Counted from the first letter of the stretch, positions 1 to 64,000 are shown. The stretch: 64,000 nucleotides of DNA from Haloarcula salina (GCF_010119195.1 NZ_WRXL01000002.1:558001-622000); one strand, 5' to 3'. The notes: generated by a model from the sequence alone, not told the origin. Translations and numbers: made by a program.

Positions 1-1
1 C

Positions 2-655
2 GACTTGCACACGCACACCCGGTTCTTCCACTGGAACGAGGGGTCTCCGACGTGGTTCGACCCGCTCGGCGCTCGCCTGCTCGGGCGCGTCGCCCGCCAC
101 AGAAACCTCGACGGGATGGCGCTGACGAACCACGACTACTACCGCCCGTACGAGCCGGGGTCCTCGCTCGTGACGCTTCCGGGGATCGAAGTCTCGACGA
201 CGCGCGGCCACGTTCTGGTCGTCGGGCCTGATCCGCCGACGGACACCGCCCCCGACAAACACACGCCGGCGGCGGTGGCCGACGCGGCACACGACCACGG
301 CTGCGCGGCGATTCTCGCACACCCCTATCGGAACAGCACCGTCGCCGAGAGCGACGCCGCGCTGGACGCCGTCGAGGTCAACGGTAAGCACCCCCAGCGC
401 CGGGCGAAAGTCGAGCGACTCGCCGTCGAACTCGACCTGCCACTGGTCGGCGGCAGCGACGCACACTACCCGATCGAGGCGGGGCGTGCGTTCACCGTCG
501 TCGACGCGAACGAGCGGACGCCCGAGGCCGTCGTCGAGTCCATCCGCGACGGGCGCGTTGAACCGCGCGTCGACAACCGCCTCTCGGATCGCCTCCTCCG
601 AAAGCTATACGCACGGGTCCACCGTGCGAAGGGACACGCCGACCGGAGCGACTGA
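2..655 (+). CDS. PHP-domain phosphoesterase, 5' end cut by window
   Basis: The frame is open from the first bases of the window and begins D-L-H-T-H-T, the first metal-binding motif of PHP-domain phosphoesterases, so the true start lies upstream and the TTG at position 5 is not the start. Further family signatures follow in order: LTNHDYY near residue 43, the GIEVST strand, AHPYR, VEVNGKH and GGSDAHY with its Asp-His metal ligands. Known members hydrolyse phosphate esters with a metal cluster; the substrate here cannot be told. It ends 280 bases before the next gene, which has its own promoter and operator, so it probably belongs to a different transcription unit. Confidence 0.85.
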   Translation, partial: DLHTHTRFFHWNEGSPTWFDPLGARLLGRVARHRNLDGMALTNHDYYRPYEPGSSLVTLPGIEVSTTRGHVLVVGPDPPTDTAPDKHTPAAVADAAHDHGCAAILAHPYRNSTVAESDAALDAVEVNGKHPQRRAKVERLAVELDLPLVGGSDAHYPIEAGRAFTVVDANERTPEAVVESIRDGRVEPRVDNRLSDRLLRKLYARVHRAKGHADRSD

Positions 656-770
656 GGGGGACGGATCTTTCGCAACTCCCGACGTCTAGCGATAGCGGCG
701 TTCTGCGCGTAGAGGGTGTAGTCCGCACCGACGGTGACCCCTCTCACCGATTGTCGATATCGCCAGTGAC

Positions 771-826
771 GAAACTTTTTTGTCTGTATCCTCTGGATGT
801 GTCACACGTATTTAGGCAAGCCTAAA
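771..826 (+). promoter_or_regulatory. promoter with DtxR-like operator (site 1)
   Basis: A GAAAC element followed by a run of six T (771-781) looks like an archaeal BRE/TATA pair. Thirty bases after the T-run comes the perfect palindrome TTTAGGCAAGCCTAAA (811-826). It resembles the TTAGG..CCTAA core of DtxR/IdeR-family metal-repressor sites. Transcription would start around 800-808, just ahead of the palindrome, so a bound repressor would block initiation. Exactly the same 16 bases recur at 2865-2880 and a close variant at 1753-1766. The regulator itself is not in this window. Confidence 0.7.
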
Positions 827-934
827 AATGATCCGCAATCACATCGGCCACAGCAGAGCGCACCTCGGCGAACAGTCGATAGTAATCCGCAGTCGCGGTA
901 CCGCCGGTGTACTCGTGACCCTCCGGCTGTCGGA

Positions 935-1615
935 ATGACCGCCCAACGGGAATTCGACCAGTGGGCCGCGTCGGGAAGAGATCGCGACATGGAAGAGACT
1001 CACTGGAACACGGCAAAGCACGCCCTCGCGATGATGCCCGTCGAATCGGGCGACGCCGTTCTCGATCTCGGTACGGGGTCGGGATATGCGTTGCGGGCGC
1101 TCGACGAGATACACGCGCTCGACCGTGGTGTCGGCCTCGACGCAAGCCCGGAGATGGCGACCAACGCACGCGAGTACACTCGGGCCGACTCCGTCGGGTA
1201 CACGGTGGCCGACTTCCATCACCTTCCGCTCACAGACGACAGTGTCGACCACGTCTGGAGCATGGAGGCGTTCTTCTTCGCACACGAACCGGTCGAGATG
1301 CTCGAGGAGATTCGGCGAGTGCTCCGCCCCGGAGGGACGTGCTTCTGTCTGGTGAACTTCTACGAGGAGTCCGAACAGTCCCACCGGTGGTGCGATCGAA
1401 TCGATCTGCCGATGTACCTGTGGAGTCAGCGAGAGTATCGAACGCTGTTCCGCGAGGCCGGATTGCGCGTCGCCGTACAGGAGACGATTCCGGACGAGGA
1501 AATCGACATTCCGTCCGGGGAGCAGTTCCCCACCGACGAGTGGGAGACGCGCGAAGCGATGGTCGACCGCTATCGGACGTGGGGGACGTTGCTGACCGTC
1601 GGGGTTGCACCGTAG
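935..1615 (+). CDS. SAM-dependent class I methyltransferase
   Basis: The 226-residue protein has the class I methyltransferase order: motif I VLDLGTGSG near residues 42-50, an acidic motif II (GLDASPEMATNARE), the VADFHHLPL segment, and the VDHVWSMEAFF and RVLRPGG motifs of the UbiE/small-molecule type. I chose the ATG at 935 because homology begins there. The frame is open in-phase back to 797, but the added 46 residues are basic and featureless, unlike a haloarchaeal protein. A DtxR-like operator sits about 110 bases upstream, suggesting expression under metal limitation. The substrate is unknown; a small molecule linked to metal uptake is inference only. Confidence 0.8.
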   Translation: MTAQREFDQWAASGRDRDMEETHWNTAKHALAMMPVESGDAVLDLGTGSGYALRALDEIHALDRGVGLDASPEMATNAREYTRADSVGYTVADFHHLPLTDDSVDHVWSMEAFFFAHEPVEMLEEIRRVLRPGGTCFCLVNFYEESEQSHRWCDRIDLPMYLWSQREYRTLFREAGLRVAVQETIPDEEIDIPSGEQFPTDEWETREAMVDRYRTWGTLLTVGVAP

Positions 1616-1708
1616 CCGGTGAGGATGGCCCACGGCGTGATTCGCGGGTTGCCTCTTGCTCCCGGCCGGACTCGCCGACTGGGGTGGATGCTCCCAGTCA
1701 TGTTCGGG

Positions 1709-1766
1709 GAAACGATTAACGGTCCGCCACGCAGAAGTTCGAGTGCATGGGATTAGGTGTGCCTAA
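1709..1766 (+). promoter_or_regulatory. promoter with DtxR-like operator (site 2)
   Basis: A GAAACGATTAAC element (1709-1720) precedes the imperfect palindrome TTAGGTGTGCCTAA (1753-1766) by 32 bases. This closely matches the geometry of sites 1 and 3. It stands about 185 bases before the CopD-like gene at 1950, so that transcript would carry a leader. A 26-codon frame (1747-1827) overlaps the site; I do not count it as a gene. Confidence 0.6.
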
Positions 1767-1949
1767 ATCACTGTGGCAGTACCGGGGCTTTCGGGTCGCT
1801 GACCGACGCAGAGACACCAGTATCTGATGTTCGACCCCGTGACGAGCACCGGCGAACGGGGACCGTCGCCCCGAGAGTTCACTCCACTGGCACGCAGCGT
1901 CTTCCGGGGGAGTCGTTCGAACGGTGTGGAGGATCCTGGGCGGTAGCTA

Positions 1950-2789
1950 ATGGCACTCAAACCACGACTCGTACTCGCCACGCTCCTGACCGCCTCACTG
2001 CTCGGTGCGTCCCTCACCTGGGCCGGTTCCGCGGTGTCGCTCGTCGTCCCGTTCGCCTCCTGGATCGCGGTCGTCTCCCTGGGGACTCTACTGACTGCCG
2101 GACCCCTCTGGTGGATGTTTACTGAAGTGACGGAGGTGCAACCGGACCGACTCGCTCGCCGGTGGGCGACCCTCGTATACACCGCAGGTGGTGCAGCGGT
2201 AACAGGCCTCTGTATTCGACTGCTCGGTGGCGGAGCGGTCGTAAACCGCCCCCTCCCGTCCACGATGCCTCTCGCCGTTGGAGTGGTGGTGCTTGGCGGA
2301 CTCGCGGTTGGCGTCCGGCGAATGGACCGGACGCGGCCGTCGCACCGGTTCGTCGGCCTCGGTTCGGCGCTCGCCGTCGGTGGGCTCGTCGGACTCGCGT
2401 GGGCCGACGTCGGTATGGGTGGCGGAACACTCGGGGAGACGGTCGTGCGAGCGATCCACCTCGTCGCTGCGGGTGCGTGGATTGGCGGGGCGGTCTGGCA
2501 CAACACGGTCGTGGTACCGTCGCTCGCGGCGCCTGACGGTGACGGGCTCAAGACCGTTTTACGTCGCTTTCAGCGGGCCGTTCCGGTGCTCATCGTCGCG
2601 GTCTTGGGGACGGGCGTCCACCAGGCGACGACCTGGCTGGGAACGGCCCCGTCGACGTACCTCTCGACCAGCGCTGGTCGTTTCGTCACGCTGAAACTCG
2701 CGGCCGTCCTCGCCCTCGCGACGGTCGTCGCTCGCTCGCTGTTGAAGCGGCGTTCAACTGCCACTTCGACCGCCGAGAGCACGTCCTAG
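1950..2789 (+). CDS. CopD-like multi-spanning membrane protein
   Basis: The 279-residue protein has about seven or eight hydrophobic segments. A motif of the form RAIHLVAAGAWIGGAVW near residue 170 is the hallmark of CopD-domain proteins (histidine in a helix, then W-x-G). CopD is known from copper uptake and resistance systems, but many CopD-like proteins have no proven role. The gene follows operator site 2 and precedes the transporter under site 3, which suggests co-regulation by a metal-sensing repressor. The Ser/Thr-rich C-terminus is likely a cytosolic tail. Whether it moves copper, iron or electrons is not visible. Confidence 0.7.
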   Translation: MALKPRLVLATLLTASLLGASLTWAGSAVSLVVPFASWIAVVSLGTLLTAGPLWWMFTEVTEVQPDRLARRWATLVYTAGGAAVTGLCIRLLGGGAVVNRPLPSTMPLAVGVVVLGGLAVGVRRMDRTRPSHRFVGLGSALAVGGLVGLAWADVGMGGGTLGETVVRAIHLVAAGAWIGGAVWHNTVVVPSLAAPDGDGLKTVLRRFQRAVPVLIVAVLGTGVHQATTWLGTAPSTYLSTSAGRFVTLKLAAVLALATVVARSLLKRRSTATSTAESTS

Positions 2790-2822
2790 TGGGGCCAGCC
2801 AGTCTCGCCCGAACATGTGCGG

Positions 2823-2880
2823 GAAAACCTTTTTTCTCGGGCCGAAAATAGAACAGCGCATGGTTTTAGGCAAGCCTAAA
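2823..2880 (+). promoter_or_regulatory. promoter with DtxR-like operator overlapping a start codon (site 3)
   Basis: A GAAAACC plus T-run element (2823-2835) is followed, again after 30 bases, by TTTAGGCAAGCCTAAA (2865-2880), identical to site 1. Here the palindrome lies inside the first codons of the transporter gene (ATG at 2860), so the mRNA is probably leaderless and the operator covers +3 to +20 of both transcript and reading frame. Confidence 0.7.
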
Positions 2881-3933
2881 ACAGGCGAGTGTCGTACGGA
2901 ACGCTGCTCGAGTTCGCGAAGGCGGTTCCTGAAGATCGGTGGCGTGGCCGCCGCTAGTTGTCTCTCCGGGTGTACCAGCGTCCTCGGCGGGAACAATCTC
3001 GATACGCTCTCGATCGCGTACAAGCCCATCTTCCCCTTCCTGCAGTTCCTCGTGATGGACGAACGCGGGTATCTCTCCGATGTCGGGCCGGACGTCGAGT
3101 CGACGAACTTCGCCAACCAGGGGCTGAACATCGTGTCGGCCTATTCCGACGGCGACGTCGACGTCGCGTTCATCGGTATCACTCCCGCGATCCGCATGAA
3201 GCACAAGGAGGTTCCCGGGAAAGTTACAGCGGCGAATCAGACCGGTGGCTTCGCGGTCCTCACCAGCGACGAGTTCGCCTCCCTCTTCGAGGAGCACGGC
3301 GCCGACGCCTTCCAGGCGTTCCGGGAGGAACACGACCGGAAATTCAGGTTCTCCACCTTCCCGAAAGGCAGCGTCGCCTACGTCTTACTGCGCCAGTGGC
3401 TCGACGCCGAACTCGGCGTCGGCACGGAACACGTCGAGACCGAGAACATGGCCGGTCTCGGTCCAGTGAAACGGTCGCTTCTGTCCGGTAACGCCGACGG
3501 GACGCTCATCATGGAACCGATCCCGACGATACTCGCGGCGAAAGACGCGCCGTTCCGACGAATCGCCCACACCGGCGAATTCATGGAGGGGCCACCGGGT
3601 GGCATCATGTTCATGCACGATCGGCTGTGGGACGAGAATCCGGGCGTCGCGAAGGACGTGCTCCGGGCGCACATCCGAGCGACCGAACTCATCAACGAAC
3701 AGCCCGCGGAGGCCGCACAGGCCGTAAGTACCGTCTTCGGCGACTCCCTCTCGACGAAACTCGCCGAACGGGCCATTCGGTCGGAGGTCTCGAACTACAT
3801 CACCGATCCACGGACCATCTCCGCCGGCACCGAACGGTGCATCGAGCGGATGCATTCGCTCGGCCAGATCGCCGATCCCGTGTCGAACGAGGCCATCTTC
3901 GAACCATCGCTCTACGAAGACGCCACCGAGTAG
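2860..3933 (+). CDS. NitT/TauT-type ABC transporter substrate-binding lipoprotein
   Basis: The 357-residue protein has a twin-arginine signal (SRRRFLKIGG, about residues 20-30) ending in the lipobox LSGC, so it is exported folded and anchored outside the membrane. The mature part resembles SsuA/TauA/NMT1-like binding proteins (YKPIFPFLQFLVMDERGYL, DVDVAFIGITPAI). It is the first gene of a three-gene ABC operon with a permease and an ATPase. The family binds sulfonates, nitrate, thiamine precursors and others. The DtxR-like operator over its start codon argues instead for a substrate needed in metal shortage, which is inference. A start at 2815 is possible but lies upstream of the likely transcription start. 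Confidence 0.82.
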   Translation: MVLGKPKTGECRTERCSSSRRRFLKIGGVAAASCLSGCTSVLGGNNLDTLSIAYKPIFPFLQFLVMDERGYLSDVGPDVESTNFANQGLNIVSAYSDGDVDVAFIGITPAIRMKHKEVPGKVTAANQTGGFAVLTSDEFASLFEEHGADAFQAFREEHDRKFRFSTFPKGSVAYVLLRQWLDAELGVGTEHVETENMAGLGPVKRSLLSGNADGTLIMEPIPTILAAKDAPFRRIAHTGEFMEGPPGGIMFMHDRLWDENPGVAKDVLRAHIRATELINEQPAEAAQAVSTVFGDSLSTKLAERAIRSEVSNYITDPRTISAGTERCIERMHSLGQIADPVSNEAIFEPSLYEDATE

Positions 3934-3935
3934 GG

Positions 3936-4754
3936 ATGGCGAACGATTTCTCCCTGCGGTCCGGCACCGAACACGGCCACCGAACGTCGACCCGTGACCT
4001 GAGCCGGAAGTGGGACTACGCCAGGCTCCGTCGTGGCGTGTTCGGGACGGCCGCGTTCCTCGTCGTCTGGTGGGTGGCAGCGTCCACTCAACCGACGTAC
4101 TTGCTCCCCAGTCCGCTGGAGGTCGGGGGCGCTCTCTGGGGCGAACTCGCCAGTGGAGCCCTGTTCGTCCACCTGGGACAGAGCCTCCTCCACTACCTCC
4201 CTGGTGTCGCCCTGGGCGTGACGGCCGGCGGCGCGCTCGGCATCGCCATGGGCTGGTGGGGGCGCCTCGACGACGTCCTGACGCCTGTCGTCCGCGTCCT
4301 CAGGCCGATTCCGCCGCTGGCGTGGATCGTGTTCGCGATCATCTGGTTCGGCCTCGGGCACACCGGTGCCGCGTTCATCGTGTTCATCGGGGCGTTCTGG
4401 ATCACGTTCTACAACGCCTACAGCGGGGTCGAGAACTCGTCTCGAGAGTTGCTGGAGGTTGCGACGAATCTCGGCATCGACAGCGAGTACCGGCTGATTC
4501 GACGGGTCGTCATTCCCGACGCGACCCCCGAACTCCTGACCGGCATCCGGACGAGCGTCGGCCAGTGCTGGATGATGGTCGTCGCCGCCGAGCTGTTCGG
4601 CGCCCCCGGCGTCGGATACGAGATCATCACGAGCGCGAACAACCTCGCGATGGAGCGGAGCGTCGCCTACATGCTGGCGATCAGCGCCGTCTTCCTCGCG
4701 AGCGACTGGGGAGTTCGCCGCCTGGAAGCGAGACTGCTCCGGTGGCAGCCATGA
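3936..4754 (+). CDS. NitT/TauT-type ABC transporter permease
   Basis: The 272-residue protein has six or so membrane segments after a polar N-terminus. It carries the SsuC/TauC-type coupling loop (ELLEVATNLGIDSEYRLIRRVVIPDATPELLTGIRTSVGQCW), which contacts the ATPase, and the LRPIPPLAWI segment common in this family. It starts 2 bases after the binding protein stop and overlaps the ATPase gene by ATGA. I chose ATG 3936 because upstream in-frame sequence overlaps the preceding gene. Confidence 0.88.
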   Translation: MANDFSLRSGTEHGHRTSTRDLSRKWDYARLRRGVFGTAAFLVVWWVAASTQPTYLLPSPLEVGGALWGELASGALFVHLGQSLLHYLPGVALGVTAGGALGIAMGWWGRLDDVLTPVVRVLRPIPPLAWIVFAIIWFGLGHTGAAFIVFIGAFWITFYNAYSGVENSSRELLEVATNLGIDSEYRLIRRVVIPDATPELLTGIRTSVGQCWMMVVAAELFGAPGVGYEIITSANNLAMERSVAYMLAISAVFLASDWGVRRLEARLLRWQP

Positions 4755-5527
4755 CCGACACCGTCTCGTCTCCGGCCCCGACAGTCGCGGTCGAAGGCGT
4801 TCACAAACGGTACGAGACTACTGACGGAGCGGGGACGACCGCGCTCGCCGACGTCTCGTTCACCATCGACCCCGGCGAGTTCGTCACCGTCGTGGGGCCG
4901 TCTGGCTGTGGCAAGACGACGCTCGCACGGCTCGTCGGCGGATTCGAGTCTCCCACCAGTGGCCGGGTTCTCGTCGACGAGACGCCCGTTACCAGTCCGG
5001 CACCGGACCGGGCGATGGTGTTCCAGGCGTATCACTTGTTCCCGTGGCTCTCTGTCCAGGAGAACGTCGCCTTCGGACTCGTCGAACAGGGGGTGGCCGA
5101 AGACGTACGGAACGAGCGCGTGGAGGCGATGCTCGAGTTGGTCGGATTGAGCGACCGTGCGAGCGCGTATCCCGCGGAACTCTCAGGCGGCATGAAACAG
5201 CGGGTGGGGCTCGCCCGAGCGCTAGCGGTCGATCCGGGCCTGTTGCTGATGGACGAACCGTTCGGGAGCGTCGACTCGCAGACGCGGCGGCGCCTCCAAC
5301 GTGAACTCCTGGACATCTGGCGCACCGTGGAGAAGACCGTGGTGTTCGTCACCCACGACATCCAGGAGGCCGTGCTGATGAGTGACCGAGTCCTCGTGCT
5401 GACGGGAACGCCCGGCCGAGTCCGCGACGACGTCACCGTCGAACTGCCTCGGCCGCGAGACCGGACAGACGACGCGTTCATCGGGTACGTGGACACGCTC
5501 TTCGACCTGGTCGAAACAACGATCTGA
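4751..5527 (+). CDS. NitT/TauT-type ABC transporter ATP-binding protein
   Basis: The 258-residue ATPase shows Walker A GPSGCGKTT near residue 48, a Q-loop (MVFQAYHLFPW), the signature LSGGMKQR, Walker B LLLMDEPFGSVD and the switch histidine in VFVTHDIQEA. These are typical of SsuB/TauB. It is the last gene of the operon and overlaps the permease stop by four bases, implying translational coupling. It energises uptake of whatever the binding protein captures. Confidence 0.9.
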   Translation: MTDTVSSPAPTVAVEGVHKRYETTDGAGTTALADVSFTIDPGEFVTVVGPSGCGKTTLARLVGGFESPTSGRVLVDETPVTSPAPDRAMVFQAYHLFPWLSVQENVAFGLVEQGVAEDVRNERVEAMLELVGLSDRASAYPAELSGGMKQRVGLARALAVDPGLLLMDEPFGSVDSQTRRRLQRELLDIWRTVEKTVVFVTHDIQEAVLMSDRVLVLTGTPGRVRDDVTVELPRPRDRTDDAFIGYVDTLFDLVETTI

Positions 5528-5861
5528 GCGCCGACACCACGGCACAGACTTCGCCCCTCACACCTATCTCGGAACGCGTGACGGCCCAGGGAACGTCCGG
5601 TGGGCGACACCTGCGTTACCGGTGATTCGAGGGCGGAACGTCAGTTCCCTCTACGGCGTGCCGGTGGGAGGGACAGCGTGATCCACTCGCGCCTTGCATT
5701 CGACGCGGCAGTCACTGCCTATCACCGCCTGGCGGTGACGACACGGTCACTGTACTGCACACCGGATCCCACGTCCGTCGTGCGAACGGCGTGTGACGCG
5801 TTTCGGCTGGGACGGTGGCTTCGGTGACGAGGTAGCGCGTCAACGTGGCGTCGCCGCCGAC
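5528..5861. other. intergenic region, no gene seen
   Basis: These 334 bases separate the end of the transporter operon from the convergent GNAT gene. I see no reading frame with haloarchaeal protein character, no RNA gene and no repeat. It probably holds the two transcription ends. Confidence 0.5.
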
Positions 5862-6605
5862 TCAGAGATAGGCCGGATCCCACTCGTCCGGCCGGTGCGT
5901 GTTTCCACAGTCGGTGCACTGGAGTCGTTCGAGTCCGTCGGAGGTAACCGACGTGCTCTCACACGCCGAACAGAGGTAGCCGACGCGGGTCCCGCCGTCG
6001 TCGCGAACGGCGTAGAACGGTCCGCGCGCTCCCTGGAGCGACTCGTCGGTCGCGACCGGCTGGCGCTCCCCGTCCAGCGTGACTTCGTCGGGGACGCTGT
6101 CGTCTCGCTCCTGACGGTCCGGGTTCGCTCTGTGCCGCGTGTACACCTCGACGGTGAACCGCTCACCGCCGACTTCGGTGGTGTACTGCTCGCTCGCGTA
6201 GAGCCCGAACCGTTCCAGGAACGGTGCGCCTTCCCTGGCGCTCTCCAGCGCCCGGGCGGTGAACTGCGGTGCCGTCGTCTCCGCCTCGCTGCGGAGTTCC
6301 TCGACGAGCGCCCGGCCGACACCGCGGCCGCGGGCCTCCGGGTGGACGTGGAGCCACTCGATGGTCGTCCCGTCGCCGAGTTCGCCGAACCCGACGAGGC
6401 GAGTCCCGTCGTCGTCGGACTCCTCGGCGACCACCAGTTCGTCGTCTCCGTTCTCGATCCGCTCGCCGACCGGGGCCGGTGCGAACGTGGTTTCGACGAT
6501 GGTCGCGATCTTCGCCGGACTGAGAACGTACGACGCGCGGAACGACCGCCGAGCGATCGATTCGATGGCAGTGCTGTCGTCGGCCGTCGCGGGGCGTATC
6601 TCCAT
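5862..6605 (-). CDS. GNAT acetyltransferase with C-terminal zinc ribbon
   Basis: The 247-residue protein begins MEIRPATADD, a usual GNAT start. It has the acetyl-CoA pyrophosphate loop ARGRGVGRA near residues 91-99 following the WLHVHPE strand. The C-terminal third carries two CxxC pairs (LCSAC and QCTDC), a likely rubredoxin-like zinc ribbon ending WDPAYL. Known haloarchaeal proteins combine GNAT with such ribbons, but the acceptor substrate is unknown. I chose ATG 6605 over the upstream in-frame start because the 21 extra residues are not conserved-looking. Confidence 0.8.
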   Translation of the reverse strand: MEIRPATADDSTAIESIARRSFRASYVLSPAKIATIVETTFAPAPVGERIENGDDELVVAEESDDDGTRLVGFGELGDGTTIEWLHVHPEARGRGVGRALVEELRSEAETTAPQFTARALESAREGAPFLERFGLYASEQYTTEVGGERFTVEVYTRHRANPDRQERDDSVPDEVTLDGERQPVATDESLQGARGPFYAVRDDGGTRVGYLCSACESTSVTSDGLERLQCTDCGNTHRPDEWDPAYL

Positions 6606-6796
6606 ACGACGTGTCGGTCTTCTGTGGTGATAGGCGGCGTCCCTGCAGGTGAAGGGCAGTCCCGCCACGCCGTCGGATCGCGGTGGGTCGGTGCCCCTGA
6701 TTGGTGGGTCGATCTATGGGCGGCGCGGCCGTGGCGGCCAGAACAAGTGGCGCAACTGGGCGAGCGATGGCGGCCGCCTCGCCTGCTGGATTCCGG

Positions 6797-8278
6797 TCAC
6801 CACGCGGTGAACCGGTCCGTCTCGAAGGTCGCCGCCTGTCGACGGATGTAGCGCCGCTGGGTTTCCCGGACCGCGCGATCGAGGGATGCCCCCTCGTCGA
6901 GTCGGCTGCGTGCCTGATCGAGCTTCCACCTGGCGGGAGTCTGCCGGGTTCGAGCGCGCGATTCGAGCGGTGCGAGCAGGTCGTCCGCGTAGTCGGCGTC
7001 GAACCCGGCCGTTTCGAGCCCAGCGCGTGCACACGCGAACAGGTCCGCATAGAGCGCGTCGGTGTCGGTGACCCGGTCGCCCGAGCGGTCGATCCACCGG
7101 AGATCGGCCGACAGCCCGTCGGTCGCCGCCGCGTAGAAGTTGCGGCGCGCGTCCGCCCAGTCGAGGCGGCTGACCGGGTGCTCCCGCCGGGCGAGGTCGG
7201 TCAGCAGCCCGGCGAAGAGGCCGACGAACGCGATAGTGTCCCCCAGCGTGGGCTGGCCGGCCAGCGGACGGAACTCGATGCGCACGTTCGGTTCCCCCAT
7301 GACTCCCTCGTCGAACACCGGTCGGACCCAGCGCCAGTAACAGCCGTGCTTGTGCGTGAAGTGCGTCAGCGCCGACGGATCTTCGAACAGTCTGGGGACG
7401 ATGGTCGGGTCGGAGGCGATGGACTCGACGGCGTCGCCGACGGACTCGATGTCCTCCGGGAACGCGACCTTTGCCGGCCCGTCCTCGTCGTTCATCACGG
7501 ACTCGAACACCCCGATCCGGTTCTCCATCCTCGCGCCGTCCAGGATCGTCTCGCCGTCGACGTCGTCGTAGAATGCCGGCGGGAAGAGCGGTGAGTTGAC
7601 GCCGAGCGCGAGGATCGGCCCCGCGACGCGGAGCGCGTACCGGAAGTACGTCGGTAGCTCGCTCGCCTGCTCGACGACGAAGTGGGGCTGGATCGACGTC
7701 GTGAGGCTGTTCAGCAGTGCCGTCTTCCCCTCGTAGGTCGCGTTGGGAGCGTCGATTCTGGTGGCCGCGGACTGCCCTTGCGCGTGGTATCTCGCGGTGT
7801 CGCACATGTTCGTCGCGAGCACCGTGTCGTCGGTCGTGGTGTGGTCGGTGAGGTACTCGACCCCCGTCTCAGTCTGTGGCGAGATCGTCCAGAACCCGTC
7901 GCTGACCAGTCGTTCCTCCGGATCGAGGAGCTCCTCGCTCGCAGCCTCGAATCGCGCCCGCATCTCGGATTCGATGGTCTGGAGGCCCGCGGCGCTAAAG
8001 GGTTGGGGCGACGACTGAAACTCTATCTGGTGGCGACCGATCTCCTTCTCACAGCCCAGTATCTCGTCCGTGCACCGCGGAAGCGTCGTGAGCGCGTTCT
8101 CTCGATCGACCACGTAACACTCGTACTCCAGTCCGGTCGTCGCCAGTTCGCTGTCGAACGCTCCGTCTTCGACAGCGCTGACGAGCCACGAGGCCTCCTC
8201 GCGAACGCGGTGGTCGAACTCGGTCGGGTCGCGAGTGCAGAGCGAGTCGACCTGTGACGCCAGTTCTGTTTCCTTCAT
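6797..8278 (-). CDS. GCS2-family carboxylate-amine ligase (glutamate-cysteine ligase-like)
   Basis: The 493-residue protein has GCS2 features: LEYECYVVD near the start (Glu-rich ATP/Mg strand), HQIEFQSSPQPF, and later NVRIEFRPLAGQPT with RRNFYAA. This family joins glutamate to an amine such as cysteine using ATP, and haloarchaea make gamma-glutamylcysteine as their main thiol. At nearly 500 residues it is longer than the YbdK type (about 370), so the exact substrate is uncertain. GTG 8290 gives four extra residues; I prefer ATG 8278. It ends the gene pair downstream of the gas vesicle operon on the same strand, with a 105-base gap. Confidence 0.7.
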   Translation of the reverse strand: MKETELASQVDSLCTRDPTEFDHRVREEASWLVSAVEDGAFDSELATTGLEYECYVVDRENALTTLPRCTDEILGCEKEIGRHQIEFQSSPQPFSAAGLQTIESEMRARFEAASEELLDPEERLVSDGFWTISPQTETGVEYLTDHTTTDDTVLATNMCDTARYHAQGQSAATRIDAPNATYEGKTALLNSLTTSIQPHFVVEQASELPTYFRYALRVAGPILALGVNSPLFPPAFYDDVDGETILDGARMENRIGVFESVMNDEDGPAKVAFPEDIESVGDAVESIASDPTIVPRLFEDPSALTHFTHKHGCYWRWVRPVFDEGVMGEPNVRIEFRPLAGQPTLGDTIAFVGLFAGLLTDLARREHPVSRLDWADARRNFYAAATDGLSADLRWIDRSGDRVTDTDALYADLFACARAGLETAGFDADYADDLLAPLESRARTRQTPARWKLDQARSRLDEGASLDRAVRETQRRYIRRQAATFETDRFTAW

Positions 8279-8383
8279 ATACACTGACACTCGCCCTGCC
8301 CCCCTCAGTCTAGAGCTTGTATATACGCGGTGTTCGCCACAGCGACGGCTTCGGGCCAGTATGCGATCGAATCCGAGCTGCCG

Positions 8384-8668
8384 CTACAGCCCGCTCTCGC
8401 CGTCTCCGGGCCGACCCGAACCCGTCCGATCACGGCGTCCGTCGGCCGCTTCGCTCCCGTCGATGGCCGCCCTCGCGTCGTCGTCCCAGTCCTCGAAGTA
8501 GCCGTAGTCCCGCATCGTCGCCATGCCCGCGATCGCCGCACGGAGACTGATTCCGATGAGTGGAACGTCCGCGACCGTGACGACGACGTCCGCCTGCAGG
8601 ACGACGCCGTCGCGCAGGAGCACGTCGAGCAGGTCGACGACGGCGTCGCCCTCACGGGTGGGTTCCAT
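8384..8668 (-). CDS. gvpM: gas vesicle protein GvpM
   Basis: The 94-residue protein contains a GvpA-like core (VVDLLDVLLRDGVVLQADVVVTVADVPLIGISLRAAIAGM) of amphipathic helix-strand-strand-helix type, as in GvpJ and GvpM. Position as the last gene after gvpL matches gvpM in haloarchaeal loci. GvpM is a minor, hydrophobic assembly protein required for nucleation in Halobacterium and Haloferax systems. The tail after residue 55 is charged and poorly conserved. It begins 39 bases after gvpL ends. Confidence 0.85.
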   Translation of the reverse strand: MEPTREGDAVVDLLDVLLRDGVVLQADVVVTVADVPLIGISLRAAIAGMATMRDYGYFEDWDDDARAAIDGSEAADGRRDRTGSGRPGDGESGL

Positions 8669-8707
8669 TGCTCACTGTGGAGACGCCGTGAAGGCGGCGT
8701 TCGGCAG

Positions 8708-9565
8708 TCATTGGTCGGTCTCCAGCGTCGGTGCGAAGGTGTAGGGCGGCCAGGGACCGGTGTAACGGACTTCGACGCCGGGCGTCGCGGCCACCTCGTC
8801 GAGGCGCTCCCCGATGGCGGTCGCCGCGGCGTCGTCGGCAAGCGCGGCGAACGTCGTTTCGAAGTCCGCGTCGTCGGCCCGGTCCGTCTCGACGAGCGAG
8901 GAGACGGTTCGGTCGACGGACTCGACTTCTGTCGCGTGGGACGCGAGAGTCTCGCGGACCGCCGCCGCCGTCTCCCGCCACTCGGTCGCGACCAGCGACC
9001 GCTCACGCTGCCGGGCCTGCTTCTCGCGCAGGAAGGCGGTACCGGAGCCGGCCTCGGTCGCGTCGTCTCGAAGCTCGTCGAGGCGCGCATCCGCGTCGAC
9101 CGCGCTCGCTCCGAACGGGTCGGCGTCACAGCGGAGTTCGATGCGATACTCGCTGTGGCCGGCGAGGTCGTCGAGCGCCGACCGGAGCGTCGGGCCGGTT
9201 CGCTCCAGCCACGCCGCCACCGATTCGTCGTCGCCCTCGACGATGGTGTCGAACCGGACCGGTAGCGGGGTCCCGAAGCGGTCGTGGACGGCGTCGACGA
9301 CGCCCTGGTGTTCGAGCAGCCACCGCTTGACCGTCGCTCCGTCGTTCGAGTCGTAGGGGTCGTTCCGGCGGTGCACGACCGCCCCGACCCCGTCGTCGAG
9401 GACGAGGTAGGGTCGTTCGCCGTCGACGCCGTCCGTCGACAGTCCGGTGCCGTCCGCGACCTCGGGCGCGTCGATGAGGGCGGCCACGCAGTAGAGGTAG
9501 CGGCCCGTCCCGGCGGATTCGCCGTCCGGGCCGGCGTCGCCGACCGCCTCGGTGCTGTCAGTCAC
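8708..9565 (-). CDS. gvpL: gas vesicle protein GvpL
   Basis: The 285-residue protein is of the GvpF/GvpL family: it opens with GRYLYCVAALIDA and closes with VEVRYTGPWPPYTFAP, the two hallmark ends, with a long helical acidic middle. GvpL is an essential accessory protein proposed to hold other Gvp proteins during assembly. It starts with GTG at 9565, overlapping the gvpK stop by 8 bases, so translation is probably coupled. It is longer than the GvpF copy in this locus because of an extended middle. Confidence 0.9.
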   Translation of the reverse strand: MTDSTEAVGDAGPDGESAGTGRYLYCVAALIDAPEVADGTGLSTDGVDGERPYLVLDDGVGAVVHRRNDPYDSNDGATVKRWLLEHQGVVDAVHDRFGTPLPVRFDTIVEGDDESVAAWLERTGPTLRSALDDLAGHSEYRIELRCDADPFGASAVDADARLDELRDDATEAGSGTAFLREKQARQRERSLVATEWRETAAAVRETLASHATEVESVDRTVSSLVETDRADDADFETTFAALADDAAATAIGERLDEVAATPGVEVRYTGPWPPYTFAPTLETDQ

Positions 9566-9923
9566 GGGTCCCTCCGTCGTCGGTCGTCCGCGACGTCGAC
9601 GGACTCGTGTCGGCCGCGACGCCGGCGGTCGGGTCCTCGGGATCGACGGACTGGAGCGCGTCGGCGACCAGCCCGTCGAGGTCGGAGCGGATTCGATCGA
9701 CTTCGGTCGAGATCCCGGTGTTCGTCTTGATCTCCTCGATCTGGGCTTCGATGGCCTGTAGCTGCTGGCCGAGTCGCTCGACCTGCTCGTCGCTCAGGCG
9801 CCCGGACTCCATCCGCCGAATCGCCTCCCGCTCCATCGCCTCGACCAGCAACTCCACGACGGCGACGACCAGCGAGAGGAGGCCGTCGCCGGCGTCCTCG
9901 CCGTCGACGTCAATCGTCGTCAC
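9558..9923 (-). CDS. gvpK: gas vesicle protein GvpK
   Basis: The 121-residue protein has the GvpK core GLLSLVVAVVELLVEAMEREAIRRMESGRLSDEQVERLGQ followed by a coiled-coil-like helix (LQAIEAQIEEIKTNTGI). GvpK is one of the eight genes reported essential for gas vesicles in Halobacterium. It overlaps gvpJ by 14 bases and gvpL by 8 bases, so the JKL genes form a tightly coupled block. The Thr/Ser-rich tail is variable. Confidence 0.92.
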   Translation of the reverse strand: MTTIDVDGEDAGDGLLSLVVAVVELLVEAMEREAIRRMESGRLSDEQVERLGQQLQAIEAQIEEIKTNTGISTEVDRIRSDLDGLVADALQSVDPEDPTAGVAADTSPSTSRTTDDGGTRD

Positions 9924-10329
9924 CGTTCGATCCTCCGTTCGTCGCCTCTCCAGCGGGGCTTTCGGCCCCCGCTTCGTCCGCCGCCTCGGTCGCGGCTCGC
10001 TCGGTGCGCTCGCCGTCGGGCACTTCGGCAGTCGGCGTGTCCGGAACGCTTTCCTTCGGACTCTCGAATCTGCCCTCGTGCGGCGGTCCGAGCCGGTTCC
10101 GGTTGGCGACCTGTTCGATTCGTTCCTGGTCGGTCCCCTCGGGGAATTCGAGTCCGTACTGTGCGGCCGTCTCGAAAGACGCGACGGCGGCCCGAATCTG
10201 GATCCCCAGCAGCTCGGTGTCGCCGACGGAGACGGCGATGTCGGCGTTGATGACCAGTCCCTTGTCGAGCAGCAACTCGACGACGTCCGCGAGGTCGGCA
10301 GAGGCGCGGGTCGGGCCCGGACTACTCAT
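9910..10329 (-). CDS. gvpJ: gas vesicle protein GvpJ
   Basis: The 139-residue protein has a GvpA-like N-terminal half (DLADVVELLLDKGLVINADIAVSVGDTELLGIQIRAAVASFETA) and an acidic, probably disordered C-terminal half. GvpJ is a minor essential component, perhaps shaping the conical tips or nucleating assembly. It overlaps the upstream GvpI-like gene by 8 bases and gvpK by 14 bases. The distinction from GvpM rests on length and on position directly before gvpK. Confidence 0.88.
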   Translation of the reverse strand: MSSPGPTRASADLADVVELLLDKGLVINADIAVSVGDTELLGIQIRAAVASFETAAQYGLEFPEGTDQERIEQVANRNRLGPPHEGRFESPKESVPDTPTAEVPDGERTERAATEAADEAGAESPAGEATNGGSNGDDD

Positions 10330-11170
10330 CGGTTTCCTCCTCGTCGAACCGACTCCCGTAGATCCGGCGTCGGTTCGGCGCGGTCGAGTACCGGGTCTCC
10401 TCCGGGACCGTCGAGAACGCGGCGCGCCCGGACGACGGGCGCTGGGACGACATGGTCGACACTGCCGTCGGGTTTCGCGAGTTCGACGTCTTCGAGTGTC
10501 GCCGCTCGCTCTGTTCGATGTTCTCCTTCCGCAGCTGTTGCAGGCGCTCGCGGGCTTCGAGGATGCGCTCGCGGAACGCCCCGACCGAGTCGCTGATCTG
10601 CGACTGGATTGCGTTTTCGAGGGATTCGGGGTCGAAGCCGTCGTCGTCCGGACCCAGCCCCCCCAGTCCGTCGGTGGCGGACGCCTCGTCGGCCGTCTCG
10701 TCGCCGGAGCCGTCGTCGTCGGCGAACGGTCCGTCGAGGGAGATCCCCTCGAAGAACCCCTCGTCGGATTCCTCGTCGAAATCGTCCAGTTCGTCGTCGA
10801 GTTCCCGGGACTGTCGCCAGAAGGCCCTGGCGTCGACCGCGTCCCAGACCTCCGACATGTCGGTCACCGAGAGGAGCTTGCGTAACTTCACCGCGGCCGT
10901 GGGATTGCGGTCCTCGATGGCGTCGGGGACCTCCTCCAGTTCGATCGCCTCGGGGAGCGACTCCCACTCGATCTCGCCGAGGAGGTCCGTCAGGTCGACC
11001 GTTCCGAGCAACTCCTCGACGGAGTCGGCGACGTCGTGGGCGTCGTCGAGCGAGTCGATCGCTCGCTCGACCGAGTCGTGGCCGGCCGCCGCCCGTTCGG
11101 CACTCGATAGCAGATCGTCGATACGACTGAGGAGCGCGTCGGCCGTCTGGCCGTGTGCGTTCTGTGTCAT
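10322..11170 (-). CDS. gvpI: GvpI-like gas vesicle accessory protein with long acidic N-terminal domain
   Basis: This gene occupies the place between gvpG and gvpJ where haloarchaeal loci carry gvpH and gvpI. The last 60 or so residues are basic (SRNPTAVSTM, SSGRAAFSTV, NRRRIYG) and recall GvpI tails. The preceding 220 residues are unusually acidic and include a helical domain with repeated LP/EA motifs and the segment AVKLRKLLSVTDMSEVWDAVDARAFWRQ, which I do not recognise. At 282 residues it is about twice the usual GvpI length, so it may be a GvpH/GvpI-type fusion. GvpI is known to influence vesicle shape but is not essential. ATG 11170 is chosen because the upstream extension overlaps gvpG. 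Confidence 0.6.
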   Translation of the reverse strand: MTQNAHGQTADALLSRIDDLLSSAERAAAGHDSVERAIDSLDDAHDVADSVEELLGTVDLTDLLGEIEWESLPEAIELEEVPDAIEDRNPTAAVKLRKLLSVTDMSEVWDAVDARAFWRQSRELDDELDDFDEESDEGFFEGISLDGPFADDDGSGDETADEASATDGLGGLGPDDDGFDPESLENAIQSQISDSVGAFRERILEARERLQQLRKENIEQSERRHSKTSNSRNPTAVSTMSSQRPSSGRAAFSTVPEETRYSTAPNRRRIYGSRFDEEETDE

Positions 11171-11192
11171 AGTGTGATCGTCGTCGGGTTCG

Positions 11193-11444
11193 TCATCGTT
11201 TGACCTCGACTCTACCGCTGAGTCGCTCGCGGGCGGCCTCGGCGACTTCGAGTTCGGATTCGAGGGTCGCTTTGCGCCGTTCGTACGCGTCCGCGTCCAG
11301 TTCACCGACCTCGTAGAGCAGACGGACCTCTTTGAGGTCGTCGCGGATCCGTTCCACGTCGTAGCGCTCCTGAAGTGCCATGTCGTGGATGACCGTCAGC
11401 AGGGACGTGATCGGTCTGAGGAACAGATCGTCGAGGAGGAACAT
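11193..11444 (-). CDS. gvpG: gas vesicle protein GvpG
   Basis: The 83-residue protein matches GvpG in length and pattern: MFLLDDLFLRPITSLLTVIHDMA followed by a charged helix with YEVGELDADAYERRKATLE. GvpG is a small essential accessory protein that interacts with GvpF and GvpL. The start codon directly follows the gvpF stop without a gap, and the next gene begins 22 bases downstream. Confidence 0.9.
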   Translation of the reverse strand: MFLLDDLFLRPITSLLTVIHDMALQERYDVERIRDDLKEVRLLYEVGELDADAYERRKATLESELEVAEAARERLSGRVEVKR

Positions 11445-12092
11445 TCAGGCCTCCGTCGCGATGGTGAAGTCGACGAAGCTGTAGGGTGCCCACGGCCCGG
11501 AGTACTGGACGGTGAGTTCGGGGTGACCCTCGCGGACGGCGTCGACGGCCCGGTCGAACCGCTCGCGGTCGTCGCGGGCGACGAGGTACGCGCGGTTCAT
11601 CAGCAGTCGGTCGCTGAACAGGTCGCCGTCTTCGACGTCTTCGGCGTGGTCGTCGAGTTCGGCCTCGATGGCCGCGCGCGTGTCGTCGGGATCGGTCAGG
11701 CCCCCCTCCGGAACGAGCACTTTGATGCCGACCTCCTCGCGGCCGGCGGCCTGCCGGAGCGAGCCCGTGAGTTCGACCCGGCTGTTCCGAAGGACGTTCT
11801 TCAGCGCGCGTTCGGAGTCGAACACCATTCCGAAGCGCATCGGGACGACCGGGCGACCGTCGCCCGCGGTCATCACCTCGCGGAGGACGTCGTCGTGAGC
11901 GCGCGCGTTCTCGTCGCTCTCGTCAGGATCGAGCGTGTCGATGCCGCTGACGACGGCGGCGTGTTTCCGGTGAGAGATCGTGTACACGTCGCTCGCCGCC
12001 TCGACGCCCGTCGTCGAGACGTCGATCGCCTCGTCTTCGACAATCCCGTACACGTACAGCTTTTCGTCGGCGACGGTCTGTTCGGCGCTCAT
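11445..12092 (-). CDS. gvpF: gas vesicle protein GvpF
   Basis: The 215-residue protein has the GvpF/L family ends KLYVYGIVEDEAIDV and VQYSGPWAPYSFVDFTI. It is first in the minus-strand operon, as gvpF is in other haloarchaeal loci after gvpD/E. GvpF binds GvpA and probably keeps it from aggregating before assembly. A TTG six bases upstream is possible, but ATG 12092 is preferred. It is divergently transcribed from gvpA across a 182-base region. Confidence 0.9.
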   Translation of the reverse strand: MSAEQTVADEKLYVYGIVEDEAIDVSTTGVEAASDVYTISHRKHAAVVSGIDTLDPDESDENARAHDDVLREVMTAGDGRPVVPMRFGMVFDSERALKNVLRNSRVELTGSLRQAAGREEVGIKVLVPEGGLTDPDDTRAAIEAELDDHAEDVEDGDLFSDRLLMNRAYLVARDDRERFDRAVDAVREGHPELTVQYSGPWAPYSFVDFTIATEA

Positions 12093-12274
12093 GTGCAAAA
12101 CACCGCTTCATAGTGACGAAGCGTTGCTGCTGGCAGTCGCAAGCCTGAGGTGGTCAGCGGTGGCGCTTCTCGGACTGCGTGAGCGAATCGCGCCACAGTG
12201 GGCCTCTCTTGGGCTGTCGGTGGCCTGCAACTGCAAGCGTCAGTGACAGGTACCGTTCTCCCCTCGTGAGAGGT
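12093..12274. promoter_or_regulatory. divergent gvpF / gvpA promoter region with inverted repeat
   Basis: This 182-base region must hold promoters for the seven-gene minus operon and for gvpA-gvpO. An inverted repeat CGCTTC-N8-GAAGCG lies at 12104-12123, just before gvpF, and a possible regulator could bind it. I do not see an AT-rich TATA element at the expected 25-30 bases before gvpA, which suggests activator dependence. The bases just before gvpA contain GAGAGGT, too close to the ATG for a normal ribosome site. Confidence 0.5.
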
Positions 12275-12556
12275 ATGGCAAACCCCGATTCCAGCAGCCT
12301 GGCAGCAGTGCTCGACCGCATCCTCGACAAGGGTCTCGTCGTCGACATCTGGGCGCGAGTTTCCGTCGTGGGCATCGAGATCCTCACCGTCGAAGCACGC
12401 GTCGTGGCCGCCTCCGTCGACACGTTCCTCCACTACGCGGAGAACATCACGAAGATCGAACAGGCGAGCCAATCCGGGGACATGGAGGAGCTGAAAGACA
12501 TCGAGATCGAGAAGCCCGCCCGCCCGGACAACTACCAGCAGGCGCCCTCCCAGTAA
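12275..12556 (+). CDS. gvpA: major gas vesicle structural protein GvpA
   Basis: The 93-residue protein carries the almost invariant GvpA core: [57 protein letters not shown]. It polymerises into the ribs of the gas vesicle wall. The start at 12275 gives the classical MA-x-PDSSSLA N-terminus. The C-terminal tail after KIEQ (about 30 residues, ending in [10 protein letters not shown]) differs from the short Ala/Glu tail of the Halobacterium protein. gvpO follows after 23 bases; no gvpC or gvpN lies between them. Confidence 0.97.
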
Positions 12557-12579
12557 CGCTCGGAGGATAGTTCGAACCC

Positions 12580-13092
12580 ATGTCACAAACAGACGCAGAG
12601 ACTACCGACCAGTGCCGCGCGCTCACCAGCGACGGCGACCGATGTCAACACTCGGCGTCCGACGGTACGTTCTGCCACCAGCACGACGAGTCCGATCCGA
12701 CCGTCGACAGCGATGACGAGACGGCCGAGCGGGACGACGACAGCGAGGGCCCGTCCGAGACCGACGACTCGTCCACAGATGGCGACTCGACCGGCGGAGA
12801 CGAGGCGGACGCTATCAGCGAGGTCGCCCCGCTCGTCGAGATCCGCCGAAAAGCCGAGTCCGTCGCCGCGGAACTGATCGAGCGACCGCTCGACGGCGTG
12901 GTCGAGGTCTACGCGGACGACGACGGGTGGATCGCGGTCGTCGAAGTGGTCGAGCGGCGCGCGGTCCCGGACACCCAGGACATCCTGGGCTGTTACGAAC
13001 TCACGTTCGACGGCGACGGGACGGTGACCGGCTACCGTCGCCGCTCGCGTTACCGCAGACTCGACACCGATCGACAGGAGGGATTCGAATGA
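12580..13092 (+). CDS. gvpO: gas vesicle protein GvpO with N-terminal Cys/His motif
   Basis: The C-terminal 90 residues match GvpO (WIAVVEVVERRAVPDTQDILGCYELTFDGDGTVTGYRRRSRY), an essential accessory protein possibly acting on gvpA expression or assembly. The first 35 residues carry C-x8-C-x9-C-x2-H (CRALTSDGDRCQ and FCHQHD), a likely zinc site, and are followed by about 45 very acidic residues. The Halobacterium plasmid GvpO, as I recall it, lacks this zinc-like segment. GGAGG at about 12562 lies some 13 bases before the ATG. Confidence 0.9.
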   Translation: MSQTDAETTDQCRALTSDGDRCQHSASDGTFCHQHDESDPTVDSDDETAERDDDSEGPSETDDSSTDGDSTGGDEADAISEVAPLVEIRRKAESVAAELIERPLDGVVEVYADDDGWIAVVEVVERRAVPDTQDILGCYELTFDGDGTVTGYRRRSRYRRLDTDRQEGFE

Positions 13093-13171
13093 CGACACGC
13101 CAACCACTTCGACCGACGATGCATAGATACAGAACGGCGTCTTGGCCCTCGGTAGAGGGGTGAGATGACGA

Positions 13172-13828
13172 ATGGCGACAATCGTTACCGGAACGATCCC
13201 GGCCGAAGAGTTCGCGCTCGTACACACGCTCGAGACGGAGCCGACGACCCGGTTCGAGTGCGAGCGAATAATCAAGAGCGGCGAAGAGGCGGTCATGCCG
13301 TTACTCTGGGCGCGCAACGTCGACCGCCTGGAACTGGAAGACGCGTTCGACGCGGACTCGACCGTCGACAGGGTCAGACTGCTCGCCGACTTCGACGACG
13401 AGTACCTCTACCGGATGGACTGGGTCGACCACGTGCAGCTCCTGCTTGGGATGCTCACGAACGGGGAAGCGACGATCCTCGACGCGTACGGCAAACGAGA
13501 GGAGTGGTGTCTCCGGGTGATGTTCCCGACGCGGGACAAGTTCTCGGAGACGCACGACTTCTGTGCGGAGCACGGGCTCACGTTCGATATCGACTCGATT
13601 CGAGAGCTGGACGGACAGCCGGCCGGCCGGTTCGGTCTCACAGAGGGACAGTACGACGCGCTCGTCCTGGCGGCGAAAGAGGGGTACTACTCGGTGCCCC
13701 AGGAACGGACACTCGAAGAGCTCTCGGACGAACTCGGCATCACCCACCAGGCCCTCTCCGAGCGACTCCACCGTGGTACCGAGGCGCTCGTCGAAGACAC
13801 GCTCCTCGTCGGAACCGATTCGACGTGA
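13172..13828 (+). CDS. Bat-type HTH transcriptional regulator (HTH_10)
   Basis: The 218-residue protein has the bacterio-opsin-activator C-terminal helix-turn-helix: LTEGQYDALVLAAKEGYYSVPQERTLEELSDELGITHQALSERLHRGTEALV. The N-terminal part (TGTIPAEEFALVHTLETEPTTRFECERII) is the Bat-associated beta domain. No PAS or GAF domain precedes it. It follows gvpO by 80 bases on the same strand, with an AT-rich stretch near 13122 (CATAGATAC) that may be its own promoter. Bat proteins respond to light and oxygen in Halobacterium; control of the gas vesicle genes is inferred from position, since gvpD and gvpE are absent. Confidence 0.85.
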   Translation: MATIVTGTIPAEEFALVHTLETEPTTRFECERIIKSGEEAVMPLLWARNVDRLELEDAFDADSTVDRVRLLADFDDEYLYRMDWVDHVQLLLGMLTNGEATILDAYGKREEWCLRVMFPTRDKFSETHDFCAEHGLTFDIDSIRELDGQPAGRFGLTEGQYDALVLAAKEGYYSVPQERTLEELSDELGITHQALSERLHRGTEALVEDTLLVGTDST

Positions 13829-13866
13829 GCGGGCCGGGCGCTGGTCTCGGCCTCGCCACGGCTCAG

Positions 13867-14409
13867 TCAGGGCGGCGAACCGTCGGGTGAATCGGTGGCG
13901 TTCACCGCACCGCTGTGACCGTCACCGCTCGCGTCGCGAATACCGGTTCCGTCCGCGCCGGCGTCTGCGGGAGCGTCCCCGAGATCCGAATCGAAGACGT
14001 CGCTGTCGCCGACCATCGGTTCGAGCGTCTCGCGCAGGGCGGGTCCGGGCAGGGTTTCTTCGTCGAGTTCGACGAGCCGCTCGGTGGCGGCGTTCACGTC
14101 GACGTTCTCGGCGGCGACGCGGAACGTCTTGCTGGCGACACGACTTCCGACTTCGCTCCCGAGCGTCCGTTTGGCGAGGCCTCCGACACCAGTTCCGTCG
14201 ATCAGCCGGGCCACGAGGAGACGGCCGACCGGTCGACCGACCGCCTTCGTGAGGTCGTCGACGTCGACGGGGTTCTCCGCCGGTTCGTCGGCCAGTATCG
14301 CCTCGAAATCGACCGCCTGGAGGATCTCCTTGGCCACGTCGGCCGCGAAGACGAAATCGAGCGTTCGTTCGACGTGTTCGAGTCGCGCATCGATAGTGGA
14401 ATCACTCAT
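13867..14409 (-). CDS. acidic haloarchaeal protein of unknown function
   Basis: I do not recognise this 180-residue protein. It starts MSDSTIDARLEHVERTLDFVFAADVAKEILQAVDFEAIL and continues as amphipathic helices (GRPVGRLLVARLIDGTGVGGLAKRTLGSEVGSRVASKTF). The tail of some 40 residues is acidic and probably disordered. It points toward the gas vesicle and Bat genes and ends 38 bases from the Bat stop. ATG 14409 is chosen because the preceding in-frame 59 residues are basic and unlike a haloarchaeal protein. Association with gas vesicles is only positional. Its short LP/FEAI helix motifs recall the acidic domain of the GvpI-like protein. Confidence 0.7.
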   Translation of the reverse strand: MSDSTIDARLEHVERTLDFVFAADVAKEILQAVDFEAILADEPAENPVDVDDLTKAVGRPVGRLLVARLIDGTGVGGLAKRTLGSEVGSRVASKTFRVAAENVDVNAATERLVELDEETLPGPALRETLEPMVGDSDVFDSDLGDAPADAGADGTGIRDASGDGHSGAVNATDSPDGSPP

Positions 14410-14730
14410 TACGATACGACGGACGAGGGCCACGAGGATACTGCTGTGGCCTTCGAGTGCAACGCTGTCGCGCCACGACCTGAACGCATCGGGCCCGGAG
14501 AGCGTCCGCAGTGGACGAACTGGCTTGCGCCTGCAACCACCGGAGGAATACCTCCCGACGGCGTACGCCTCTCCGATGCCGTCCACTCGATTCGCCGTCC
14601 GCGCCCCCGGACGCGAAACGATCGAAGCAGCGGGAACGGAGTGGGTTGGGTCCCGATCCAGGTCCGATTCGCCGTGTCAGCGGTCGTTCGAGACGCTATC
14701 GGGAGTGTCGCCCGGGGGGGATCACGACTG
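14410..14730. other. divergent intergenic region, no gene seen
   Basis: These 321 bases lie between two divergent genes and should contain both promoters. The sequence is GC-rich with no clear TATA element that I can place. Frames are open here only as extensions of the flanking genes. Confidence 0.4.
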
Positions 14731-15582
14731 ATGACGGACAGCGGATCCGACGCGGACGCCAGCGTCGAGGCGACGACCGACACGCGAGCGGACCAGGAGA
14801 ACATCCTCCGTGTACAGATTCGTGAGGGCCTGAGCGAGCTCAACCGGCCCGCGGACGGCCTGGCGCTCTCCGGGCTCTCTGCGGGTCTGGATATCGGGTT
14901 CGGGCCGCTGCTGATGGCCATCGTGCTGACGGTGTCCGAGTCCGCAAATACCGCCCCGCTCGTCGAGGAACTCGTCCTGGCGAACGCCTACGCGATCGGA
15001 TTCGTCTTCGTGGTGCTCGGCCGGTCCGAGCTCTTCACCGAGCACACGACGTTGGCCGTGCTCCCGGTCCTCGACGGACAGGCGAACCTCGGACAGCTGG
15101 CTCGTCTCTGGGGGATCGTCTACGGAGCGAACGTCGTCGGCGGCGCAGTGTTCGCGGCGATCGTCGTCTTCGTCGCCCCGGGTCTCGGCGTCGCCGACGC
15201 GAGCGCGTTCGTCGAGATCGCGAAGTCACTGACAGAACACAGATGGCAGATTATCCTCGCGGCCGGGGTTCTGGCCGGCTGGCTCATGGGCCTGCTCTCG
15301 TGGCTGGTCGCGGCGGCACAGGAGTCCGTCGCGCGCTTGTTGTTCGTCTGGATCATCGCCACCGCGATCGGCTTCGCACACCTCCCGCACAGCATCGCCG
15401 GCACGGTGGAAGTCCTCGCGGGCGTGTTCGTGGCACCATCGCTCACGATGCTGGACTTCGCTCGGTTCCTCGTCCCGGCCACGGTCGGCAACGCGATCGG
15501 CGGCTCGATCTTCGTCGCCGTGTTGAAATACGGCCACGTCGTCCGCGGGAGTACGGTGCCGGACGGGACCGGCACCGAGTGA
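14731..15582 (+). CDS. formate/nitrite transporter (FNT) family channel
   Basis: The 283-residue protein has a polar acidic N-terminus of about 45 residues and then six membrane segments. FNT features include GLSAGLDIGFGPL near residue 53, a VVLGRSELFTEHT motif and the NAIGGSIFVAVLKYG ending. The family conducts small monovalent anions such as formate, nitrite or hydrosulfide as a pentamer. It stands alone, with no formate or nitrite enzymes nearby. A long in-frame extension runs upstream, but ATG 14731 begins the typical charged N-terminus. Confidence 0.85.
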   Translation: MTDSGSDADASVEATTDTRADQENILRVQIREGLSELNRPADGLALSGLSAGLDIGFGPLLMAIVLTVSESANTAPLVEELVLANAYAIGFVFVVLGRSELFTEHTTLAVLPVLDGQANLGQLARLWGIVYGANVVGGAVFAAIVVFVAPGLGVADASAFVEIAKSLTEHRWQIILAAGVLAGWLMGLLSWLVAAAQESVARLLFVWIIATAIGFAHLPHSIAGTVEVLAGVFVAPSLTMLDFARFLVPATVGNAIGGSIFVAVLKYGHVVRGSTVPDGTGTE

Positions 15583-16044
15583 CGTCCTCGCATCTCGGTA
15601 TGCCCTGGTCACGTTCAGCAGAGATAGGGCTATAGATTGGCAGAGATACGTCCAGAACCAGCGACCGGGGCAGAAAAGACGAAATATCGCGGCGGTCGCC
15701 ACAATATTTTGGTAGTTCGGCAAGAGAACGGGACAGAATAGAGATAAATAACGCATATACAATCAAAAAAGGTGCGAGGTGGTTTTCCAGATCTCAGAAT
15801 AGAAGTATATGACTGTGTCTTCGGTATGATGGGGATATATCTGGCAGAACTGACAACAGATGGTAATCAGAGACGGCGGTAGTTGGCTGTGTCGACGTGC
15901 TTTCGGTCCGTTCGTGTCCGACACGGTGACGCGGATCTCTGTCGACCACCAGTCTGGGGAATTGGACGAAAGTATTATATAGTACCTCCTTTCCACACAG
16001 GCATTCCCGAAAACGGGGGATACGATCACGTTTGATGAAAGTGC

Positions 16045-16061
16045 GTTCGTCAATATGGAAC
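16045..16061. promoter_or_regulatory. palindromic site GTTC-N9-GAAC, copy 1
   Basis: The 17-base site has arms GTTC and GAAC and centre GTCAATATG. It shares the 12 bases CAATATGGAACA with copy 5 at 28948-28964. It is one of five such sites confined, as far as I could see, to the borders of the sugar island and proposed to bind one of its IclR regulators. Confidence 0.55.
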
Positions 16062-16208
16062 AAACTCCGCCGAGTCCACAACCGAGTCAGCCGTGTTTGC
16101 GGCGACTCCGATCCGCGTCGTTATCCTCCGCTCGGCCCTACAGTACGTGGTAACGGCGGCCCTGCCAGCGAGGGACAAAATAACTAATGTACGTCTGTCA
16201 TCCACGCT

Positions 16209-16225
16209 GTTCACCAATACTGAAC
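16209..16225. promoter_or_regulatory. palindromic site GTTC-N9-GAAC, copy 2
   Basis: The centre is ACCAATACT and the arms extend outward to CTGTTCA and TGAACAG, making this the longest palindrome of the set. It lies about 215 bases before the XacE-like start, a distance that would fit an upstream activator site. Confidence 0.55.
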
Positions 16226-16401
16226 AGTGATTCGGGTCGCGGTCCTGTCGGTCGAAATAGGCGAAACCGAAGCCAGGACGGCGAGAGGGGAGTCGTCCCG
16301 ACGGGACGGGACGAAACGCTCGATCCACGACGTGAGCGGCGAATCGCGATGTCAGATTCCCGAAGGTGAGAACGCACGCGAGCGAATTTTACTGCCGGCA
16401 A

Positions 16402-16412
16402 CACAATATTTT
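16402..16412 (+). promoter_or_regulatory. TATA element of the XacE-like gene
   Basis: ACAATATTTTT ends 27 bases before the ATG at 16439, the spacing expected for an archaeal TATA box and a leaderless or nearly leaderless transcript. Confidence 0.55.
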
Positions 16413-16438
16413 TGTACAATTATAGTCTGCTACTGTTT

Positions 16439-17302
16439 ATGAGGTACTACCAGCTACGCGGCGGCGATTCCCAGCGGTTAGCCGTGTCGGCGGGCGAGGA
16501 CACCTACGATCTGACCAGCGCCAAGTCACAGCTCCGGACGTTTCGTGATCTCCTCAGGGCGGCCTCGATCGCCGATACCGGGCCCGACGAACTCGCGTCG
16601 CGACACTTCGCCGCCGCGGAGACGATCTCTTCCGAGGAACTGGAAGCCAACACCGCGGATCCCGTCACCGCTGACGAGGTGTGGGCCGCGGGCGTCACCT
16701 ACCAGATCAGTGAGGAGGCCCGCAAGGACGAGAGCGACATGCCCGAGATGTACCTCAACGTCTACGACGCCGAGCGGCCGGAGATTTTCTTCAAGTCGAC
16801 GCCGAATCGAACCGTCGGCCCGGACGAGGACGTGGGGATCCGCGCGGATTCCGAGTGGGACGTCCCGGAACCGGAACTCGGAATCGTGCTCTATGAGGGC
16901 GACATCGTCGGCTACACCATCGGCAACGACATGAGCAGCCGGTCGATCGAGGGCGAGAACCCCCTCTATCTCCCGCAGGCGAAGGTGTACGACCGCTGTT
17001 GCTCCGTCGGGCCGACGGTCGTCACTGACATCGAAGACCCGCACTCCCTGTCGCTCTCGATGACGATCCACCGGGACGGCGAGTGTCTCTACAGCGACGA
17101 GACGAACACGAGCGAGATGGATCGCACCTGCGAGGGGCTCGTCTCGACGTACACCGCACACAACGCCGTCCCGGAACTGTCCGTGCTGCTCACCGGGACG
17201 TGCCTCGTCCCCGACGACGACTTCACCCTGCAGGAGGGCGACGAAGTCGCGATCACTATCGAGTCGATCGGTACGCTCAGGAACACCGTCACGGTCGTCT
17301 AA
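16439..17302 (+). CDS. xacE: FAH-family 2-keto-3-deoxy-pentonate dehydratase (XacE-like)
   Basis: The 287-residue protein is of the fumarylacetoacetate hydrolase fold: VWAAGVTYQ, the ExE-type metal site in WDVPEPELGIVLYEG, GYTIGNDMSSRSIEGENPLYLPQAK, and the C-terminal GDEVAITIESIGTLRN. In Haloferax the FAH-family enzyme XacE dehydrates 2-keto-3-deoxyxylonate to alpha-ketoglutarate semialdehyde. Adjacency to an XacD-like dehydratase supports that role. A 2,4-diketo-3-deoxy-sugar-acid hydrolase is the main alternative. I chose ATG 16439, which agrees with the TATA spacing, over ATG 16412. Confidence 0.75.
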   Translation: MRYYQLRGGDSQRLAVSAGEDTYDLTSAKSQLRTFRDLLRAASIADTGPDELASRHFAAAETISSEELEANTADPVTADEVWAAGVTYQISEEARKDESDMPEMYLNVYDAERPEIFFKSTPNRTVGPDEDVGIRADSEWDVPEPELGIVLYEGDIVGYTIGNDMSSRSIEGENPLYLPQAKVYDRCCSVGPTVVTDIEDPHSLSLSMTIHRDGECLYSDETNTSEMDRTCEGLVSTYTAHNAVPELSVLLTGTCLVPDDDFTLQEGDEVAITIESIGTLRNTVTVV

Positions 17303-17386
17303 TCCGGTCGGGAACTGCGTTTTCGCCGACGTTCGAGTGGCTACGATTGCCCGCGGAGCGGCCGTGAAGACGGTCTGACCCGGAAC

Positions 17387-17396
17387 TGTTTTTATC
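17387..17396 (+). promoter_or_regulatory. TATA element of the XacD-like gene
   Basis: A CTGTTTTTATC stretch ends about 26 bases before the ATG at 17422, consistent with an independent, leaderless promoter for the dehydratase gene in the 119-base gap after the XacE-like gene. Confidence 0.5.
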
Positions 17397-17421
17397 GTGG
17401 ACGGAGAGTTTCGGGTGACGC

Positions 17422-18654
17422 ATGAGCTACGCAGACCTACGAGACCCGAATGCAGAGTACACCATGCGCGACCTCTCGGCGGAGACCATGGGACTCACAG
17501 ACTCCCGCGGCGAGCGGCGTGACGTGGAGATCACGGACGTACAGACGGTCATCGTCGACGGGAACTACCCCTGGACGCTCGTCCGCGTGTACACGGACGC
17601 CGGCGTCGCCGGGAACGGCGAGGCCTACTGGGGCGGTGCGATCCCGGAGATCATCGAGCGACTGAAGCCGTTCGTCGTCGGCGAGAACCCGCTGGACATC
17701 GATCGTCTCTACGAGCACATGGTCCAGAAGATGTCCGGCGAGGGCTCCGTCGCCGGCAAGGACATCGCGGCTATCTCCGGTATCGAGCTTGCGCTGCACG
17801 ACGTCGCCGGGAAGATCCTCGACGTGCCGGCCTACCAGCTGCTGGGCGGCAAGTACCGCGACGAGGTCCGGACGTACTGTGACTGCCACACCGAGGAGGA
17901 GGCAGACCCCGAAGCCTGCGCCGACGAGGCCGAGCGCGTCGTCGACGAACTGGGCTACGACGCCCTGAAGTTCGACCTCGACGTGCCCAGCGGCCACGAG
18001 AAGGACCGCGCGAACCGCCACCTCCGCCAGCCGGAGATCGAGCACAAGGCCGAGATCGTCAAGCGCGTCACCGAGCGCGTCGGCGACAAGGCCGACGCCG
18101 CCTTCGACTGCCACTGGGCCTTCGCCAGCGGGAGCGCCAAGCGCCTCGCGCGCGAACTCGAACAGTACGACGTGTGGTGGCTCGAGGACCCCGTCCCGCC
18201 GGAGAACCACGACGTCCAGCGCGAGGTCACGCAGTCGACCGGCACGCCCATCGCGGTCGGCGAGAACGTCTACCGGACGCACGGCCAGCGCAATCTGATC
18301 ACGGAGCAGGCCGTCGACATCATCGCGCCCGACTGCCCGAAGGTCGGCGGCATGCGCGAGACGGCGAAGATCGCCACGCTCGCGGACATGTTCTACGTCC
18401 CCGTCGCGATGCACAACGTCTCCTCGCCCATCGGGACGATGGCCTCCGCACAGGTCGGCGCGGCCATCCCGAACGCGCTCGCCGTCGAGTACCACTCCTA
18501 CGAACTGGGCTGGTGGGAGGACCTGGTCGAGCAGGACGACCTCATCCAGGACGGTTACATGCCCATCCCCGAGGAACCGGGCCTTGGCCTGACGCTGGAC
18601 TTCGACGCCGTCGAGGAGCACCTCGCCGACGGCCAGGAACTGTTCGACGAGTGA
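17422..18654 (+). CDS. xacD: enolase-superfamily sugar-acid dehydratase (xylonate dehydratase, XacD-like)
   Basis: The 410-residue protein is a mandelate racemase/muconate lactonizing enzyme. Visible parts are the N-terminal capping domain (DVQTVIVDGNYPWTLVRVYTDAGVAGNGEAYWG), GIELALHDVAGKILDVPAYQLLGGKYRD, the metal-binding strands with ALKFDLDVPS, FDCHWAF, WLEDPVPPEN and VGENVYR, and the late HNVSSPIGT catalytic segment. The opening DPNAEYTMRDLSAETMG is typical of haloarchaeal xylonate and gluconate dehydratases and, from memory, very like Haloferax XacD. It would convert xylonate or arabinonate to the 2-keto-3-deoxy acid used by the preceding enzyme. Gluconate as substrate cannot be excluded. 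Confidence 0.82.
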   Translation: MSYADLRDPNAEYTMRDLSAETMGLTDSRGERRDVEITDVQTVIVDGNYPWTLVRVYTDAGVAGNGEAYWGGAIPEIIERLKPFVVGENPLDIDRLYEHMVQKMSGEGSVAGKDIAAISGIELALHDVAGKILDVPAYQLLGGKYRDEVRTYCDCHTEEEADPEACADEAERVVDELGYDALKFDLDVPSGHEKDRANRHLRQPEIEHKAEIVKRVTERVGDKADAAFDCHWAFASGSAKRLARELEQYDVWWLEDPVPPENHDVQREVTQSTGTPIAVGENVYRTHGQRNLITEQAVDIIAPDCPKVGGMRETAKIATLADMFYVPVAMHNVSSPIGTMASAQVGAAIPNALAVEYHSYELGWWEDLVEQDDLIQDGYMPIPEEPGLGLTLDFDAVEEHLADGQELFDE

Positions 18655-19059
18655 AGCGACTCACTCCGGTGCAGTAGCTGATCGAGACGCCGTATCGGAT
18701 CGCGTCGCGTACGGTTGGGCTCGTCGGTCTGGTCGCTCGACCCGCCGCTTCTGGCACCGGCCCGACCGCGGCGGTCACGGCGGCGACCGATCGCACAGCG
18801 TGAGCCGCGGCGTTCGGTCTCGGCGGCGATGTGTTCGCCCGTCAGAACCGGATCGTGTCACGGCCAGTGCCTTTGTTTACTTCGAGCGCGCGCCATCGCG
18901 CGAACCGTGTAATATTACCACACGAACCTTTTTTCGGACTTTCTCTCGATTCACAAACCGTGAGGCGGCCGTACTCGTGTTGGAGATGCTGAATAAATGC
19001 ATTATCTACCATAAAGATCCGGTAGATTTATTTGTATGTCCCTCTCTTCTGGATACTGT
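18655..19059. other. intergenic region upstream of the sugar transporter
   Basis: This 405-base region contains a perfect palindrome GTAATATTAC (18909-18918), a T-run (18929-18935) and the inverted repeat described separately at 19004-19027. I see no convincing gene. It presumably carries the transporter promoter and its control sites. Confidence 0.5.
19004..19027. promoter_or_regulatory. inverted repeat over the transporter promoter
   Basis: ATCTACC (19004-19010) and GGTAGAT (19021-19027) form a perfect 7-base inverted repeat around the AT-rich spacer ATAAAGATCC, shortly before the XacG-like start. It could be an operator overlapping the TATA region or a hairpin at the mRNA 5' end. Confidence 0.45.
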
Positions 19060-20451
19060 ATGGCTGATAATGACAGACCAGACGTGAGCACGGACCGGCG
19101 AAAGTACATGGCGGCCCTCGGCGCGGGGATCGCTGCGGGTGTAGCCGGTTGTTCTGGTGGCGACGGCGGCGACGGTGGAAGCACGAGCTCCGGCGACGGA
19201 GGCAGTGATGGAAGCGACGGAAGCGGCGGCGACGGCGGAAGCACGAGCTCCGACGGCGGCAGTGGCAGCCAGTGGGACACGCAACTGGAAGTCCTCCACG
19301 GCTGGGCCGGCGGCGACGGTGAGGCCGCGGTCAACGCCCTCATCGACGCGTTCAAGAGCGAATACCCCGACATGCCGACGAAGTTCCAGGCTGTCGGTGC
19401 GAGCGCGAACGTCAATCTGAACGCGACGATCCTCCGGCGGATGGTCAACGGGAACCCGATGAGTTCCTTCGCCAACTGGCCGGGCAACAACCTCGAACGC
19501 TACCGCGGCAACCTGATGGACCTCGAAGCCGACGTGTGGGAGGCAGAAGGGTACAAGGACGTAATGCAGGACCGCGCCGTCGAGCTGTGTACCTTCAACG
19601 ACCAGATACCGGCCGTGCCGCTGGGATCGCACCGGATGAACAATCTGTTCTACAACATCGCGGCGTTCGAAGAGGCCGGCGTCGACCCCGAGAGCCTCAA
19701 CGACATGCCGTCGCTCATGGACGCGCTCGACGCGATCAAGAGCGAGACGGACATCGCGCCGATGGGACAGGCGATGGTCGCTCCGTGGACGGTGCTCCAG
19801 CTGTGGGCACAGGTCCTGCAGAGCCAGGCCGGCGTCGACGCGTACATGAACTACATCGAGGGCAACGGCGACCGACAGGCGATCGTCGACTCGCTCGAGC
19901 TCGTCAAGGAGATCCAGCAGAACTACATCACCAACGACGCGTCCACGTCCAGCTTCACGGACATGGGCGGGAAGATGATCGCCGGCGAGGTCGCCTGCAT
20001 GCACCAGGGGAACTGGCTCGCCGGCCAGTTCCGTACCGACGACTCGTTCAACTTCGAGGAGCACTGGGACTGGATCCCGTTCCCGGGCACCGAGGGTACC
20101 TACGGGTACCACATCGACGCGATCGTCGCGCCCGCGAACAACCCGAGCCCGGAGGAGACCATCGCGTGGGAGAAGTTCGTCGGCACGACGGACGCCCAGG
20201 TGGCGTTCAACAACCTCAAGGGCTCCGTGCCGCTCCGAACGGACGTCGACTCCAGCCAGCTCGGTGACTTCATCGCGCTGACCTACGAGGACCTCACCAG
20301 CTCCGACCGATACCCGCCGACCATCGCGCACGGGCTGGCGGTCACGCCCGAGGAGATGGGTAACTGCAAGACGGCGATGAGCGAGAACATGATGGGACCG
20401 TACGACGTCGAGGCCGCCGCTGACGCGCTTCTGAGCGCCGTCTCGAACTAA
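19060..20451 (+). CDS. xacG: sugar ABC transporter substrate-binding lipoprotein (XacG-like)
   Basis: The 463-residue protein has a Tat-type signal (DRRKYMAALGAGIAAGVAGC) with lipobox AGC, then a Gly/Ser/Asp linker of about 40 residues, then a MalE-type solute-binding fold (LEVLHGWAGGDGEAAVNALIDAFKSEYP, QDRAVELCTFNDQIPAVPLGSHRMNNLFYNIAAFEEAGVDP). It captures a sugar outside the cell for the two permeases and two ATPases that follow. In Haloferax the XacGHIJK importer takes up xylose and arabinose. ATG 19036 is also possible; ATG 19060 leaves a conventional short N-region before the arginines. Confidence 0.85.
   Translation: MADNDRPDVSTDRRKYMAALGAGIAAGVAGCSGGDGGDGGSTSSGDGGSDGSDGSGGDGGSTSSDGGSGSQWDTQLEVLHGWAGGDGEAAVNALIDAFKSEYPDMPTKFQAVGASANVNLNATILRRMVNGNPMSSFANWPGNNLERYRGNLMDLEADVWEAEGYKDVMQDRAVELCTFNDQIPAVPLGSHRMNNLFYNIAAFEEAGVDPESLNDMPSLMDALDAIKSETDIAPMGQAMVAPWTVLQLWAQVLQSQAGVDAYMNYIEGNGDRQAIVDSLELVKEIQQNYITNDASTSSFTDMGGKMIAGEVACMHQGNWLAGQFRTDDSFNFEEHWDWIPFPGTEGTYGYHIDAIVAPANNPSPEETIAWEKFVGTTDAQVAFNNLKGSVPLRTDVDSSQLGDFIALTYEDLTSSDRYPPTIAHGLAVTPEEMGNCKTAMSENMMGPYDVEAAADALLSAVSN
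19165..19252 (+). repeat. tandem repeat in the lipoprotein linker
   Basis: A 28-base unit at 19165-19192 recurs almost perfectly at 19225-19252, one 60-base period later. Both encode GGDGGSTSS, so the flexible linker has grown by internal duplication. Confidence 0.7.
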
Positions 20452-20500
20452 GTTGCCCTAACCGGCACCTTTACTTGTTAGCATACAACCAATTCAATCT

Positions 20501-21451
20501 ATGGGTACTACAGACACAACAGAATCAACGACACCGGCTACGGAGGAGGTCGGCTGGGAGACCAAGGTACGGTACTTCCTCAACAACGACCTCGTCCGGT
20601 CGTCGCCGTACTGGGGGATACCGTTTCTCCTCATGGGGATCGCCGTTTACGGCGGGATCGGGTTCAACACCGCGATCTCGCTGACGGACGCGCGCGGGCT
20701 TCAGTCGCCAGATTACACCAATCTGGACTTCGAGATGTACACCCAGGTGTTCGAGAGCAGCGCGTTTTTGAGCGCTGCACAGAACAACCTCGTACTGCTG
20801 GTCGTGTTTACCACGGTCTGTCTGTTACTTGGGCTGTTTCTGGCCGTCCTGCTGGATCAGGGCATTCGACACGAGAACACCGTTCAGACGATCTACCTGT
20901 TGCCGATGGCGCTGTCGTTCGTCATCACCGCGCAGGTGTGGCTCTGGCTGTACAACTACGACGTGGGGCTGATGAACATCATCACCAGGGGGATCGGTAT
21001 CGGGCCGGTCGACTGGATCGGGAATCCGTCGATCGCGCTCGGCTCGGTCATCTTCGCGCTCATCTGGCAGTTCAGCGGGTACACGATGGTCGTGTATCTC
21101 GCCGGCCTGCGGTCGCTGCCCGACGACCAGTTCGAGGCGGCGCGGGTCGACGGCGCGAGCACGCTCACGACGTACATCAAGATCATCATTCCGCAGCTCA
21201 AGGAGGCGTCGGTCAGCGCAGCCGTCGTCCTGATGGTGTTCGCGCTCAAGGCGTTCACCTTCCTGTACTCGCTCACGGGACGCTACCGGCCGCCGAACGG
21301 GACCGACATCCTGGCGACGCTGATGGTCCGTCAGGCGTTCAAACTCGGTAAGTGGGCGTACTCGGCTGCCATCGCCACGTATCTGCTCATCCTGGCGCTG
21401 GGCGTCATCGCACCGTATCTCTACTACCAGTACAGACAGGGGAGCCTCTGA
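20501..21451 (+). CDS. xacH: sugar ABC transporter permease (XacH-like)
   Basis: The 316-residue protein has about six membrane helices after a polar N-terminus of 40 residues. The MalF-type coupling motif is visible as LRSLPDDQFEAARVDGASTLTTYIKIIIPQLK. It begins 49 bases after the binding protein gene and is followed by the second permease after two bases. It forms half of the translocation pore. Confidence 0.87.
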   Translation: MGTTDTTESTTPATEEVGWETKVRYFLNNDLVRSSPYWGIPFLLMGIAVYGGIGFNTAISLTDARGLQSPDYTNLDFEMYTQVFESSAFLSAAQNNLVLLVVFTTVCLLLGLFLAVLLDQGIRHENTVQTIYLLPMALSFVITAQVWLWLYNYDVGLMNIITRGIGIGPVDWIGNPSIALGSVIFALIWQFSGYTMVVYLAGLRSLPDDQFEAARVDGASTLTTYIKIIIPQLKEASVSAAVVLMVFALKAFTFLYSLTGRYRPPNGTDILATLMVRQAFKLGKWAYSAAIATYLLILALGVIAPYLYYQYRQGSL

Positions 21452-21453
21452 CA

Positions 21454-22383
21454 ATGGCAGGTTCATCATCAGACCAGACGTTCGACGTGGCATCGCTCGT
21501 CGAGGACTTCGACCTCAATCGGATCGGGCAGTACGTCCTCGTCATCCTGTTCATCGGGTTCTTCCTCGCACCGCTCGAGACGGGAATCATGACGGCGTTC
21601 AAGACCAACCGCGCCGTCGCGGAGACGATCCCGCTCATGCCGCCGCTCGCTGAGGGGTTCACGCTCGACAACATGACGTTCGCCCTGAACGCGCTCTCGG
21701 GCGCGTTCTTCAACTCCCTGTTCATGGCCATCCCGGCGACCATCGGGAGCGTCCTGCTCGGGAGCATGGCCGCCTACGGCCTCACGATGGTCGACTGGCG
21801 CGGTCAGATGGGGATGCTCGTGTTGTTCCTCATCGGCATCTTCCTGCCGTACCAGGCGGTTCTGGTCCCGCTCGCGCGGTTCTGGAACAACATCTTCCCG
21901 CTCGCCTCGATGATGCGGCCGCTGTTCGTCGCGGCCCCCATCCTGCAGGACTACCACGCGAATCTCGTGCCGCTGATGATCACGCACATCGCGTACGGGA
22001 TCCCCATCTGTACGATCCTGTTCCGGTCGTACTACCAGGGACTGCCCTCGTCGTACGTCGAGGCCGCGAAGATCGACGGCGCGTCGATCACGAAGATCTA
22101 CCGCCGGATCATCCTGCCGATCTCGAAGCCGATGTTCGGCGTGGTGTTCATCTACCAGTTCACCCAGATCTACAACGAGTTCCTGTTCGCGTTCACGCTC
22201 ATCACGGGCTCGGACACGCCCGAGGCGGTCGTGACGCTGATCCTGCCGGCCGTCGGGGCGTCGACCTCCGGGATCGACTTCGGGATCCGGATGTCCGCGG
22301 CGTTCCTCGCGGCGCTGCCGACGCTGATCATCTACGTGGCGTTCGCAGAACAGTTCGCTGAAGGCCTGAAATCTGGAGGATAA
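21454..22383 (+). CDS. xacI: sugar ABC transporter permease (XacI-like)
   Basis: The 309-residue MalG-type permease has the coupling motif YYQGLPSSYVEAAKIDGASITKIYRRIILPISKP and six hydrophobic segments. ATG 21454 follows the XacH-like stop by two bases and the ATPase gene starts two bases after its own stop, indicating one operon. Confidence 0.88.
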   Translation: MAGSSSDQTFDVASLVEDFDLNRIGQYVLVILFIGFFLAPLETGIMTAFKTNRAVAETIPLMPPLAEGFTLDNMTFALNALSGAFFNSLFMAIPATIGSVLLGSMAAYGLTMVDWRGQMGMLVLFLIGIFLPYQAVLVPLARFWNNIFPLASMMRPLFVAAPILQDYHANLVPLMITHIAYGIPICTILFRSYYQGLPSSYVEAAKIDGASITKIYRRIILPISKPMFGVVFIYQFTQIYNEFLFAFTLITGSDTPEAVVTLILPAVGASTSGIDFGIRMSAAFLAALPTLIIYVAFAEQFAEGLKSGG

Positions 22384-22385
22384 CA

Positions 22386-23534
22386 ATGGGACGAATCGAA
22401 ATATCGAATCTGACGAAGCGGTTCGGCGACACCACGGCAGTCGAGAATCTGTCGCTCGACATCCCCGACAGCGAGTTCCTCGTGCTCGTCGGGCCGTCCG
22501 GCTGTGGCAAGTCCACGACGTTGCGGATGATCGCCGGCCTGGAGACCCCCACCGAGGGCAGTATCTACATCGGCGGCGAGCACATGAACTACCGCGTGCC
22601 CCAGAACCGGGACATCGCGATGGTGTTCCAGGACTACGCGCTCTACCCCCACATGACCGTCCGGGAGAACGTCCGGTTCGGGCTGGAGGAGGAGCCGGGG
22701 TACACGAGCGAGGAACGCGACGCCCGCGTCGAGGAGATCGCCGACCTGCTCAGCATCTCCGACCTGCTCGACCGCCGGCCCGGGGAACTCTCGGGCGGCC
22801 AGCAACAGCGGGTCGCGCTGGGGCGAGCGATCGTCCGGGACCCCGAAGTGTTCCTGATGGACGAGCCGCTCAGCAACCTGGACGCGAAGCTGCGGGCGGA
22901 GATGCGCACCGAACTCCAGCAGCTCCAGCACCGCTTCGACGTGACGACGGTGTACGTGACGCACAACCAGACGGAGGCGATGACGATGTCCGATCGCATC
23001 GCCGTGATGAACGACGGGACGCTCCAGCAGGTGGGCGAACCGCTGGAGCTGTACCACGCGCCCGCCAACCGGTTCGTCGGCGGGTTCATCGGCGAGCCCG
23101 CGATGAACTTCGTCGAGGGGACCAACGAGAACGGCACGTTCGTCGGGACGTACATCGAGTACCCGTTCGACGAGCCGATCAGAGAGAACGTCGGCGGCGT
23201 CGAGGGCGTCGTCCTCGGCGTCCGGCCGGAGGACATCAACCTCCGGCGGTTCCCGGAGGACGGCTCCGGCTCGCTCGGCGACCACGAGTTCCAGATGACC
23301 GTTTCCGTCGTGGAACCCCACGGCGACCAGAACGTGATCCACCTGCGTCACCCCGACGACACGGGCGGTGACGAACTGCTGCACGCGGTCACGTCCGGAA
23401 CGACCGTCGTCGACGCGGGGACTGACGTGGTCGTGTCCATCGACCCCGGGGCGGTCCACGTCTTCGAGACGGCCACCGGTGACGCCTTGCACAACAGGCG
23501 TCTCGAAACCGAACTGGAGGTGCGAAACGTATAA
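22386..23534 (+). CDS. xacJ: sugar ABC transporter ATPase (XacJ-like, MsmK/UgpC type)
   Basis: The 382-residue ATPase has Walker A GPSGCGKST, Q-loop VFQDYALYPHM, signature LSGGQQQR, Walker B VFLMDEPLSNLD and switch THNQTEA. A C-terminal TOBE/OB-type regulatory domain begins around residue 240 (VLGVRPEDINLRR). Asn replaces the usual Asp after the switch histidine (HNQ rather than HDQ). It overlaps the next ATPase by one base (TAATG). Confidence 0.87.
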   Translation: MGRIEISNLTKRFGDTTAVENLSLDIPDSEFLVLVGPSGCGKSTTLRMIAGLETPTEGSIYIGGEHMNYRVPQNRDIAMVFQDYALYPHMTVRENVRFGLEEEPGYTSEERDARVEEIADLLSISDLLDRRPGELSGGQQQRVALGRAIVRDPEVFLMDEPLSNLDAKLRAEMRTELQQLQHRFDVTTVYVTHNQTEAMTMSDRIAVMNDGTLQQVGEPLELYHAPANRFVGGFIGEPAMNFVEGTNENGTFVGTYIEYPFDEPIRENVGGVEGVVLGVRPEDINLRRFPEDGSGSLGDHEFQMTVSVVEPHGDQNVIHLRHPDDTGGDELLHAVTSGTTVVDAGTDVVVSIDPGAVHVFETATGDALHNRRLETELEVRNV

Positions 23535-24688
23535 TGTCCAGTCTGACACTCGATCACGTGACGAAGGTGTATCAGGACGACGAGGAGGAGGTCGTCGCAG
23601 TCGACGACGTGTCGGTCGAGATCGAGGACGAGGAGTTCCTCGTGCTCGTCGGCCCCTCGGGCTGTGGCAAGTCCACGACGCTGCGGATGATCGCCGGTCT
23701 GGAGACGATCACCGAGGGCGAGATCCGCCTCGGCGACCGCGTCATCAACGACGTGGACACGCAGGACCGCGACATCGCGATGGTGTTCCAGTCCTACGCG
23801 CTGTACCCCCACCTCTCGGCCCGGCGGAACATCTCCTTCGGGCTGGAGCAGTCGACGGACCTGCCCGACAGCGACATCCAGGAACGCGTCGAGGAGGTCG
23901 CGTCGATGATGGGCATCTCCGACCTGCTCGACCGCAAGCCGGGCCAGCTCTCGGGCGGTCAGCAACAGCGGGTCGCGCTCGGTCGCGCCATCGTCCGAGA
24001 TCCCGAACTGTTCCTGATGGACGAGCCGCTCAGCAACCTCGACGCGAAGCTGCGCGCGGAGATGCGGACCGAACTCCAGCAGCTCCAGCGCCAGCTCGGC
24101 GTGACGACGGTGTACGTCACCCACGACCAGACCGAGGCGATGACGATGTCCGACCGCATCGCCGTCATCGACCAGGGCGAGCTCCAGCAGGTCGGCGAGC
24201 CGCTGGAGCTGTACCACGAGCCGAACAACCTCTTCGTCGCGGAGTTCATCGGCGAGCCGTCGATGAACTTCTTCAATGGCAGTTACGAGGGGTCGTCGTT
24301 CGTCCACGACCACTTCGAGTACCCGTTCGGCCCGCAGATCGACGACGACGTGGACGGGGCGTCGGACATCGTCCTCGGCATCCGGCCCGAGGAGGTCGTC
24401 GTGCTCGACGACGCGGCGGTCGGGGACGACCCGGACCACGAGTACGAGATGGACGTGACCGTCGTGGAGCCGATGGGCGACCAGAACGTCGTCCACCTCT
24501 CGTTCCCGGGGACCGACGACATGTCCGAGGACATGGTCGCGGTCACATCGGGACTTCGCGAGGTCGCCGAGGGGTCGCGTGCGACGATCCACATCCCCGA
24601 GGACACGGTCCACGTCTTCGACAACCGGACCGGAGACGCGCTCCACGACCGCCAGCTCGACCTCACCGCGCAGACGCTCCAGCTGTAA
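23534..24688 (+). CDS. xacK: sugar ABC transporter ATPase (XacK-like, MsmK/UgpC type)
   Basis: The 384-residue ATPase is a close paralogue of the preceding one: Walker A GPSGCGKST, VFQSYALYPHL, LSGGQQQR, FLMDEPLSNLD and THDQTEA, then a TOBE domain (VLGIRPEEVVVLDD). Possessing two ATPase genes, presumably forming a heterodimer, is the arrangement of the Haloferax pentose importer. It ends the five-gene transport operon. Confidence 0.87.
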   Translation: MSSLTLDHVTKVYQDDEEEVVAVDDVSVEIEDEEFLVLVGPSGCGKSTTLRMIAGLETITEGEIRLGDRVINDVDTQDRDIAMVFQSYALYPHLSARRNISFGLEQSTDLPDSDIQERVEEVASMMGISDLLDRKPGQLSGGQQQRVALGRAIVRDPELFLMDEPLSNLDAKLRAEMRTELQQLQRQLGVTTVYVTHDQTEAMTMSDRIAVIDQGELQQVGEPLELYHEPNNLFVAEFIGEPSMNFFNGSYEGSSFVHDHFEYPFGPQIDDDVDGASDIVLGIRPEEVVVLDDAAVGDDPDHEYEMDVTVVEPMGDQNVVHLSFPGTDDMSEDMVAVTSGLREVAEGSRATIHIPEDTVHVFDNRTGDALHDRQLDLTAQTLQL

Positions 24689-24786
24689 TCTGGGGTTCGC
24701 CCGCGGGCCGTCGTTCTTCTCCGTTCCGTCGTCGACTCTCCGTGTGCGCGCAGCGGTGTCGAAAAATGAAGCGGGCGCTCCCGCGC

Positions 24787-25560
24787 TCAGAAGGTGCTGT
24801 CCGCGAAGCCGCCGTCGACGGTGAGCACCTCGCCGGTGACGTAGGACGAGGCGTCGCTCGCGAGGAAGATCGCCGCGCCGACGATCTCCTCGCGCTCGGC
24901 GACACGACCGAGCGGACACCGATCGTCGATGCGCTCGCGCTTCTCGGTGCCTTCCGCGTAGGTGTCGGCGTTCTGGGGCGTGATGACGTATCCCGGCGCG
25001 ATGGCGTTGACGCGCACGTCCGGAGACAGTTCCTTCGCCGAGACGCGCGTGAACGCTTCGACGCCGCCCTTCGCGGCAGAGTAGGCGGGGAGGTTCGACA
25101 TCGCCAGCCGAGCGGCGAGCGACGAGATGTTGACGATCGAGCCGCCCTCGTCCATCGCGGGCGCGAACGCCTGTGTGACCTTTCGGACGCCGTTCAGCGC
25201 CACGTCGGTGACGAAGTCCCAGTCCTCGTCGTCGATGCCGAGGACGGACTTGCGGGAGATCGCGCCCTGGGAGGCGACGACCACGTCGACGCCGCCGAAC
25301 GCGTCGACGGCCGCCTCGCGGACCGCTTCGAGCGAGTCCGCGTCCGTCACGTCGCAGGTGACGCGAGCGGTGTTCGCCCCCCGCTCCTCGATGGCGTCGG
25401 CCGTCGCGTCGACCGCGTCCTCGCTTCGGCTCGTGGCGATGACGTCCGCCCCCTCGGCGGCGAAGCCGAGCGCGATCGCCTGCCCGATGCCGCTGGTCCC
25501 GCCGACGACCACGGCGCGCTTGTCACTGACCGTTACCGGCGTGTGTTCGTAGGAAACCAT
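24787..25560 (-). CDS. short-chain dehydrogenase/reductase (sugar-type)
   Basis: The 257-residue classical SDR has the NAD(P) loop VVGGTSGIGQAIA, the NISSLAARL catalytic serine strand, YSAAKGG (Tyr-x3-Lys) and VNAIAPGYV. The nearest types oxidise sugars or 2-keto-3-deoxy sugar acids, fitting its place between a sugar importer and an alcohol dehydrogenase. It is divergent from the broken alcohol dehydrogenase gene across about 90 bases. Which step it catalyses is unknown; a pentose dehydrogenase is otherwise missing from this island. ATG 25560 is preferred to the upstream ATG, whose extension crosses the promoter region. Confidence 0.85.
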   Translation of the reverse strand: MVSYEHTPVTVSDKRAVVVGGTSGIGQAIALGFAAEGADVIATSRSEDAVDATADAIEERGANTARVTCDVTDADSLEAVREAAVDAFGGVDVVVASQGAISRKSVLGIDDEDWDFVTDVALNGVRKVTQAFAPAMDEGGSIVNISSLAARLAMSNLPAYSAAKGGVEAFTRVSAKELSPDVRVNAIAPGYVITPQNADTYAEGTEKRERIDDRCPLGRVAEREEIVGAAIFLASDASSYVTGEVLTVDGGFADSTF

Positions 25561-25651
25561 GTGAGAATCGACGGAGGGTTCGTATATTACGCTTGTGGAC
25601 CGTCCGGCGCGATTCCATAGAATTATACGGACCGACGAACACCGTATATAC
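25561..25651. promoter_or_regulatory. divergent promoter region between two dehydrogenase genes
   Basis: Two AT-rich elements, CGTATATTACG (25581-25590) and CCGTATATACAT (25642-25652), flank this 91-base region. The first lies about 25 bases from the SDR start on the minus strand and would serve as its TATA box. The second abuts the alcohol dehydrogenase start, too close to be its own TATA box. AATTATA at 25621 lies about 27 bases before the 25652 ATG and fits better. Confidence 0.45.
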
Positions 25652-26697
25652 ATGCGTGGATTAGCCAAAGTTAGCCGTACCAGCGGCGCGATGGAGTTCG
25701 TCGACAGAGAGCGGCCGGAACCGGCCCCCGACGAGGCTGTCGTCGAAGTCGATTACGCCGGTCTCTGTGGCAGCGACGCGGGCATCTACGAGTTCGAATC
25801 GGCCTTCGAGCGGATGACCCTCCCGACCGTCATCGGCCACGAGTACGCCGGTCGTATCGTCGAGACAGGCGACGCCGTCACGAAGTTCGAGGTCGGCGAC
25901 CGCGTCGTCGAGCGGCCGATCCGCGGCTGTGGCGATTGCTACCAGTGCGAGATCGGTTCGCCGAACGTCTGTCAGAACGCGGTCATCACCGGCGTCGACC
26001 ACGACGGCGCGTACGAGCAGTTCGTCGCCGTCCCCGAGCGGGCGCTCCACCCCGTCCCGGACTCCGTCGAACAGCAACACGCCGCGGTCGTCGAGCCGAC
26101 GAGCATCGCCGCGCGCGCGCGGTCATCGAGAACTCCCGGGTCTCCCCCGGCGACCGCGTCCTCGTCGAGGGGCCGGGCCCGATCGGCCAGCTGACGGCAC
26201 AGATCGCCAGCGCCCAGGGGGGGACTGTCACCGTCTCCGGCGTCGGCCCCGACGCCGAGTATCGACTTCCGCTCGCCGAGGAGTTCGGCTTCGAGACGAT
26301 CAACGTCGCCGAGGACGACTTCGAGGCGCGCCGCGCGGAGCAGACAGACGGCATCGGCTACGACGTGGTCTTCGACACTACGGGTCACCCCTCCGGACTC
26401 CCGTCGGCCGTCGACGCCGTCCGGAAGGGCGGCCAGATCGTCCTCGTCGGCCAGACGGGCGAGACGACGATGGAGTACTCGCCGCTGGTCCGCTCTGAGA
26501 TCGACCTCCAGTGTTCCTACGCGTCGATGTACGAGGACTTCGAGCGCTCGCTGCGGCTGATCGACAGCGGCGACGTGGACTGCGAGACGTTCATCGACGA
26601 CCGCTTCTCGCTCGAAACGGCGGACGAGGCCTTCGAGGCGTTCGTCGCCGGCGAGACGTGCAAGCCGGTGTTCGACGTGTCACAAATCTGGGACTGA
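25652..26697 (+). pseudogene. zinc-dependent medium-chain alcohol dehydrogenase, frameshifted
   Basis: The first part (25652 to about 26118) encodes the catalytic domain: GLCGSDAGIYEFE and VIGHEYAGR with the catalytic zinc ligands, and the structural-zinc loop GCGDCYQCEIGSPNVC. The second part, in another frame to 26697, continues with AVIENSRVSPGDRVLVEGPGPIGQL and the Rossmann domain, ending VFDVSQIWD. The frames meet in a run of alternating G and C (26109-26122); removing two bases would restore AARAVIENS. Either the gene is recently broken, it varies by slippage, or the read has an error. Intact it would be a sorbitol/threonine dehydrogenase-like NAD enzyme of about 347 residues, probably acting on a sugar or polyol. 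Confidence 0.8.
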
Positions 26698-26783
26698 GGC
26701 CGAGCGACCGATCGGCCCCGGCCGCCTCTCTAACTAAAAATCGTTATATATTGTCGGCCACGAAGTGACGAGTACTGATTTGC

Positions 26784-27548
26784 ATGGCGAGAACCGAGAG
26801 ACCAGCGGTCAAATCGGTCGGCACGGCGTTCGAGATCCTCGACGCGCTGAAGGGGTTAGACGGCGCGGGGCTGTCGGAGCTGGCGCGACATCTCGACATC
26901 CCGAAAAGCACCGTCCACAACTATCTCAGTACCCTCAGACAGGAGCAATACGTCACGAAGTCGGGTGACCGATATCGGGTCGGACTCCGATTTCTCGAAC
27001 TGGGTGCGTACTCCAGACACCGCGAAGAACTCTTTCGAGTCGCGAAACCGGACGTGGACCGACTCGCCGCCGAGACCGGCGAACTCGCGAACGTCCTGGT
27101 GGAGGAACACGGCAAGGGTATCTACCTCTATCGGGCGCAAGGGGCCGACGCCGTCACGGTGAAGGCACACGTCGGCACGCGGATCCCCCTCCACACCGCC
27201 GCGCTCGGAAAGGCGATCATGGCACATCTACCGAGCGAGCGCGTCGACGACATCGTCGAGCGACACGGACTGGGCGGCCCGACTGCCCAGTCCATCGACA
27301 GCCGCGACGCCCTCGACGCGTCGCTCGAAGCGGTCCGTGAGCGCGGCGTCGCCTTCGACGACGAGGAGCGCCTCGACGGCCTCCGCTGTGTGGCCGCGCC
27401 AGTTCGGGCCGACGACGGCCGCGTGCTCGGCGCGATCAGCGTCGCCGGCCCGACGAACCGGTTCCGTGGCGAGCGCTTCCGCGAGGAACTCCCACAGAAG
27501 GTACTGGAAACCGCGAACGTGATCGAGCTGAACGTGACGCACTCCTGA
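26784..27548 (+). CDS. IclR-family transcriptional regulator, copy 1
   Basis: The 254-residue protein has the IclR winged helix (VGTAFEILDALKGLDGAGLSELARHLDIPKSTVHNYLSTL, residues 11-51) and the ligand domain (VGTRIPLHTAALGKAIMAHLP and RCVAAPVRADDGRVLGAISVAGPTNRF). A TATA element TTATATA at 26745-26751 lies about 33 bases upstream. It aligns without gaps to the second IclR 360 bases downstream. The Haloferax pentose genes are activated by the IclR-type XacR, so one of these two is likely its counterpart. Confidence 0.85.
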   Translation: MARTERPAVKSVGTAFEILDALKGLDGAGLSELARHLDIPKSTVHNYLSTLRQEQYVTKSGDRYRVGLRFLELGAYSRHREELFRVAKPDVDRLAAETGELANVLVEEHGKGIYLYRAQGADAVTVKAHVGTRIPLHTAALGKAIMAHLPSERVDDIVERHGLGGPTAQSIDSRDALDASLEAVRERGVAFDDEERLDGLRCVAAPVRADDGRVLGAISVAGPTNRFRGERFREELPQKVLETANVIELNVTHS

Positions 27549-27908
27549 GAGAGCCGTTCGCCGCATTTCGGCCGGCGTCTCGGGCGGACACTCGTTCCGG
27601 TATATGGAACGGTTGTGTATCACCGGTTGTCGAATGCCGGGAGGCGAGCAGCAACTGCGGACGCGGCGTCCGGAACAGAGCGACCGAGACTGCCGTTCGA
27701 GACCACACAGATCGAGACACCGCGCTCACAGTGATCGCCTGGTTGGCAAACCATCGCGGTTCGTCCAGGTCACCTGAACTCCCTCGCATCAGCTACCTGC
27801 GGCGATTCGCGCCGGGGTCGCTTCGGCTGCCGGATAGCACACTTCCGACGCGGATTCGTCCCATATGGGTGAACAACTGTTTAGTAGTAGAGCCCCCATA
27901 CATCTGCT
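27549..27908. other. intergenic region between the two IclR genes
   Basis: This 360-base region holds one GTTC-N9-GAAC site (27594-27610) and, near 27870, the palindrome CCCATATGGG followed by TTTAGTAGTAG before the second IclR start. No gene is evident. It suggests each regulator has its own promoter and possible autoregulation. Confidence 0.5.
27594..27610. promoter_or_regulatory. palindromic site GTTC-N9-GAAC, copy 3
   Basis: The centre is CGGTATATG and the arms extend to CGTTCC and GGAACG. It lies just downstream of IclR copy 1 and about 300 bases before IclR copy 2. Confidence 0.55.
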
Positions 27909-28673
27909 ATGGCCAACACCGCCCGGAACCCGGTGAAGTCCGTCGAGACCACGTTCAAGGTCCTCAACGCCCTCCGCGACCTGGACGGCGCCGGAGTCAC
28001 CGAACTGGCACAGCACCTCGACGTGCCCAAGAGCACGATTCACAACTATCTCAGTACGCTCGAACAGGAAGAGTACGTGGTGAAACAGGACGGCGTCTAC
28101 GAGGTTGGTCTCCGGTTCCTGGAACTCGGCGCGTACGCACGCCACCACCGGAAACTGTTCCGGATCGCGAAGCCGGAGGTCGATCGGTTAGCGGAGGAAA
28201 CGGGAGAACTGGCGAACATCCTCGTCGAGGAGCACGGCCGCGGTTCGTACCTCTACCGGGCCAGGGGCGACAAAGCGGTCCGGGTCAAGGCCCACATCGG
28301 CACGCGGGTCCCGTTGCACACGACGGCGCTCGGGAAGGCGATCTTGGCGCACCTGCCGGCGGAGCGCGTCGACGACATCGTCGACCGTCACGGCCTCGGT
28401 GGTGAACCGCCGAAGGCGATCGACACCCGCGAGGAACTGGCCGACGCGCTGGCAGACGTCCGCGACCGCGGGGTGGCCTTCGACGACGAGGAGCGACTCG
28501 AAGGCCTCCGCTGCGTGGCCGCTCCGGTTCTCAACCACGACCACGAGGTCATCGGCGCGATCAGCGTTTCCGGCCCGACGAACCGGTTCCGTGGCGAGCG
28601 CTTCCGCGAGGAACTCGCCCAGAAGGTCCTCGAAGTGGCGAACGTGATCGAACTGAACGTCACCTATTCGTGA
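27909..28673 (+). CDS. IclR-family transcriptional regulator, copy 2
   Basis: The 254-residue protein matches copy 1 end to end (by eye roughly seven residues in ten): winged helix VETTFKVLNALRDLDGAGVTELAQHLDVPKSTIHNYLSTL and ligand domain VGLRFLELGAYARHHRKLF, GTRVPLHTTALGKAILAHLP, SGPTNRFRGERF. The 3' portions of the two genes share a stretch of over 40 identical bases (copy 1 from about 27449, copy 2 from about 28571), pointing to recent duplication or gene conversion. It is followed directly by copy 4 of the palindromic site. Confidence 0.85.
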   Translation: MANTARNPVKSVETTFKVLNALRDLDGAGVTELAQHLDVPKSTIHNYLSTLEQEEYVVKQDGVYEVGLRFLELGAYARHHRKLFRIAKPEVDRLAEETGELANILVEEHGRGSYLYRARGDKAVRVKAHIGTRVPLHTTALGKAILAHLPAERVDDIVDRHGLGGEPPKAIDTREELADALADVRDRGVAFDDEERLEGLRCVAAPVLNHDHEVIGAISVSGPTNRFRGERFREELAQKVLEVANVIELNVTYS

Positions 28674-28680
28674 CGCGGAT

Positions 28681-28697
28681 GTTCACTATAACTGAAC
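28681..28697. promoter_or_regulatory. palindromic site GTTC-N9-GAAC, copy 4
   Basis: The centre is ACTATAACT. The site starts 8 bases after the stop codon of IclR copy 2. Confidence 0.5.
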
Positions 28698-28947
28698 GGT
28701 GTGGGCGCAGAAGATCGCGATCTGCCGAACGAGCGGTAGACGTTCTGTCCATGGTTTATAATGTTGTTTCGGATCCGAGTACCTATCTCAATCAGTGTAG
28801 AATTGAGCGACAGCGGCACTACTCTCCCTTTCGGATCCGTTCAGTTTCGGTTCCTACGATCGGATGTGTGATTAGTTACCTCCCCTATTTTCTCTGAAAG
28901 ACTTAGCTGTTCGAGCGTCATTCGTACCGACTGACAGGAAGACGCTC

Positions 28948-28964
28948 GTTCAACAATATGGAAC
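28948..28964. promoter_or_regulatory. palindromic site GTTC-N9-GAAC, copy 5
   Basis: The centre is AACAATATG, and with its flank it shares 12 bases with copy 1 at the opposite end of the island, nearly 13 kb away. Confidence 0.55.
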
Positions 28965-29336
28965 ATATTCCCACACTGCTGGCCGAGCGGTCAGGTCGGT
29001 GCGACCAGACTCGAATAAGCGTCTGAATAACATGAGTACACCTATTATTTTCGTGTCGGGCGGTATTTGGGAAAGAGATTCCCTGAAGTCGAGGAAGGAA
29101 ATCCACTATTTGAATATTTATTCTGTAAACTAAGACCATATATCCGAAATATCGTTAGAGATTTTTTACTTATGAATTCATATCTCTTTTCTTCAGTCTT
29201 GTATTTTCGAGACCTCATCTGAATGCGGTGGAAGAGAAGGCTGCCGACGATGTCCACACGGAACCGATTCGAGAGTCGTCCGACCGGTGGTCGGTCTCAC
29301 GAAGCACCTATCTACCGTGTGCGACAAGGGGCGCGT

Positions 29337-29939
29337 ATGCGTACTGGCGTCGTCGTGGCCGGGGGTCGCTCGACGCGCTTTGGCGGTCGCGACAAGGCGG
29401 TCGCCGATCTCGCGGGGACGCCGATGATCCGTCGCGTCGCTGACCGGCTCGACTCCGCGGTGGACGGGCTCGTCGTCAACTGTCGTGCGGAACAGGTCAC
29501 GTCCATCACAGCGGCGCTCGACGGCCTCGACGGCGTGACATTCGCTACGGATGAGCGGCCGGACGAAGGCCCCGTCGCCGGCGTCGCCGCCGGTCTCGCC
29601 GCCGTCGAGAGCGAGTACGCCGCCGTCGTCGCCTGCGACATGCCACTGGTCGATCCGGCGTTCGTCACCTACCTCTTCGAGCGGGCCCGCGGACGCGACG
29701 GGGCGGTCCCCCGACCGGACGAGTGGCTCCAGCCGGCACAGGCAGTCTACCGGACCGAACCGATGCTGGCGGCCTGTCGGGGCGCGCTGGAGCGGGGAGA
29801 GCGCCGACTCCGCGACGCGGTGGCGGAACTGGACTGCGCGGTCGTCCAGCGCGAAGCGATCCGGCGACACGGTGCGCTCCCATCGCTGGAGAACGTCAAC
29901 ACCCCTGCGGAACTGGACGCGGTCGCCGAGCAGTTGTGA
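29337..29939 (+). CDS. mobA: molybdenum cofactor guanylyltransferase MobA
   Basis: The 200-residue protein has the nucleotidyltransferase signature VVVAGGRSTRFGGRDKAVADLAGTPMIRRV at its N-terminus, FATDERPDEGPVAGVAAGLAA, the metal-binding VVACDMPLVDP and the late ENVNTPAEL motif. MobA attaches GMP to molybdopterin. ATG 29337 is chosen because the GTP-binding loop then starts at residue 4. A MoaA-like gene follows on the same strand after 127 bases, supporting a molybdenum cofactor role. Confidence 0.9.
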   Translation: MRTGVVVAGGRSTRFGGRDKAVADLAGTPMIRRVADRLDSAVDGLVVNCRAEQVTSITAALDGLDGVTFATDERPDEGPVAGVAAGLAAVESEYAAVVACDMPLVDPAFVTYLFERARGRDGAVPRPDEWLQPAQAVYRTEPMLAACRGALERGERRLRDAVAELDCAVVQREAIRRHGALPSLENVNTPAELDAVAEQL

Positions 29940-30066
29940 GCGTGCGCCCCGTTTGTGACACCGTTGTCGCGCGTGGCCAGTTCGCCACACGAAGCCACGA
30001 TCGACCGGCGCGTACTGTTGCATTCACGCCATTTAAGACGCTGTGCTGTGAATCCGTACCAAGGAA

Positions 30067-31155
30067 ATGCTCGAGGACGACTTCGGCCGCGAGGTGACGG
30101 GAGTGCGGGTCTCGCTCACCGATCGGTGTAACTTCGATTGCGTCTACTGCCACAACGAAGGACTCGGGGACACGCGCGGCCCGATGGAGCCACAGGACGA
30201 CGAACTCTCGACGGACACCGTCGTCGCCTTCCTCGAAGTCGCGGCCGAGTTCGGGGTCGACTCGGTGAAGTTCACGGGCGGGGAGCCGATGCTGCGCGAG
30301 GACGTCGAAGACATCGTCCGGCGCGCGCCCGACGAGATGGAGGTGTCGATGACGACCAACGGGACCTTCCTTCCCGGCCGCGCTGACGACTTGGTCGACG
30401 CCGGCCTCGAACGGGTCAACGTCTCGCAGGACGCGCTCGACGCCGACGCGTTCGCGGAACTGACACAGAGCGGGGCCTACGACCGCGTTCTCGAAGGCGT
30501 CGAGGCGGCCCTGGACGCCGGACTGGCCCCGGTGAAGCTCAACATGGTCGTCTTCGAGCCCACCGCGGGCTACGTCCCGAAGATGGTCGACCACGTCGCC
30601 GAGAACCCCGGCCTCCAGCTCCAGCTCATCGAGTACATGCCGGAACTGGCCGGCCACCCGGAGTGGGCCATCGACATCCAGCGCGTCCACGACTGGCTCG
30701 AAGACCGCGCCGACCGGGTCGAACACCGGGAGATGCACGACCGCAAGCGCTACTGGATCCACAGCGAAAGCGACGCCGACGCGGACGAGGCGGCCCACAC
30801 CGGGACCTCGCTCGCGGCCTCGGACGGCGGCGTGCGGACGCCCCCGGTCGACGCACGCAACAGCGGGATGGTCGAGATCGTCGACCCCGTCGGCAACGCG
30901 GACTTCTGTGCCAACTGCCACCGCGTCCGACTGACCCACGACGGCTACCTCAAGGGCTGTCTGAACCGCAACGACGACCTCCGGGACATCGGCGACGACA
31001 AGTCGTCGATGCGGGCGGCGTTCCGCGAGACGGTCGACACGCGGGTCCCGTACTACGGCGAGTACCTCGTCGAGACCGACGACGGCGGGTGGGAACGCAA
31101 CGACGCGTACGTCGACACCGACGGTGACCGCGCTCCCTACGAGTACTCCGAGTAG
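30067..31155 (+). CDS. moaA: MoaA-like GTP 3',8-cyclase (radical SAM)
   Basis: The 362-residue protein has the radical SAM cluster CNFDCVYC near residues 21-28, [26 protein letters not shown], and the C-terminal second cluster ligands ([19 protein letters not shown]). MoaA converts GTP to the first molybdopterin intermediate. It is longer than bacterial MoaA because of an acidic insert around residues 235-265, a usual halophilic adaptation. A TATA-like ATTTAA at 30031 lies about 30 bases before the start. Confidence 0.9.
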
Positions 31156-31240
31156 TCACTGTCGGACCCGCTCGGCGAGAGACGCCTGCGACGTGGCGCC
31201 CATAGACGCTTGTGTCGGGAGCCCCAAGCGACACCAGAAG

Positions 31241-32251
31241 ATGCGTCCCGCAATGGAACTGGCGGAGTTGCTCGGCGAAGCGGAAGCGCTCACCATCGTC
31301 TGTCACAACAACCCCGACCCGGACTGCCTGGCGAGCGCGCTCGCGCTGGGTCGCATCGCGGGCCACGTCGGCATCGACGAGCGGCGGATCCTCTACAGCG
31401 GCGAGATCTCCCATCAGCAGAACCGCTCGTTCGTCAACCTCCTCGACATGGACCTCCGGGAGTTCGACCCCGACGTCGTCCGCGACCGACCGTCGACGGA
31501 GTTGCTGGCGTTCGTCGATCACTCCGTGCCCGGCACGAACAACCGCGTCCCCGAGGACGTGGCGGTCGACATCGTCATCGACCACCACCCCGCCGAAGAC
31601 ATCGAGGGACGTTTCGTCGACCACCGGGAGCACATCGGCGCGACGGCGACGATACTGACGGAGTACGTCCGCGACCTCGAGATCGAACTCGACCCGAAGG
31701 TGGCGACGGCGCTGTTGTTCGCCATCCGCCGCGAGACGCTCGGGTTCCTCCGCGGGACGACGCCGGACGAGTACGGGGCGGCGGGCTTTCTCACCGACCG
31801 GGCGGACTCGTCGCTCCTGCGGACGCTGGCGTCGCCGTCGGTCAGCGGGGCCACCATCGACGCCATCGGTGACGCCATCGAGAACCGGAACGTCAAGGGC
31901 TCGGTCCTCATCTCGCACGTCGGCCGGACGTCAGAGCGCGACGCCCTGCCGCAGGCCGCCGACTACCTGGCGACGCTCGAAGGCGTCGAGACGGCCATCG
32001 TCTTCGGCATCGTCGACGACAGCATCCAGCTCAGCGCCCGGTCGACGGACTCGCGTATCCACGTGGGGGACGCGCTCGATGACGCCTTCGACGACGTGGG
32101 CAGCGCCGGCGGCCACCGGGAGATGGCCGGCGGCGAGATTCCGCTCGGCATCTTCGCCGACTACACGACGGACGATTCGGTCCTCGTATCCATCGTCGAG
32201 CAGGTCATCACGGCTCGCCTGCTAGCCGAACTGAATATCGCCGAGGAGTAG
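31241..32251 (+). CDS. DHH-family phosphoesterase
   Basis: The 336-residue protein has DHH motifs in order: HNNPDPDCLASALAL (motif I), AFVDHSVPGTNN (motif II), VIDHHPAED (motif III), and a DHHA1 end with SAGGHREMAGG. Such enzymes cleave nanoRNA, cyclic dinucleotides or similar phosphodiesters using manganese. Haloarchaea have several paralogues and I cannot tell which substrate this one uses. ATG 31241 is preferred; ATG 31253 would remove four residues. Confidence 0.85.
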   Translation: MRPAMELAELLGEAEALTIVCHNNPDPDCLASALALGRIAGHVGIDERRILYSGEISHQQNRSFVNLLDMDLREFDPDVVRDRPSTELLAFVDHSVPGTNNRVPEDVAVDIVIDHHPAEDIEGRFVDHREHIGATATILTEYVRDLEIELDPKVATALLFAIRRETLGFLRGTTPDEYGAAGFLTDRADSSLLRTLASPSVSGATIDAIGDAIENRNVKGSVLISHVGRTSERDALPQAADYLATLEGVETAIVFGIVDDSIQLSARSTDSRIHVGDALDDAFDDVGSAGGHREMAGGEIPLGIFADYTTDDSVLVSIVEQVITARLLAELNIAEE

Positions 32252-32285
32252 CCGGGAAGCGGCCGACAGGCGGACTGCCCCGCGA

Positions 32286-34208
32286 TCAGGACAGCCGGAA
32301 GGTTTCGAGGTTCTTCGGGTTGTGCGTCCGCATGTTGAACTTCTGGTACAGCGCCGAGGAGAGCTGGTTCGTCGAGGACTCGTCGCCGTGGACACAGAGG
32401 ATCTTCTCGGGGCGGGGGTGCATCGTCTCGACGAAGGATTCGAGCCCCTGGCGGTCGGCGTGACCGGAGAAGCCGTCGACCGTCTCCACGTCCATCTTGA
32501 GGCTCACCCGCTCGGCGCGCGGACCGCTGCCGTCGCCGAGCGTGATCTCGTCCTGGCCGCGCTGGATCTGGCGACCGAGGGTCCCTTCGGCCTGGTAGCC
32601 GACGAACACCATCGTGTTGTCCGGGTCGCTGCCCAGCAGGCGGAGCCAGGACATCACCGGGCCGCCGGTGACCATCCCGGAGGTGGTCAGGATGATGGCC
32701 GGCTCGTCGTCGGTGATGTCGCGGCGCATCTCCTCGCCGCCGTCGACCTGCTCGAACTGCTCGGCGAGGAAGGGGTTCTCGTCCTCGTAGAGGATGCGCT
32801 GGCGGAGGTCGTCGCGGAGGTACTCGGGGTAGGCGGTGTGGATAGCCGTCGCTTCGCGGATCATCCCGTCTAAGTACACCGGCATCGTCGGGATGTCGCC
32901 CTTTCGCATGGCTTCTTCGAGGACGAGCATGAGCTCCTGCGAGCGGCCCACGGCGAAGGCGGGGATGAGGATGTGGCCCTCCTTCTCGTGGGCGGTGTTG
33001 ATCACGTCGCGCAGGACGCGCTCGGAGTCGGACTGGTCGGTCTGGTAGTCGTTCTTGCCCCCGTAGGTCGATTCGAGGACGAGCGTCTCCACCCGCGGGA
33101 AGTCGTTGACCGCGCCGTCGAGCAGGCGCGTGTCCTTGTAGTGGATGTCGCCGGAGAACGCGACGTTGTACCGGCCCTCGCCGATGTGGAAGTGACAGAC
33201 CGCGGAGCCGAGGATGTGGCCCGCGTTGTGCATCGTCAGCTTCACGTCGGGGGCGATGTCGGTGACGTTGCCGAACTCCAGCGGGATCGTGTGTTTCAGC
33301 GCGTTACGGACCTGCTGGCTCTCGTAGGGCGGCGTGCGTCCCTCCTTCGAGGCCACGTCGAGGTAGTCCAGTTGGAGCAGGCCCATCAGGTCCCGCGTCG
33401 GGGCGGTGGTGTAGATGGGGCCGTCGTAGCCGTACTTGAACAGGATCGGGATGAGCGCGGAGTGGTCGAGGTGGGCGTGGGTCAGGACCACCGCGTCCAG
33501 CGAGTTCGGGCCCGCGGCGAGCGCTTCGGGGGCCTGGAGGTACGGGACCTCGCCCTCCGCGCCGGGCTTGTCGCCGCAGTCGATGAGGATGCGCGACTCG
33601 GGGGTCGAGAGGATGAACGACGCGCGGCCGACCTCCCGACAGCACCCGAGCGTCGTCAGGCGCACCCAGTCGTCGTCGTTCGTCATCGGGCGGTTGATCT
33701 GCCGGCCGACGCGCTGGAGGATGTCACGGCGGTCGTCGCGCTCTTGCTTGAGGAAGTTTCGAACGTTGGAGACCGTCGAGGACTCCATCGGGGGCGTGCG
33801 GACGACTTCGGGCGTCCAGCCGACCGAGCCCGAAATCTCGTCCAGCGTCGCGCCGTGACGGCCGATGACGCGGCCGGGTTTCTCGGCCTCGATGAACACC
33901 TCGCCGGTCTGGCTGTCGAAATCGAGGTTCTGGACGCCGGCGTCCTCGGGGATGGTCTCGGTGATGCGGACCCGTGCTTCCTCGTGGGGGACCAGCGCCT
34001 CCTGCGTGGGGCGGACGTTGATGCGCTTGCGAAGCGTCTGTGCGAGGTTCCTGACGATGCCGTCGCGGTTGGCGACGGTCCGCGCGTCGGGCGTGTAGAT
34101 TACGAGTTCCGGCCCTTCGAACTCGACGGACTCGATCTCGATGTCGTCTGGCGTCTCCGCTTCGACCTGTGCTTTGATTCTCTCAAGTGTCTCGTCTGCT
34201 GAACTCAT
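32286..34208 (-). CDS. fttA: transcription termination factor FttA (aCPSF1, KH-metallo-beta-lactamase RNase)
   Basis: The 640-residue protein has two N-terminal KH-type segments (RVRITETIPEDAGVQNLDF, GRVIGRHGATLDEIS), a metallo-beta-lactamase domain with THAHLDHSALIP near residue 240 and LGSAVCHFHIG, a beta-CASP domain (LVLESTYG, IPAFAVGRSQE, TTSGMVTGGP), and the closing HADR and CVHGDES motifs. FttA cleaves nascent RNA and ends transcription in archaea. It is transcribed away from the small DUF5786 gene across 230 bases. Confidence 0.95.
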   Translation of the reverse strand: MSSADETLERIKAQVEAETPDDIEIESVEFEGPELVIYTPDARTVANRDGIVRNLAQTLRKRINVRPTQEALVPHEEARVRITETIPEDAGVQNLDFDSQTGEVFIEAEKPGRVIGRHGATLDEISGSVGWTPEVVRTPPMESSTVSNVRNFLKQERDDRRDILQRVGRQINRPMTNDDDWVRLTTLGCCREVGRASFILSTPESRILIDCGDKPGAEGEVPYLQAPEALAAGPNSLDAVVLTHAHLDHSALIPILFKYGYDGPIYTTAPTRDLMGLLQLDYLDVASKEGRTPPYESQQVRNALKHTIPLEFGNVTDIAPDVKLTMHNAGHILGSAVCHFHIGEGRYNVAFSGDIHYKDTRLLDGAVNDFPRVETLVLESTYGGKNDYQTDQSDSERVLRDVINTAHEKEGHILIPAFAVGRSQELMLVLEEAMRKGDIPTMPVYLDGMIREATAIHTAYPEYLRDDLRQRILYEDENPFLAEQFEQVDGGEEMRRDITDDEPAIILTTSGMVTGGPVMSWLRLLGSDPDNTMVFVGYQAEGTLGRQIQRGQDEITLGDGSGPRAERVSLKMDVETVDGFSGHADRQGLESFVETMHPRPEKILCVHGDESSTNQLSSALYQKFNMRTHNPKNLETFRLS

Positions 34209-34438
34209 AGCTTTGAAGATTCCGGTGGAGGCGCGATAGCCGTCGGAAAACCACGGCTCTCGGGTGCCGTTATCTAGGTGGGAGAACGAGGACAGTTAAG
34301 AACCTTTGCTTACAGGGCGCCGCCGTCCGGTTTCACCAGTCGTCGCGGGACACCAGTGCGTCGTCGTGGAATGGTAGCTGGTAGCGTCCGGCCCGCGAGA
34401 TCGTCTGATTTTAGTGTCCCACGCCCCCCGTACGAGAC

Positions 34439-34612
34439 ATGGGTTTTGGTAGCTACGACGAATCCGAGCAGAAGGACAACAACGTAGACGCGGACGACAG
34501 CGACGGCGTCGCCGTCCACGAGAACGACCACGACGGCTCGGTCTCCTTCGAGACGGAGGCGTCGACGAGCGACCTCGTCGACAAACTCGGCGAGATGAAA
34601 GACGACGAATAG
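34439..34612 (+). CDS. small acidic haloarchaeal protein (DUF5786-type)
   Basis: The 57-residue protein begins MGFGSYDESEQ and is almost entirely acidic, with a short C-terminal helix (SDLVDKLGEMKD). Its opening is typical of a conserved haloarchaeal family of unknown function (I believe DUF5786). It is convergent with the glutaredoxin gene, the stops being only 4 bases apart. A TTTTAG element about 29 bases upstream fits a leaderless promoter. Confidence 0.8.
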   Translation: MGFGSYDESEQKDNNVDADDSDGVAVHENDHDGSVSFETEASTSDLVDKLGEMKDDE

Positions 34613-34616
34613 GGAC

Positions 34617-34955
34617 TTAGCCGCCGATTTTCGCTTCGAGTTCACCGCGTTCGTCGAGCTGTTCGAGGATGTCGCTGCCGCCGATGAACTCCCCGTCGAC
34701 GAACGTCTGGGGAATCGTCTCGCGGCCGCTGTGGCGCTCCAGCGCCTCGCGGTAGGCGTCGGTCGCGCGCAGCACGTTCACGGTCTCTACGTCGTCTCGG
34801 TACTGTGTGAGCAGCCCGAGCGCCTTCCGGGAGTAGCCACACTGGGGCATCAGCTCGTCGCCCTTCATGAACAGGACGACCTCGTTGTCCGCGATGGCGC
34901 TGTCGACGTGGTCGGTGACCTCCTCGGGTGAGACCTCTTCGGGTTCGAATGCCAT
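34617..34955 (-). CDS. monothiol glutaredoxin (Grx4-like)
   Basis: The 112-residue protein has the glutaredoxin order: NEVVLFMKGDELMPQCGYSRKALGLL (active site CGYS, a single cysteine in place of CxxC), TIPQTFVDGEFIGGSDIL. Monothiol CGFS-type glutaredoxins carry 2Fe-2S clusters and partner BolA. A BolA gene lies 90 bases upstream on the same strand, strengthening that assignment. Tyr replaces Phe in the usual CGFS. Confidence 0.9.
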   Translation of the reverse strand: MAFEPEEVSPEEVTDHVDSAIADNEVVLFMKGDELMPQCGYSRKALGLLTQYRDDVETVNVLRATDAYREALERHSGRETIPQTFVDGEFIGGSDILEQLDERGELEAKIGG

Positions 34956-35045
34956 ACCTGCCCTAGTGCGACCACGGGTAAAGGCGTACCGACGACTGGG
35001 CAAGGACCGCGAGCGTGGACCCGGTGGTGGCCCTGACGAGTCCGG

Positions 35046-35288
35046 CTACTCCGCCTCGTCGGGCGTCAGCGTCCGGAGTTCGATGGCGTGAATATCGCGG
35101 GTGAGGTGTTCGCCCAGCGCGTCGTGGACGAGCTGGTGCTGGTCGACGAGCGTCTCTCCCTCGAAGGCCGGCGAGACCACCCGGACGGCGTAGTGCTTGT
35201 CGTCGTCGGGGTCTCGCGGCGTGGTGACCGTCGCCGTCGCGTCCGGCAGTTCGTCCTCGATGAGCGCGGCGACCTCTGCTTCGTTCAT
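35046..35288 (-). CDS. BolA family protein
   Basis: The 80-residue protein has the BolA fold pattern: an N-terminal helix (MNEAEVAALIEDELPDATATVT), HYAVRVVSPAFEGETLVDQHQLVHDALGEHL with the cluster-ligand histidine region, and an AIELRTLTPDE end. BolA and monothiol glutaredoxin form a 2Fe-2S chaperone complex. The two genes run in the same direction here. Confidence 0.88.
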   Translation of the reverse strand: MNEAEVAALIEDELPDATATVTTPRDPDDDKHYAVRVVSPAFEGETLVDQHQLVHDALGEHLTRDIHAIELRTLTPDEAE

Positions 35289-35357
35289 GTCCGTTCCGAG
35301 GGCGCGGGCGGCCAAAACAGTTGGCGTCGCGTGGCGCGATACCGCTCCGGCGTCTCG

Positions 35358-35534
35358 TCACCAGGCAGGCGACACTTCGCGGGCGATTCCCGCGCCGAGA
35401 GCGAGCAGTCCGAGGCCCGCGAGCGCGGCCCCGGCGAGCCACAGGGACGAGCGGGACGCCGCCAGCCGCGTCACCCAGAGTCCGGCGACGGTCGCCAGCC
35501 CGCCGGCGACCACGAGTTCGACGAACCGCTCCAT
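35358..35534 (-). CDS. small two-helix membrane protein
   Basis: The 58-residue protein consists of two hydrophobic segments (VELVVAGGLATVAGLWVTRL and SLWLAGAALAGLGLLALGAGI) around a short basic turn. The function is unknown. ATG 35534 gives MERFVELVV; the upstream extension is unlikely to be translated. It precedes the BolA gene in the same direction. Confidence 0.6.
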   Translation of the reverse strand: MERFVELVVAGGLATVAGLWVTRLAASRSSLWLAGAALAGLGLLALGAGIAREVSPAW

Positions 35535-35613
35535 GCGTCGTTCTGGCACGAGCGGCGGTAAAGTCCTGCCGACCGGCGGAACCCGTTTGTGCGTCGCCTC
35601 CCTAGACACGGAT

Positions 35614-36012
35614 ATGAGCGACGGTACACTCGTCTACGACGACGACTGCGGCTTCTGTACCTGGTGCGCCGACTTCGTCCGGACCCGCTCGGACGTCGAC
35701 ATCGTCGGGTTCTCGGAACTCGACGACGACCTGCTGGCGCGACTGCCCGAGGACTACGAGTCCTGCTCGCACTTCGTCACCGGGGACGAGGTGTACTCCT
35801 GTGGCGCGTCCATCGAGGCGGCGCTGGCGCGGACCGGCCCGGGCGAGCTGGCGCGCCCGGTGATCGAGTTCCTCGACCAGTTCGAGGACTACGAACGGCT
35901 CCGCGAGCGCGCCTACCGCCGCGTCGCGGACGACCGGAGTCGGTGGGGGAAGTACCTCTCGAAGACGCCGCCGGCGAGCACGGGCGATTCGAACTGCTAT
36001 AGTAACAATTGA
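35614..36012 (+). CDS. DUF393 thioredoxin-fold protein, C-terminus altered by an inserted element
   Basis: The 132-residue protein starts LVYDDDCGFCTWCADFV, the DUF393 signature with a CxxC redox pair, and continues DIVGFSELDDDLLARL, SCGASIEAALAR and YRRVADDRSRWGKYL. Family members are predicted thiol-disulfide proteins, often next to HTTM or lipase-maturation-type membrane proteins, as here. The last residues (about CYSNN) and the stop codon are supplied by the inverted-repeat element at 35997-36082, so the original C-terminus was replaced. Confidence 0.85.
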   Translation: MSDGTLVYDDDCGFCTWCADFVRTRSDVDIVGFSELDDDLLARLPEDYESCSHFVTGDEVYSCGASIEAALARTGPGELARPVIEFLDQFEDYERLRERAYRRVADDRSRWGKYLSKTPPASTGDSNCYSNN

Positions 36013-36082
36013 AACGATAAACACACCGATCGCACTGCTGTCGTGCGATCGGGTGTGTACTGACTTTCAATGGCTACTATAG
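35997..36082. mobile_element. putative MITE, 86 bases with long terminal inverted repeats
   Basis: The element begins CTATAGTAACAATTGAAA and ends, read on the other strand, CTATAGTAGCCATTGAAA. The two arms (about 40 bases each) match apart from a few substitutions and one or two gaps, and meet at a hairpin GATCGCAC-N7-GTGCGATC (36028-36050). It sits across the 3' end of the DUF393 gene and reaches to 7 bases from the stop of the convergent lipase-maturation gene. It encodes no protein. I infer a non-autonomous transposable element mobilised by a transposase elsewhere; a strong bidirectional terminator is the alternative. Confidence 0.65.
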
Positions 36083-36088
36083 TCGGCG

Positions 36089-37546
36089 TCAGGCCCGGGT
36101 GAGCCGCAGGTCGCCCTCGCCGACCGGACTGACGTAGGTCCCCACCCGCTCGCGGACCCACCATCGGCCGGTCTCGCGGCGTTCCTCCGGAGTCGTGAAC
36201 CGGTAGCGGTAGCGGACCGCGCGGACGTGCGTCGGCGTCCCCTCGGGGAACGGGACCGATTCGAGGAGAGCGCGCGTCGCCTCGTCGCCGTCGAGGAGCT
36301 TTTGCAACAGCGCCAGGAACCACGGGCTCCGGTGGGGCGTCGGGGCCATCGCCGCGAACCACAGCTGCCAGTCCAGCCGATAGTGGTAGGGTGCGACCTG
36401 TCGCGGTCGCCGGCCAGGGTCGGTCGGCTTGCCCTTGAATTCGTAGGTCTCCCACTCCGTATCGGGCGTCACCGCGTCTTCGGCCGTCCCCTGGACGACG
36501 ATCTCGTAGCGGTCGCGGGTGATCGACCCGAACGCGCCGTAGGTGTTGACGAGGTGCAGCGGGTCGAAGGCGGTGTTCATCACCTGGCGCTCCGAGAGGA
36601 TGTTTCGCGCCGGGCCGACGCTCCGCCAGAGGACGACGGCGGCGAGGGCGAGAGCGAGGACCTGGAGGTACAGCGGCGGGCTAGACGCCGTCGGCGCGGT
36701 GACCGGCAGGACGGCGGTGAGCACGCCGTCGCTGAACGTCGCGACCGCCTGGACGATGGTGAGGGCGTTGAGCCACGAGAAGTTCCCCGTGACCATGAGC
36801 CACCCCTGGAAGCCGACGGTCGCCGCGCCAGCGACCGAGGCCCAGGGCTGGGGCGCGAAGTAGAGGAACGGGACCGCGACTTCGACGACGTGGTTCCCGA
36901 GCACTTCGACCCTGTGGAAGCGGTCGGGCAGGTGGTGGGCGTACCAGCTCACGGGGTTGGGGATCGGCTGGGTCTCGTAGTGGGAGTCGAGCGCGGTGCA
37001 GTCCCGCCAGCAGTCGTCCCCGCGGAGTTTGATGAGGCCCGCGCCGAACATGTTGCGAAACAGCACCCACTTCAGGAGCCAGACGACGACCACCGGCGGC
37101 CCCGTCGGCCCGGCTCCGAGAAACGCTGCGAGGAAGCCGGTCTCCAGCAGCATCGACTCCCAGCCGTACCCGTAGAACGTCTGCCCGGCGTTGACGAAGG
37201 AGAGGTACAGCCCCCACAGCGCGAGCCAGAGCGCTATCGACGCCGGGACGGCGTAGGGCGTCGGGAGCCACGAGGGGCCGCCCGCGAGCGCGACCGCCGA
37301 GAGGCCGACGCCGGCCCACGCCGCGACGCCGATGACGCGGTCGCTCGGATAGTAGTAGAACAGGCTGGGCCGCTCTCGAAACGAGTGACGGTCGACGTAC
37401 TGCCGGATCGGAAGCAGGCCGTCCTCGCCCGCGAGCGGCCGGAACTGTTTGGCCGCGACGAGGAAGGCGAGCAGGTAGATCGCCGCGAGTCCCCTGTGAA
37501 ACAGGACCCGTACGAGCCAGTAGGACCCCGCGTCCCACGGGAGCAT
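36089..37546 (-). CDS. lipase maturation factor family membrane protein
   Basis: The 485-residue protein has seven or more membrane segments followed by a soluble C-terminal domain. Features of the LMF1 family are the NAGQTFYGYGWESMLLETGFLA region, FRNMFGAGLIKLRGDDCWRDCTALDSHYETQPIPNP and the later TYGAFGSITRDRYEIVVQGT. In animals LMF1 helps lipases fold in the ER; prokaryotic roles are unknown but may concern folding of exported proteins. The neighbouring DUF393 redox protein would be a plausible partner. Confidence 0.88.
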   Translation of the reverse strand: MLPWDAGSYWLVRVLFHRGLAAIYLLAFLVAAKQFRPLAGEDGLLPIRQYVDRHSFRERPSLFYYYPSDRVIGVAAWAGVGLSAVALAGGPSWLPTPYAVPASIALWLALWGLYLSFVNAGQTFYGYGWESMLLETGFLAAFLGAGPTGPPVVVVWLLKWVLFRNMFGAGLIKLRGDDCWRDCTALDSHYETQPIPNPVSWYAHHLPDRFHRVEVLGNHVVEVAVPFLYFAPQPWASVAGAATVGFQGWLMVTGNFSWLNALTIVQAVATFSDGVLTAVLPVTAPTASSPPLYLQVLALALAAVVLWRSVGPARNILSERQVMNTAFDPLHLVNTYGAFGSITRDRYEIVVQGTAEDAVTPDTEWETYEFKGKPTDPGRRPRQVAPYHYRLDWQLWFAAMAPTPHRSPWFLALLQKLLDGDEATRALLESVPFPEGTPTHVRAVRYRYRFTTPEERRETGRWWVRERVGTYVSPVGEGDLRLTRA

Positions 37547-37617
37547 GGTCGGCTATCGTCCGGCCATCGCCATAGACGTACCGGGCGTGGGCGACGCGGT
37601 CGTCCGGGCCGGCCACG

Positions 37618-38028
37618 TTAGCCCATGAGCTGCTGGTGCGTCGGCTTCATGCACCGGTCCTGGACGACGCGGCGACCGGCCGCTTCCGCGCGCTCCACGG
37701 CCTCGTCGTCGTGGATTCCGAGCTGGAGCCAGATCACGGCGTCGTCGTCGCGTTCCAGCGCCGCGTCGACGATGTCGCTGACCTCCTCGCTCGGCCGGAA
37801 CACGTCGACGATGTCCACCTCGCCCGGCACGTCGGCGAGCGAGTCGTACGTCTCGCGGCCGAATATCTCGTCGGCGAAGGGGTTGACCGGAATCACGTCG
37901 TAGCCCTGCTCGAGGAGGTACTTCGGGATCTCGTGGGCGTCCTTGCCGGGGCTGGCCGAACAGCCGACGACGGCGACGCGGTCCAGTTCCAGTATCGCTT
38001 GGAGTTCCGCCTCGTCAGTTACGGGCAT
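37618..38028 (-). CDS. CoA-binding (YccU-type) protein
   Basis: The 136-residue protein is a stand-alone CoA-binding Rossmann domain: VAVVGCSASPGKDAHEIPKYLLEQGYDVIPVNPF, FRPSEEVSDIVDAALERDDDAVIWLQLGI, VVQDRCMKPTH. The family is widespread and its role is not settled. ATG 38028 is chosen; the nine upstream residues are not conserved-looking. Confidence 0.88.
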   Translation of the reverse strand: MPVTDEAELQAILELDRVAVVGCSASPGKDAHEIPKYLLEQGYDVIPVNPFADEIFGRETYDSLADVPGEVDIVDVFRPSEEVSDIVDAALERDDDAVIWLQLGIHDDEAVERAEAAGRRVVQDRCMKPTHQQLMG

Positions 38029-38075
38029 ACCACCAGATTGGCCGGGCAGCGTCAAAAGCTATTGCCCGGCGGCCG

Positions 38076-38450
38076 TCACCGGATGCCGTCGTCCGCGTCG
38101 GCCGGTTCATCCAGGTGTTCCTGGCCCCACTTCGCCATCTCGTCGATGACCGGTTCGAGCGACGCCCCGCGCTCCGTCAGCGAGTAATTGACTCGAAACG
38201 GCTGTTCGCTGATGACTTCTCGGTCGACCAGCCCCTTCTCTTGGAGGTCTTCGAGACTGTCGGACAGCACCTTCGAGGAGATGCCGTCGACGTTCTCCTT
38301 GAGCTCGTTGAACCCCGAGGGACCGTGCTCCAGCAGTCGGTGGACGATGACGGGGTGCCACTTCTTCCCGATGAGCGACGCCGTGGTGGTTATCGGACAC
38401 CACTCTTCGCCGGCACACCAGACGGAGAGCTTCTCCGGTGAGTCGGTCAT
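38076..38450 (-). CDS. HxlR-family transcriptional regulator
   Basis: The 124-residue protein has the HxlR winged helix: CPITTTASLIGKKWHPVIVHRLLEHGPSGFNELKENVDGISSKVLSDSLEDLQEKGLVDREV, then VNYSLTERGASLEPVIDEMAKWG. HxlR proteins often sense electrophiles or redox state; two cysteines near the N-terminus (C12, C18) could act so. Upstream (38470-38505) an AT-rich element and two GGTTA repeats may be its promoter and operator. Confidence 0.88.
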   Translation of the reverse strand: MTDSPEKLSVWCAGEEWCPITTTASLIGKKWHPVIVHRLLEHGPSGFNELKENVDGISSKVLSDSLEDLQEKGLVDREVISEQPFRVNYSLTERGASLEPVIDEMAKWGQEHLDEPADADDGIR

Positions 38451-39200
38451 TGTTGGTGACCGTTCACTCGCGGCCCGCTAATAGGTTACCCCTGGTTAGG
38501 CCATTACGTCGCGTCAGTCGCCACAGTGCGACCCTCCAATCGACCGTCGTATACGATATTATCGAATTCTTACTATTCTATCTAAATAATCGAATAAACA
38601 TAGGTAGTAGCTGTCTCCCCCGATATTATTCGAACCCCTCTCAACTAACTCTGACTGGCGTCATAGCAGGATCTGAGAGAGTTCGACCGAACGCTGCCGG
38701 CCGTACAGTTCGAGCGACACATCTGTCGGTAGAGTCTATTTGTTGGTCTGATTTCACCGCTCGAAGAAACACGCGGTACGATCGGCACATCAGTATTATC
38801 AGAATTCACTTGATACTAGTATATTTATCATTTCGTCGATCGGGCGGCTCCGAGGCGATCGGTGAACAGGGTCGTGAGTTCGGCTACCTGTCAGCTGTAC
38901 TGTCGGTCACTGGCCCGAACCGCCGGGACCGATGCCATCGGGATGGGCCACTGCCGTCGACCGGTCTAGCAGAGATAAATAACAGCAGTACGTACGTTAC
39001 GACGAATTGCTCGCGGTTCATCACTGATGTGTTTTTCGCGAACGACGGGTCGACCAGGCCGTCGTCACGAACGGGACTCCGATAGTGCTCTCGCTGCCGA
39101 ATGCTAGCGTCGGGTGTTGTTTGACCGACACCGCCACGGGACGTGCAACACGAGGTCAAGCGCGCCGACCAGACGCTCCCGGTCGAGACCGTTCGCTGAC
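38451..39200. other. 750-base AT-rich intergenic region
   Basis: Between the HxlR regulator and the end of the iron-type alcohol dehydrogenase lies DNA with a strongly AT-rich part (38550-38640 and 38795-38835). No frame has halophilic protein composition and I find no RNA gene. It shares the 13 bases AGAGATAAATAAC (38970-38982) with the other AT-rich gap near 15738. It may be decayed foreign DNA. Confidence 0.45.
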
Positions 39201-40421
39201 CTACCAGGCCGCACGGAGCACGCCTTCGAGGTCGTCCGTCGACGGGTCCAGCCCCGGCGGCGCGTTCGCCATGAACGAGTCGGCGAGCACGGCGTCGGCG
39301 ACGGCCGGGAACGCGTCGCGGTCCGGACCGTCAACGTCCCGGAGGCGCGTCGGAAGCGACAGGGCGCTGGCGACTGCTGCCACGCGGTCGACCACTGCGG
39401 CGGCGGGGTCGTCGGCGTCGCCGACCCCGAGCGCGTCGGCGAGCAGGTCCCGCCGGCCGTCGACCCGCTCGAACAGGTACGAGAGCGCGTGCGGAGCGAC
39501 GACCGCGTGGGCCGCGCCCTGCTGGACCGCGTAGGTGCGCGTCAGTCCGTGGCCGAAGGCGTGGATCAGCGACAGCGTCGTCCCGTCGGCCCGCGAGATG
39601 CCGTACTGGACGAGCATGATTCCCTGGGTGAGCGCGCGGTACACCCACGGCTCCTCGGTGCCGTCGCCGTAGGCGAGCAGGCCCTCGGTGAGCAGTTCGA
39701 GGCCGCGCGAGGCCGTGGCGTCGGTGACCGGCGTGGCGTTCGCGGCGTACAGCGTCTCGACGCCCTTGTCGAAGCCGTTCATCGCGGACGCGGCGAGGAC
39801 GGTCCGCGGCGTCGTCGCCACCAGCTCGGGGTCGTAGCAGACGGCGGCCGGCATCAGGCCGGGGTCGCCGACGCCGCCGCTGACCGGTTCGTCGACCGGA
39901 CAGGTGTCGGGGGCCGCGGTGACGCCGGCCACCGACGAGAGGTCGGCCCCGGCGAGCGTCGTCGGGACGGCGACGACAGGCGGCAGCCCCGCGTCGGGAA
40001 CCGGAAGCGTCCCCGTATCGACGAGCGTGCGACCGACGGCGTCGGGGTCGCGGTCGGTCGCGGCGAGGACGCCGGCGATTTTCGCCACGTCGAGGCTGCT
40101 CCCGCCGCCGACGGCGACGAGGCAGTCTGCGTCGGCCGCTCGGAACGCGTCGAGGGCGTCGTATGCGGTGCCGAGGCGCTTTTGCGGCGTCGTCTCCGCG
40201 AAGGTGCCGGCGAGACTGTCGCCGAGACCGTCGCGGACGGGGTCCATCACGGCCGGCGTCTCGCCGACGGTCGACCCGCAGACGACGAGCGCGCGGTCGC
40301 AGCCGTGCGCGGCGAGTTCGTCGCCGAGTGACGCCGTGCTACCGGGGCCGTACCGGAGCGCGGCCGGGTCGTAGTCGAACCGGAACGGCGCGGCGAGGTC
40401 CCCACCGATCGGATTGGCCAT
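39201..40421 (-). CDS. iron-containing alcohol dehydrogenase (maleylacetate reductase-like)
   Basis: The 406-residue protein is a group III alcohol dehydrogenase: RYGPGSTASLGDEL at the start, VGGGSSLDVAKIAG for nucleotide binding, VPTTLAGADLSSVAGVT, and metal-site histidines in LIHAFGHGLTRTY and AAHAVVAPHAL. The TLAGADLS and HA-x-GH patterns resemble maleylacetate reductases more than butanol dehydrogenases. It follows the VOC dioxygenase gene immediately, so a joint role in ring-fission product reduction is plausible. GTG 40427 directly abutting the previous stop is an alternative start. Confidence 0.75.
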   Translation of the reverse strand: MANPIGGDLAAPFRFDYDPAALRYGPGSTASLGDELAAHGCDRALVVCGSTVGETPAVMDPVRDGLGDSLAGTFAETTPQKRLGTAYDALDAFRAADADCLVAVGGGSSLDVAKIAGVLAATDRDPDAVGRTLVDTGTLPVPDAGLPPVVAVPTTLAGADLSSVAGVTAAPDTCPVDEPVSGGVGDPGLMPAAVCYDPELVATTPRTVLAASAMNGFDKGVETLYAANATPVTDATASRGLELLTEGLLAYGDGTEEPWVYRALTQGIMLVQYGISRADGTTLSLIHAFGHGLTRTYAVQQGAAHAVVAPHALSYLFERVDGRRDLLADALGVGDADDPAAAVVDRVAAVASALSLPTRLRDVDGPDRDAFPAVADAVLADSFMANAPPGLDPSTDDLEGVLRAAW

Positions 40422-40427
40422 CGCCAC

Positions 40428-41384
40428 TCAGTCGCCTCCCTCGGGATTCGGCCTCTCGAACGGGGGGAGCTGTCGCTCGATGGCGTCGCGGTCCGGTTCC
40501 AATTTCTCCGGGAGCGTCAGCCGCGAGCCGAGGTCGTCGAGGTCCTCGTCGACGGTGAAGCCCGGGCCCGCAGTTGAGATCTCGAACAGGACACCGCCGG
40601 GCTCCCGGGCGTAGAGCGCGTGGAAGTACGTGCGGTCGATGATGGGACTCGGCGAAATCCCGCGTTCTTGGTACGCTTCGCGATAGGCCTCCAGGTCCGC
40701 GGTGGTTTCGGCCCGGAACGCGACGTGGTGGACCGTTCCGACGGCCATCCGTCCCCGTTCGAGGTCCGTTTCGACCAGGTCGACGACCGAACCCGGGCCG
40801 CCGGTCGCGCTCCGGTAGCGGTGGCGGCCGTCCTCGGTCGCTTCGTGGACGTATCCCAGCACGTCCGTGAGCACCTCGGCCGTGGGTTCGATGTCGCTGA
40901 GCGCCAGTGTGACACCGTGGAAGCCCTGGAGCTGGTGTTCGGCCGGAACGGGACTGTCGTCCCACGGGACGGCGTCCGACGGCACGTCGGCCGCCACGAG
41001 TTCGAGGGTGATACCGTCCGGGTCCTCGAACCGGAGGACGGTCTCGTCGAACCGCTCGGTCCGCGTCACGTCGACGCTGCGGTCGCCGAGTCTGTCGAGC
41101 CAGTAGCCCATCGAGCCCTCGTCGACGAGGTACGCCGTCGTCTGCGTCTGGCCTGCCCCGAAGGTCCCCCGTCGGCCGCTGTCTGTCCAGGGGAAGAAGG
41201 TGATATTCGTCCCCGGCGTCCCCTCGCCGTCGCCGAAGTAGAAGTGGTACGTTCCGGGGTCGTCGTGATTGACGGTGCGCTTGACGAACCGGAGGCCGAG
41301 CGTCTCAACGTAGAACTCGGCGTTGCGCTCCGGGTCGCCGGCGATGGCCGTGACGTGGTGCAGACCGCCGGTGTCGGGTGCCAT
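40428..41384 (-). CDS. VOC-family ring-cleaving dioxygenase (MhqO-like)
   Basis: The 318-residue protein has two vicinal-oxygen-chelate repeats: GLHHVTAIAGDPERNAEFYVETLGLRFVKRTVNHDDPGTYHFYFGD in the first and HGVTLALSD, VHHVAFRAE, DRTYFHALYAREPGGVLFEIST in the second. The His/Glu metal ligands appear in LHHVTA, VHHVAF and LFEIST. The length and the FYFGDGEGTPGTNITFFPW segment match MhqO/MhqA-type proteins linked to hydroquinone tolerance. It is followed by the reductase gene with no gap. Quinone or hydroquinone as substrate is inference from the family. Confidence 0.82.
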   Translation of the reverse strand: MAPDTGGLHHVTAIAGDPERNAEFYVETLGLRFVKRTVNHDDPGTYHFYFGDGEGTPGTNITFFPWTDSGRRGTFGAGQTQTTAYLVDEGSMGYWLDRLGDRSVDVTRTERFDETVLRFEDPDGITLELVAADVPSDAVPWDDSPVPAEHQLQGFHGVTLALSDIEPTAEVLTDVLGYVHEATEDGRHRYRSATGGPGSVVDLVETDLERGRMAVGTVHHVAFRAETTADLEAYREAYQERGISPSPIIDRTYFHALYAREPGGVLFEISTAGPGFTVDEDLDDLGSRLTLPEKLEPDRDAIERQLPPFERPNPEGGD

Positions 41385-41433
41385 ACCGACGAATACGGCC
41401 CCCACGGTTGAGTAGCTTTTCTCACCCCCGCGT

Positions 41434-41466
41434 CACCGGCGGACGCCGGTGTTACTACGTCACCGG
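41434..41466. promoter_or_regulatory. inverted and direct repeat upstream of the dioxygenase gene
   Basis: CACCGGC-GGAC-GCCGGTG (41434-41451) is a perfect 7-base inverted repeat, and its first arm recurs as CGTCACCGG at 41458-41466. It lies 50 bases before the dioxygenase start on the minus strand, between two divergent genes, and could be an operator for either. Confidence 0.4.
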
Positions 41467-41509
41467 AGGCAACTGAAGCGTTAACACGCCCCGGATCGTA
41501 TCGCCGGCC

Positions 41510-41695
41510 ATGGCCTGTCCCTATCTCGAGTACCGAAGCGCCGACGGGCACGCGTCGTTCGACCACGAGCGGGCGTACTGCACCGCGTCGTCGTCGCTCG
41601 TCCAGCCGATGCGGGCCGACATCTGCAACGACCGCTACGACCTCGACCACGAGCGCGACTGCGAGATCTACCGCGCCCACGCGGAGGTCGAGTAG
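41510..41695 (+). CDS. small conserved cysteine-containing haloarchaeal protein
   Basis: The 61-residue protein (MACPYLEYRSADGHASFDHERAYC, then VQPMRADICNDRYDLDHERDCEIYR) has four cysteines and several His/Asp residues, which suggests a metal site. I recognise it as a conserved haloarchaeal type but know no function. It ends two bases before the BKACE gene, so the pair is probably one operon. Confidence 0.75.
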   Translation: MACPYLEYRSADGHASFDHERAYCTASSSLVQPMRADICNDRYDLDHERDCEIYRAHAEVE

Positions 41696-41697
41696 CC

Positions 41698-42543
41698 GTG
41701 GGATACGACGACTACCTCGCCGCGGAGCCGGTGATCGTCACCGCGGCGCTGACCGGCGGCGTCCACGGCAAGGAGGCGAACCCGAACCTCCCCGAGACGC
41801 CCGCGGAGATCGGTCGAGCGGCGGCAAAAGTGGAGGCCGCGGGCGCTTCGGTGGTTCATCTCCACGCTCGCCGACCGAACGGCGAGCGCTCGTTCGAGAC
41901 GGCGCGGTTCCAGGAGATCGACGACGCCGTCCGCCGGCACACCGACGACGTGATCATCCAGCACTCGACCGGCGGGACGGGCGCGCCGGACGACGTTCGC
42001 CACCAGCCGCTTCGGACCGACCCGCCGCCGGAGATGGCGTCGCTCGATATGGGGCCGCTGAACCGCTACGACCGCCTGACCAGCGAGAACACCCGCGCGC
42101 TGGTCGACTCGCTCCACGCCGAGATGGTCGACCGCGGCATCAAGCCGGAACTGGAGGCGTTCAACGACGGCCACCTGAACGAGGTCCGCGGCCTGCTCGA
42201 CCGGCGCGACCTCGCCGACCCCGTGTACGCGACCCTCATCTTCGGCCCGGGAACGCTCGCCCCGCCGACGCCCGGGAACTTCCTCAACGCCGTCCGAAAT
42301 CTCCCCGAGGGCGCGCTGTTCAACACGCTCGGGTTCGGTCGCCACCAGTTGCCCTTCGCCGCGATGGGGGTGCTGTTCGGCGGCCACGTCCGCGTCGGCC
42401 TCGAAGACAACGTCTACTACGAGCGCGGCGAACTCGCGGAGAGCAACGCCCGCCTCGTCGAGCGCGTGGTGCGGGTGGCCGCCGAACTGGGCCGCCCCGT
42501 CGCTTCGACGGCGGAAGCGCGGGCGATTCTGGGGCTGAAGTGA
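41698..42543 (+). CDS. beta-keto acid cleavage enzyme (BKACE, DUF849)
   Basis: The 281-residue TIM-barrel protein has the BKACE landmarks: VIVTAALTGGVHGKEANPNLPETPAEI (zinc and substrate strand), VVHLHARRPNGERS with the zinc-binding HxH, ELEAFNDGHL, LGFGRHQLPFAAMGVLFGGHVRVGLEDNVYYERGELAESNARLVERV. Characterised members react a beta-keto acid with acetyl-CoA to give acetoacetate and a new CoA ester. It starts with GTG, two bases after the small cysteine-containing gene. The nearby dioxygenase and reductase suggest beta-ketoadipate as a candidate substrate. Confidence 0.88.
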   Translation: MGYDDYLAAEPVIVTAALTGGVHGKEANPNLPETPAEIGRAAAKVEAAGASVVHLHARRPNGERSFETARFQEIDDAVRRHTDDVIIQHSTGGTGAPDDVRHQPLRTDPPPEMASLDMGPLNRYDRLTSENTRALVDSLHAEMVDRGIKPELEAFNDGHLNEVRGLLDRRDLADPVYATLIFGPGTLAPPTPGNFLNAVRNLPEGALFNTLGFGRHQLPFAAMGVLFGGHVRVGLEDNVYYERGELAESNARLVERVVRVAAELGRPVASTAEARAILGLK

Positions 42544-42840
42544 CCGACCCCCGCAATTCCATCGGCGGCCGGTTCCTACTTCGATCCGTTCGAGCGAGAA
42601 GGAAACGGATATGTTCGCTTTTTCGACCGACGCGTGTGCAGTATCAGTAATGTAGCCGCCAGATGCGGAAATGTGGGGATATATAGACAACTATATCCTC
42701 GAAATACCGAATAACGAGAGGTGATACGCCCATATACGAGTATTGTATTTTTCCCCCGGAAGATATACTATCATATTCCGAGAGGTGCGCACGGGATCGC
42801 GCAGGCAGACGAACTCCGGAACCGGTCGCGACCGCCGACG
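42544..42840. other. AT-rich convergent intergenic region with hairpin
   Basis: This region separates two convergent genes. GGATATA-N8-TATATCC (42677-42698) is a perfect inverted repeat, and other AT-rich stretches and a T-run near 42748 may end transcription. No gene is evident. Confidence 0.45.
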
Positions 42841-44721
42841 TCAGCGGGGGTCGAATCCGTCTAGGCCGTCCGTCCGCGCTTCGAGGTCGTCGAGTATCGA
42901 TTCGAAGTCGGCGACGCTCGGCTTCTCGCGCCGGTCTGGAGCGGCGAGGACGCGGACCGACTGGGTCCCGAGCGGGACGAACCCGAGCCCGAGCTTCGTC
43001 GCGGTCGCGCGGAGCCCGAGGCCGGCGTCGGCGTCCCCGTTTCGCACTTTCCGGGCCGGGCTCTCGTGGGCCTTCGCGGTGAGTTCGTAGCCCTCGATGG
43101 CCTCGGTGAGGGCGGCCCGACCGACGCCCCGCTCGTCGGCCAGCGCGTCGAGCGAGTCGTCGAGGCTCCGCCGCAGGCCGGAGCCGCCGTCGCGGTTGAC
43201 GAACCGGACCGAGTCGTCGACGAGGTCGGACAGGCTCGTCACGTCGCTCGCCTCGGTGACGACGAGGCCCCACTCTCGCGTCCACCCGCCGATGTCGGTC
43301 GCGTCGGGCTCCGCATCGACGGGGCCCGCGACCACAGCGAGGTCCGGTACGCCGTCACCGAGACGGCGGAGGCCCTCGGCCGTGCCGACCGGGAGGTAGC
43401 GCGGTCGGTCGATCTCGTCTAACAGGCGCGAGAGCAGCGGATCGTCCTCGCCCATCCCCAGCAGGGTCGGCGGTCTCACGGCGGGCGAAAAGAGCGTCAC
43501 CTCGACGGCCTCGCCGTCGGCCAGGTAGTCCGTCCCCGCCGGCACGTCCACGAAGCCGTCGGCGTCGACGAGGCTCGTCGTCGCGCCGCTGCCCTTGTCG
43601 ACGGGGTAGACCAGCGTCGTCCCCGCACCGTCCTCGACGAGTCCGGCGGGCAGCAGGCGTCTACGCCCCTCGCCGTAGCGCTCCTCGACCGCCATCCGAC
43701 CGGTGACGACGGCCGTCTCCGGCGCGGGCAGTCCGGCGGCGTCGCGGAGCGCCGGCGCGACGAACGTCCGGAAGATGGTCAGTGCCGACACGGGGTAGCC
43801 CGGCAGGCCGACGTAGGCCGAGTCGCCGATGGTCCCGACCAGCATCGGCTTGCCGGGCTTGATCGCGACGCCGTGGAGTCGGAGGTCGCCGCGCTCCTCG
43901 ATGACGCGGTAGATCACGTCGACCGCGCTCGCGCTGGTCGACCCCGACGAGAGGACGAGGTCGCACTCGTCGGCCGCCTCGCGGAGCAGCCGCTCCATCT
44001 CGTCGAAGTCGTCGCCGGCGTGGGGGTACAGCACCGGGTCGCCGCCGGCCTCCTCGACGGCGGTCGCGAGCGCGTAGCTGTTCACGTCGTAGATCTGGCC
44101 GGCGGCGCTGTCGAGGGCGTCGCCGGGGCGGACCAGCTCGTCGCCCGTCGAGAGGATGCCGACGCGCGGGCGACCCCGGACCGGGACCTCGTCGACGCCC
44201 AGCGCGGAGAGGAGGCCGATCTCCCGGGCCGTGAGCCGCGTCCCGGGGCCGAGCGCCCGCGCCCCGGCCGCGATGTCCGCGCCGGCCAGCATCACGTGGT
44301 CGCCGGGCGCGACGGCCGTGCGGACGTCGACGCCGTCGTCGGTCTCGGTCGTCCGCTCGACCATCACGACGGCGTCCGCGCCGGGGGGCAGCACCGCGCC
44401 GGTCGAGATCTCCGCCGCCGTTCCCGGCTCGACGGTCACGTCGGGCTCCTCGCCCGCGTGAACGACGCCGGCGACGGACAGCGTCTTCGGGTCGGCCTCG
44501 TCCGCGCCGAAGGTGTCTCTGGCGCGCACGGCGTAGCCGTCCATGCTCGCGCGGTCGAAGCCGGGCACGTCGATGGCGGCGTCGATCCGCTCGGCGAGGA
44601 CGCGGTCACGCGCCGCGTCGAGCGGGACCGTCTCCGGCTCCGGGGCGATGTCGAGGCCGTCCACGGCCTCTCGGGCTTCCTCGGGCGAGGCGAGGTCGCG
44701 GAACTCCCGTCGGTCGCTCAC
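42841..44721 (-). CDS. MoeA fused to a C-terminal substrate-binding-like (LysR-type) domain
   Basis: Residues 1 to about 400 are MoeA: DVPGFDRASMDGYAVRARDTFGA, GTAAEISTGAVLPPGADAVVMVE, GRPRVGILSTGDELV, SSGSTSASAVDVIYRV, AIKPGKPMLVGTIGDSAYVGLPGYPVSALT. From about 430 the protein continues with a PBP-like domain (LLSRLLDEIDRPRYLPVGTAEGLRRL, FVNRDGGSGLRRSLDDSL, DADAGLGLRATATKLGLGFVPLG), as in archaeal MoeA-LysR-type fusions thought to bind molybdate or tungstate. MoeA inserts the metal into molybdopterin. It starts with GTG overlapping the stop of the upstream moeA by GTGA. Confidence 0.9.
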   Translation of the reverse strand: MSDRREFRDLASPEEAREAVDGLDIAPEPETVPLDAARDRVLAERIDAAIDVPGFDRASMDGYAVRARDTFGADEADPKTLSVAGVVHAGEEPDVTVEPGTAAEISTGAVLPPGADAVVMVERTTETDDGVDVRTAVAPGDHVMLAGADIAAGARALGPGTRLTAREIGLLSALGVDEVPVRGRPRVGILSTGDELVRPGDALDSAAGQIYDVNSYALATAVEEAGGDPVLYPHAGDDFDEMERLLREAADECDLVLSSGSTSASAVDVIYRVIEERGDLRLHGVAIKPGKPMLVGTIGDSAYVGLPGYPVSALTIFRTFVAPALRDAAGLPAPETAVVTGRMAVEERYGEGRRRLLPAGLVEDGAGTTLVYPVDKGSGATTSLVDADGFVDVPAGTDYLADGEAVEVTLFSPAVRPPTLLGMGEDDPLLSRLLDEIDRPRYLPVGTAEGLRRLGDGVPDLAVVAGPVDAEPDATDIGGWTREWGLVVTEASDVTSLSDLVDDSVRFVNRDGGSGLRRSLDDSLDALADERGVGRAALTEAIEGYELTAKAHESPARKVRNGDADAGLGLRATATKLGLGFVPLGTQSVRVLAAPDRREKPSVADFESILDDLEARTDGLDGFDPR

Positions 44722-45935
44722 TGCGACCACTCCCAGTGCTCGACTGCGACAATGGCTCCGGCGTCGTACCCCTCGACGGACTCGGGGACGACGACCCAGC
44801 CGTCCGCCAGCGCGACGCTGGAGAGGACGCCCGCGCCGCCGGTGCGCGTCGGCGTCGCTGTCGGTTCGTCCCCCTCGTCGTCCAGTTCGACCCGGGCGAA
44901 CGTCCGCGTCCCCGGTTCGCTCGCTATCTTCCGGGTCAGTTCGGCCTCGGTCGTCGGCGGAGCGGTCTGCGGGAGGTGGCCCGCGCGGCGGAGCGCCGGC
45001 CGGAGGAACTGGACGGCGTTGACGATACAGGCCACGGGGTAGCCGGGCAGTGCGAGGACCGGCGTCCCCTCGACGACGCCCAGCGCGACCGGGTGGCCGG
45101 GCTTCAGCGCGACGCCGTGGACCAGCACCTCGCCGAGGTCGTCGACGACCTCCGGGAGCAGGTCGCGCTCGCCGACTGACGACCCGCCAGTCGTCACGAC
45201 GAGGTCGTGGTCAAGGTCCGCGCTGATAGCCGCTCGGAGCGCGTCGGCGTCGTCGGTGACCACCTCTCGGTAGCTCGCCTCGCCGCCCCAGCGCGCGACG
45301 TACTGGGCGACCGTCTGGCCGTTCGTCTCGACGACCTCGCCGGGGCCGGGGTCGTCCTGAACCAGTTCCTCTCCGGTCGGGAGCACGCTGACGCGGGGGC
45401 GCTCGTACACCTCGACGGCGTCGCGGCCGACGGACTTCACCAGCCCGAGGTCCGACGGGCGGAGCCGGTGACCCGCCTCGTACAGCGTCTGGCCCTTCGC
45501 CACGTCCTCGCCGACCGGCGCGACGTTCTCGCCGCCGGCGACCGCGTCGAACACCGCGACGGTGTCGCCGGTCCGGTCCGCCTCCTCGACCATCACCACG
45601 GCGTCGGCCCCCTCCGGGAGTTCGCTCCCCGTGTGGACCCGGGTCGCCGTCCCGGCCGTCACTGCCTCGTCGACTCTGAGGTTCGCCGGCGACCGCCGAC
45701 TCGCGCCGAACGTGTCCTCGGCCCGCACCGCGTACCCGTCCATCGCCGCCCGGCGGTAGTGCGGGACCGGTCGATCCGCGGTGACCGTCGACGCGACCAC
45801 GCGCTCGTCGGCGTCGCGGAGCGGCACCCGCTCGGTCCGCTCGTGTGGCGTCACGGCCGCCAGCAGCGCCTCTCTAGCCGCCGCTACGGGCGTCCGGTCC
45901 TTGAAGCCGGCCGACCTGCGTGACTCGTTGCTCAT
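44718..45935 (-). CDS. moeA: molybdopterin molybdenumtransferase MoeA
   Basis: The 405-residue protein has the full MoeA pattern: PVPHYRRAAMDGYAVRAEDTFGA, GTATRVHTGSELPEGADAVVMVEEA, RPRVSVLPTGEELV, VTTGGSSVGERDL, ALKPGHPVALGVVEGTPVLALPGYPVACIVN and a C-terminal domain IV. It is translationally coupled to the MoeA fusion downstream. Two adjacent MoeA genes may divide work between molybdenum and tungsten or between two steps. ATG 45935 is preferred to the upstream start. Confidence 0.92.
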   Translation of the reverse strand: MSNESRRSAGFKDRTPVAAAREALLAAVTPHERTERVPLRDADERVVASTVTADRPVPHYRRAAMDGYAVRAEDTFGASRRSPANLRVDEAVTAGTATRVHTGSELPEGADAVVMVEEADRTGDTVAVFDAVAGGENVAPVGEDVAKGQTLYEAGHRLRPSDLGLVKSVGRDAVEVYERPRVSVLPTGEELVQDDPGPGEVVETNGQTVAQYVARWGGEASYREVVTDDADALRAAISADLDHDLVVTTGGSSVGERDLLPEVVDDLGEVLVHGVALKPGHPVALGVVEGTPVLALPGYPVACIVNAVQFLRPALRRAGHLPQTAPPTTEAELTRKIASEPGTRTFARVELDDEGDEPTATPTRTGGAGVLSSVALADGWVVVPESVEGYDAGAIVAVEHWEWSQ

Positions 45936-46003
45936 GCTCGTACGAGCGGTCGCCACACCAAAAAGCTCGCCAGGTTTAGGTCTCGCGGCCCTCTCTACCG
46001 GGT

Positions 46004-46162
46004 ATGTCCGAGTCGGACCTGTACTGTCGCCTCTGCGGGAACCGGCTGTCGACCGGCCTGGTCGCGACCGACAGCCGGCACTGCTGTCTCAACGCGACGC
46101 CCATCGCCGGGGCCTGTCCCGAGCACGGACCGGTCGGGCCGCACCACGCCGTCGAGCGGTGA
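46004..46162 (+). CDS. small cysteine-rich (zinc finger-like) protein
   Basis: The 52-residue protein (MSESDLYCRLCGNRL, DSRHCCLNATPIAGACPEHGP) has five cysteines and several histidines, with a CxxC knuckle near the start and a later C-x2-H type pair, suggesting one zinc site. Haloarchaea carry many such mini-proteins. It is divergent from moeA, and its stop lies 20 bases from the convergent next gene. Confidence 0.65.
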   Translation: MSESDLYCRLCGNRLSTGLVATDSRHCCLNATPIAGACPEHGPVGPHHAVER

Positions 46163-46182
46163 GCGCGAGTACGGCGGAGCGC

Positions 46183-46803
46183 TCAGTCGAGGCGGTCCAG
46201 GCCACCCCGTCGCTCTCGGTGCATGATGGCGGCCGCGAACAGTCGGAGCCGGTCGACCAGCTCCGCTTCGGTCTCGTACGTCTCGATTCTGAGGTCCCAG
46301 CGGACCGACGCCGAGCGGATCATCGCGCTCGTCACGTCGGCTTCGTGGACGAAGACCAGTCGCTCTCCGTGCGTGTCGGCCAGGGTTTCGAGGACGCTCC
46401 CGGCCTCTTCGCCGACGCCGAAGTTGTGTCCGAGGAACGGGAGCACGAACGCCGTCGCGTTGCTGCACCGGGCGTACTCGATGCTCTGGGTGACAGCGTC
46501 CAGGTCGTCGGTGTCCACGTCGACGTCGAGAGCCAGAAACGCGTTGACGCCGGGGTCCGACCTGAGTGCGCCTTGTACCCGCCGCAAGAGCGCCTGCGCC
46601 GCGTCGATCTCGTCCCTGCTCCGGAAGAGCCTCCTGAGCGGACCGGGAAGGTCCTCGACCTCGATATCCCGGCGCTCCTCCTCGCTGAGCACGTAGTTGA
46701 GATTGAACGACTTGTACGGTCCCATCAGATAGAAGAGAAAGCGGTCGTACGTGACTGCCCCGACCCGTTCGATGATCAGATCGCGCGTGATCGCGGTCGA
46801 CAT
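46183..46803 (-). CDS. haloarchaeal protein of unknown function
   Basis: I recognise no domain in this 206-residue protein. It begins with a winged-helix-like or beta segment (ITRDLIIERVGAVTYDRFLFYLMGPYKSFNLNYVLSEEE) and contains a Rossmann-like core (GVNAFLALDVDVDTDDLDAVTQSIEYARCSNATAFVLPFLGHNFGVGEEAGSVLETLADTHGERLVFVHE) reminiscent of nucleoside deoxyribosyltransferase-like or TIR-like alpha/beta proteins. The MGPYKSF motif is seen in a haloarchaea-specific family. It is divergent from an HTH gene across 98 bases. Confidence 0.75.
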   Translation of the reverse strand: MSTAITRDLIIERVGAVTYDRFLFYLMGPYKSFNLNYVLSEEERRDIEVEDLPGPLRRLFRSRDEIDAAQALLRRVQGALRSDPGVNAFLALDVDVDTDDLDAVTQSIEYARCSNATAFVLPFLGHNFGVGEEAGSVLETLADTHGERLVFVHEADVTSAMIRSASVRWDLRIETYETEAELVDRLRLFAAAIMHRERRGGLDRLD

Positions 46804-46901
46804 AGCGTCTCGTATCGCACACTAGCATGTAAAGAGTCGTGTTTTCAGCGGTTGTTGGCTTGATAACTGCTAAGAGTTCCCCGCTCGTACAACGGGACGA
46901 G

Positions 46902-47312
46902 ATGGCCACGGATCACACGCGTCCGTTCGACCGGGAGTTCCCGGACGACCCGTCCGACCTGTTGCCCGACGACAGCGTTCTCTCTCTCGACGAGTACCTG
47001 GCGATGCACGCTGCCGTCGGCCACCGGACTCGGTACGAGGTCCTCTACCGGCTGGTTCACGGCGGCGAGATGAGTCCGACGGAACTGGCGGCCGCGATGG
47101 AGATCGACGACAGCACGCTCCACTACCACCTCAACGAACTCGTCGATGTCGGCCTCGTCGAGAAGCGCCAGCGGACGGAACGGGACCGAGACGGGCTGTA
47201 CACCTACTACCGCGCGACCGTCTTCGGCGAGGTGACGCTCTCCGACGGCGTCGACGAACTGATTCGCGGCGAACGGGCCTTCGACGAGATGTACGACAGT
47301 TCGGCCGAGTGA
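46902..47312 (+). CDS. ArsR-like winged-helix transcriptional regulator
   Basis: The 136-residue protein has the winged helix LSLDEYLAMHAAVGHRTRYEVLYRLVHGGEMSPTELAAAMEIDDSTLHYHLNELVDVGLVEKRQR, a wing (DGLYTYYRATVFGEV) and a C-terminal dimer helix. It has no visible metal-binding cysteines. ATG 46902 is preferred to the 21-residue upstream extension, which crosses the divergent promoter. Targets are unknown; the divergent unknown gene is the obvious candidate. Confidence 0.85.
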   Translation: MATDHTRPFDREFPDDPSDLLPDDSVLSLDEYLAMHAAVGHRTRYEVLYRLVHGGEMSPTELAAAMEIDDSTLHYHLNELVDVGLVEKRQRTERDRDGLYTYYRATVFGEVTLSDGVDELIRGERAFDEMYDSSAE

Positions 47313-47415
47313 CGACAGCGGCTCCGTCGGCCGTGACGCGACCGCGATGGTGAGCGGCGGCTGTCGATCCGTCGCGTACTGACCTTCAAATACGGGGAGG
47401 CGACGACGACCCGGT

Positions 47416-48642
47416 ATGCTCCCGGTGACGCCGACCGTCGATCTCGCGGGGACGCTCGCCTTCCTCCTCGCAGTCGGCGGCGGCGTCGCGCTGGGGACCG
47501 TCAGCGGGCTCGTCCCGGGCCTGCACGCCAACACGTTCGCGCTCCTGCTCGCCGCGACCGCGAGCGCGCTCCCGGGGCCGCGGCTATACGTCGGCGTCGC
47601 GATGCTCGCCGCCGGGGTCACGCACACCTTCCTCGACGTGGTCCCGGCGCTGGCGCTCGGCGTCCCCGACCCCGCGATGGCGGCCGGCGCGCTCCCGAGC
47701 CACCGCCTCGTCATCGAGGGCCGAGGCCGCGAGGCCCTCCGCCTGTCGGCGCTGGGGAGCGGACTGGCCGTCGCGTTCGCCGCCCCCCTGGCGGTCCCGC
47801 TGACGATGGCGATGGAGGCGCTGTACCCGCTGCTCCAGCGCTGGCTCTCGGTCGTCCTGCTGGGAATCGCCGCCCTCCTCGTGGTCACCGAACGGGGACT
47901 CCGCCGAAAGACTGGCGCGTGTTGTTCGCTCGCCGCGAGCGGACTGCTCGGACTCGCGTTGCTCGACGCCCCCGTCTCCGGGCCGCTGCCGGTCTCGGAC
48001 GTGCTGGTCCCGCTGTTCTCTGGGCTGTTCGGCGCGCCGGTACTGATCGCCGCATTGGAGGGGGCCGGCGTTCCATCGCAGGCCGACGCGGCGGTGACGA
48101 CACCCCCGCGAGCGGTCGTTGCGCTCGCCGGGGTCGGGACGCTCTGTGGCGGCGCGGTCGGCTATCTTCCCGGCGTGTCGAGCGCCGTCGCCGCCACGCT
48201 GGCGCTCGGTCTTATCGCCGACGGCGGGCCGCGGGCGTTCGTCGTCACGACCAGCGGCGTCAACACGGCGACGGCGGTGTTCGCGCTGTTCGCGTTGATC
48301 GCGCTCGGCACGCCGCGAACGGGCGTCCTCGTCGCGCTCGACCGGGCGGCCGTTCCGCTCGTCCTGCCGGCGCTGCTCGCGGCGGTCGCCGTCGCCGCGG
48401 CGGCCGGCGCGGTGCTCGTCCCCGTCCTCGGCGACCGGTACCTCCGGACGGTCGGCCGTCTCGACCCGCGCTGGCTCTCGCTGTCCGTCGTCTGCCTGCT
48501 CGTCTGTCTCTCCGCGCTCTTCGCCGGACTCCTCGGCGTGGGGGCGTTCGGGGCGGCGACCGCTGTTGGGCACCTCCCGCCGCGGTTCGGCTCTCGGCGA
48601 GCCGCGCTGATGGGGGTGTTGCTCGTCCCGTTGGCGCTATAG
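47416..48642 (+). CDS. TctA-like (DUF112-type) membrane permease
   Basis: The 408-residue protein has around ten hydrophobic segments. The motif GTVSGLVPGLHANTFALLL near residue 28 and the inverted second half GAVGYLPGVSSAVAATLAL repeat the G-x-x-PG pattern of TctA tricarboxylate transporter permeases. Archaeal members usually stand without the TctB and TctC partners, as here, and their substrate is unknown. Its end overlaps the convergent corA end by 6 bases. Confidence 0.8.
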   Translation: MLPVTPTVDLAGTLAFLLAVGGGVALGTVSGLVPGLHANTFALLLAATASALPGPRLYVGVAMLAAGVTHTFLDVVPALALGVPDPAMAAGALPSHRLVIEGRGREALRLSALGSGLAVAFAAPLAVPLTMAMEALYPLLQRWLSVVLLGIAALLVVTERGLRRKTGACCSLAASGLLGLALLDAPVSGPLPVSDVLVPLFSGLFGAPVLIAALEGAGVPSQADAAVTTPPRAVVALAGVGTLCGGAVGYLPGVSSAVAATLALGLIADGGPRAFVVTTSGVNTATAVFALFALIALGTPRTGVLVALDRAAVPLVLPALLAAVAVAAAAGAVLVPVLGDRYLRTVGRLDPRWLSLSVVCLLVCLSALFAGLLGVGAFGAATAVGHLPPRFGSRRAALMGVLLVPLAL

Positions 48643-49614
48643 GTACCCGCGCTGGCGGAAGTGGACGAGGAGGACGGCGACGATGAGCCCCATCCCGAGC
48701 ATGACCGCGGGGTAGGCCATCGGCCACCCGAGCTCCGGCATGTTGTAGGGGCTGTCGGCGAAGTTCATGCCGTAGACGCCGACGACGAACGTCAGCGGGA
48801 TGAAGATCGTCGCGACGACGGTGAGCACCTTCATCACCTCGTTTGTCGACTGCGAGACGGTGTTCAGGTAGATGTCGCGCGCGCCGGCCACCAGGTCGCG
48901 GTAGGTCTCGGTCAGGTCGACGATCTGGACCAGGTGGTCGTACACGTCGCGGAAGTACTTCTCCGTCTGGGGCTGGATCTGGTCGGGGTCGCCGCGGGCC
49001 AGGACCCCGACCGCTTCGCGGGCCGGCCAGACCTGCTTGCGAAACGACAGCAGGTCCCGGCGAACGTCGTTGATGCGTTCGAGCGTCTCGATCTCGGTCG
49101 AGACGGTCACTTCCTCCTCGATCGCCTCGATGTCCGTCTCGATCTCGTCGAGCAGGTCGAAGTACGCGTCGACGATGACGTCGATGACCCGGTAGGCGGT
49201 GAAGTCCGGGCCGCGGTGGAGGAGGCGCTCGTCCCCGCGGGCGGCGGCGTCCATCACCCGCTGAACGGGCGGGACGGCCCCCGTCGACAGCGTGACGACC
49301 CAGTCGCGGCCGACGAAGACGCCGACCGGCGTCGTCTTGACCTCCTTGTCGAACGTCGTGTCGCCGGCGGTGAGCGACGTGGACTTGACGAGGACGAAGG
49401 TGTAGGCGTCGAACTCCTGGACCTTCGCTCGGACGTCGTTCTGCACGTCCTCGACGGAGAGCGCGTGGAGGTCGAACGCGGACTGGACCGCGTCGATCTC
49501 CGCGGCGCTCGCGTCGCTGACGTGGACCCACGTGGTCCCCACCGCCGTCCGGGCGGCCGTCAGGTCCTCGTACTCCTCGGCGTGTCTGTCAGCGTACACC
49601 AGCGCGGAGATCAC
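48637..49614 (-). CDS. corA: CorA magnesium/cobalt channel
   Basis: The 325-residue protein has a long cytosolic alpha/beta part, a long helix (FLLDEIETDIEAIEEEVTVSTEIETLERINDVRRDLLSFRKQVWPARE) and two C-terminal membrane helices with the signature YGMNF between them. It forms a pentameric Mg2+ channel. It starts with GTG overlapping the stop of a 56-residue membrane protein gene by GTGA. Confidence 0.93.
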   Translation of the reverse strand: MISALVYADRHAEEYEDLTAARTAVGTTWVHVSDASAAEIDAVQSAFDLHALSVEDVQNDVRAKVQEFDAYTFVLVKSTSLTAGDTTFDKEVKTTPVGVFVGRDWVVTLSTGAVPPVQRVMDAAARGDERLLHRGPDFTAYRVIDVIVDAYFDLLDEIETDIEAIEEEVTVSTEIETLERINDVRRDLLSFRKQVWPAREAVGVLARGDPDQIQPQTEKYFRDVYDHLVQIVDLTETYRDLVAGARDIYLNTVSQSTNEVMKVLTVVATIFIPLTFVVGVYGMNFADSPYNMPELGWPMAYPAVMLGMGLIVAVLLVHFRQRGYL

Positions 49615-49781
49615 GTCGCACCCTCCGGTGGCGAGGAGTATCCCACGGCGGCCACCGTCAGCCCCACCATGACCGCGGCCACCGACAGCGAGCGGCCCGG
49701 ATAAGCGGCGACGACGCCGAGCAGGTAGCCGGCGATGCCAGCGAGCGTCAGCGCCGCGCCCGCGGCGAACACCCGATTCAT
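49611..49781 (-). CDS. small two-helix membrane protein upstream of corA
   Basis: The 56-residue protein (MNRVFAAGAALTLAGIAGYLLGVV, SLSVAAVMVGLTVAAVGYSSP) has two hydrophobic segments. The stop overlaps the corA GTG start, so the two are co-translated and it might assist the channel; no function is known. It lies 47 bases downstream of the lipoprotein gene end. Confidence 0.65.
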   Translation of the reverse strand: MNRVFAAGAALTLAGIAGYLLGVVAAYPGRSLSVAAVMVGLTVAAVGYSSPPEGAT

Positions 49782-49828
49782 GACTCCGCTATCGCCGGCC
49801 CGAGAGAAAACAGTGTCCCACGCGGCGG

Positions 49829-50464
49829 TCAGTTCCCGGAGTGCGTGAGCCCGGACAGGAGCGTGTCGACCCGTTCCCCCTCGTCGATCGTCTCGGGGTA
49901 GACCGCGACCGCGATGACCACGTCGCCCTCGTGCTCGAAGCTCGCGAGGTGGACCAGCACGTCCACCTCCTGGCCCTCGATGGTAGTGGTTCCGGAGAAC
50001 ACCGAGACTTCGCGGGAGTCACCGAGCGACTGGACCGTCCGGTTGCGCTCGAACTGGACGTCGCTGACCCCGCGGCTCCGACTCGCCACTTCCCGGACGA
50101 GCCGCTGATTGGACCAGCTCGCCGCCGGGTTCAGCGGCTGTCCCGCGACGCTTGCGCTCGGCGTCGAGAGCACGATGAACTGCCCCGCGGTCACCTCGCC
50201 GACCGGGCCCAGTTCCATCCCGCGCTGGTACTGTCGGATGTGATTCGTGATGCGGACCGTCCGCTCCTGGCCGGCGACGGTCACGGTCCGCTCGATGGTC
50301 GATTCGTTCGCGACCGTCTCTTCGTAGCCGGTCTCCTGGAGCGCATCGCTCGAGACCGAAGCCGGCGACGACTCGAAGGTGAGCGTCTCTCCGGTGATGA
50401 GCCCGGAACAGCCCGAAGTCACGATAAGGAGTGACACGGCGACGAGGAGCCATCGGTGTGCCAT
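49829..50464 (-). CDS. secreted lipoprotein of unknown function
   Basis: The 211-residue protein has a Sec-type signal and lipobox (RWLLVAVSLLIVTSGCSG). The mature part is a beta-rich domain (YEETVANESTIERTVTVAGQERTVRITNHIRQYQR, FIVLSTPSASVAGQPLNPAASWSNQRLV, VDVLVHLASFEHEGDVVIAVAVYPE), like a haloarchaeal lipoprotein family without assigned function. ATG 50464 puts the signal peptide at the N-terminus. Confidence 0.8.
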   Translation of the reverse strand: MAHRWLLVAVSLLIVTSGCSGLITGETLTFESSPASVSSDALQETGYEETVANESTIERTVTVAGQERTVRITNHIRQYQRGMELGPVGEVTAGQFIVLSTPSASVAGQPLNPAASWSNQRLVREVASRSRGVSDVQFERNRTVQSLGDSREVSVFSGTTTIEGQEVDVLVHLASFEHEGDVVIAVAVYPETIDEGERVDTLLSGLTHSGN

Positions 50465-50529
50465 CTTCTCGTATACCACTGTCCGAGATGATAAAACGTT
50501 TTGTGGCCGCTCGGTAGCGGCCGGCCGCG

Positions 50530-51051
50530 TCAGCCGAAGATGCCCTTGAGGACGCCTCCGACGATGTTGATGACGGCCCACTTCACCTGGCTGACGGTCC
50601 CGATTCCGGAGATGGTGATATCGTCGTCTACGACGGCGTTCTTGAACTCCGTCGCGGGGTTGCCGGACGCGATGATGCGGTCCATCGTCGCCTTGTCCGT
50701 GCTCATCTGCATCGTGGCGTCGTCACGGGTTCCCAGCGTCAGTTCCTGCATCCGGAGGTCGTCGTCCAGGGTGAACGACACGGACGCCTCGGTTCCGTTC
50801 GCGGGGTCGTCCACGACGAGGTTCACGTTCTCGCCCTGCAACTGCCCGGCCAGGAACCCGAAATCACTCACGTCGACGTTCGCGTTGTACGTCTCGACCA
50901 TCGGCCCCATGTCCTCGAACAGCTGGACGGCCCAGTCCGGCTGGTCGCTCTGTGCGACGACGGGTGTGGCGACTGCGCCGGCCGCGGCGACGACGAGCAT
51001 GAGAGAGACGACTACGCGGGCGAAATCGACTGTAGCTGGTACGTACTTCAT
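50530..51051 (-). CDS. secreted protein with SCP2-like domain, function unknown
   Basis: The 173-residue protein has a signal peptide (VVVSLMLVVAAAGAVATPVVAQ) and a mature domain with VNLVVDDPANGTEASVSFTLDDDLRMQELTLGTRDDATMQMSTDKATMDRIIASGNPATEFKNAVVDDDITISGIG, a pattern like sterol-carrier-protein-2 folds, and a hydrophobic end (VKWAVINIVGGVLKGIFG). An AT-rich element at 51057-51083 upstream is a likely promoter. No function is known. Confidence 0.7.
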   Translation of the reverse strand: MKYVPATVDFARVVVSLMLVVAAAGAVATPVVAQSDQPDWAVQLFEDMGPMVETYNANVDVSDFGFLAGQLQGENVNLVVDDPANGTEASVSFTLDDDLRMQELTLGTRDDATMQMSTDKATMDRIIASGNPATEFKNAVVDDDITISGIGTVSQVKWAVINIVGGVLKGIFG

Positions 51052-51137
51052 AACGAATATATAAACGTTCGAATAGTATATAAAGCCGTAGTGAGCCGTG
51101 TTACACCGGTTATTGTCCGCCTACCGGGAATAGAGTG

Positions 51138-52616
51138 TCAGATCCGGTACGTCGGCCCGTCGTCGGTGTCCTGCACTTCGACCCCGAGCGCTTCGAGTTC
51201 GTCCCGGAGGTCGTCGGCGCGGTCGTAGTTGCCCGCCTCGCGCTCCTGTTCGCGGAGTTCGAGCACGAGGTCGACCACGTCACCGGCCAGCGACACGTCG
51301 CCGCCGTCCTCGTCGCCGAAGGACAGTCCGAGTACCCCGCCGCCGAACTCCTCGTAAGTCTCGACGGCGCGTCGGAGGCCCCGGTAGTCGTACTCGTCGT
51401 GGCCGTCGACGTGCGTGTTGACCGCGGCGGTCAGGTCGAGCAGTGCCGTCGTCGCCTCGCGGGTGTTGAAGTCGTCGTTCATCGCCGCCTCGAAGTCGTC
51501 CCGGGCGGCGTCGACGGCGTTCCGGAGCGCCTCGTCGGTCACCTTCGCGTAGGCGTCCACGTCGTCACAGGCCGCGACGGCGCGCTCGTAGCCCCGCGAG
51601 AGGCGGTCCCAGCGCTCTCGGGCCTCGGCGATGGTCTCGTCGCTGTAGGTCGCCCGAGAGGTGTAGGCCGTCGACAGCAGGAAGGTTCGGAGCACGTCGG
51701 GACCGAACTCCTCGACGGCGTCGCCGACGGTGAAGTAGTTGCCCAGCGAGGAGGACATCTTCTCGTCGTCGGTCTCCAGCAGGCGGACGTGGAGCCAGTA
51801 CTTCGCGAACTGCTCGCCGGTCGCCGCCTCGCTCTGGGCCACCTCGTTCTCGTGGTGTGGAAAGACGAGGTCCTGGCCGCCGACGTGGATGTCGATGGAC
51901 TCGTCCAGGTGCGTCATCGACATGGCTGAGCACTCGATGTGCCACCCCGGTCGGCCCTCGCCCCACGGCGAATCCCACGTCTGGGCGGTCGCGCAGGCCT
52001 CCTCGGCCGGCGCGGCCCCGGGGTGCTGGTGCTCGGCGATGTCCTCGGGCGCGACGCCGCCTGCCTTCCAGAGCGCGAAGTCCGCCGGGTGGCGCTTCTC
52101 CCCCGCGCTCTCCTCGCCCTGGGACTCGATGTCCTCGACGGACTGGTTCGAGAGCTTGCCGTAGTCCTCGAAGCTGGTCACGTCGAAGTAGACGGAGCCG
52201 TTGGCCTCGTAGGCGTGGCCCTGTTCGAGCAGGCGCTCCACGAGGTCGATGATCTCGGGGACGTGCTCGGAGACGCGGGGGTACACCTCGGCGCGGTCGA
52301 GGTTGAGCGAGCGCATGTCCTCGATGACCTGGCGGACGTAGTGGCGGGCCACTTCGGCCTCGCTGTCGCCGTTCTCGCCGACGCGGGCGACGATCTTCTC
52401 GTTCACGTCGGTGAAGTTCTCGACGTGGCGGACGTCGTAGCCGAGCCAGTCGAGCCAGCGGCACATCACGTCGACGTGGACCCAGCCGCGGGCGTGGCCG
52501 AGGTGCGGCGGGTCGGAGGTCGTCAGGCCGCAGTAGTACAGCAGAACGGAGTCGGGGTCGCGTGGCTCGAACGGCTCCGTCTCGCCGGTCAGCGTGTTCG
52601 TCACGCGTAGCGTCAT
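51138..52616 (-). CDS. cysS: cysteinyl-tRNA synthetase
   Basis: The 492-residue protein has class I synthetase motifs: the zinc ligand and HIGH-type motif in YYCGLTTSDPPHLGHARGWVHVDVM near residue 30, HIECSAMSMTHL and HVGGQDLVFPHHENEVAQSEA, and KMSSSLGN. It charges tRNA-Cys. Length and ending (LEALGVEVQDTDDGPTYRI) are normal for the archaeal enzyme. The upstream AT-rich elements of other genes are absent here, but the start ATG at 52616 is clear. Confidence 0.96.
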   Translation of the reverse strand: MTLRVTNTLTGETEPFEPRDPDSVLLYYCGLTTSDPPHLGHARGWVHVDVMCRWLDWLGYDVRHVENFTDVNEKIVARVGENGDSEAEVARHYVRQVIEDMRSLNLDRAEVYPRVSEHVPEIIDLVERLLEQGHAYEANGSVYFDVTSFEDYGKLSNQSVEDIESQGEESAGEKRHPADFALWKAGGVAPEDIAEHQHPGAAPAEEACATAQTWDSPWGEGRPGWHIECSAMSMTHLDESIDIHVGGQDLVFPHHENEVAQSEAATGEQFAKYWLHVRLLETDDEKMSSSLGNYFTVGDAVEEFGPDVLRTFLLSTAYTSRATYSDETIAEARERWDRLSRGYERAVAACDDVDAYAKVTDEALRNAVDAARDDFEAAMNDDFNTREATTALLDLTAAVNTHVDGHDEYDYRGLRRAVETYEEFGGGVLGLSFGDEDGGDVSLAGDVVDLVLELREQEREAGNYDRADDLRDELEALGVEVQDTDDGPTYRI

Positions 52617-52679
52617 TGTCGAACGACACTGCGCCGGGCCGCTTCAAGGCGTCGGAACGGCTCGTCGGCGCCTGCCGAT

Positions 52680-53165
52680 TCAGTTCCCGACCGCCCTTTC
52701 GACGACCCGAAGCGCGTCCGGCCCGTCGCGGCGCGCGACGACGACGACGAGCGATGCCTCGGTGACGCCGGCCGCCTCGACGGGCACGTCGGCCGTCCGC
52801 AGTCGGCCGAGCACGTCACCGAGAGCCGCTGGACCGAGGTCGCCGGCGGCGACGATGCCGGTCAACGAGCCGGCGTCCGCCGCGAACCGGGCGTCACCGA
52901 CCGCGAGCACCCACTCGTCGGCCGGCTCGGCCGCGTCCGCTCGTCCCAGCCCGCTCCGCATCGACACGCGGGCGTCGGCGTCGTGAACCGGGTCGTCGGG
53001 CAGTTCCTCCGCGAATCGCCTGAGGGCCGTCGCGATGGCTTCCGCTTCGCCGTCCACGTCGAGCGTGCGCGCGGCGGCGGTGTAGTTGACGACGCCGGCT
53101 CGGAGCGCGTCGTAGAGAAACGGGCGCTCGCGGACGGCCTCGCGGGTGGCGGCTGCGAGTGACAT
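52680..53165 (-). CDS. haloarchaeal protein of unknown function
   Basis: The 161-residue protein starts MSLAAATREAVRERPFLYDALRAGVVNYTAAARTLDVDGEAEAIATALRRFAEEL, a helical (possibly winged-helix) segment, and continues with two ACT-like beta-alpha halves (FAADAGSLTGIVAAGDLGPAALGDVLGRLR, EAAGVTEASLVVVVARRDGPDALRVVE). This is a conserved haloarchaeal pattern without known function; an ACT-domain regulator is possible. It is divergent from cbiX. Confidence 0.75.
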   Translation of the reverse strand: MSLAAATREAVRERPFLYDALRAGVVNYTAAARTLDVDGEAEAIATALRRFAEELPDDPVHDADARVSMRSGLGRADAAEPADEWVLAVGDARFAADAGSLTGIVAAGDLGPAALGDVLGRLRTADVPVEAAGVTEASLVVVVARRDGPDALRVVERAVGN

Positions 53166-53249
53166 ATCGGAAGCCCGAGCCCGGCGGATAAAAACGTGCC
53201 CAGATGCCGCCAGCGAAGCTCCTAAGACCGGCTCGTTCCAACCGAAGGT

Positions 53250-54131
53250 ATGGACCAAGCGCTCGTCATCGCGGCCCACGGTTCCCACCTGAACGCCGAG
53301 TCGAGTACGCCGACCTACGACCACGCGGACACCATCCGGGCGACCGGCGCGTTCGCCGAGGTGCGCGAGTCGTTCTGGAAGGAGGAGCCGTCGTTCCGGG
53401 AGGTCCTGCGGACCGTCGACGCCGAGGAGGTCTACCTCGTGCCGCTGTTCATCTCCGAGGGCTACTTCACCGAACAGGTCATCCCGCGGGAGTTCCGCCT
53501 CGACGACTGGGACCCAGAGCTGTGGGACTCCGACGGCACGAGCGCCACGACTGCGACACTGACCGCCGGCGACACGGGCCAGACCGTCCACTACTGCGGC
53601 CCGGTCGGGACCCACGACACCATGAGCGACGTGATCGTCCAGCGGGCCCAGTCCGTCACGGGCGACTCCGACGTGGGCGAGGGGTTCGGTCTGGCCGTCG
53701 TCGGGCACGGGACCGAGCGCAACGAGAACTCCGCGAAGGCCATCCAGTACCACGCCGACCGCATCCGCGACCGCGATCGCTTCGACGAGGTCCAGTCGCT
53801 GTTCATGGACGAGGAGCCGGAGGTCGACGACGTGACCGAGCACTTCGAGAGCGACGACATCGTCGTGGTCCCGCTGTTCATCGCCGACGGCTTCCACACG
53901 CAGGAAGACATCCCCGAGGACATGGGGCTGACCGACGACTACCGGACCGGCTACGACGTGCCGACGACCGTCGACGGCCACGACATCTGGTACGCCGGGG
54001 CCGTCGGCACGGAGCCGCTGATGGCCGACGTGGTGCTCGAACGGGCCGCCGACGCGGGGGCCGACGTGAGCGCAGCCATCGAGCAGGTACGCGAGGAGAC
54101 CGGCGGCGTGCGGCCGGCGACCGGCGACTGA
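53250..54131 (+). CDS. cbiX: CbiX-type sirohydrochlorin cobaltochelatase-like protein
   Basis: The 293-residue protein contains two chelatase-fold halves: LVIAAHGSHLNAESSTPTYDHADTIRA with the metal histidine, VYLVPLFISEGYFTEQVIP, then AVVGHGTERNENSAKAIQYHAD and IVVVPLFIADGFHTQEDIPEDMG. CbiX inserts cobalt into sirohydrochlorin in anaerobic cobalamin synthesis. The DR2241-family gene 96 bases downstream is a usual neighbour. Related proteins may act as nickel or iron chelatases, so the metal is not certain. Confidence 0.85.
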   Translation: MDQALVIAAHGSHLNAESSTPTYDHADTIRATGAFAEVRESFWKEEPSFREVLRTVDAEEVYLVPLFISEGYFTEQVIPREFRLDDWDPELWDSDGTSATTATLTAGDTGQTVHYCGPVGTHDTMSDVIVQRAQSVTGDSDVGEGFGLAVVGHGTERNENSAKAIQYHADRIRDRDRFDEVQSLFMDEEPEVDDVTEHFESDDIVVVPLFIADGFHTQEDIPEDMGLTDDYRTGYDVPTTVDGHDIWYAGAVGTEPLMADVVLERAADAGADVSAAIEQVREETGGVRPATGD

Positions 54132-54227
54132 GGCGGACCGCTGTCCGTCCGCCGGGTCGTCGTCGTTGGCCCCGGCAGAGCGGAGCGGAACCAGCCGACT
54201 TTTGCCCGCCGAGCCCCGATTCGGCGT

Positions 54228-55304
54228 ATGGACGGCGAGTACGTGGACGCGCTGGTGGACACCGCCCCGGACGGGATCGACTTCGACGACCTCCACGTGG
54301 ACCGCGACCCCGACGGGTACGCGTTCCGGACGCCGGCGGCGACCCACACCGGTATCGACGAGGAGACGCTCCGCGAGGTGGCGGCGGACTCGCCGTACGT
54401 CCGAAACTGGTACTTCTGGCACGCCGTCGCGCCCCAGAAGGACGACCACTGGGCGTTCCTGCGCTGGCTCGAAGGGGCCGACGAACGCGGCGTCACCGAG
54501 CGGTACGACGCGCTCTCGGACGGCGTCGCGGCGACGTGGGGCCAGCTCCACCTGCGCGTCGAACTGACCGGGGGCGAGCGTCGGTATCACGTTCGACACG
54601 TAGCCGACGCCGACACGGATTCGGAAGACCTCGCCAAGCACGACGAGCCGCTCGACGCGCGCGACCTCGCCAAGCACGACGACGACGGTCAGTACCGCCC
54701 GCTCAAGACCGCGCCGTCCCTGCGGACCGGCTGGGCGTTCCCGGACCTGACCGCCGCCGAACTGGTCGCGACCGTCGACGCCTTCTATCCGGCGACGATC
54801 GCGAACTGGCACCGCGAGCGCGAGGGCGACCTCGACGTGAGCCACTGGCGCGACACCGTCTCCCGCCAGACGGGCATCTACGGCGTCGTCGACACCTGGG
54901 ACCGCGGCGACGGCCACGAGCACGTCGACTGGGTCGCCGAGGCCTGCTGTGACGACTCCCAGTGTCTCAAGCGACGCGAGTGGCAGTACGACGACGAGAC
55001 GGATCTCGACGTGGACGGCGGCTCGGGGACGTTCCCCTGCCGCGAGCCCTGCTCGCTGGTCATCGCCGCCGCCCGCAAGTGGACGAAGCTCGAAGGCGAG
55101 GCGACGCGGACCTACGAGTTCGAGCTGACGCCGAGCGAGAAGGAGCAACTCGAAGCGGTCATCGACGCCGTCGCCGACGGCGAGGCCGACGACATCCGCG
55201 AGGCCGACATCTACGAGGGGGCGAACCGCTACCGGGTCCGGTACCTCAGGGCGAAGCTGTTCGACGAGGACGGGAATCTCGCGGGCGTCGAGACGGACGA
55301 CTGA
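54228..55304 (+). CDS. DR2241-family iron-sulfur protein
   Basis: The 358-residue protein has a central DR2241-type region (SPYVRNWYFWHAVAPQKDDHWAFLRWLEGADERGV, PSLRTGWAFPDLTAAELVATVDAFYPATIANWHRE) and cysteines in ACCDDSQCLKRREWQ and FPCREPCSLVI, which probably bind a 4Fe-4S cluster. The family is associated with CbiX and cobalamin genes, but its reaction is unknown. A possible chelatase partner or tetrapyrrole redox enzyme is inferred from context. Confidence 0.82.
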   Translation: MDGEYVDALVDTAPDGIDFDDLHVDRDPDGYAFRTPAATHTGIDEETLREVAADSPYVRNWYFWHAVAPQKDDHWAFLRWLEGADERGVTERYDALSDGVAATWGQLHLRVELTGGERRYHVRHVADADTDSEDLAKHDEPLDARDLAKHDDDGQYRPLKTAPSLRTGWAFPDLTAAELVATVDAFYPATIANWHREREGDLDVSHWRDTVSRQTGIYGVVDTWDRGDGHEHVDWVAEACCDDSQCLKRREWQYDDETDLDVDGGSGTFPCREPCSLVIAAARKWTKLEGEATRTYEFELTPSEKEQLEAVIDAVADGEADDIREADIYEGANRYRVRYLRAKLFDEDGNLAGVETDD

Positions 55305-55345
55305 GCGGGAGCGGCGGCGGGGACCCCCTCGCGCGTCGCCGTGGA

Positions 55346-55909
55346 CTATCGCACGACGGTGAGATACAGCGCGCCCAGCGCGCCGGCCACCACGATCAGG
55401 ACGCCGAGGGTGAGGAGGAAATCGCTCGTGAGCGCCAGCGTCAGCAGGCCGACGACGAGCGCGAGGACGCCGCCACCGGCGGCGAACAGCGTCTCCGTCG
55501 ACAGTACCTCCAGAAGTGGTTCGGACTCCGTCTCGGTCTTCGGCTGGGGCTTCGCCAGTTCCTCGTCGACGATGACCGGTTCGTTCTCCGGCCCCCCTTC
55601 GGGGACGACGACGTCGACGTAGCGCGTCTCCGCGCCGTAGGCGGTCACGACCTTGAGCTTCCCGCGCACCGGTCCGTCGCCGTCGACGGTCACCCGGATG
55701 CGGCGCTCGCTGTCGGCCTCGATGTGGTGGTTCGCGGCGTCGATGGACGCGACCGACGAGAGCGCGTCGTCGAGGTGGAGGTGGACGTGGAGGGACTCGC
55801 CGTGGTTGACGACGTCCACGTCGAAACTCCCTGTCGCGTCGAACTCGTGTGGGACCTCCAGGCTGTGGATGCCGGTCCGATTGACGTGCACGGGCAGGGA
55901 GTCAGGCAC
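55346..55909 (-). CDS. haloarchaeal protein with C-terminal membrane anchor, function unknown
   Basis: The 187-residue protein has an N-terminal beta-sandwich-like domain (LPVHVNRTGIHSLEVPHEFDATGSFDVDVVNHGESLHVHLHLDDALSSVASI, RIRVTVDGDGPVRGKLKVVTAYGAETRYVDVVV), a charged linker, and two membrane helices at the end (ETLFAAGGGVLALVVGLLTLAL, LLTLGVLIVVAGALGALYLTVV). No signal peptide is visible, so the sandwich is probably cytosolic. The family is haloarchaeal and uncharacterised. Confidence 0.78.
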   Translation of the reverse strand: MPDSLPVHVNRTGIHSLEVPHEFDATGSFDVDVVNHGESLHVHLHLDDALSSVASIDAANHHIEADSERRIRVTVDGDGPVRGKLKVVTAYGAETRYVDVVVPEGGPENEPVIVDEELAKPQPKTETESEPLLEVLSTETLFAAGGGVLALVVGLLTLALTSDFLLTLGVLIVVAGALGALYLTVVR

Positions 55910-56009
55910 GGACCTGTCTGCACGGGGCGAGGAGAAAAAGGTTCATACTGTTGACTGTCTCCCGTCGAGACGACCGTCGTTCGACCGGCGGGCTCCGTCA
56001 GGGACGGCC

Positions 56010-56204
56010 TCACGCCGGCGCTTCGTCGCGCATGTCCGGCGGGAGCAGGTTCGGGATGCCGTCCTCGATGGGGAACGACTCGCCGCACTCGGTACAGACC
56101 AGCTCGCCCGAGATGATCTCGCCGTCCTCGCGCTCGGTCACGTCCAGGTCGAGGTCGTGTTTGTCCAGAGGGCAGCAGATAATCTCCATCAGGTCCTCTT
56201 TCAT
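56010..56204 (-). CDS. Trm112-like zinc protein
   Basis: The 64-residue protein (MKEDLMEIICCPLDKHDLDLDV, LVCTECGESFPIEDGIPNLLPPDMR) has the CP..K and C-x2-C pairs and IxDGIPxLLP ending of Trm112/UPF0434 proteins. Archaeal Trm112 activates several methyltransferases acting on tRNA, rRNA and release factor. ATG 56204 begins the conserved MKEDLMEI. Confidence 0.87.
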   Translation of the reverse strand: MKEDLMEIICCPLDKHDLDLDVTEREDGEIISGELVCTECGESFPIEDGIPNLLPPDMRDEAPA

Positions 56205-56373
56205 ACGCTGGGCCAGGTCCGGCGGTCGCAAAAGTCTGCCGCTCTCGCGTGCCCGGGGTCCCGCAGTGCCGCTCGCGGCTCAACGACTCCGGCCGACCCC
56301 GAATACTGACCGTCTCGTCGCCGCCTTGCCGCCACCAGCATGCATTATCCGACGTGGGACGGACCGACCTGGT

Positions 56374-56736
56374 ATGGCCGAGGACACCCTGTACGACCGA
56401 CTGGGAGGCGACGAGGGACTCGAAGCGGTCGTCGACGACTTCTACGAGCGCGTGCTGGCCGACGACGACCTGCGCGAGTACTTCGAGGACACCGACATGG
56501 AGGCGCTGCGCGACCACCAGCGGGCGTTCCTGACGATGGTCACCGGCGGGCCGACGACCTACGACGGCGACGACATGCGGGCGGCCCACGCCCACCTCGA
56601 TCTGTCGGTGGCCGACTTCGAGGGGGTCGCGGGCCACCTCGGCGACGCGCTCCGGGCGGCGGGCGTTTCCGAGGCCGACCGAGAGGCGGTGCTGTCGGCT
56701 GTCGCGGATCTCGAAGCCGACGTGTTGAACCGATAA
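56374..56736 (+). CDS. truncated hemoglobin (group I-like)
   Basis: The 120-residue protein begins LYDRLGGDEGLEAVVDDFYERVLADDDLREYF, the truncated-globin signature, and has the proximal histidine in AHAHLDLSVADFEGVAGHL. LGG and the FL-x-x-V-x-G-GP segment are typical of group I (trHbN). Known members detoxify nitric oxide or bind oxygen. It stands as a single gene, 14 bases from the convergent purA end. Confidence 0.9.
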   Translation: MAEDTLYDRLGGDEGLEAVVDDFYERVLADDDLREYFEDTDMEALRDHQRAFLTMVTGGPTTYDGDDMRAAHAHLDLSVADFEGVAGHLGDALRAAGVSEADREAVLSAVADLEADVLNR

Positions 56737-56750
56737 GAAGCGACGAGCGG

Positions 56751-58127
56751 CTAGAACGGCTGTTCTCTGACGATGGTCTCGCCGCGGCCGGGGCCGACGC
56801 CGATGGCGTAGGCCGGCGTGTCGAGTTCGTCCTCGATGTACTCGACGTAGGCCTTCGCGTTCTCCGGCAGCGCGTCGTATCCCTCGTCGGCGACGGCCTG
56901 CCAGTCGGCCTCGGGCCAGCCGTCGAACGAGCGGACGTTCGCCTCACAGCGGGCCCACTGTTCGGTGGTCGCGGGCATCGACGCCAGTTCCTCGCCGTCG
57001 AGCGTGTAGGTGTGACCGACCTTCACCTCGTCGAGGCCGGCGAGCACGTCGAGGTGGTTGATGGCGATGCCGGTGAAGCCGGAGACGCGCGTCGAGTGCC
57101 GGAGCATCGGCAGGTCGAGCCAGCCGACCCGTCGCGGCCGTCCGGTGACCGTGCCGTACTCGCCCCCTTCCTCGCGGATGTAGTTCGCCAGCTCCTCGTT
57201 CTCGCCCTCGCCCTGCTCGTCGTAGCCGGGCGTGTCGCCGACGACGCCGCCGAGTTCGGTCGGGAGCGGGCCGCTGCCCACGCGCGTGAGGTACGCCTTG
57301 ACGATGCCGATGATCTCGCCGCCGCCGACGACGCCGGGGCTGAGCCCGGTCCCGGTCGCCGCGCCGCCCGCGGTCGGGTTCGAGGAGGTGACGTACGGGT
57401 AGTTCCCGTGGTCGATGTCGATTATCGTCCCCTGTGCGCCCTCCAGCATGACGTTCTGGCCCTCGTCGATGGCGGCCGAGAGGAACGCACCAGCGTTGAC
57501 GGTCATGTCCTCGGCCTCGAAGCGGCGGCCGAAGTCGCGGAACTCCTCGAAGAGCGCGTCGACGTCGAGGGCGTCCGGGTCCTCCAGGTCGTCCACGTCG
57601 AGGCCGTAGACGTCCTCGACGACGGCGCGCTTCTGGGGCACGACGTACTCCAGGCGCTCGCGCAGCACGTCGGGGTCGAGCAGGTCGCCGACGCGAACCC
57701 CGCGCCGGCCGGCCTTGTCCTCGTAGGTCGGCCCGATGCCGCGGCCGGTGGTCCCGACCTCCTGGTCGGACTCGCTCTTGACCTCCTCCTCGATGCCGTC
57801 GAGCACCCGGTGAAACGGGAGAATGACGTGTGCCCGTTCGGCGATGCGGACGTCTGGGTCGAGGCCGCGGTCCTGCAGCGTGTCGATCTCGTCGAACAGC
57901 GTTCGCGGATTGACGACGCACCCGTTGCCGAGTACGCCGACCTTGCCGCGGATGGCTCCGCTCGGAACCAGCGAGAGCTTGTACTCCTCGCCCTCGTGGA
58001 CGACGGTGTGGCCGGCGTTATCGCCGCCCTGATAGCGCGCGACGACGTCCACGTCGTCGCCGTACAGGTCGACGATGCCGCCCTTCCCCTCGTCGCCGAG
58101 CTGTGAGCCGACGATGGTTACGGTCAT
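56751..58127 (-). CDS. purA: adenylosuccinate synthetase
   Basis: The 458-residue protein has the GTP-binding GSQLGDEGKGGIVDLYG at the start, GDNAGHTVV, TTGRGIGPTYEDKAGRRGVRVGDL, LEGAQGTIIDIDHGNYPYVTSSNPTAGGA, GVVGDTPGYDEQ, and TVTGRPRRVGWLDLPMLRHS. It joins IMP and aspartate with GTP in AMP synthesis. Gly replaces the more usual Lys after GDEGKG, a small variation. Length is normal for an archaeal enzyme. Confidence 0.96.
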   Translation of the reverse strand: MTVTIVGSQLGDEGKGGIVDLYGDDVDVVARYQGGDNAGHTVVHEGEEYKLSLVPSGAIRGKVGVLGNGCVVNPRTLFDEIDTLQDRGLDPDVRIAERAHVILPFHRVLDGIEEEVKSESDQEVGTTGRGIGPTYEDKAGRRGVRVGDLLDPDVLRERLEYVVPQKRAVVEDVYGLDVDDLEDPDALDVDALFEEFRDFGRRFEAEDMTVNAGAFLSAAIDEGQNVMLEGAQGTIIDIDHGNYPYVTSSNPTAGGAATGTGLSPGVVGGGEIIGIVKAYLTRVGSGPLPTELGGVVGDTPGYDEQGEGENEELANYIREEGGEYGTVTGRPRRVGWLDLPMLRHSTRVSGFTGIAINHLDVLAGLDEVKVGHTYTLDGEELASMPATTEQWARCEANVRSFDGWPEADWQAVADEGYDALPENAKAYVEYIEDELDTPAYAIGVGPGRGETIVREQPF

Positions 58128-58273
58128 CGCACGGACCTTCCAGCCTCCGTGATAAACAGATTACGGTCCGCACACGTCACCCTCGCCAGCAGTCCCCATG
58201 TGAACCGTTACGACGCCTTTAATACGCACCTGTTTGAAGTAAAAACCGGTAAAGGCGGGTGTGTGAGGGGAAC

Positions 58274-58281
58274 ATTTAAAT
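58274..58281 (+). promoter_or_regulatory. TATA box for a leaderless transcript
   Basis: ATTTAAAT ends 26 bases before the ATG at 58308, ideal spacing for a leaderless haloarchaeal mRNA. The flanking AACATTTAAATCCCG is the clearest core promoter in the window. Confidence 0.75.
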
Positions 58282-58307
58282 CCCGCAAACACAAGTTAAC
58301 AATTGCC

Positions 58308-58613
58308 ATGATAGACAGGCTTGAAAAGGAAGTCGACATGCTGGAGCGCCACTTGCAGGTGCTGCGCATGGTTATTGAGAACGAGCCTATCGGTATCGTG
58401 AAGATGTCGAACGAGACGGGCTACCCGCACCACAAGGTGCGCTACTCCCTTCGCGTCCTCGAGGAGGAGAACCTCATCGAGCCCTCCAGTCAGGGCGCGA
58501 TCACCACCGAACAGACCGGTGAGTTCGTCGACGATCTCGACGAGAAGATCGACGAGATCATCGAGAAGCTCGAAGGCATGAAAATCGAAGACGCGGCCGA
58601 GATCGAAGGCTAA
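58308..58613 (+). CDS. small HTH (winged-helix-like) protein
   Basis: The 101-residue protein has an N-terminal helix (MIDRLEKEVDMLERHLQVLRMVIENEPIGIVKMSNETGYPHHKVRYSLRVLEEENLIEPSSQGAITTE) that reads as a winged helix-turn-helix preceded by a coiled coil, and a second acidic coiled coil at the end (FVDDLDEKIDEIIEKLEGMK). It is a conserved archaeal type predicted to bind DNA. The perfect TATA spacing supports ATG 58308; longer upstream starts are not used. Confidence 0.82.
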   Translation: MIDRLEKEVDMLERHLQVLRMVIENEPIGIVKMSNETGYPHHKVRYSLRVLEEENLIEPSSQGAITTEQTGEFVDDLDEKIDEIIEKLEGMKIEDAAEIEG

Positions 58614-58625
58614 CCTCTTCTCCGT

Positions 58626-61127
58626 TCAGAGCTCCGGGACCGCCAGGTGGAACTCCTGGTTTCTCGCTTCTAACAGACAGAGGTGAAAGCCCTCCTTGCG
58701 TGAGAGGTTCACGAAGCTCTTTCGCTTGTCCCGACTGAACAGCCCGCTCGACGTGGCCTCCGTGGCGGTTTCGAGCGCGCCGGGTTCGAAGAAACTGCTA
58801 GTGACGAGGAACGCCGCGGCCAGCGAATCGGAGGCGTTCCCGACCCGCTCGGCGTTGGTGACCAGATCGGTCATCTGGCTGTCGGTCGCCGGGTCCCGCG
58901 AGTCGTTGATGTTCGCGACCACCAGCGGGTTCCCCATCCGGTCGCGCACGACCACGTCGAAGCGCTCCTGTGACCGGGTCTCCTGGCCGTCTTCCGTGTA
59001 GGTCACCGAGACCTGTCCGTTCAGTTCCGCACGGTCGATCTGGGGCAGCCCCTCGTAGAGGTCCTTCATCGAACCGGTGTGGCCGGTGCTCGCGATTTCG
59101 TAGAGGAGGTTTCGGACGAGCCAGTTGACGAAGCGGTACTGGATGCTCTCCGAGAGGAACTCCTCGAACGGCGTGCCGTCGACCGTCGCGCCCTCGGCCT
59201 CGAACTGCGTGTGGTGTTCCAGTCGGAGGTTCTCCTCGACCTGCTCGCGGGTCGCCTCCCCGTCGCGGGCCTTCTCCAGCGTCGCCTTCCCCTTCGAGTG
59301 GTACCTGACGAAGAGGTTCGTCCCGTTGATCGCCTCGGCAGTGCTCAGCCGCGGCCCGGCGGGGGCTCCGTCGCCGGCCTGTTCGGCGAGGCGGTCCTCG
59401 AGGCGCTCGATCTCGGCCCGCGCGTCGGCCAGTTCCGACTCCAGTCGATCCCGTTCGGTCCGAAGTTCCTCGGTCGTCGCTTCGAGGTCGGCAAGCTCCG
59501 ATTCGAGTTCCGACACCGTCTCGGCTCGCGCTTCGAGTTCCGTCTCCAGTTCGGCCACGCGCTCGTCGGAACCGGACGACGACTCGTCGCGGTCGGGCGC
59601 CGGTTGGGTCGGTGGCTCCTGGCCGGTGGCTTCCTGCCGCTGGTGGTCCCGCTCGACGGTCGCCGGTTCGGAGGTGCGCCTCTCTGCCGAAGTCGGCGTC
59701 TCGCGGTGCGGAGACCGGTCCTGCGAGCGGCCCGCGCCCGACGACTGGGGCGTGTTCGCGTCGGCATCTCCGGCGGACTGGTCGCGCCGAGACGCCGACG
59801 CCGGCCCCATCGCCGACGGCGGTACCTGCGTTCCGCCGCCCGATTGCTCCCGAGCGCTCGCGGACTTGCCGGGGTCGAGCGACGGAATGGACCGGGTCTC
59901 CAGGTCGGCGCTCGACGGTTCTGGCTCGGCCGCCGCCGTTTCCGCCTGCGCTCGGGGCCGTCGCGGCTCGCGGTGCTGCTCCGTCGGGCCGGCGCGCTCG
60001 GTATTCGTCTCCGGCGTGCGTCGACTCGCCTCGCTCGCCTGCGCGCTGTCCTCGGTGCGCGTCTCGGCGGCCTGAGCCGGCTCTCGTGTCGAGGTCGCGT
60101 CAGTCTGCTCGCGCGCGCTCGACTGGTCACCCGCGACCGGTCCCTCGTGGGCCGAGTCGGTTTCGGGTGTCGTCGCAGACTCCGTGTCTTCGCTCACGTC
60201 GCTGTTCGGTTCCTCCGTAGTCGAGGACTGCCCGGTCGCGTCGGCGGTTCGATCGGCCGCCGGGTCCGCCCGGTCGTCCGCGGAACGCTGGCGCGCACCG
60301 CCGGGGTTCGTCCCCTTCGTTCCGGGAGGACCGCCCGCCCCGCCCGTCGGACCGCCCTCGGACGGCTGCCGGTCCGTTCGCCCGGAGTCCGCCGGTGGTT
60401 CGGTCGGTTCTATCGCCGACGACGACCGGGAGTCGTTCGGCGACTCGTCGGTGTCGGTCGCGTCGGCGGCATCGTCTGTCGGGACGGCCGCCGCATCGGC
60501 GGCATCCGCGTCGTCAGCGTCGTCGGACGCACCGCCCTCGTCGCTGTCGGGCACGGCGGCCGCCGCGTCCGTCGGGTCGTCGTCGACGGGTTCGGGGATC
60601 TCGACCGGATCGATGTCGACCGGCATGACCTCGTAGATCCCCACCTCGTCGTCGGCCGTCTCGAAGGCCTCGTCGCCGGTGAGCAGTTTCTCCGCGTTGC
60701 CGACCCACGCGACGCTCATCGACCGGCCCTGGTGATACACCGTGTAGTAGTCCCCGGAGAGGACGTTCTCGGAGAGTTCGATGAACCCGGTGAAGCTCCC
60801 GTCGCTCAGCGTCCGGTCGACCTCCGAGAGCGGCGTCTCCTCGGTGTAGTACTTCGCTTTGACCTCGTCGGCGCGCTCTTGCATCACCGCGAGGAGGGCA
60901 AGCGCGTCGTGAGGCGCGCGTCTGGCGGTCCCCTCGGCGGCCTCGAAGTCCTCGATGTCGCCGTCGAGGACGCCGACGACCGTCCCGTTCAACATGAACA
61001 GACGGGTGGGGCCGGCGGTCACCGCGCCGGAGAACTCCTCTCCGGCGAGGGCCTGCAGGCCCGCGTACCCGCCCTCGAACGGGACCGACTCCCAGCCGTC
61101 GATCCGCTCGACCGTGCGTGTACTCAT
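58626..61127 (-). CDS. large haloarchaeal protein with disordered middle and C-terminal nuclease-like domain
   Basis: The 833-residue protein has three parts. Residues 1-185 form a globular domain (GWESVPFEGGYAGLQALAGEEFSGAVTAGPTRLFMLNGTVVGVLDG). Residues 190-525 are low-complexity, rich in Ser, Thr, Pro, Asp and Gln, and followed by a coiled coil to about 595 (ELETELEARAETVSELESELADLE). The rest (EEFLSESIQYRFVNWLVRNLLYEI, FDVVVRDRMGNPLVVANINDSRDPATDSQMTDLV) recalls restriction-endonuclease-like folds. Function is unknown; the gene is haloarchaea-specific as far as I know. ATG 61127 is preferred over 61139. Confidence 0.78.
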   Translation of the reverse strand: MSTRTVERIDGWESVPFEGGYAGLQALAGEEFSGAVTAGPTRLFMLNGTVVGVLDGDIEDFEAAEGTARRAPHDALALLAVMQERADEVKAKYYTEETPLSEVDRTLSDGSFTGFIELSENVLSGDYYTVYHQGRSMSVAWVGNAEKLLTGDEAFETADDEVGIYEVMPVDIDPVEIPEPVDDDPTDAAAAVPDSDEGGASDDADDADAADAAAVPTDDAADATDTDESPNDSRSSSAIEPTEPPADSGRTDRQPSEGGPTGGAGGPPGTKGTNPGGARQRSADDRADPAADRTADATGQSSTTEEPNSDVSEDTESATTPETDSAHEGPVAGDQSSAREQTDATSTREPAQAAETRTEDSAQASEASRRTPETNTERAGPTEQHREPRRPRAQAETAAAEPEPSSADLETRSIPSLDPGKSASAREQSGGGTQVPPSAMGPASASRRDQSAGDADANTPQSSGAGRSQDRSPHRETPTSAERRTSEPATVERDHQRQEATGQEPPTQPAPDRDESSSGSDERVAELETELEARAETVSELESELADLEATTEELRTERDRLESELADARAEIERLEDRLAEQAGDGAPAGPRLSTAEAINGTNLFVRYHSKGKATLEKARDGEATREQVEENLRLEHHTQFEAEGATVDGTPFEEFLSESIQYRFVNWLVRNLLYEIASTGHTGSMKDLYEGLPQIDRAELNGQVSVTYTEDGQETRSQERFDVVVRDRMGNPLVVANINDSRDPATDSQMTDLVTNAERVGNASDSLAAAFLVTSSFFEPGALETATEATSSGLFSRDKRKSFVNLSRKEGFHLCLLEARNQEFHLAVPEL

Positions 61128-61243
61128 TACCTCACTCAAGCCGGATGGCGGACAAATAGTTTGTGCCCGGGTCGGAACGCGTTATCGGCCTCGGTTTGGC
61201 CGGCGTCGCGGGCTGTCGGGCCCGAATCGGGTCGGGACTGGAG

Positions 61244-61498
61244 TTACGAGTCGGCGAGGTGTCGCCCGCGAGCGACGACGTACATGAGAACGATGCCGGT
61301 CCCGACGGCGAGGACGAACTGGCCGAGCAGGGCCAGCACGGCCCCCAGCGGTGAACTGCCGAGCGCCAGGTACACGAGGGCGTAGGGGACGAGGGCGACG
61401 GCGACGAACGCGCCGATGAGTTTCGCGAGCGGCCGGGATTCCGAGAGGATCTGTGCGACGTTCAGGTCCCCGGTAGCGGGGTCGACGAAGGGCGACAT
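61244..61498 (-). CDS. small membrane protein
   Basis: The 84-residue protein has a short cytosolic start (MSPFVDPATGDLNVAQILSESRPLAKL) and two membrane segments (IGAFVAVALVPYALVYLALG, LGAVLALLGQFVLAVGTGIVLMYVVARGR). No function is recognised. ATG 61498 starts the conserved-looking part. It is divergent from the membrane genes next to coxA. Confidence 0.65.
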   Translation of the reverse strand: MSPFVDPATGDLNVAQILSESRPLAKLIGAFVAVALVPYALVYLALGSSPLGAVLALLGQFVLAVGTGIVLMYVVARGRHLADS

Positions 61499-61638
61499 AC
61501 CTGTCCGACCGGTCACCGCCCCCTCGTAAGTAGCTCCCGGATACTGCGGGACAGTCCGGTCGGCGCGGGACCGGGTCTCGGGCGGACGGTGTACCGGCGG
61601 TCCGATGGACATATCACCGGCCGGTCGCAAGTGACGGT

Positions 61639-62040
61639 ATGGCAGAGGCAGAGGAGCCGGGACTGAGCGACCAGTATCCGACCGCGAGCCCGTGGCCGCT
61701 GTTCGTCGCTCTCGGGCTGACGCTGTCCGAGATCGGCGTGTTCATCGGCCTCTTTCCGGTCGCCGTCTTCGGGCTGATACTGTTCGGTGGGAGCGTCGCC
61801 GGGATTCTGACCGAGTCAGGGTACGCCGAGCGCCCGTGGCCGACGCTGCTCGGCGTCGGCGCGGTGCTGACGGTACTCGCCGCGGCGCTGGCGCTCTGGC
61901 AGATTCCGCTGGCCGACATCGCGCTGTCGAACGTCGGCGAGGGGCCGCTGTTGACCCGCCTCGTCGCCGTCGCCGTCGCCGGTCTCGTGATGGCCGCGAT
62001 GGGGAGCGTCGCGTCGCTCCTCGAACAGACCGCGGCCTGA
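61639..62040 (+). CDS. four-helix membrane protein next to cytochrome oxidase genes
   Basis: The 133-residue protein has four hydrophobic segments (PLFVALGLTLSEIGVFIGLFPVAVFGLILFGGSVAGIL, LLGVGAVLTVLAAALALW, LVAVAVAGLVMAAMGSVASLL) and an N-terminus YPTASPWPLFVALG typical of small proteins in haloarchaeal oxidase clusters. It precedes a second small membrane gene by 44 bases and coxA by 565 bases. A role in assembling or supplementing the oxidase is inferred from position. Confidence 0.7.
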   Translation: MAEAEEPGLSDQYPTASPWPLFVALGLTLSEIGVFIGLFPVAVFGLILFGGSVAGILTESGYAERPWPTLLGVGAVLTVLAAALALWQIPLADIALSNVGEGPLLTRLVAVAVAGLVMAAMGSVASLLEQTAA

Positions 62041-62084
62041 GCGAAACCAACAGCCTATTTACCGGCCTCTACAAAGGCCCAGCC

Positions 62085-62411
62085 ATGGCACTGTTTGGGT
62101 TCGAAAAAGACACCCTGCTCGACCTCACTGTGAACGTCATTCCGCTGGGTATCATCCTCTTCTTCATCGCCGCGTTCGCCGTGTTCCCGGCTTTCGGAAC
62201 GGACCCCGTCTTCTCCGGGATGCAGTTCGCGCTGATGGTCTCGATGTTCCTGCTGCTCGCCGTCCTGACGTACTACGCGGGCCGCGCCATCGAGAACGCA
62301 GAGTCGCGCCAGGAGAGCGTCGAAGCGGCGTCCGCCGTCGAGGAACCGCCAGGAGAAGTCACCGGGCTCGACGACACCGGCGTCGAGGACGGCGAAGCGA
62401 CCCAGGAGTAA
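62085..62411 (+). CDS. two-helix membrane protein next to cytochrome oxidase (DUF6684-type)
   Basis: The 108-residue protein begins MALFGFEKDTLLDLTVNVIPLGIILFFIAAFAVFPAFGTDPVFSGMQFALMVSMFLLLAVLTYYAGRAI, two membrane segments, and ends in an acidic tail. This opening is common for small proteins encoded beside haloarchaeal cytochrome oxidase genes (I believe DUF6684). The function is unproven. Confidence 0.75.
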   Translation: MALFGFEKDTLLDLTVNVIPLGIILFFIAAFAVFPAFGTDPVFSGMQFALMVSMFLLLAVLTYYAGRAIENAESRQESVEAASAVEEPPGEVTGLDDTGVEDGEATQE

Positions 62412-62604
62412 ACGATACCCGGTCGCCCGGGGCCCCGCGAGAGCCGTTCTGCAGTTCGACGGATACCCACTCCAACGAGACCCAGGCAAGTGGCGTCGCC
62501 GACGTTCACACGCCAGTGCCGTGTGCCGGTCGGGGCAAGCGATCGCGGGCGCACGAGGCGCGTGAACCGACCCTTTCATTATGGCCCAGTCCTGAGAATC
62601 GTCC

Positions 62605-64000
62605 ATGGTAGCAGGAGATATTGTGCTGACGGGGCTCATGGCCGTCCTCCTCGTCGGCATCGCCGCGCTTCTCACGCGCATCGAGAACTGGCGGTCCTAT
62701 ACGCCCCTCGCCGGGGGCGGGACCGCCACGGGTGAGACCGTGGTTCATCGAGAGAAACCCGCTGGTATCATTCGCTGGCTGACAACCGTCGACCACAAGG
62801 ACATCGGCCTGCTGTACGGGCTGTACGCCATCATCGCCTTCGCGGTCGGCGGCATCATGGCGTTTCTCATCCGCGTCCAGCTCGTCACGCCCGCCGGGGC
62901 GATCCTGAGCAACAACGCCTACAACTCCATCCTGACGAGCCACGGGATCACGATGCTGTTCCTGTTCGGGACGCCCATCATCGCGGCGTTCGCGAACTAC
63001 TTCATCCCGCTGCTCATCGGGGCCGACGACATGGCGTTCCCGCGCATCAACGCCATCGCGTTCTGGGTCCTCCCGCCCGCGGCACTCCTCATCTGGGCCG
63101 GGTTCTTCCTCGCGCCGGTGACCGACAACATGATCGAGCCGGCCCGGACGGCCTGGACGATGTACACGCCGCTGTCGGTCGAGCAGACGAACCCCGGCGT
63201 GGACCTGATGCTGCTCGGACTCCACCTCTCCGGGGTCGGAGCGACGATGGGCGCGATCAACTTCATCGCGACCATCTTCACCGAGCGCGACGGCGACGTC
63301 GACTGGGCGAACCTCGACATCTTCTCGTGGACGATGCTTACCCAGTCCGCGCTCATCCTGTTCGCGTTCCCGCTGCTGGGGAGCGCCCTCGTCATGCTGC
63401 TGATGGATCGGAACCTCCAGACGACGTTCTTCGCCGTCGAGGGCGGAGGTCCGCTGCTGTGGCAGCACCTGTTCTGGTTCTTCGGCCACCCCGAGGTGTA
63501 CATCCTCGTCCTACCGCCGATGGGGCTCGTGAGTCTCATCCTGCCGAAGTTCTCCGGCCGGAAGCTGTTCGGCTTCAAGTTCGTCGTCTACTCCACGCTG
63601 GCCATCGGCGTCCTCTCCTTCGGCGTCTGGGCACACCACATGTTCTCGACGGGCATGGACCCGCGCCTGCGCGCCTCGTTCATGGCCGTCTCGCTCGCCA
63701 TCGCCATCCCGAGCGCCGTCAAGACGTTCAACTGGATCACGACGATGTGGAACGGTCGGCTCCGCCTGACGACGCCGATGCTGTTCTGTATCGGCTTCGT
63801 CTCGAACTTCATCATCGGCGGCGTCACCGGCGTGTTCCTCGCCGCCGTTCCGGTCGACCTCATCCTCCACGACACCTACTACGTCGTGGGTCACTTCCAC
63901 TACATCGTGATGGGGGCGATCGGCTTCGCGGCCTTCGCGGGCATCTACTACTGGTTCCCGGTCTTCACCGGCCGGATGTACCAGCGCACCCTCGGGAAGG
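62605..64000 (+). CDS. coxA: heme-copper (cytochrome c-type) oxidase subunit I, 3' end cut by window
   Basis: The frame is open from ATG 62605 through the window end (465 codons). Ligands of the A-type oxidase are visible: the low-spin heme histidine in SHGITMLF (H113), the CuB histidine and cross-linked tyrosine in WFFGHPEVY (H295, Y299), CuB histidines in WAHHMF (H344, H345), and heme histidines in VVGHFHYI (H430, H432). Glu in HPEVY marks the D-channel type. The N-terminal 60 residues add a membrane segment (IVLTGLMAVLLVGIAALLTRI) before WLTTVDHKDIGLLYG. It is the terminal oxidase core of aerobic respiration. Confidence 0.94.
   Translation, partial: MVAGDIVLTGLMAVLLVGIAALLTRIENWRSYTPLAGGGTATGETVVHREKPAGIIRWLTTVDHKDIGLLYGLYAIIAFAVGGIMAFLIRVQLVTPAGAILSNNAYNSILTSHGITMLFLFGTPIIAAFANYFIPLLIGADDMAFPRINAIAFWVLPPAALLIWAGFFLAPVTDNMIEPARTAWTMYTPLSVEQTNPGVDLMLLGLHLSGVGATMGAINFIATIFTERDGDVDWANLDIFSWTMLTQSALILFAFPLLGSALVMLLMDRNLQTTFFAVEGGGPLLWQHLFWFFGHPEVYILVLPPMGLVSLILPKFSGRKLFGFKFVVYSTLAIGVLSFGVWAHHMFSTGMDPRLRASFMAVSLAIAIPSAVKTFNWITTMWNGRLRLTTPMLFCIGFVSNFIIGGVTGVFLAAVPVDLILHDTYYVVGHFHYIVMGAIGFAAFAGIYYWFPVFTGRMYQRTLGK

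Follow-up and report, generated by a model that had tools for sequence, protein, structure and literature searches.

A locus in the Haloarcula salina genome was found to be conserved and to be made up of parts of known kinds, and there is about an even chance that it is a catabolic or detoxifying module in which ring cleavage is combined with cleavage of a beta-keto acid, encoded by two divergent operons and including a BKACE with a four-Cys partner. The locus lies in a stretch of 64,000 nt (G000:C7:558001-622000), which is referred to here as the window. A dioxygenase of the VOC superfamily would open a p-hydroquinone-type ring, and an enzyme of the FeADH family, other than a canonical maleylacetate reductase (MAR) and likely to work without a metal, would reduce a product of that cleavage. 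The BKACE would then split the resulting beta-keto acid with acetyl-CoA to give an acyl-CoA and acetoacetate, acting together with a small four-Cys protein found only in Halobacteria. A single pathway for all of the enzymes, the order of its steps, the substrates and the role of the four-Cys protein are what we infer. The four-Cys partner of a haloarchaeal BKACE was the unexpected result of the analysis. Aromatic breakdown in haloarchaea is poorly understood, and a concrete and widely conserved candidate is provided here.

Gene content and predicted enzymes of the locus

Adjacent VOC dioxygenase and dehydrogenase genes accompanied by a BKACE gene had been described in an initial annotation, and the positions and families of all three were confirmed using Pfam and PDB sequence matches (Table 1). 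The length previously given for the divergent region is exact, but the region lies between the VOC gene and a 61-aa ORF, not between VOC and BKACE. This ORF, the first gene of the BKACE operon, had been omitted. The VOC gene is 6 bases upstream of the dehydrogenase gene on the same strand, a spacing that predicts a single operon, and only 2 bases separate the stop codon of the four-Cys ORF from the GTG start of the BKACE gene. The locus is thus predicted to consist of two divergent operons, VOC-dehydrogenase on the minus strand and four-Cys-BKACE on the plus strand. The BKACE and four-Cys genes are each present in a single copy in this genome.

Table 1. Features of the locus, with coordinates in the window
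Feature	Coordinates	Strand	Remarks
PF00465 dehydrogenase, 406 aa	39201-40421	-	Pfam Fe-ADH 91 bits and ADH_Fe_C 63 bits
MhqO/PcpA-type VOC ring-cleaving dioxygenase (predicted), 318 aa	40428-41384	-	Glyoxalase superfamily; best PDB match MhqO 3oaj, 270 bits
Divergent intergenic region, 125 bp	41385-41509		Exact length
Four-Cys protein, 61 aa	41510-41695	+	C3, C24, C39 and C51 invariant; BKACE partner
BKACE, 281 aa, GTG start	41698-42543	+	PF05853, 282 bits

A palindromic element, GTCACCGGCGGACGCCGGTGTTAC, was found at 41432-41455, inside the divergent region, and is a variant of a related element, GTCACCnGGnnAC, that 8 of 15 divergent loci carry between their two operons. The GTCACCnGGnnAC element also occurs upstream of the VOC gene in two loci with no BKACE gene nearby (L122 and L123), and was not found at the corresponding position in loci that lack VOC, where there were two weak matches further upstream. 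It is probably an operator of the VOC promoter.

Elsewhere in the window, a member of the lipase maturation factor 1 family that has both of the LMF1 domains, here in an archaeon, is encoded at 36089-37546, near a gene for a DCC1-like thiol-disulfide oxidoreductase (35614-36012). Two adjacent genes downstream of BKACE (42841-45956) were judged by eye to be MoeA-like, and in the Haloarcula genomes L114 and L115 these two are immediate neighbours of the dehydrogenase gene.

Using a profile of its orthologs, the VOC protein matched MhqO best (PDB 3oaj, 332 bits), followed by 1zsw and the PcpA-type 2,6-dichlorohydroquinone dioxygenase (4huz, 212 bits). The full PcpA/MhqO active site is present (H8, H9, H218, H219, E267, R250 and Y257, in alignment-based numbering to which 1 is added to count from Met), with the Arg equated with that of PcpA by its distance to the Glu. 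In an alignment of 11 rows, one of which has a gap in place of the first two His, all orthologs that cover these positions keep the 2-His-1-Glu metal site as well as the active-site His, Arg and Tyr. The roles are assigned as in PcpA. The earlier description of this protein as MhqO-like is therefore borne out, and it is predicted to be an MhqO/PcpA-type dioxygenase acting on p-hydroquinone-type rings.

The dehydrogenase reached no NCBIfam cut-off, and its nearest structure by sequence was 3jzd of the MAR subfamily (126.7 bits), with a lactaldehyde reductase hardly lower (123.8 bits). Its metal site is degenerate, as three of the four ligands are replaced (Asn215, Lys219 and Gln301) and only His287 is kept, an arrangement that is invariant in 19 orthologs and suggests that the enzyme is probably metal-free. 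The metal-ligand Asp is also replaced in MARs (PMC5125639), by Asn or Arg, and Asn215 was found in 19 of 19 orthologs here, where two further ligands have also been lost. However, His172 and Lys238 (PcpE numbering), proved essential in a MAR by mutation (PMC5741723), correspond to Lys219 and Ala/Ser288, again in 19 of 19 orthologs, and the MAR signature LHHKLCHTLGG is absent, the sequence reading LIHAFGHGLTR. The enzyme thus resembles a MAR in the loss of its metal site but is not a MAR by its catalytic residues, and its previous designation as maleylacetate-reductase-like holds at the level of the superfamily and fails below it.

The BKACE score for PF05853 compares with a gathering score of 24.8, and the predicted structure is a confident TIM barrel (pLDDT 90; TM 0.90 to Kce). 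The enzyme is catalytically complete, with Zn ligands H54, H56 and E236 and catalytic residues E153, R232 and D237 all invariant in 49 orthologs; the roles are assigned as in Kce. None of the equivalog cut-offs of the NCBIfam BKACE models was reached, the scores being 259 bits for Kce (cut-off 382), 208 bits for the 3-oxoadipate model NF053568 (cut-off 350) and 174 bits for the 3,5-dioxohexanoate model (cut-off 430). Against NF053568, the structures 3no5 and 3fa5 score 494 and 488 bits, and Kce 268 bits. Three Arg residues that 3no5 and 3fa5 share and that are absent from Kce are Thr94, Leu127 and Tyr240 in the window BKACE, and Arg is found at these positions in none of the 49 orthologs, which is suggestive only, but points away from activity on beta-ketoadipate.

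Pairing of BKACE with a four-cysteine protein

The tightest association at the locus is that of BKACE with the four-Cys protein: in 80 of 80 relatives, the gene directly upstream of BKACE encodes a homologue of this protein. The four Cys residues were invariant in an alignment of 51 such proteins. Among 393 genomes of the phylum, the protein was found in 30, all from the order to which the window belongs and all also carrying a BKACE of the window's clade (E <= 6.5e-97), and none was found outside Halobacteria. One genome that has only a more distant BKACE (G013; E 2.6e-85) has no four-Cys protein. A second BKACE clade, paralogous to the window BKACE and sharing 52-59% identity with it, has its own four-Cys copy, which is located downstream of BKACE (L146 and L148), upstream of it (L147) or facing it from the other strand in a convergent arrangement (L149-L151). 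In one of these loci (L149:412-10757) the paralogous BKACE and four-Cys genes are found among genes for 3-hydroxyacyl-CoA dehydrogenase-like, mandelate racemase-like and FAD-oxidase proteins, possibly representing a separate keto-acid pathway.

The pairing is near-obligate, and as it has been kept through changes in gene order and pathway, a physical or biochemical partnership is argued. The four-Cys protein is probably a structural or metal-site partner of BKACE, making BKACE here probably a two-component enzyme. Neither a Pfam search nor a PDB sequence search with the protein produced a match (above the cut-off for Pfam), and a fold search with its AF2 model (pLDDT 70) revealed no relative. 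An identity as Vps62 was rejected, as the Pfam match (E 0.03) does not reach the cut-off. A broader proposal, which we put forward tentatively and at slightly less than even odds, is that haloarchaeal BKACE is two-component, with the four-Cys protein as its dedicated subunit or as a partner at the metal site. The two would form a lineage-specific BKACE system that serves at least two pathways, one of them cleaving a ring-opening product other than beta-ketoadipate. The BKACE family is well studied and its members are otherwise known as stand-alone enzymes, BKACE15 being a homotetramer (PMC11961710), and the four-Cys protein is a new and testable partner for it. A literature search for a haloarchaeal Kce returned no match.

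Conservation of the locus and its possible functions

In a sample of 391 halobacterial genomes, BKACE matches were found in 229 (about 145 close orthologs at >=64% identity), the dehydrogenase in 266 (E <= 1e-60) and the VOC clade in 56 (>=380 bits), the counts for VOC being lower bounds, as the VOC at L035 was found by direct search and missed in the genome scan of G298. VOC and BKACE are both present in 40 genomes, and in at least 36 of these, from five families, no more than 5 kb lies between them (close-ortholog, proximity and family counts were tallied by hand from match lists). The VOC clade and BKACE tend to be present together (40/56 versus 105/335; Fisher p 2e-8, with no correction for phylogeny). 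Within the genus Haloarcula, the VOC clade occurs in at least 6 of the 7 genomes with BKACE and was found in 0 of the 17 others, most of which have the dehydrogenase.

The divergent order seen in the window recurs at L035, L042 and L047. At L154 a single-strand run of VOC-X-FeADH-four-Cys-BKACE genes (3998-9551) was found, where X is a 349-aa protein with no Pfam match that by eye has the look of the enolase superfamily. At L152 the order is four-Cys-BKACE-VOC on one strand, and at L039 BKACE and VOC are convergent with FeADH upstream. Proximity in so many genomes, across several gene orders, indicates that the VOC-BKACE link is real, and the co-occurrence that the initial annotation proposed to look for is present. 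A VOC gene with an in-frame TGA, possibly decaying, was seen in one relative (L037; G332:C1:785755-786594).

Each half of the locus also leads a separate life, since VOC-FeADH pairs occur without a BKACE of the window's kind (L116-L124) and most loci with a four-Cys-BKACE pair have neither VOC nor FeADH. This is consistent with an alternative in which VOC and FeADH would form a quinone or hydroquinone detoxification pair, by analogy with MhqO/MhqE of Firmicutes, and BKACE and its partner a separate adjoining unit with no common pathway. The closeness of VOC to MhqO points the same way, as do the MhqD-like hydrolase, HxlR and DoxX-like genes that recur near genes of the locus; together with OsmC, which also recurs, these genes are as compatible with quinone stress as with catabolism. 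However, the proximity of VOC to BKACE is kept across families in differing gene orders, and in both of the Haloarcula genomes that were inspected (L114 and L115) the dehydrogenase gene directly adjoins moeA and the VOC, four-Cys and BKACE genes are all missing, making two unconnected units unlikely. The HxlR gene in the window (38076-38450) was considered as a regulator but is not assigned to the dehydrogenase operon, as other genes intervene in two Haloarcula genomes.

It is more doubtful still that BKACE and the four-Cys protein catalyse a general haloarchaeal beta-keto acid reaction (the keto acid might, for instance, come from a 3-hydroxy acid) that has been reused beside several pathways, which would suit the many genomes in which BKACE lies mostly beside unrelated genes and the 3-hydroxyacyl-CoA dehydrogenase-like gene adjoining a paralogous pair, but would leave the strong local link with VOC unexplained.

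Fit with the beta-ketoadipate route and with known systems

The initial annotation had assigned the genes to a specific and supposedly new route, in which hydroquinone would be converted, via a semialdehyde, to maleylacetate and then beta-ketoadipate, and BKACE would form succinyl-CoA and acetoacetate in place of PcaIJ/PcaF. The chemistry is known or proposed in bacteria, and gene co-occurrence and the VOC active site are in its favour. Low scores for PcaIJ are also in its favour, as the two CoA-transferase pairs of the host score at most 34 bits (cut-off 243.55) and 20 bits (cut-off 128.5) with the PcaIJ/ScoAB models, and were rejected as PcaIJ on this basis; this is compatible with a bypass but is no demonstration of it. 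A match over the cut-off for acetoacetyl-CoA synthetase was not found in the genome. One further cluster (4504-10200 of L132; G000:C10:313000-332000) includes a PaaA-like phenylacetyl-CoA epoxidase gene, further paa-like genes and a benzoate-CoA ligase-family gene, along with an ABC transporter and a CoA-transferase pair of atypical kind. The location of the paaA-like oxygenase gene near one CoA-transferase pair suggests that the host degrades aromatics.

Against this route, the reduction of maleylacetate to beta-ketoadipate is disfavoured by the loss of both MAR-essential residues, and cleavage of beta-ketoadipate by the position of BKACE outside the curated NF053568 family and its lack of the Arg residues shared there, so that residues disfavour two of the three steps of what is an unproven route. 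The first step is also incomplete. Hydroquinone 1,2-dioxygenase produces 4-hydroxymuconic semialdehyde, which a dehydrogenase then oxidises to maleylacetate, in the case of unsubstituted hydroquinone (PMC3324391), and no gene for this semialdehyde dehydrogenase was seen in the inspected neighbourhoods. The cluster showed no upstream hydroxylase, and a search of the genome revealed no monooxygenase of the FMO/BVMO type. Nor is the idea new, as the bypass of PcaIJ/PcaF by BKACE has been proposed for Methylobacterium pca clusters, resting on a 2014 BKACE screen (Bastard 2014) (PMC8963497, PMC12379598), and NF053568 is named for the reaction. The exact route is accordingly improbable, and the locus illustrates how reasoning from names can fail, as both the reductase and BKACE depart from the families that the route needs.

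The preferred reading, a ring-cleavage and beta-keto-acid-cleavage module, can be compared with several known systems. The window VOC retains the metal site, Arg and Tyr of MhqO and PcpA (3oaj, 4huz), and differs in being linked to FeADH and BKACE. The dehydrogenase shares its superfamily and the Asp to Asn replacement with MARs (3jzd, 3hl0, 3w5s; PcpE), and lacks their essential His and Lys and their signature. The window BKACE has the fold of Kce (38% identity) and keeps its Zn ligands and catalytic residues, whereas Glu14 of Kce is replaced by Val22, the Kce cut-off is not reached and a four-Cys partner gene adjoins. With the 3-oxoadipate:acetyl-CoA acetyltransferases (NF053568; 3no5, 3fa5) it has the superfamily and reaction type in common, but neither the score nor the family Arg residues. 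In the Methylobacterium pca cluster, where DUF849 stands in for pcaIJ/pcaF, BKACE is likewise found beside ring-cleavage genes, and the same bypass is envisaged, but the route there is the bacterial intradiol protocatechuate route, whereas a VOC dioxygenase and an FeADH-family enzyme are present here.
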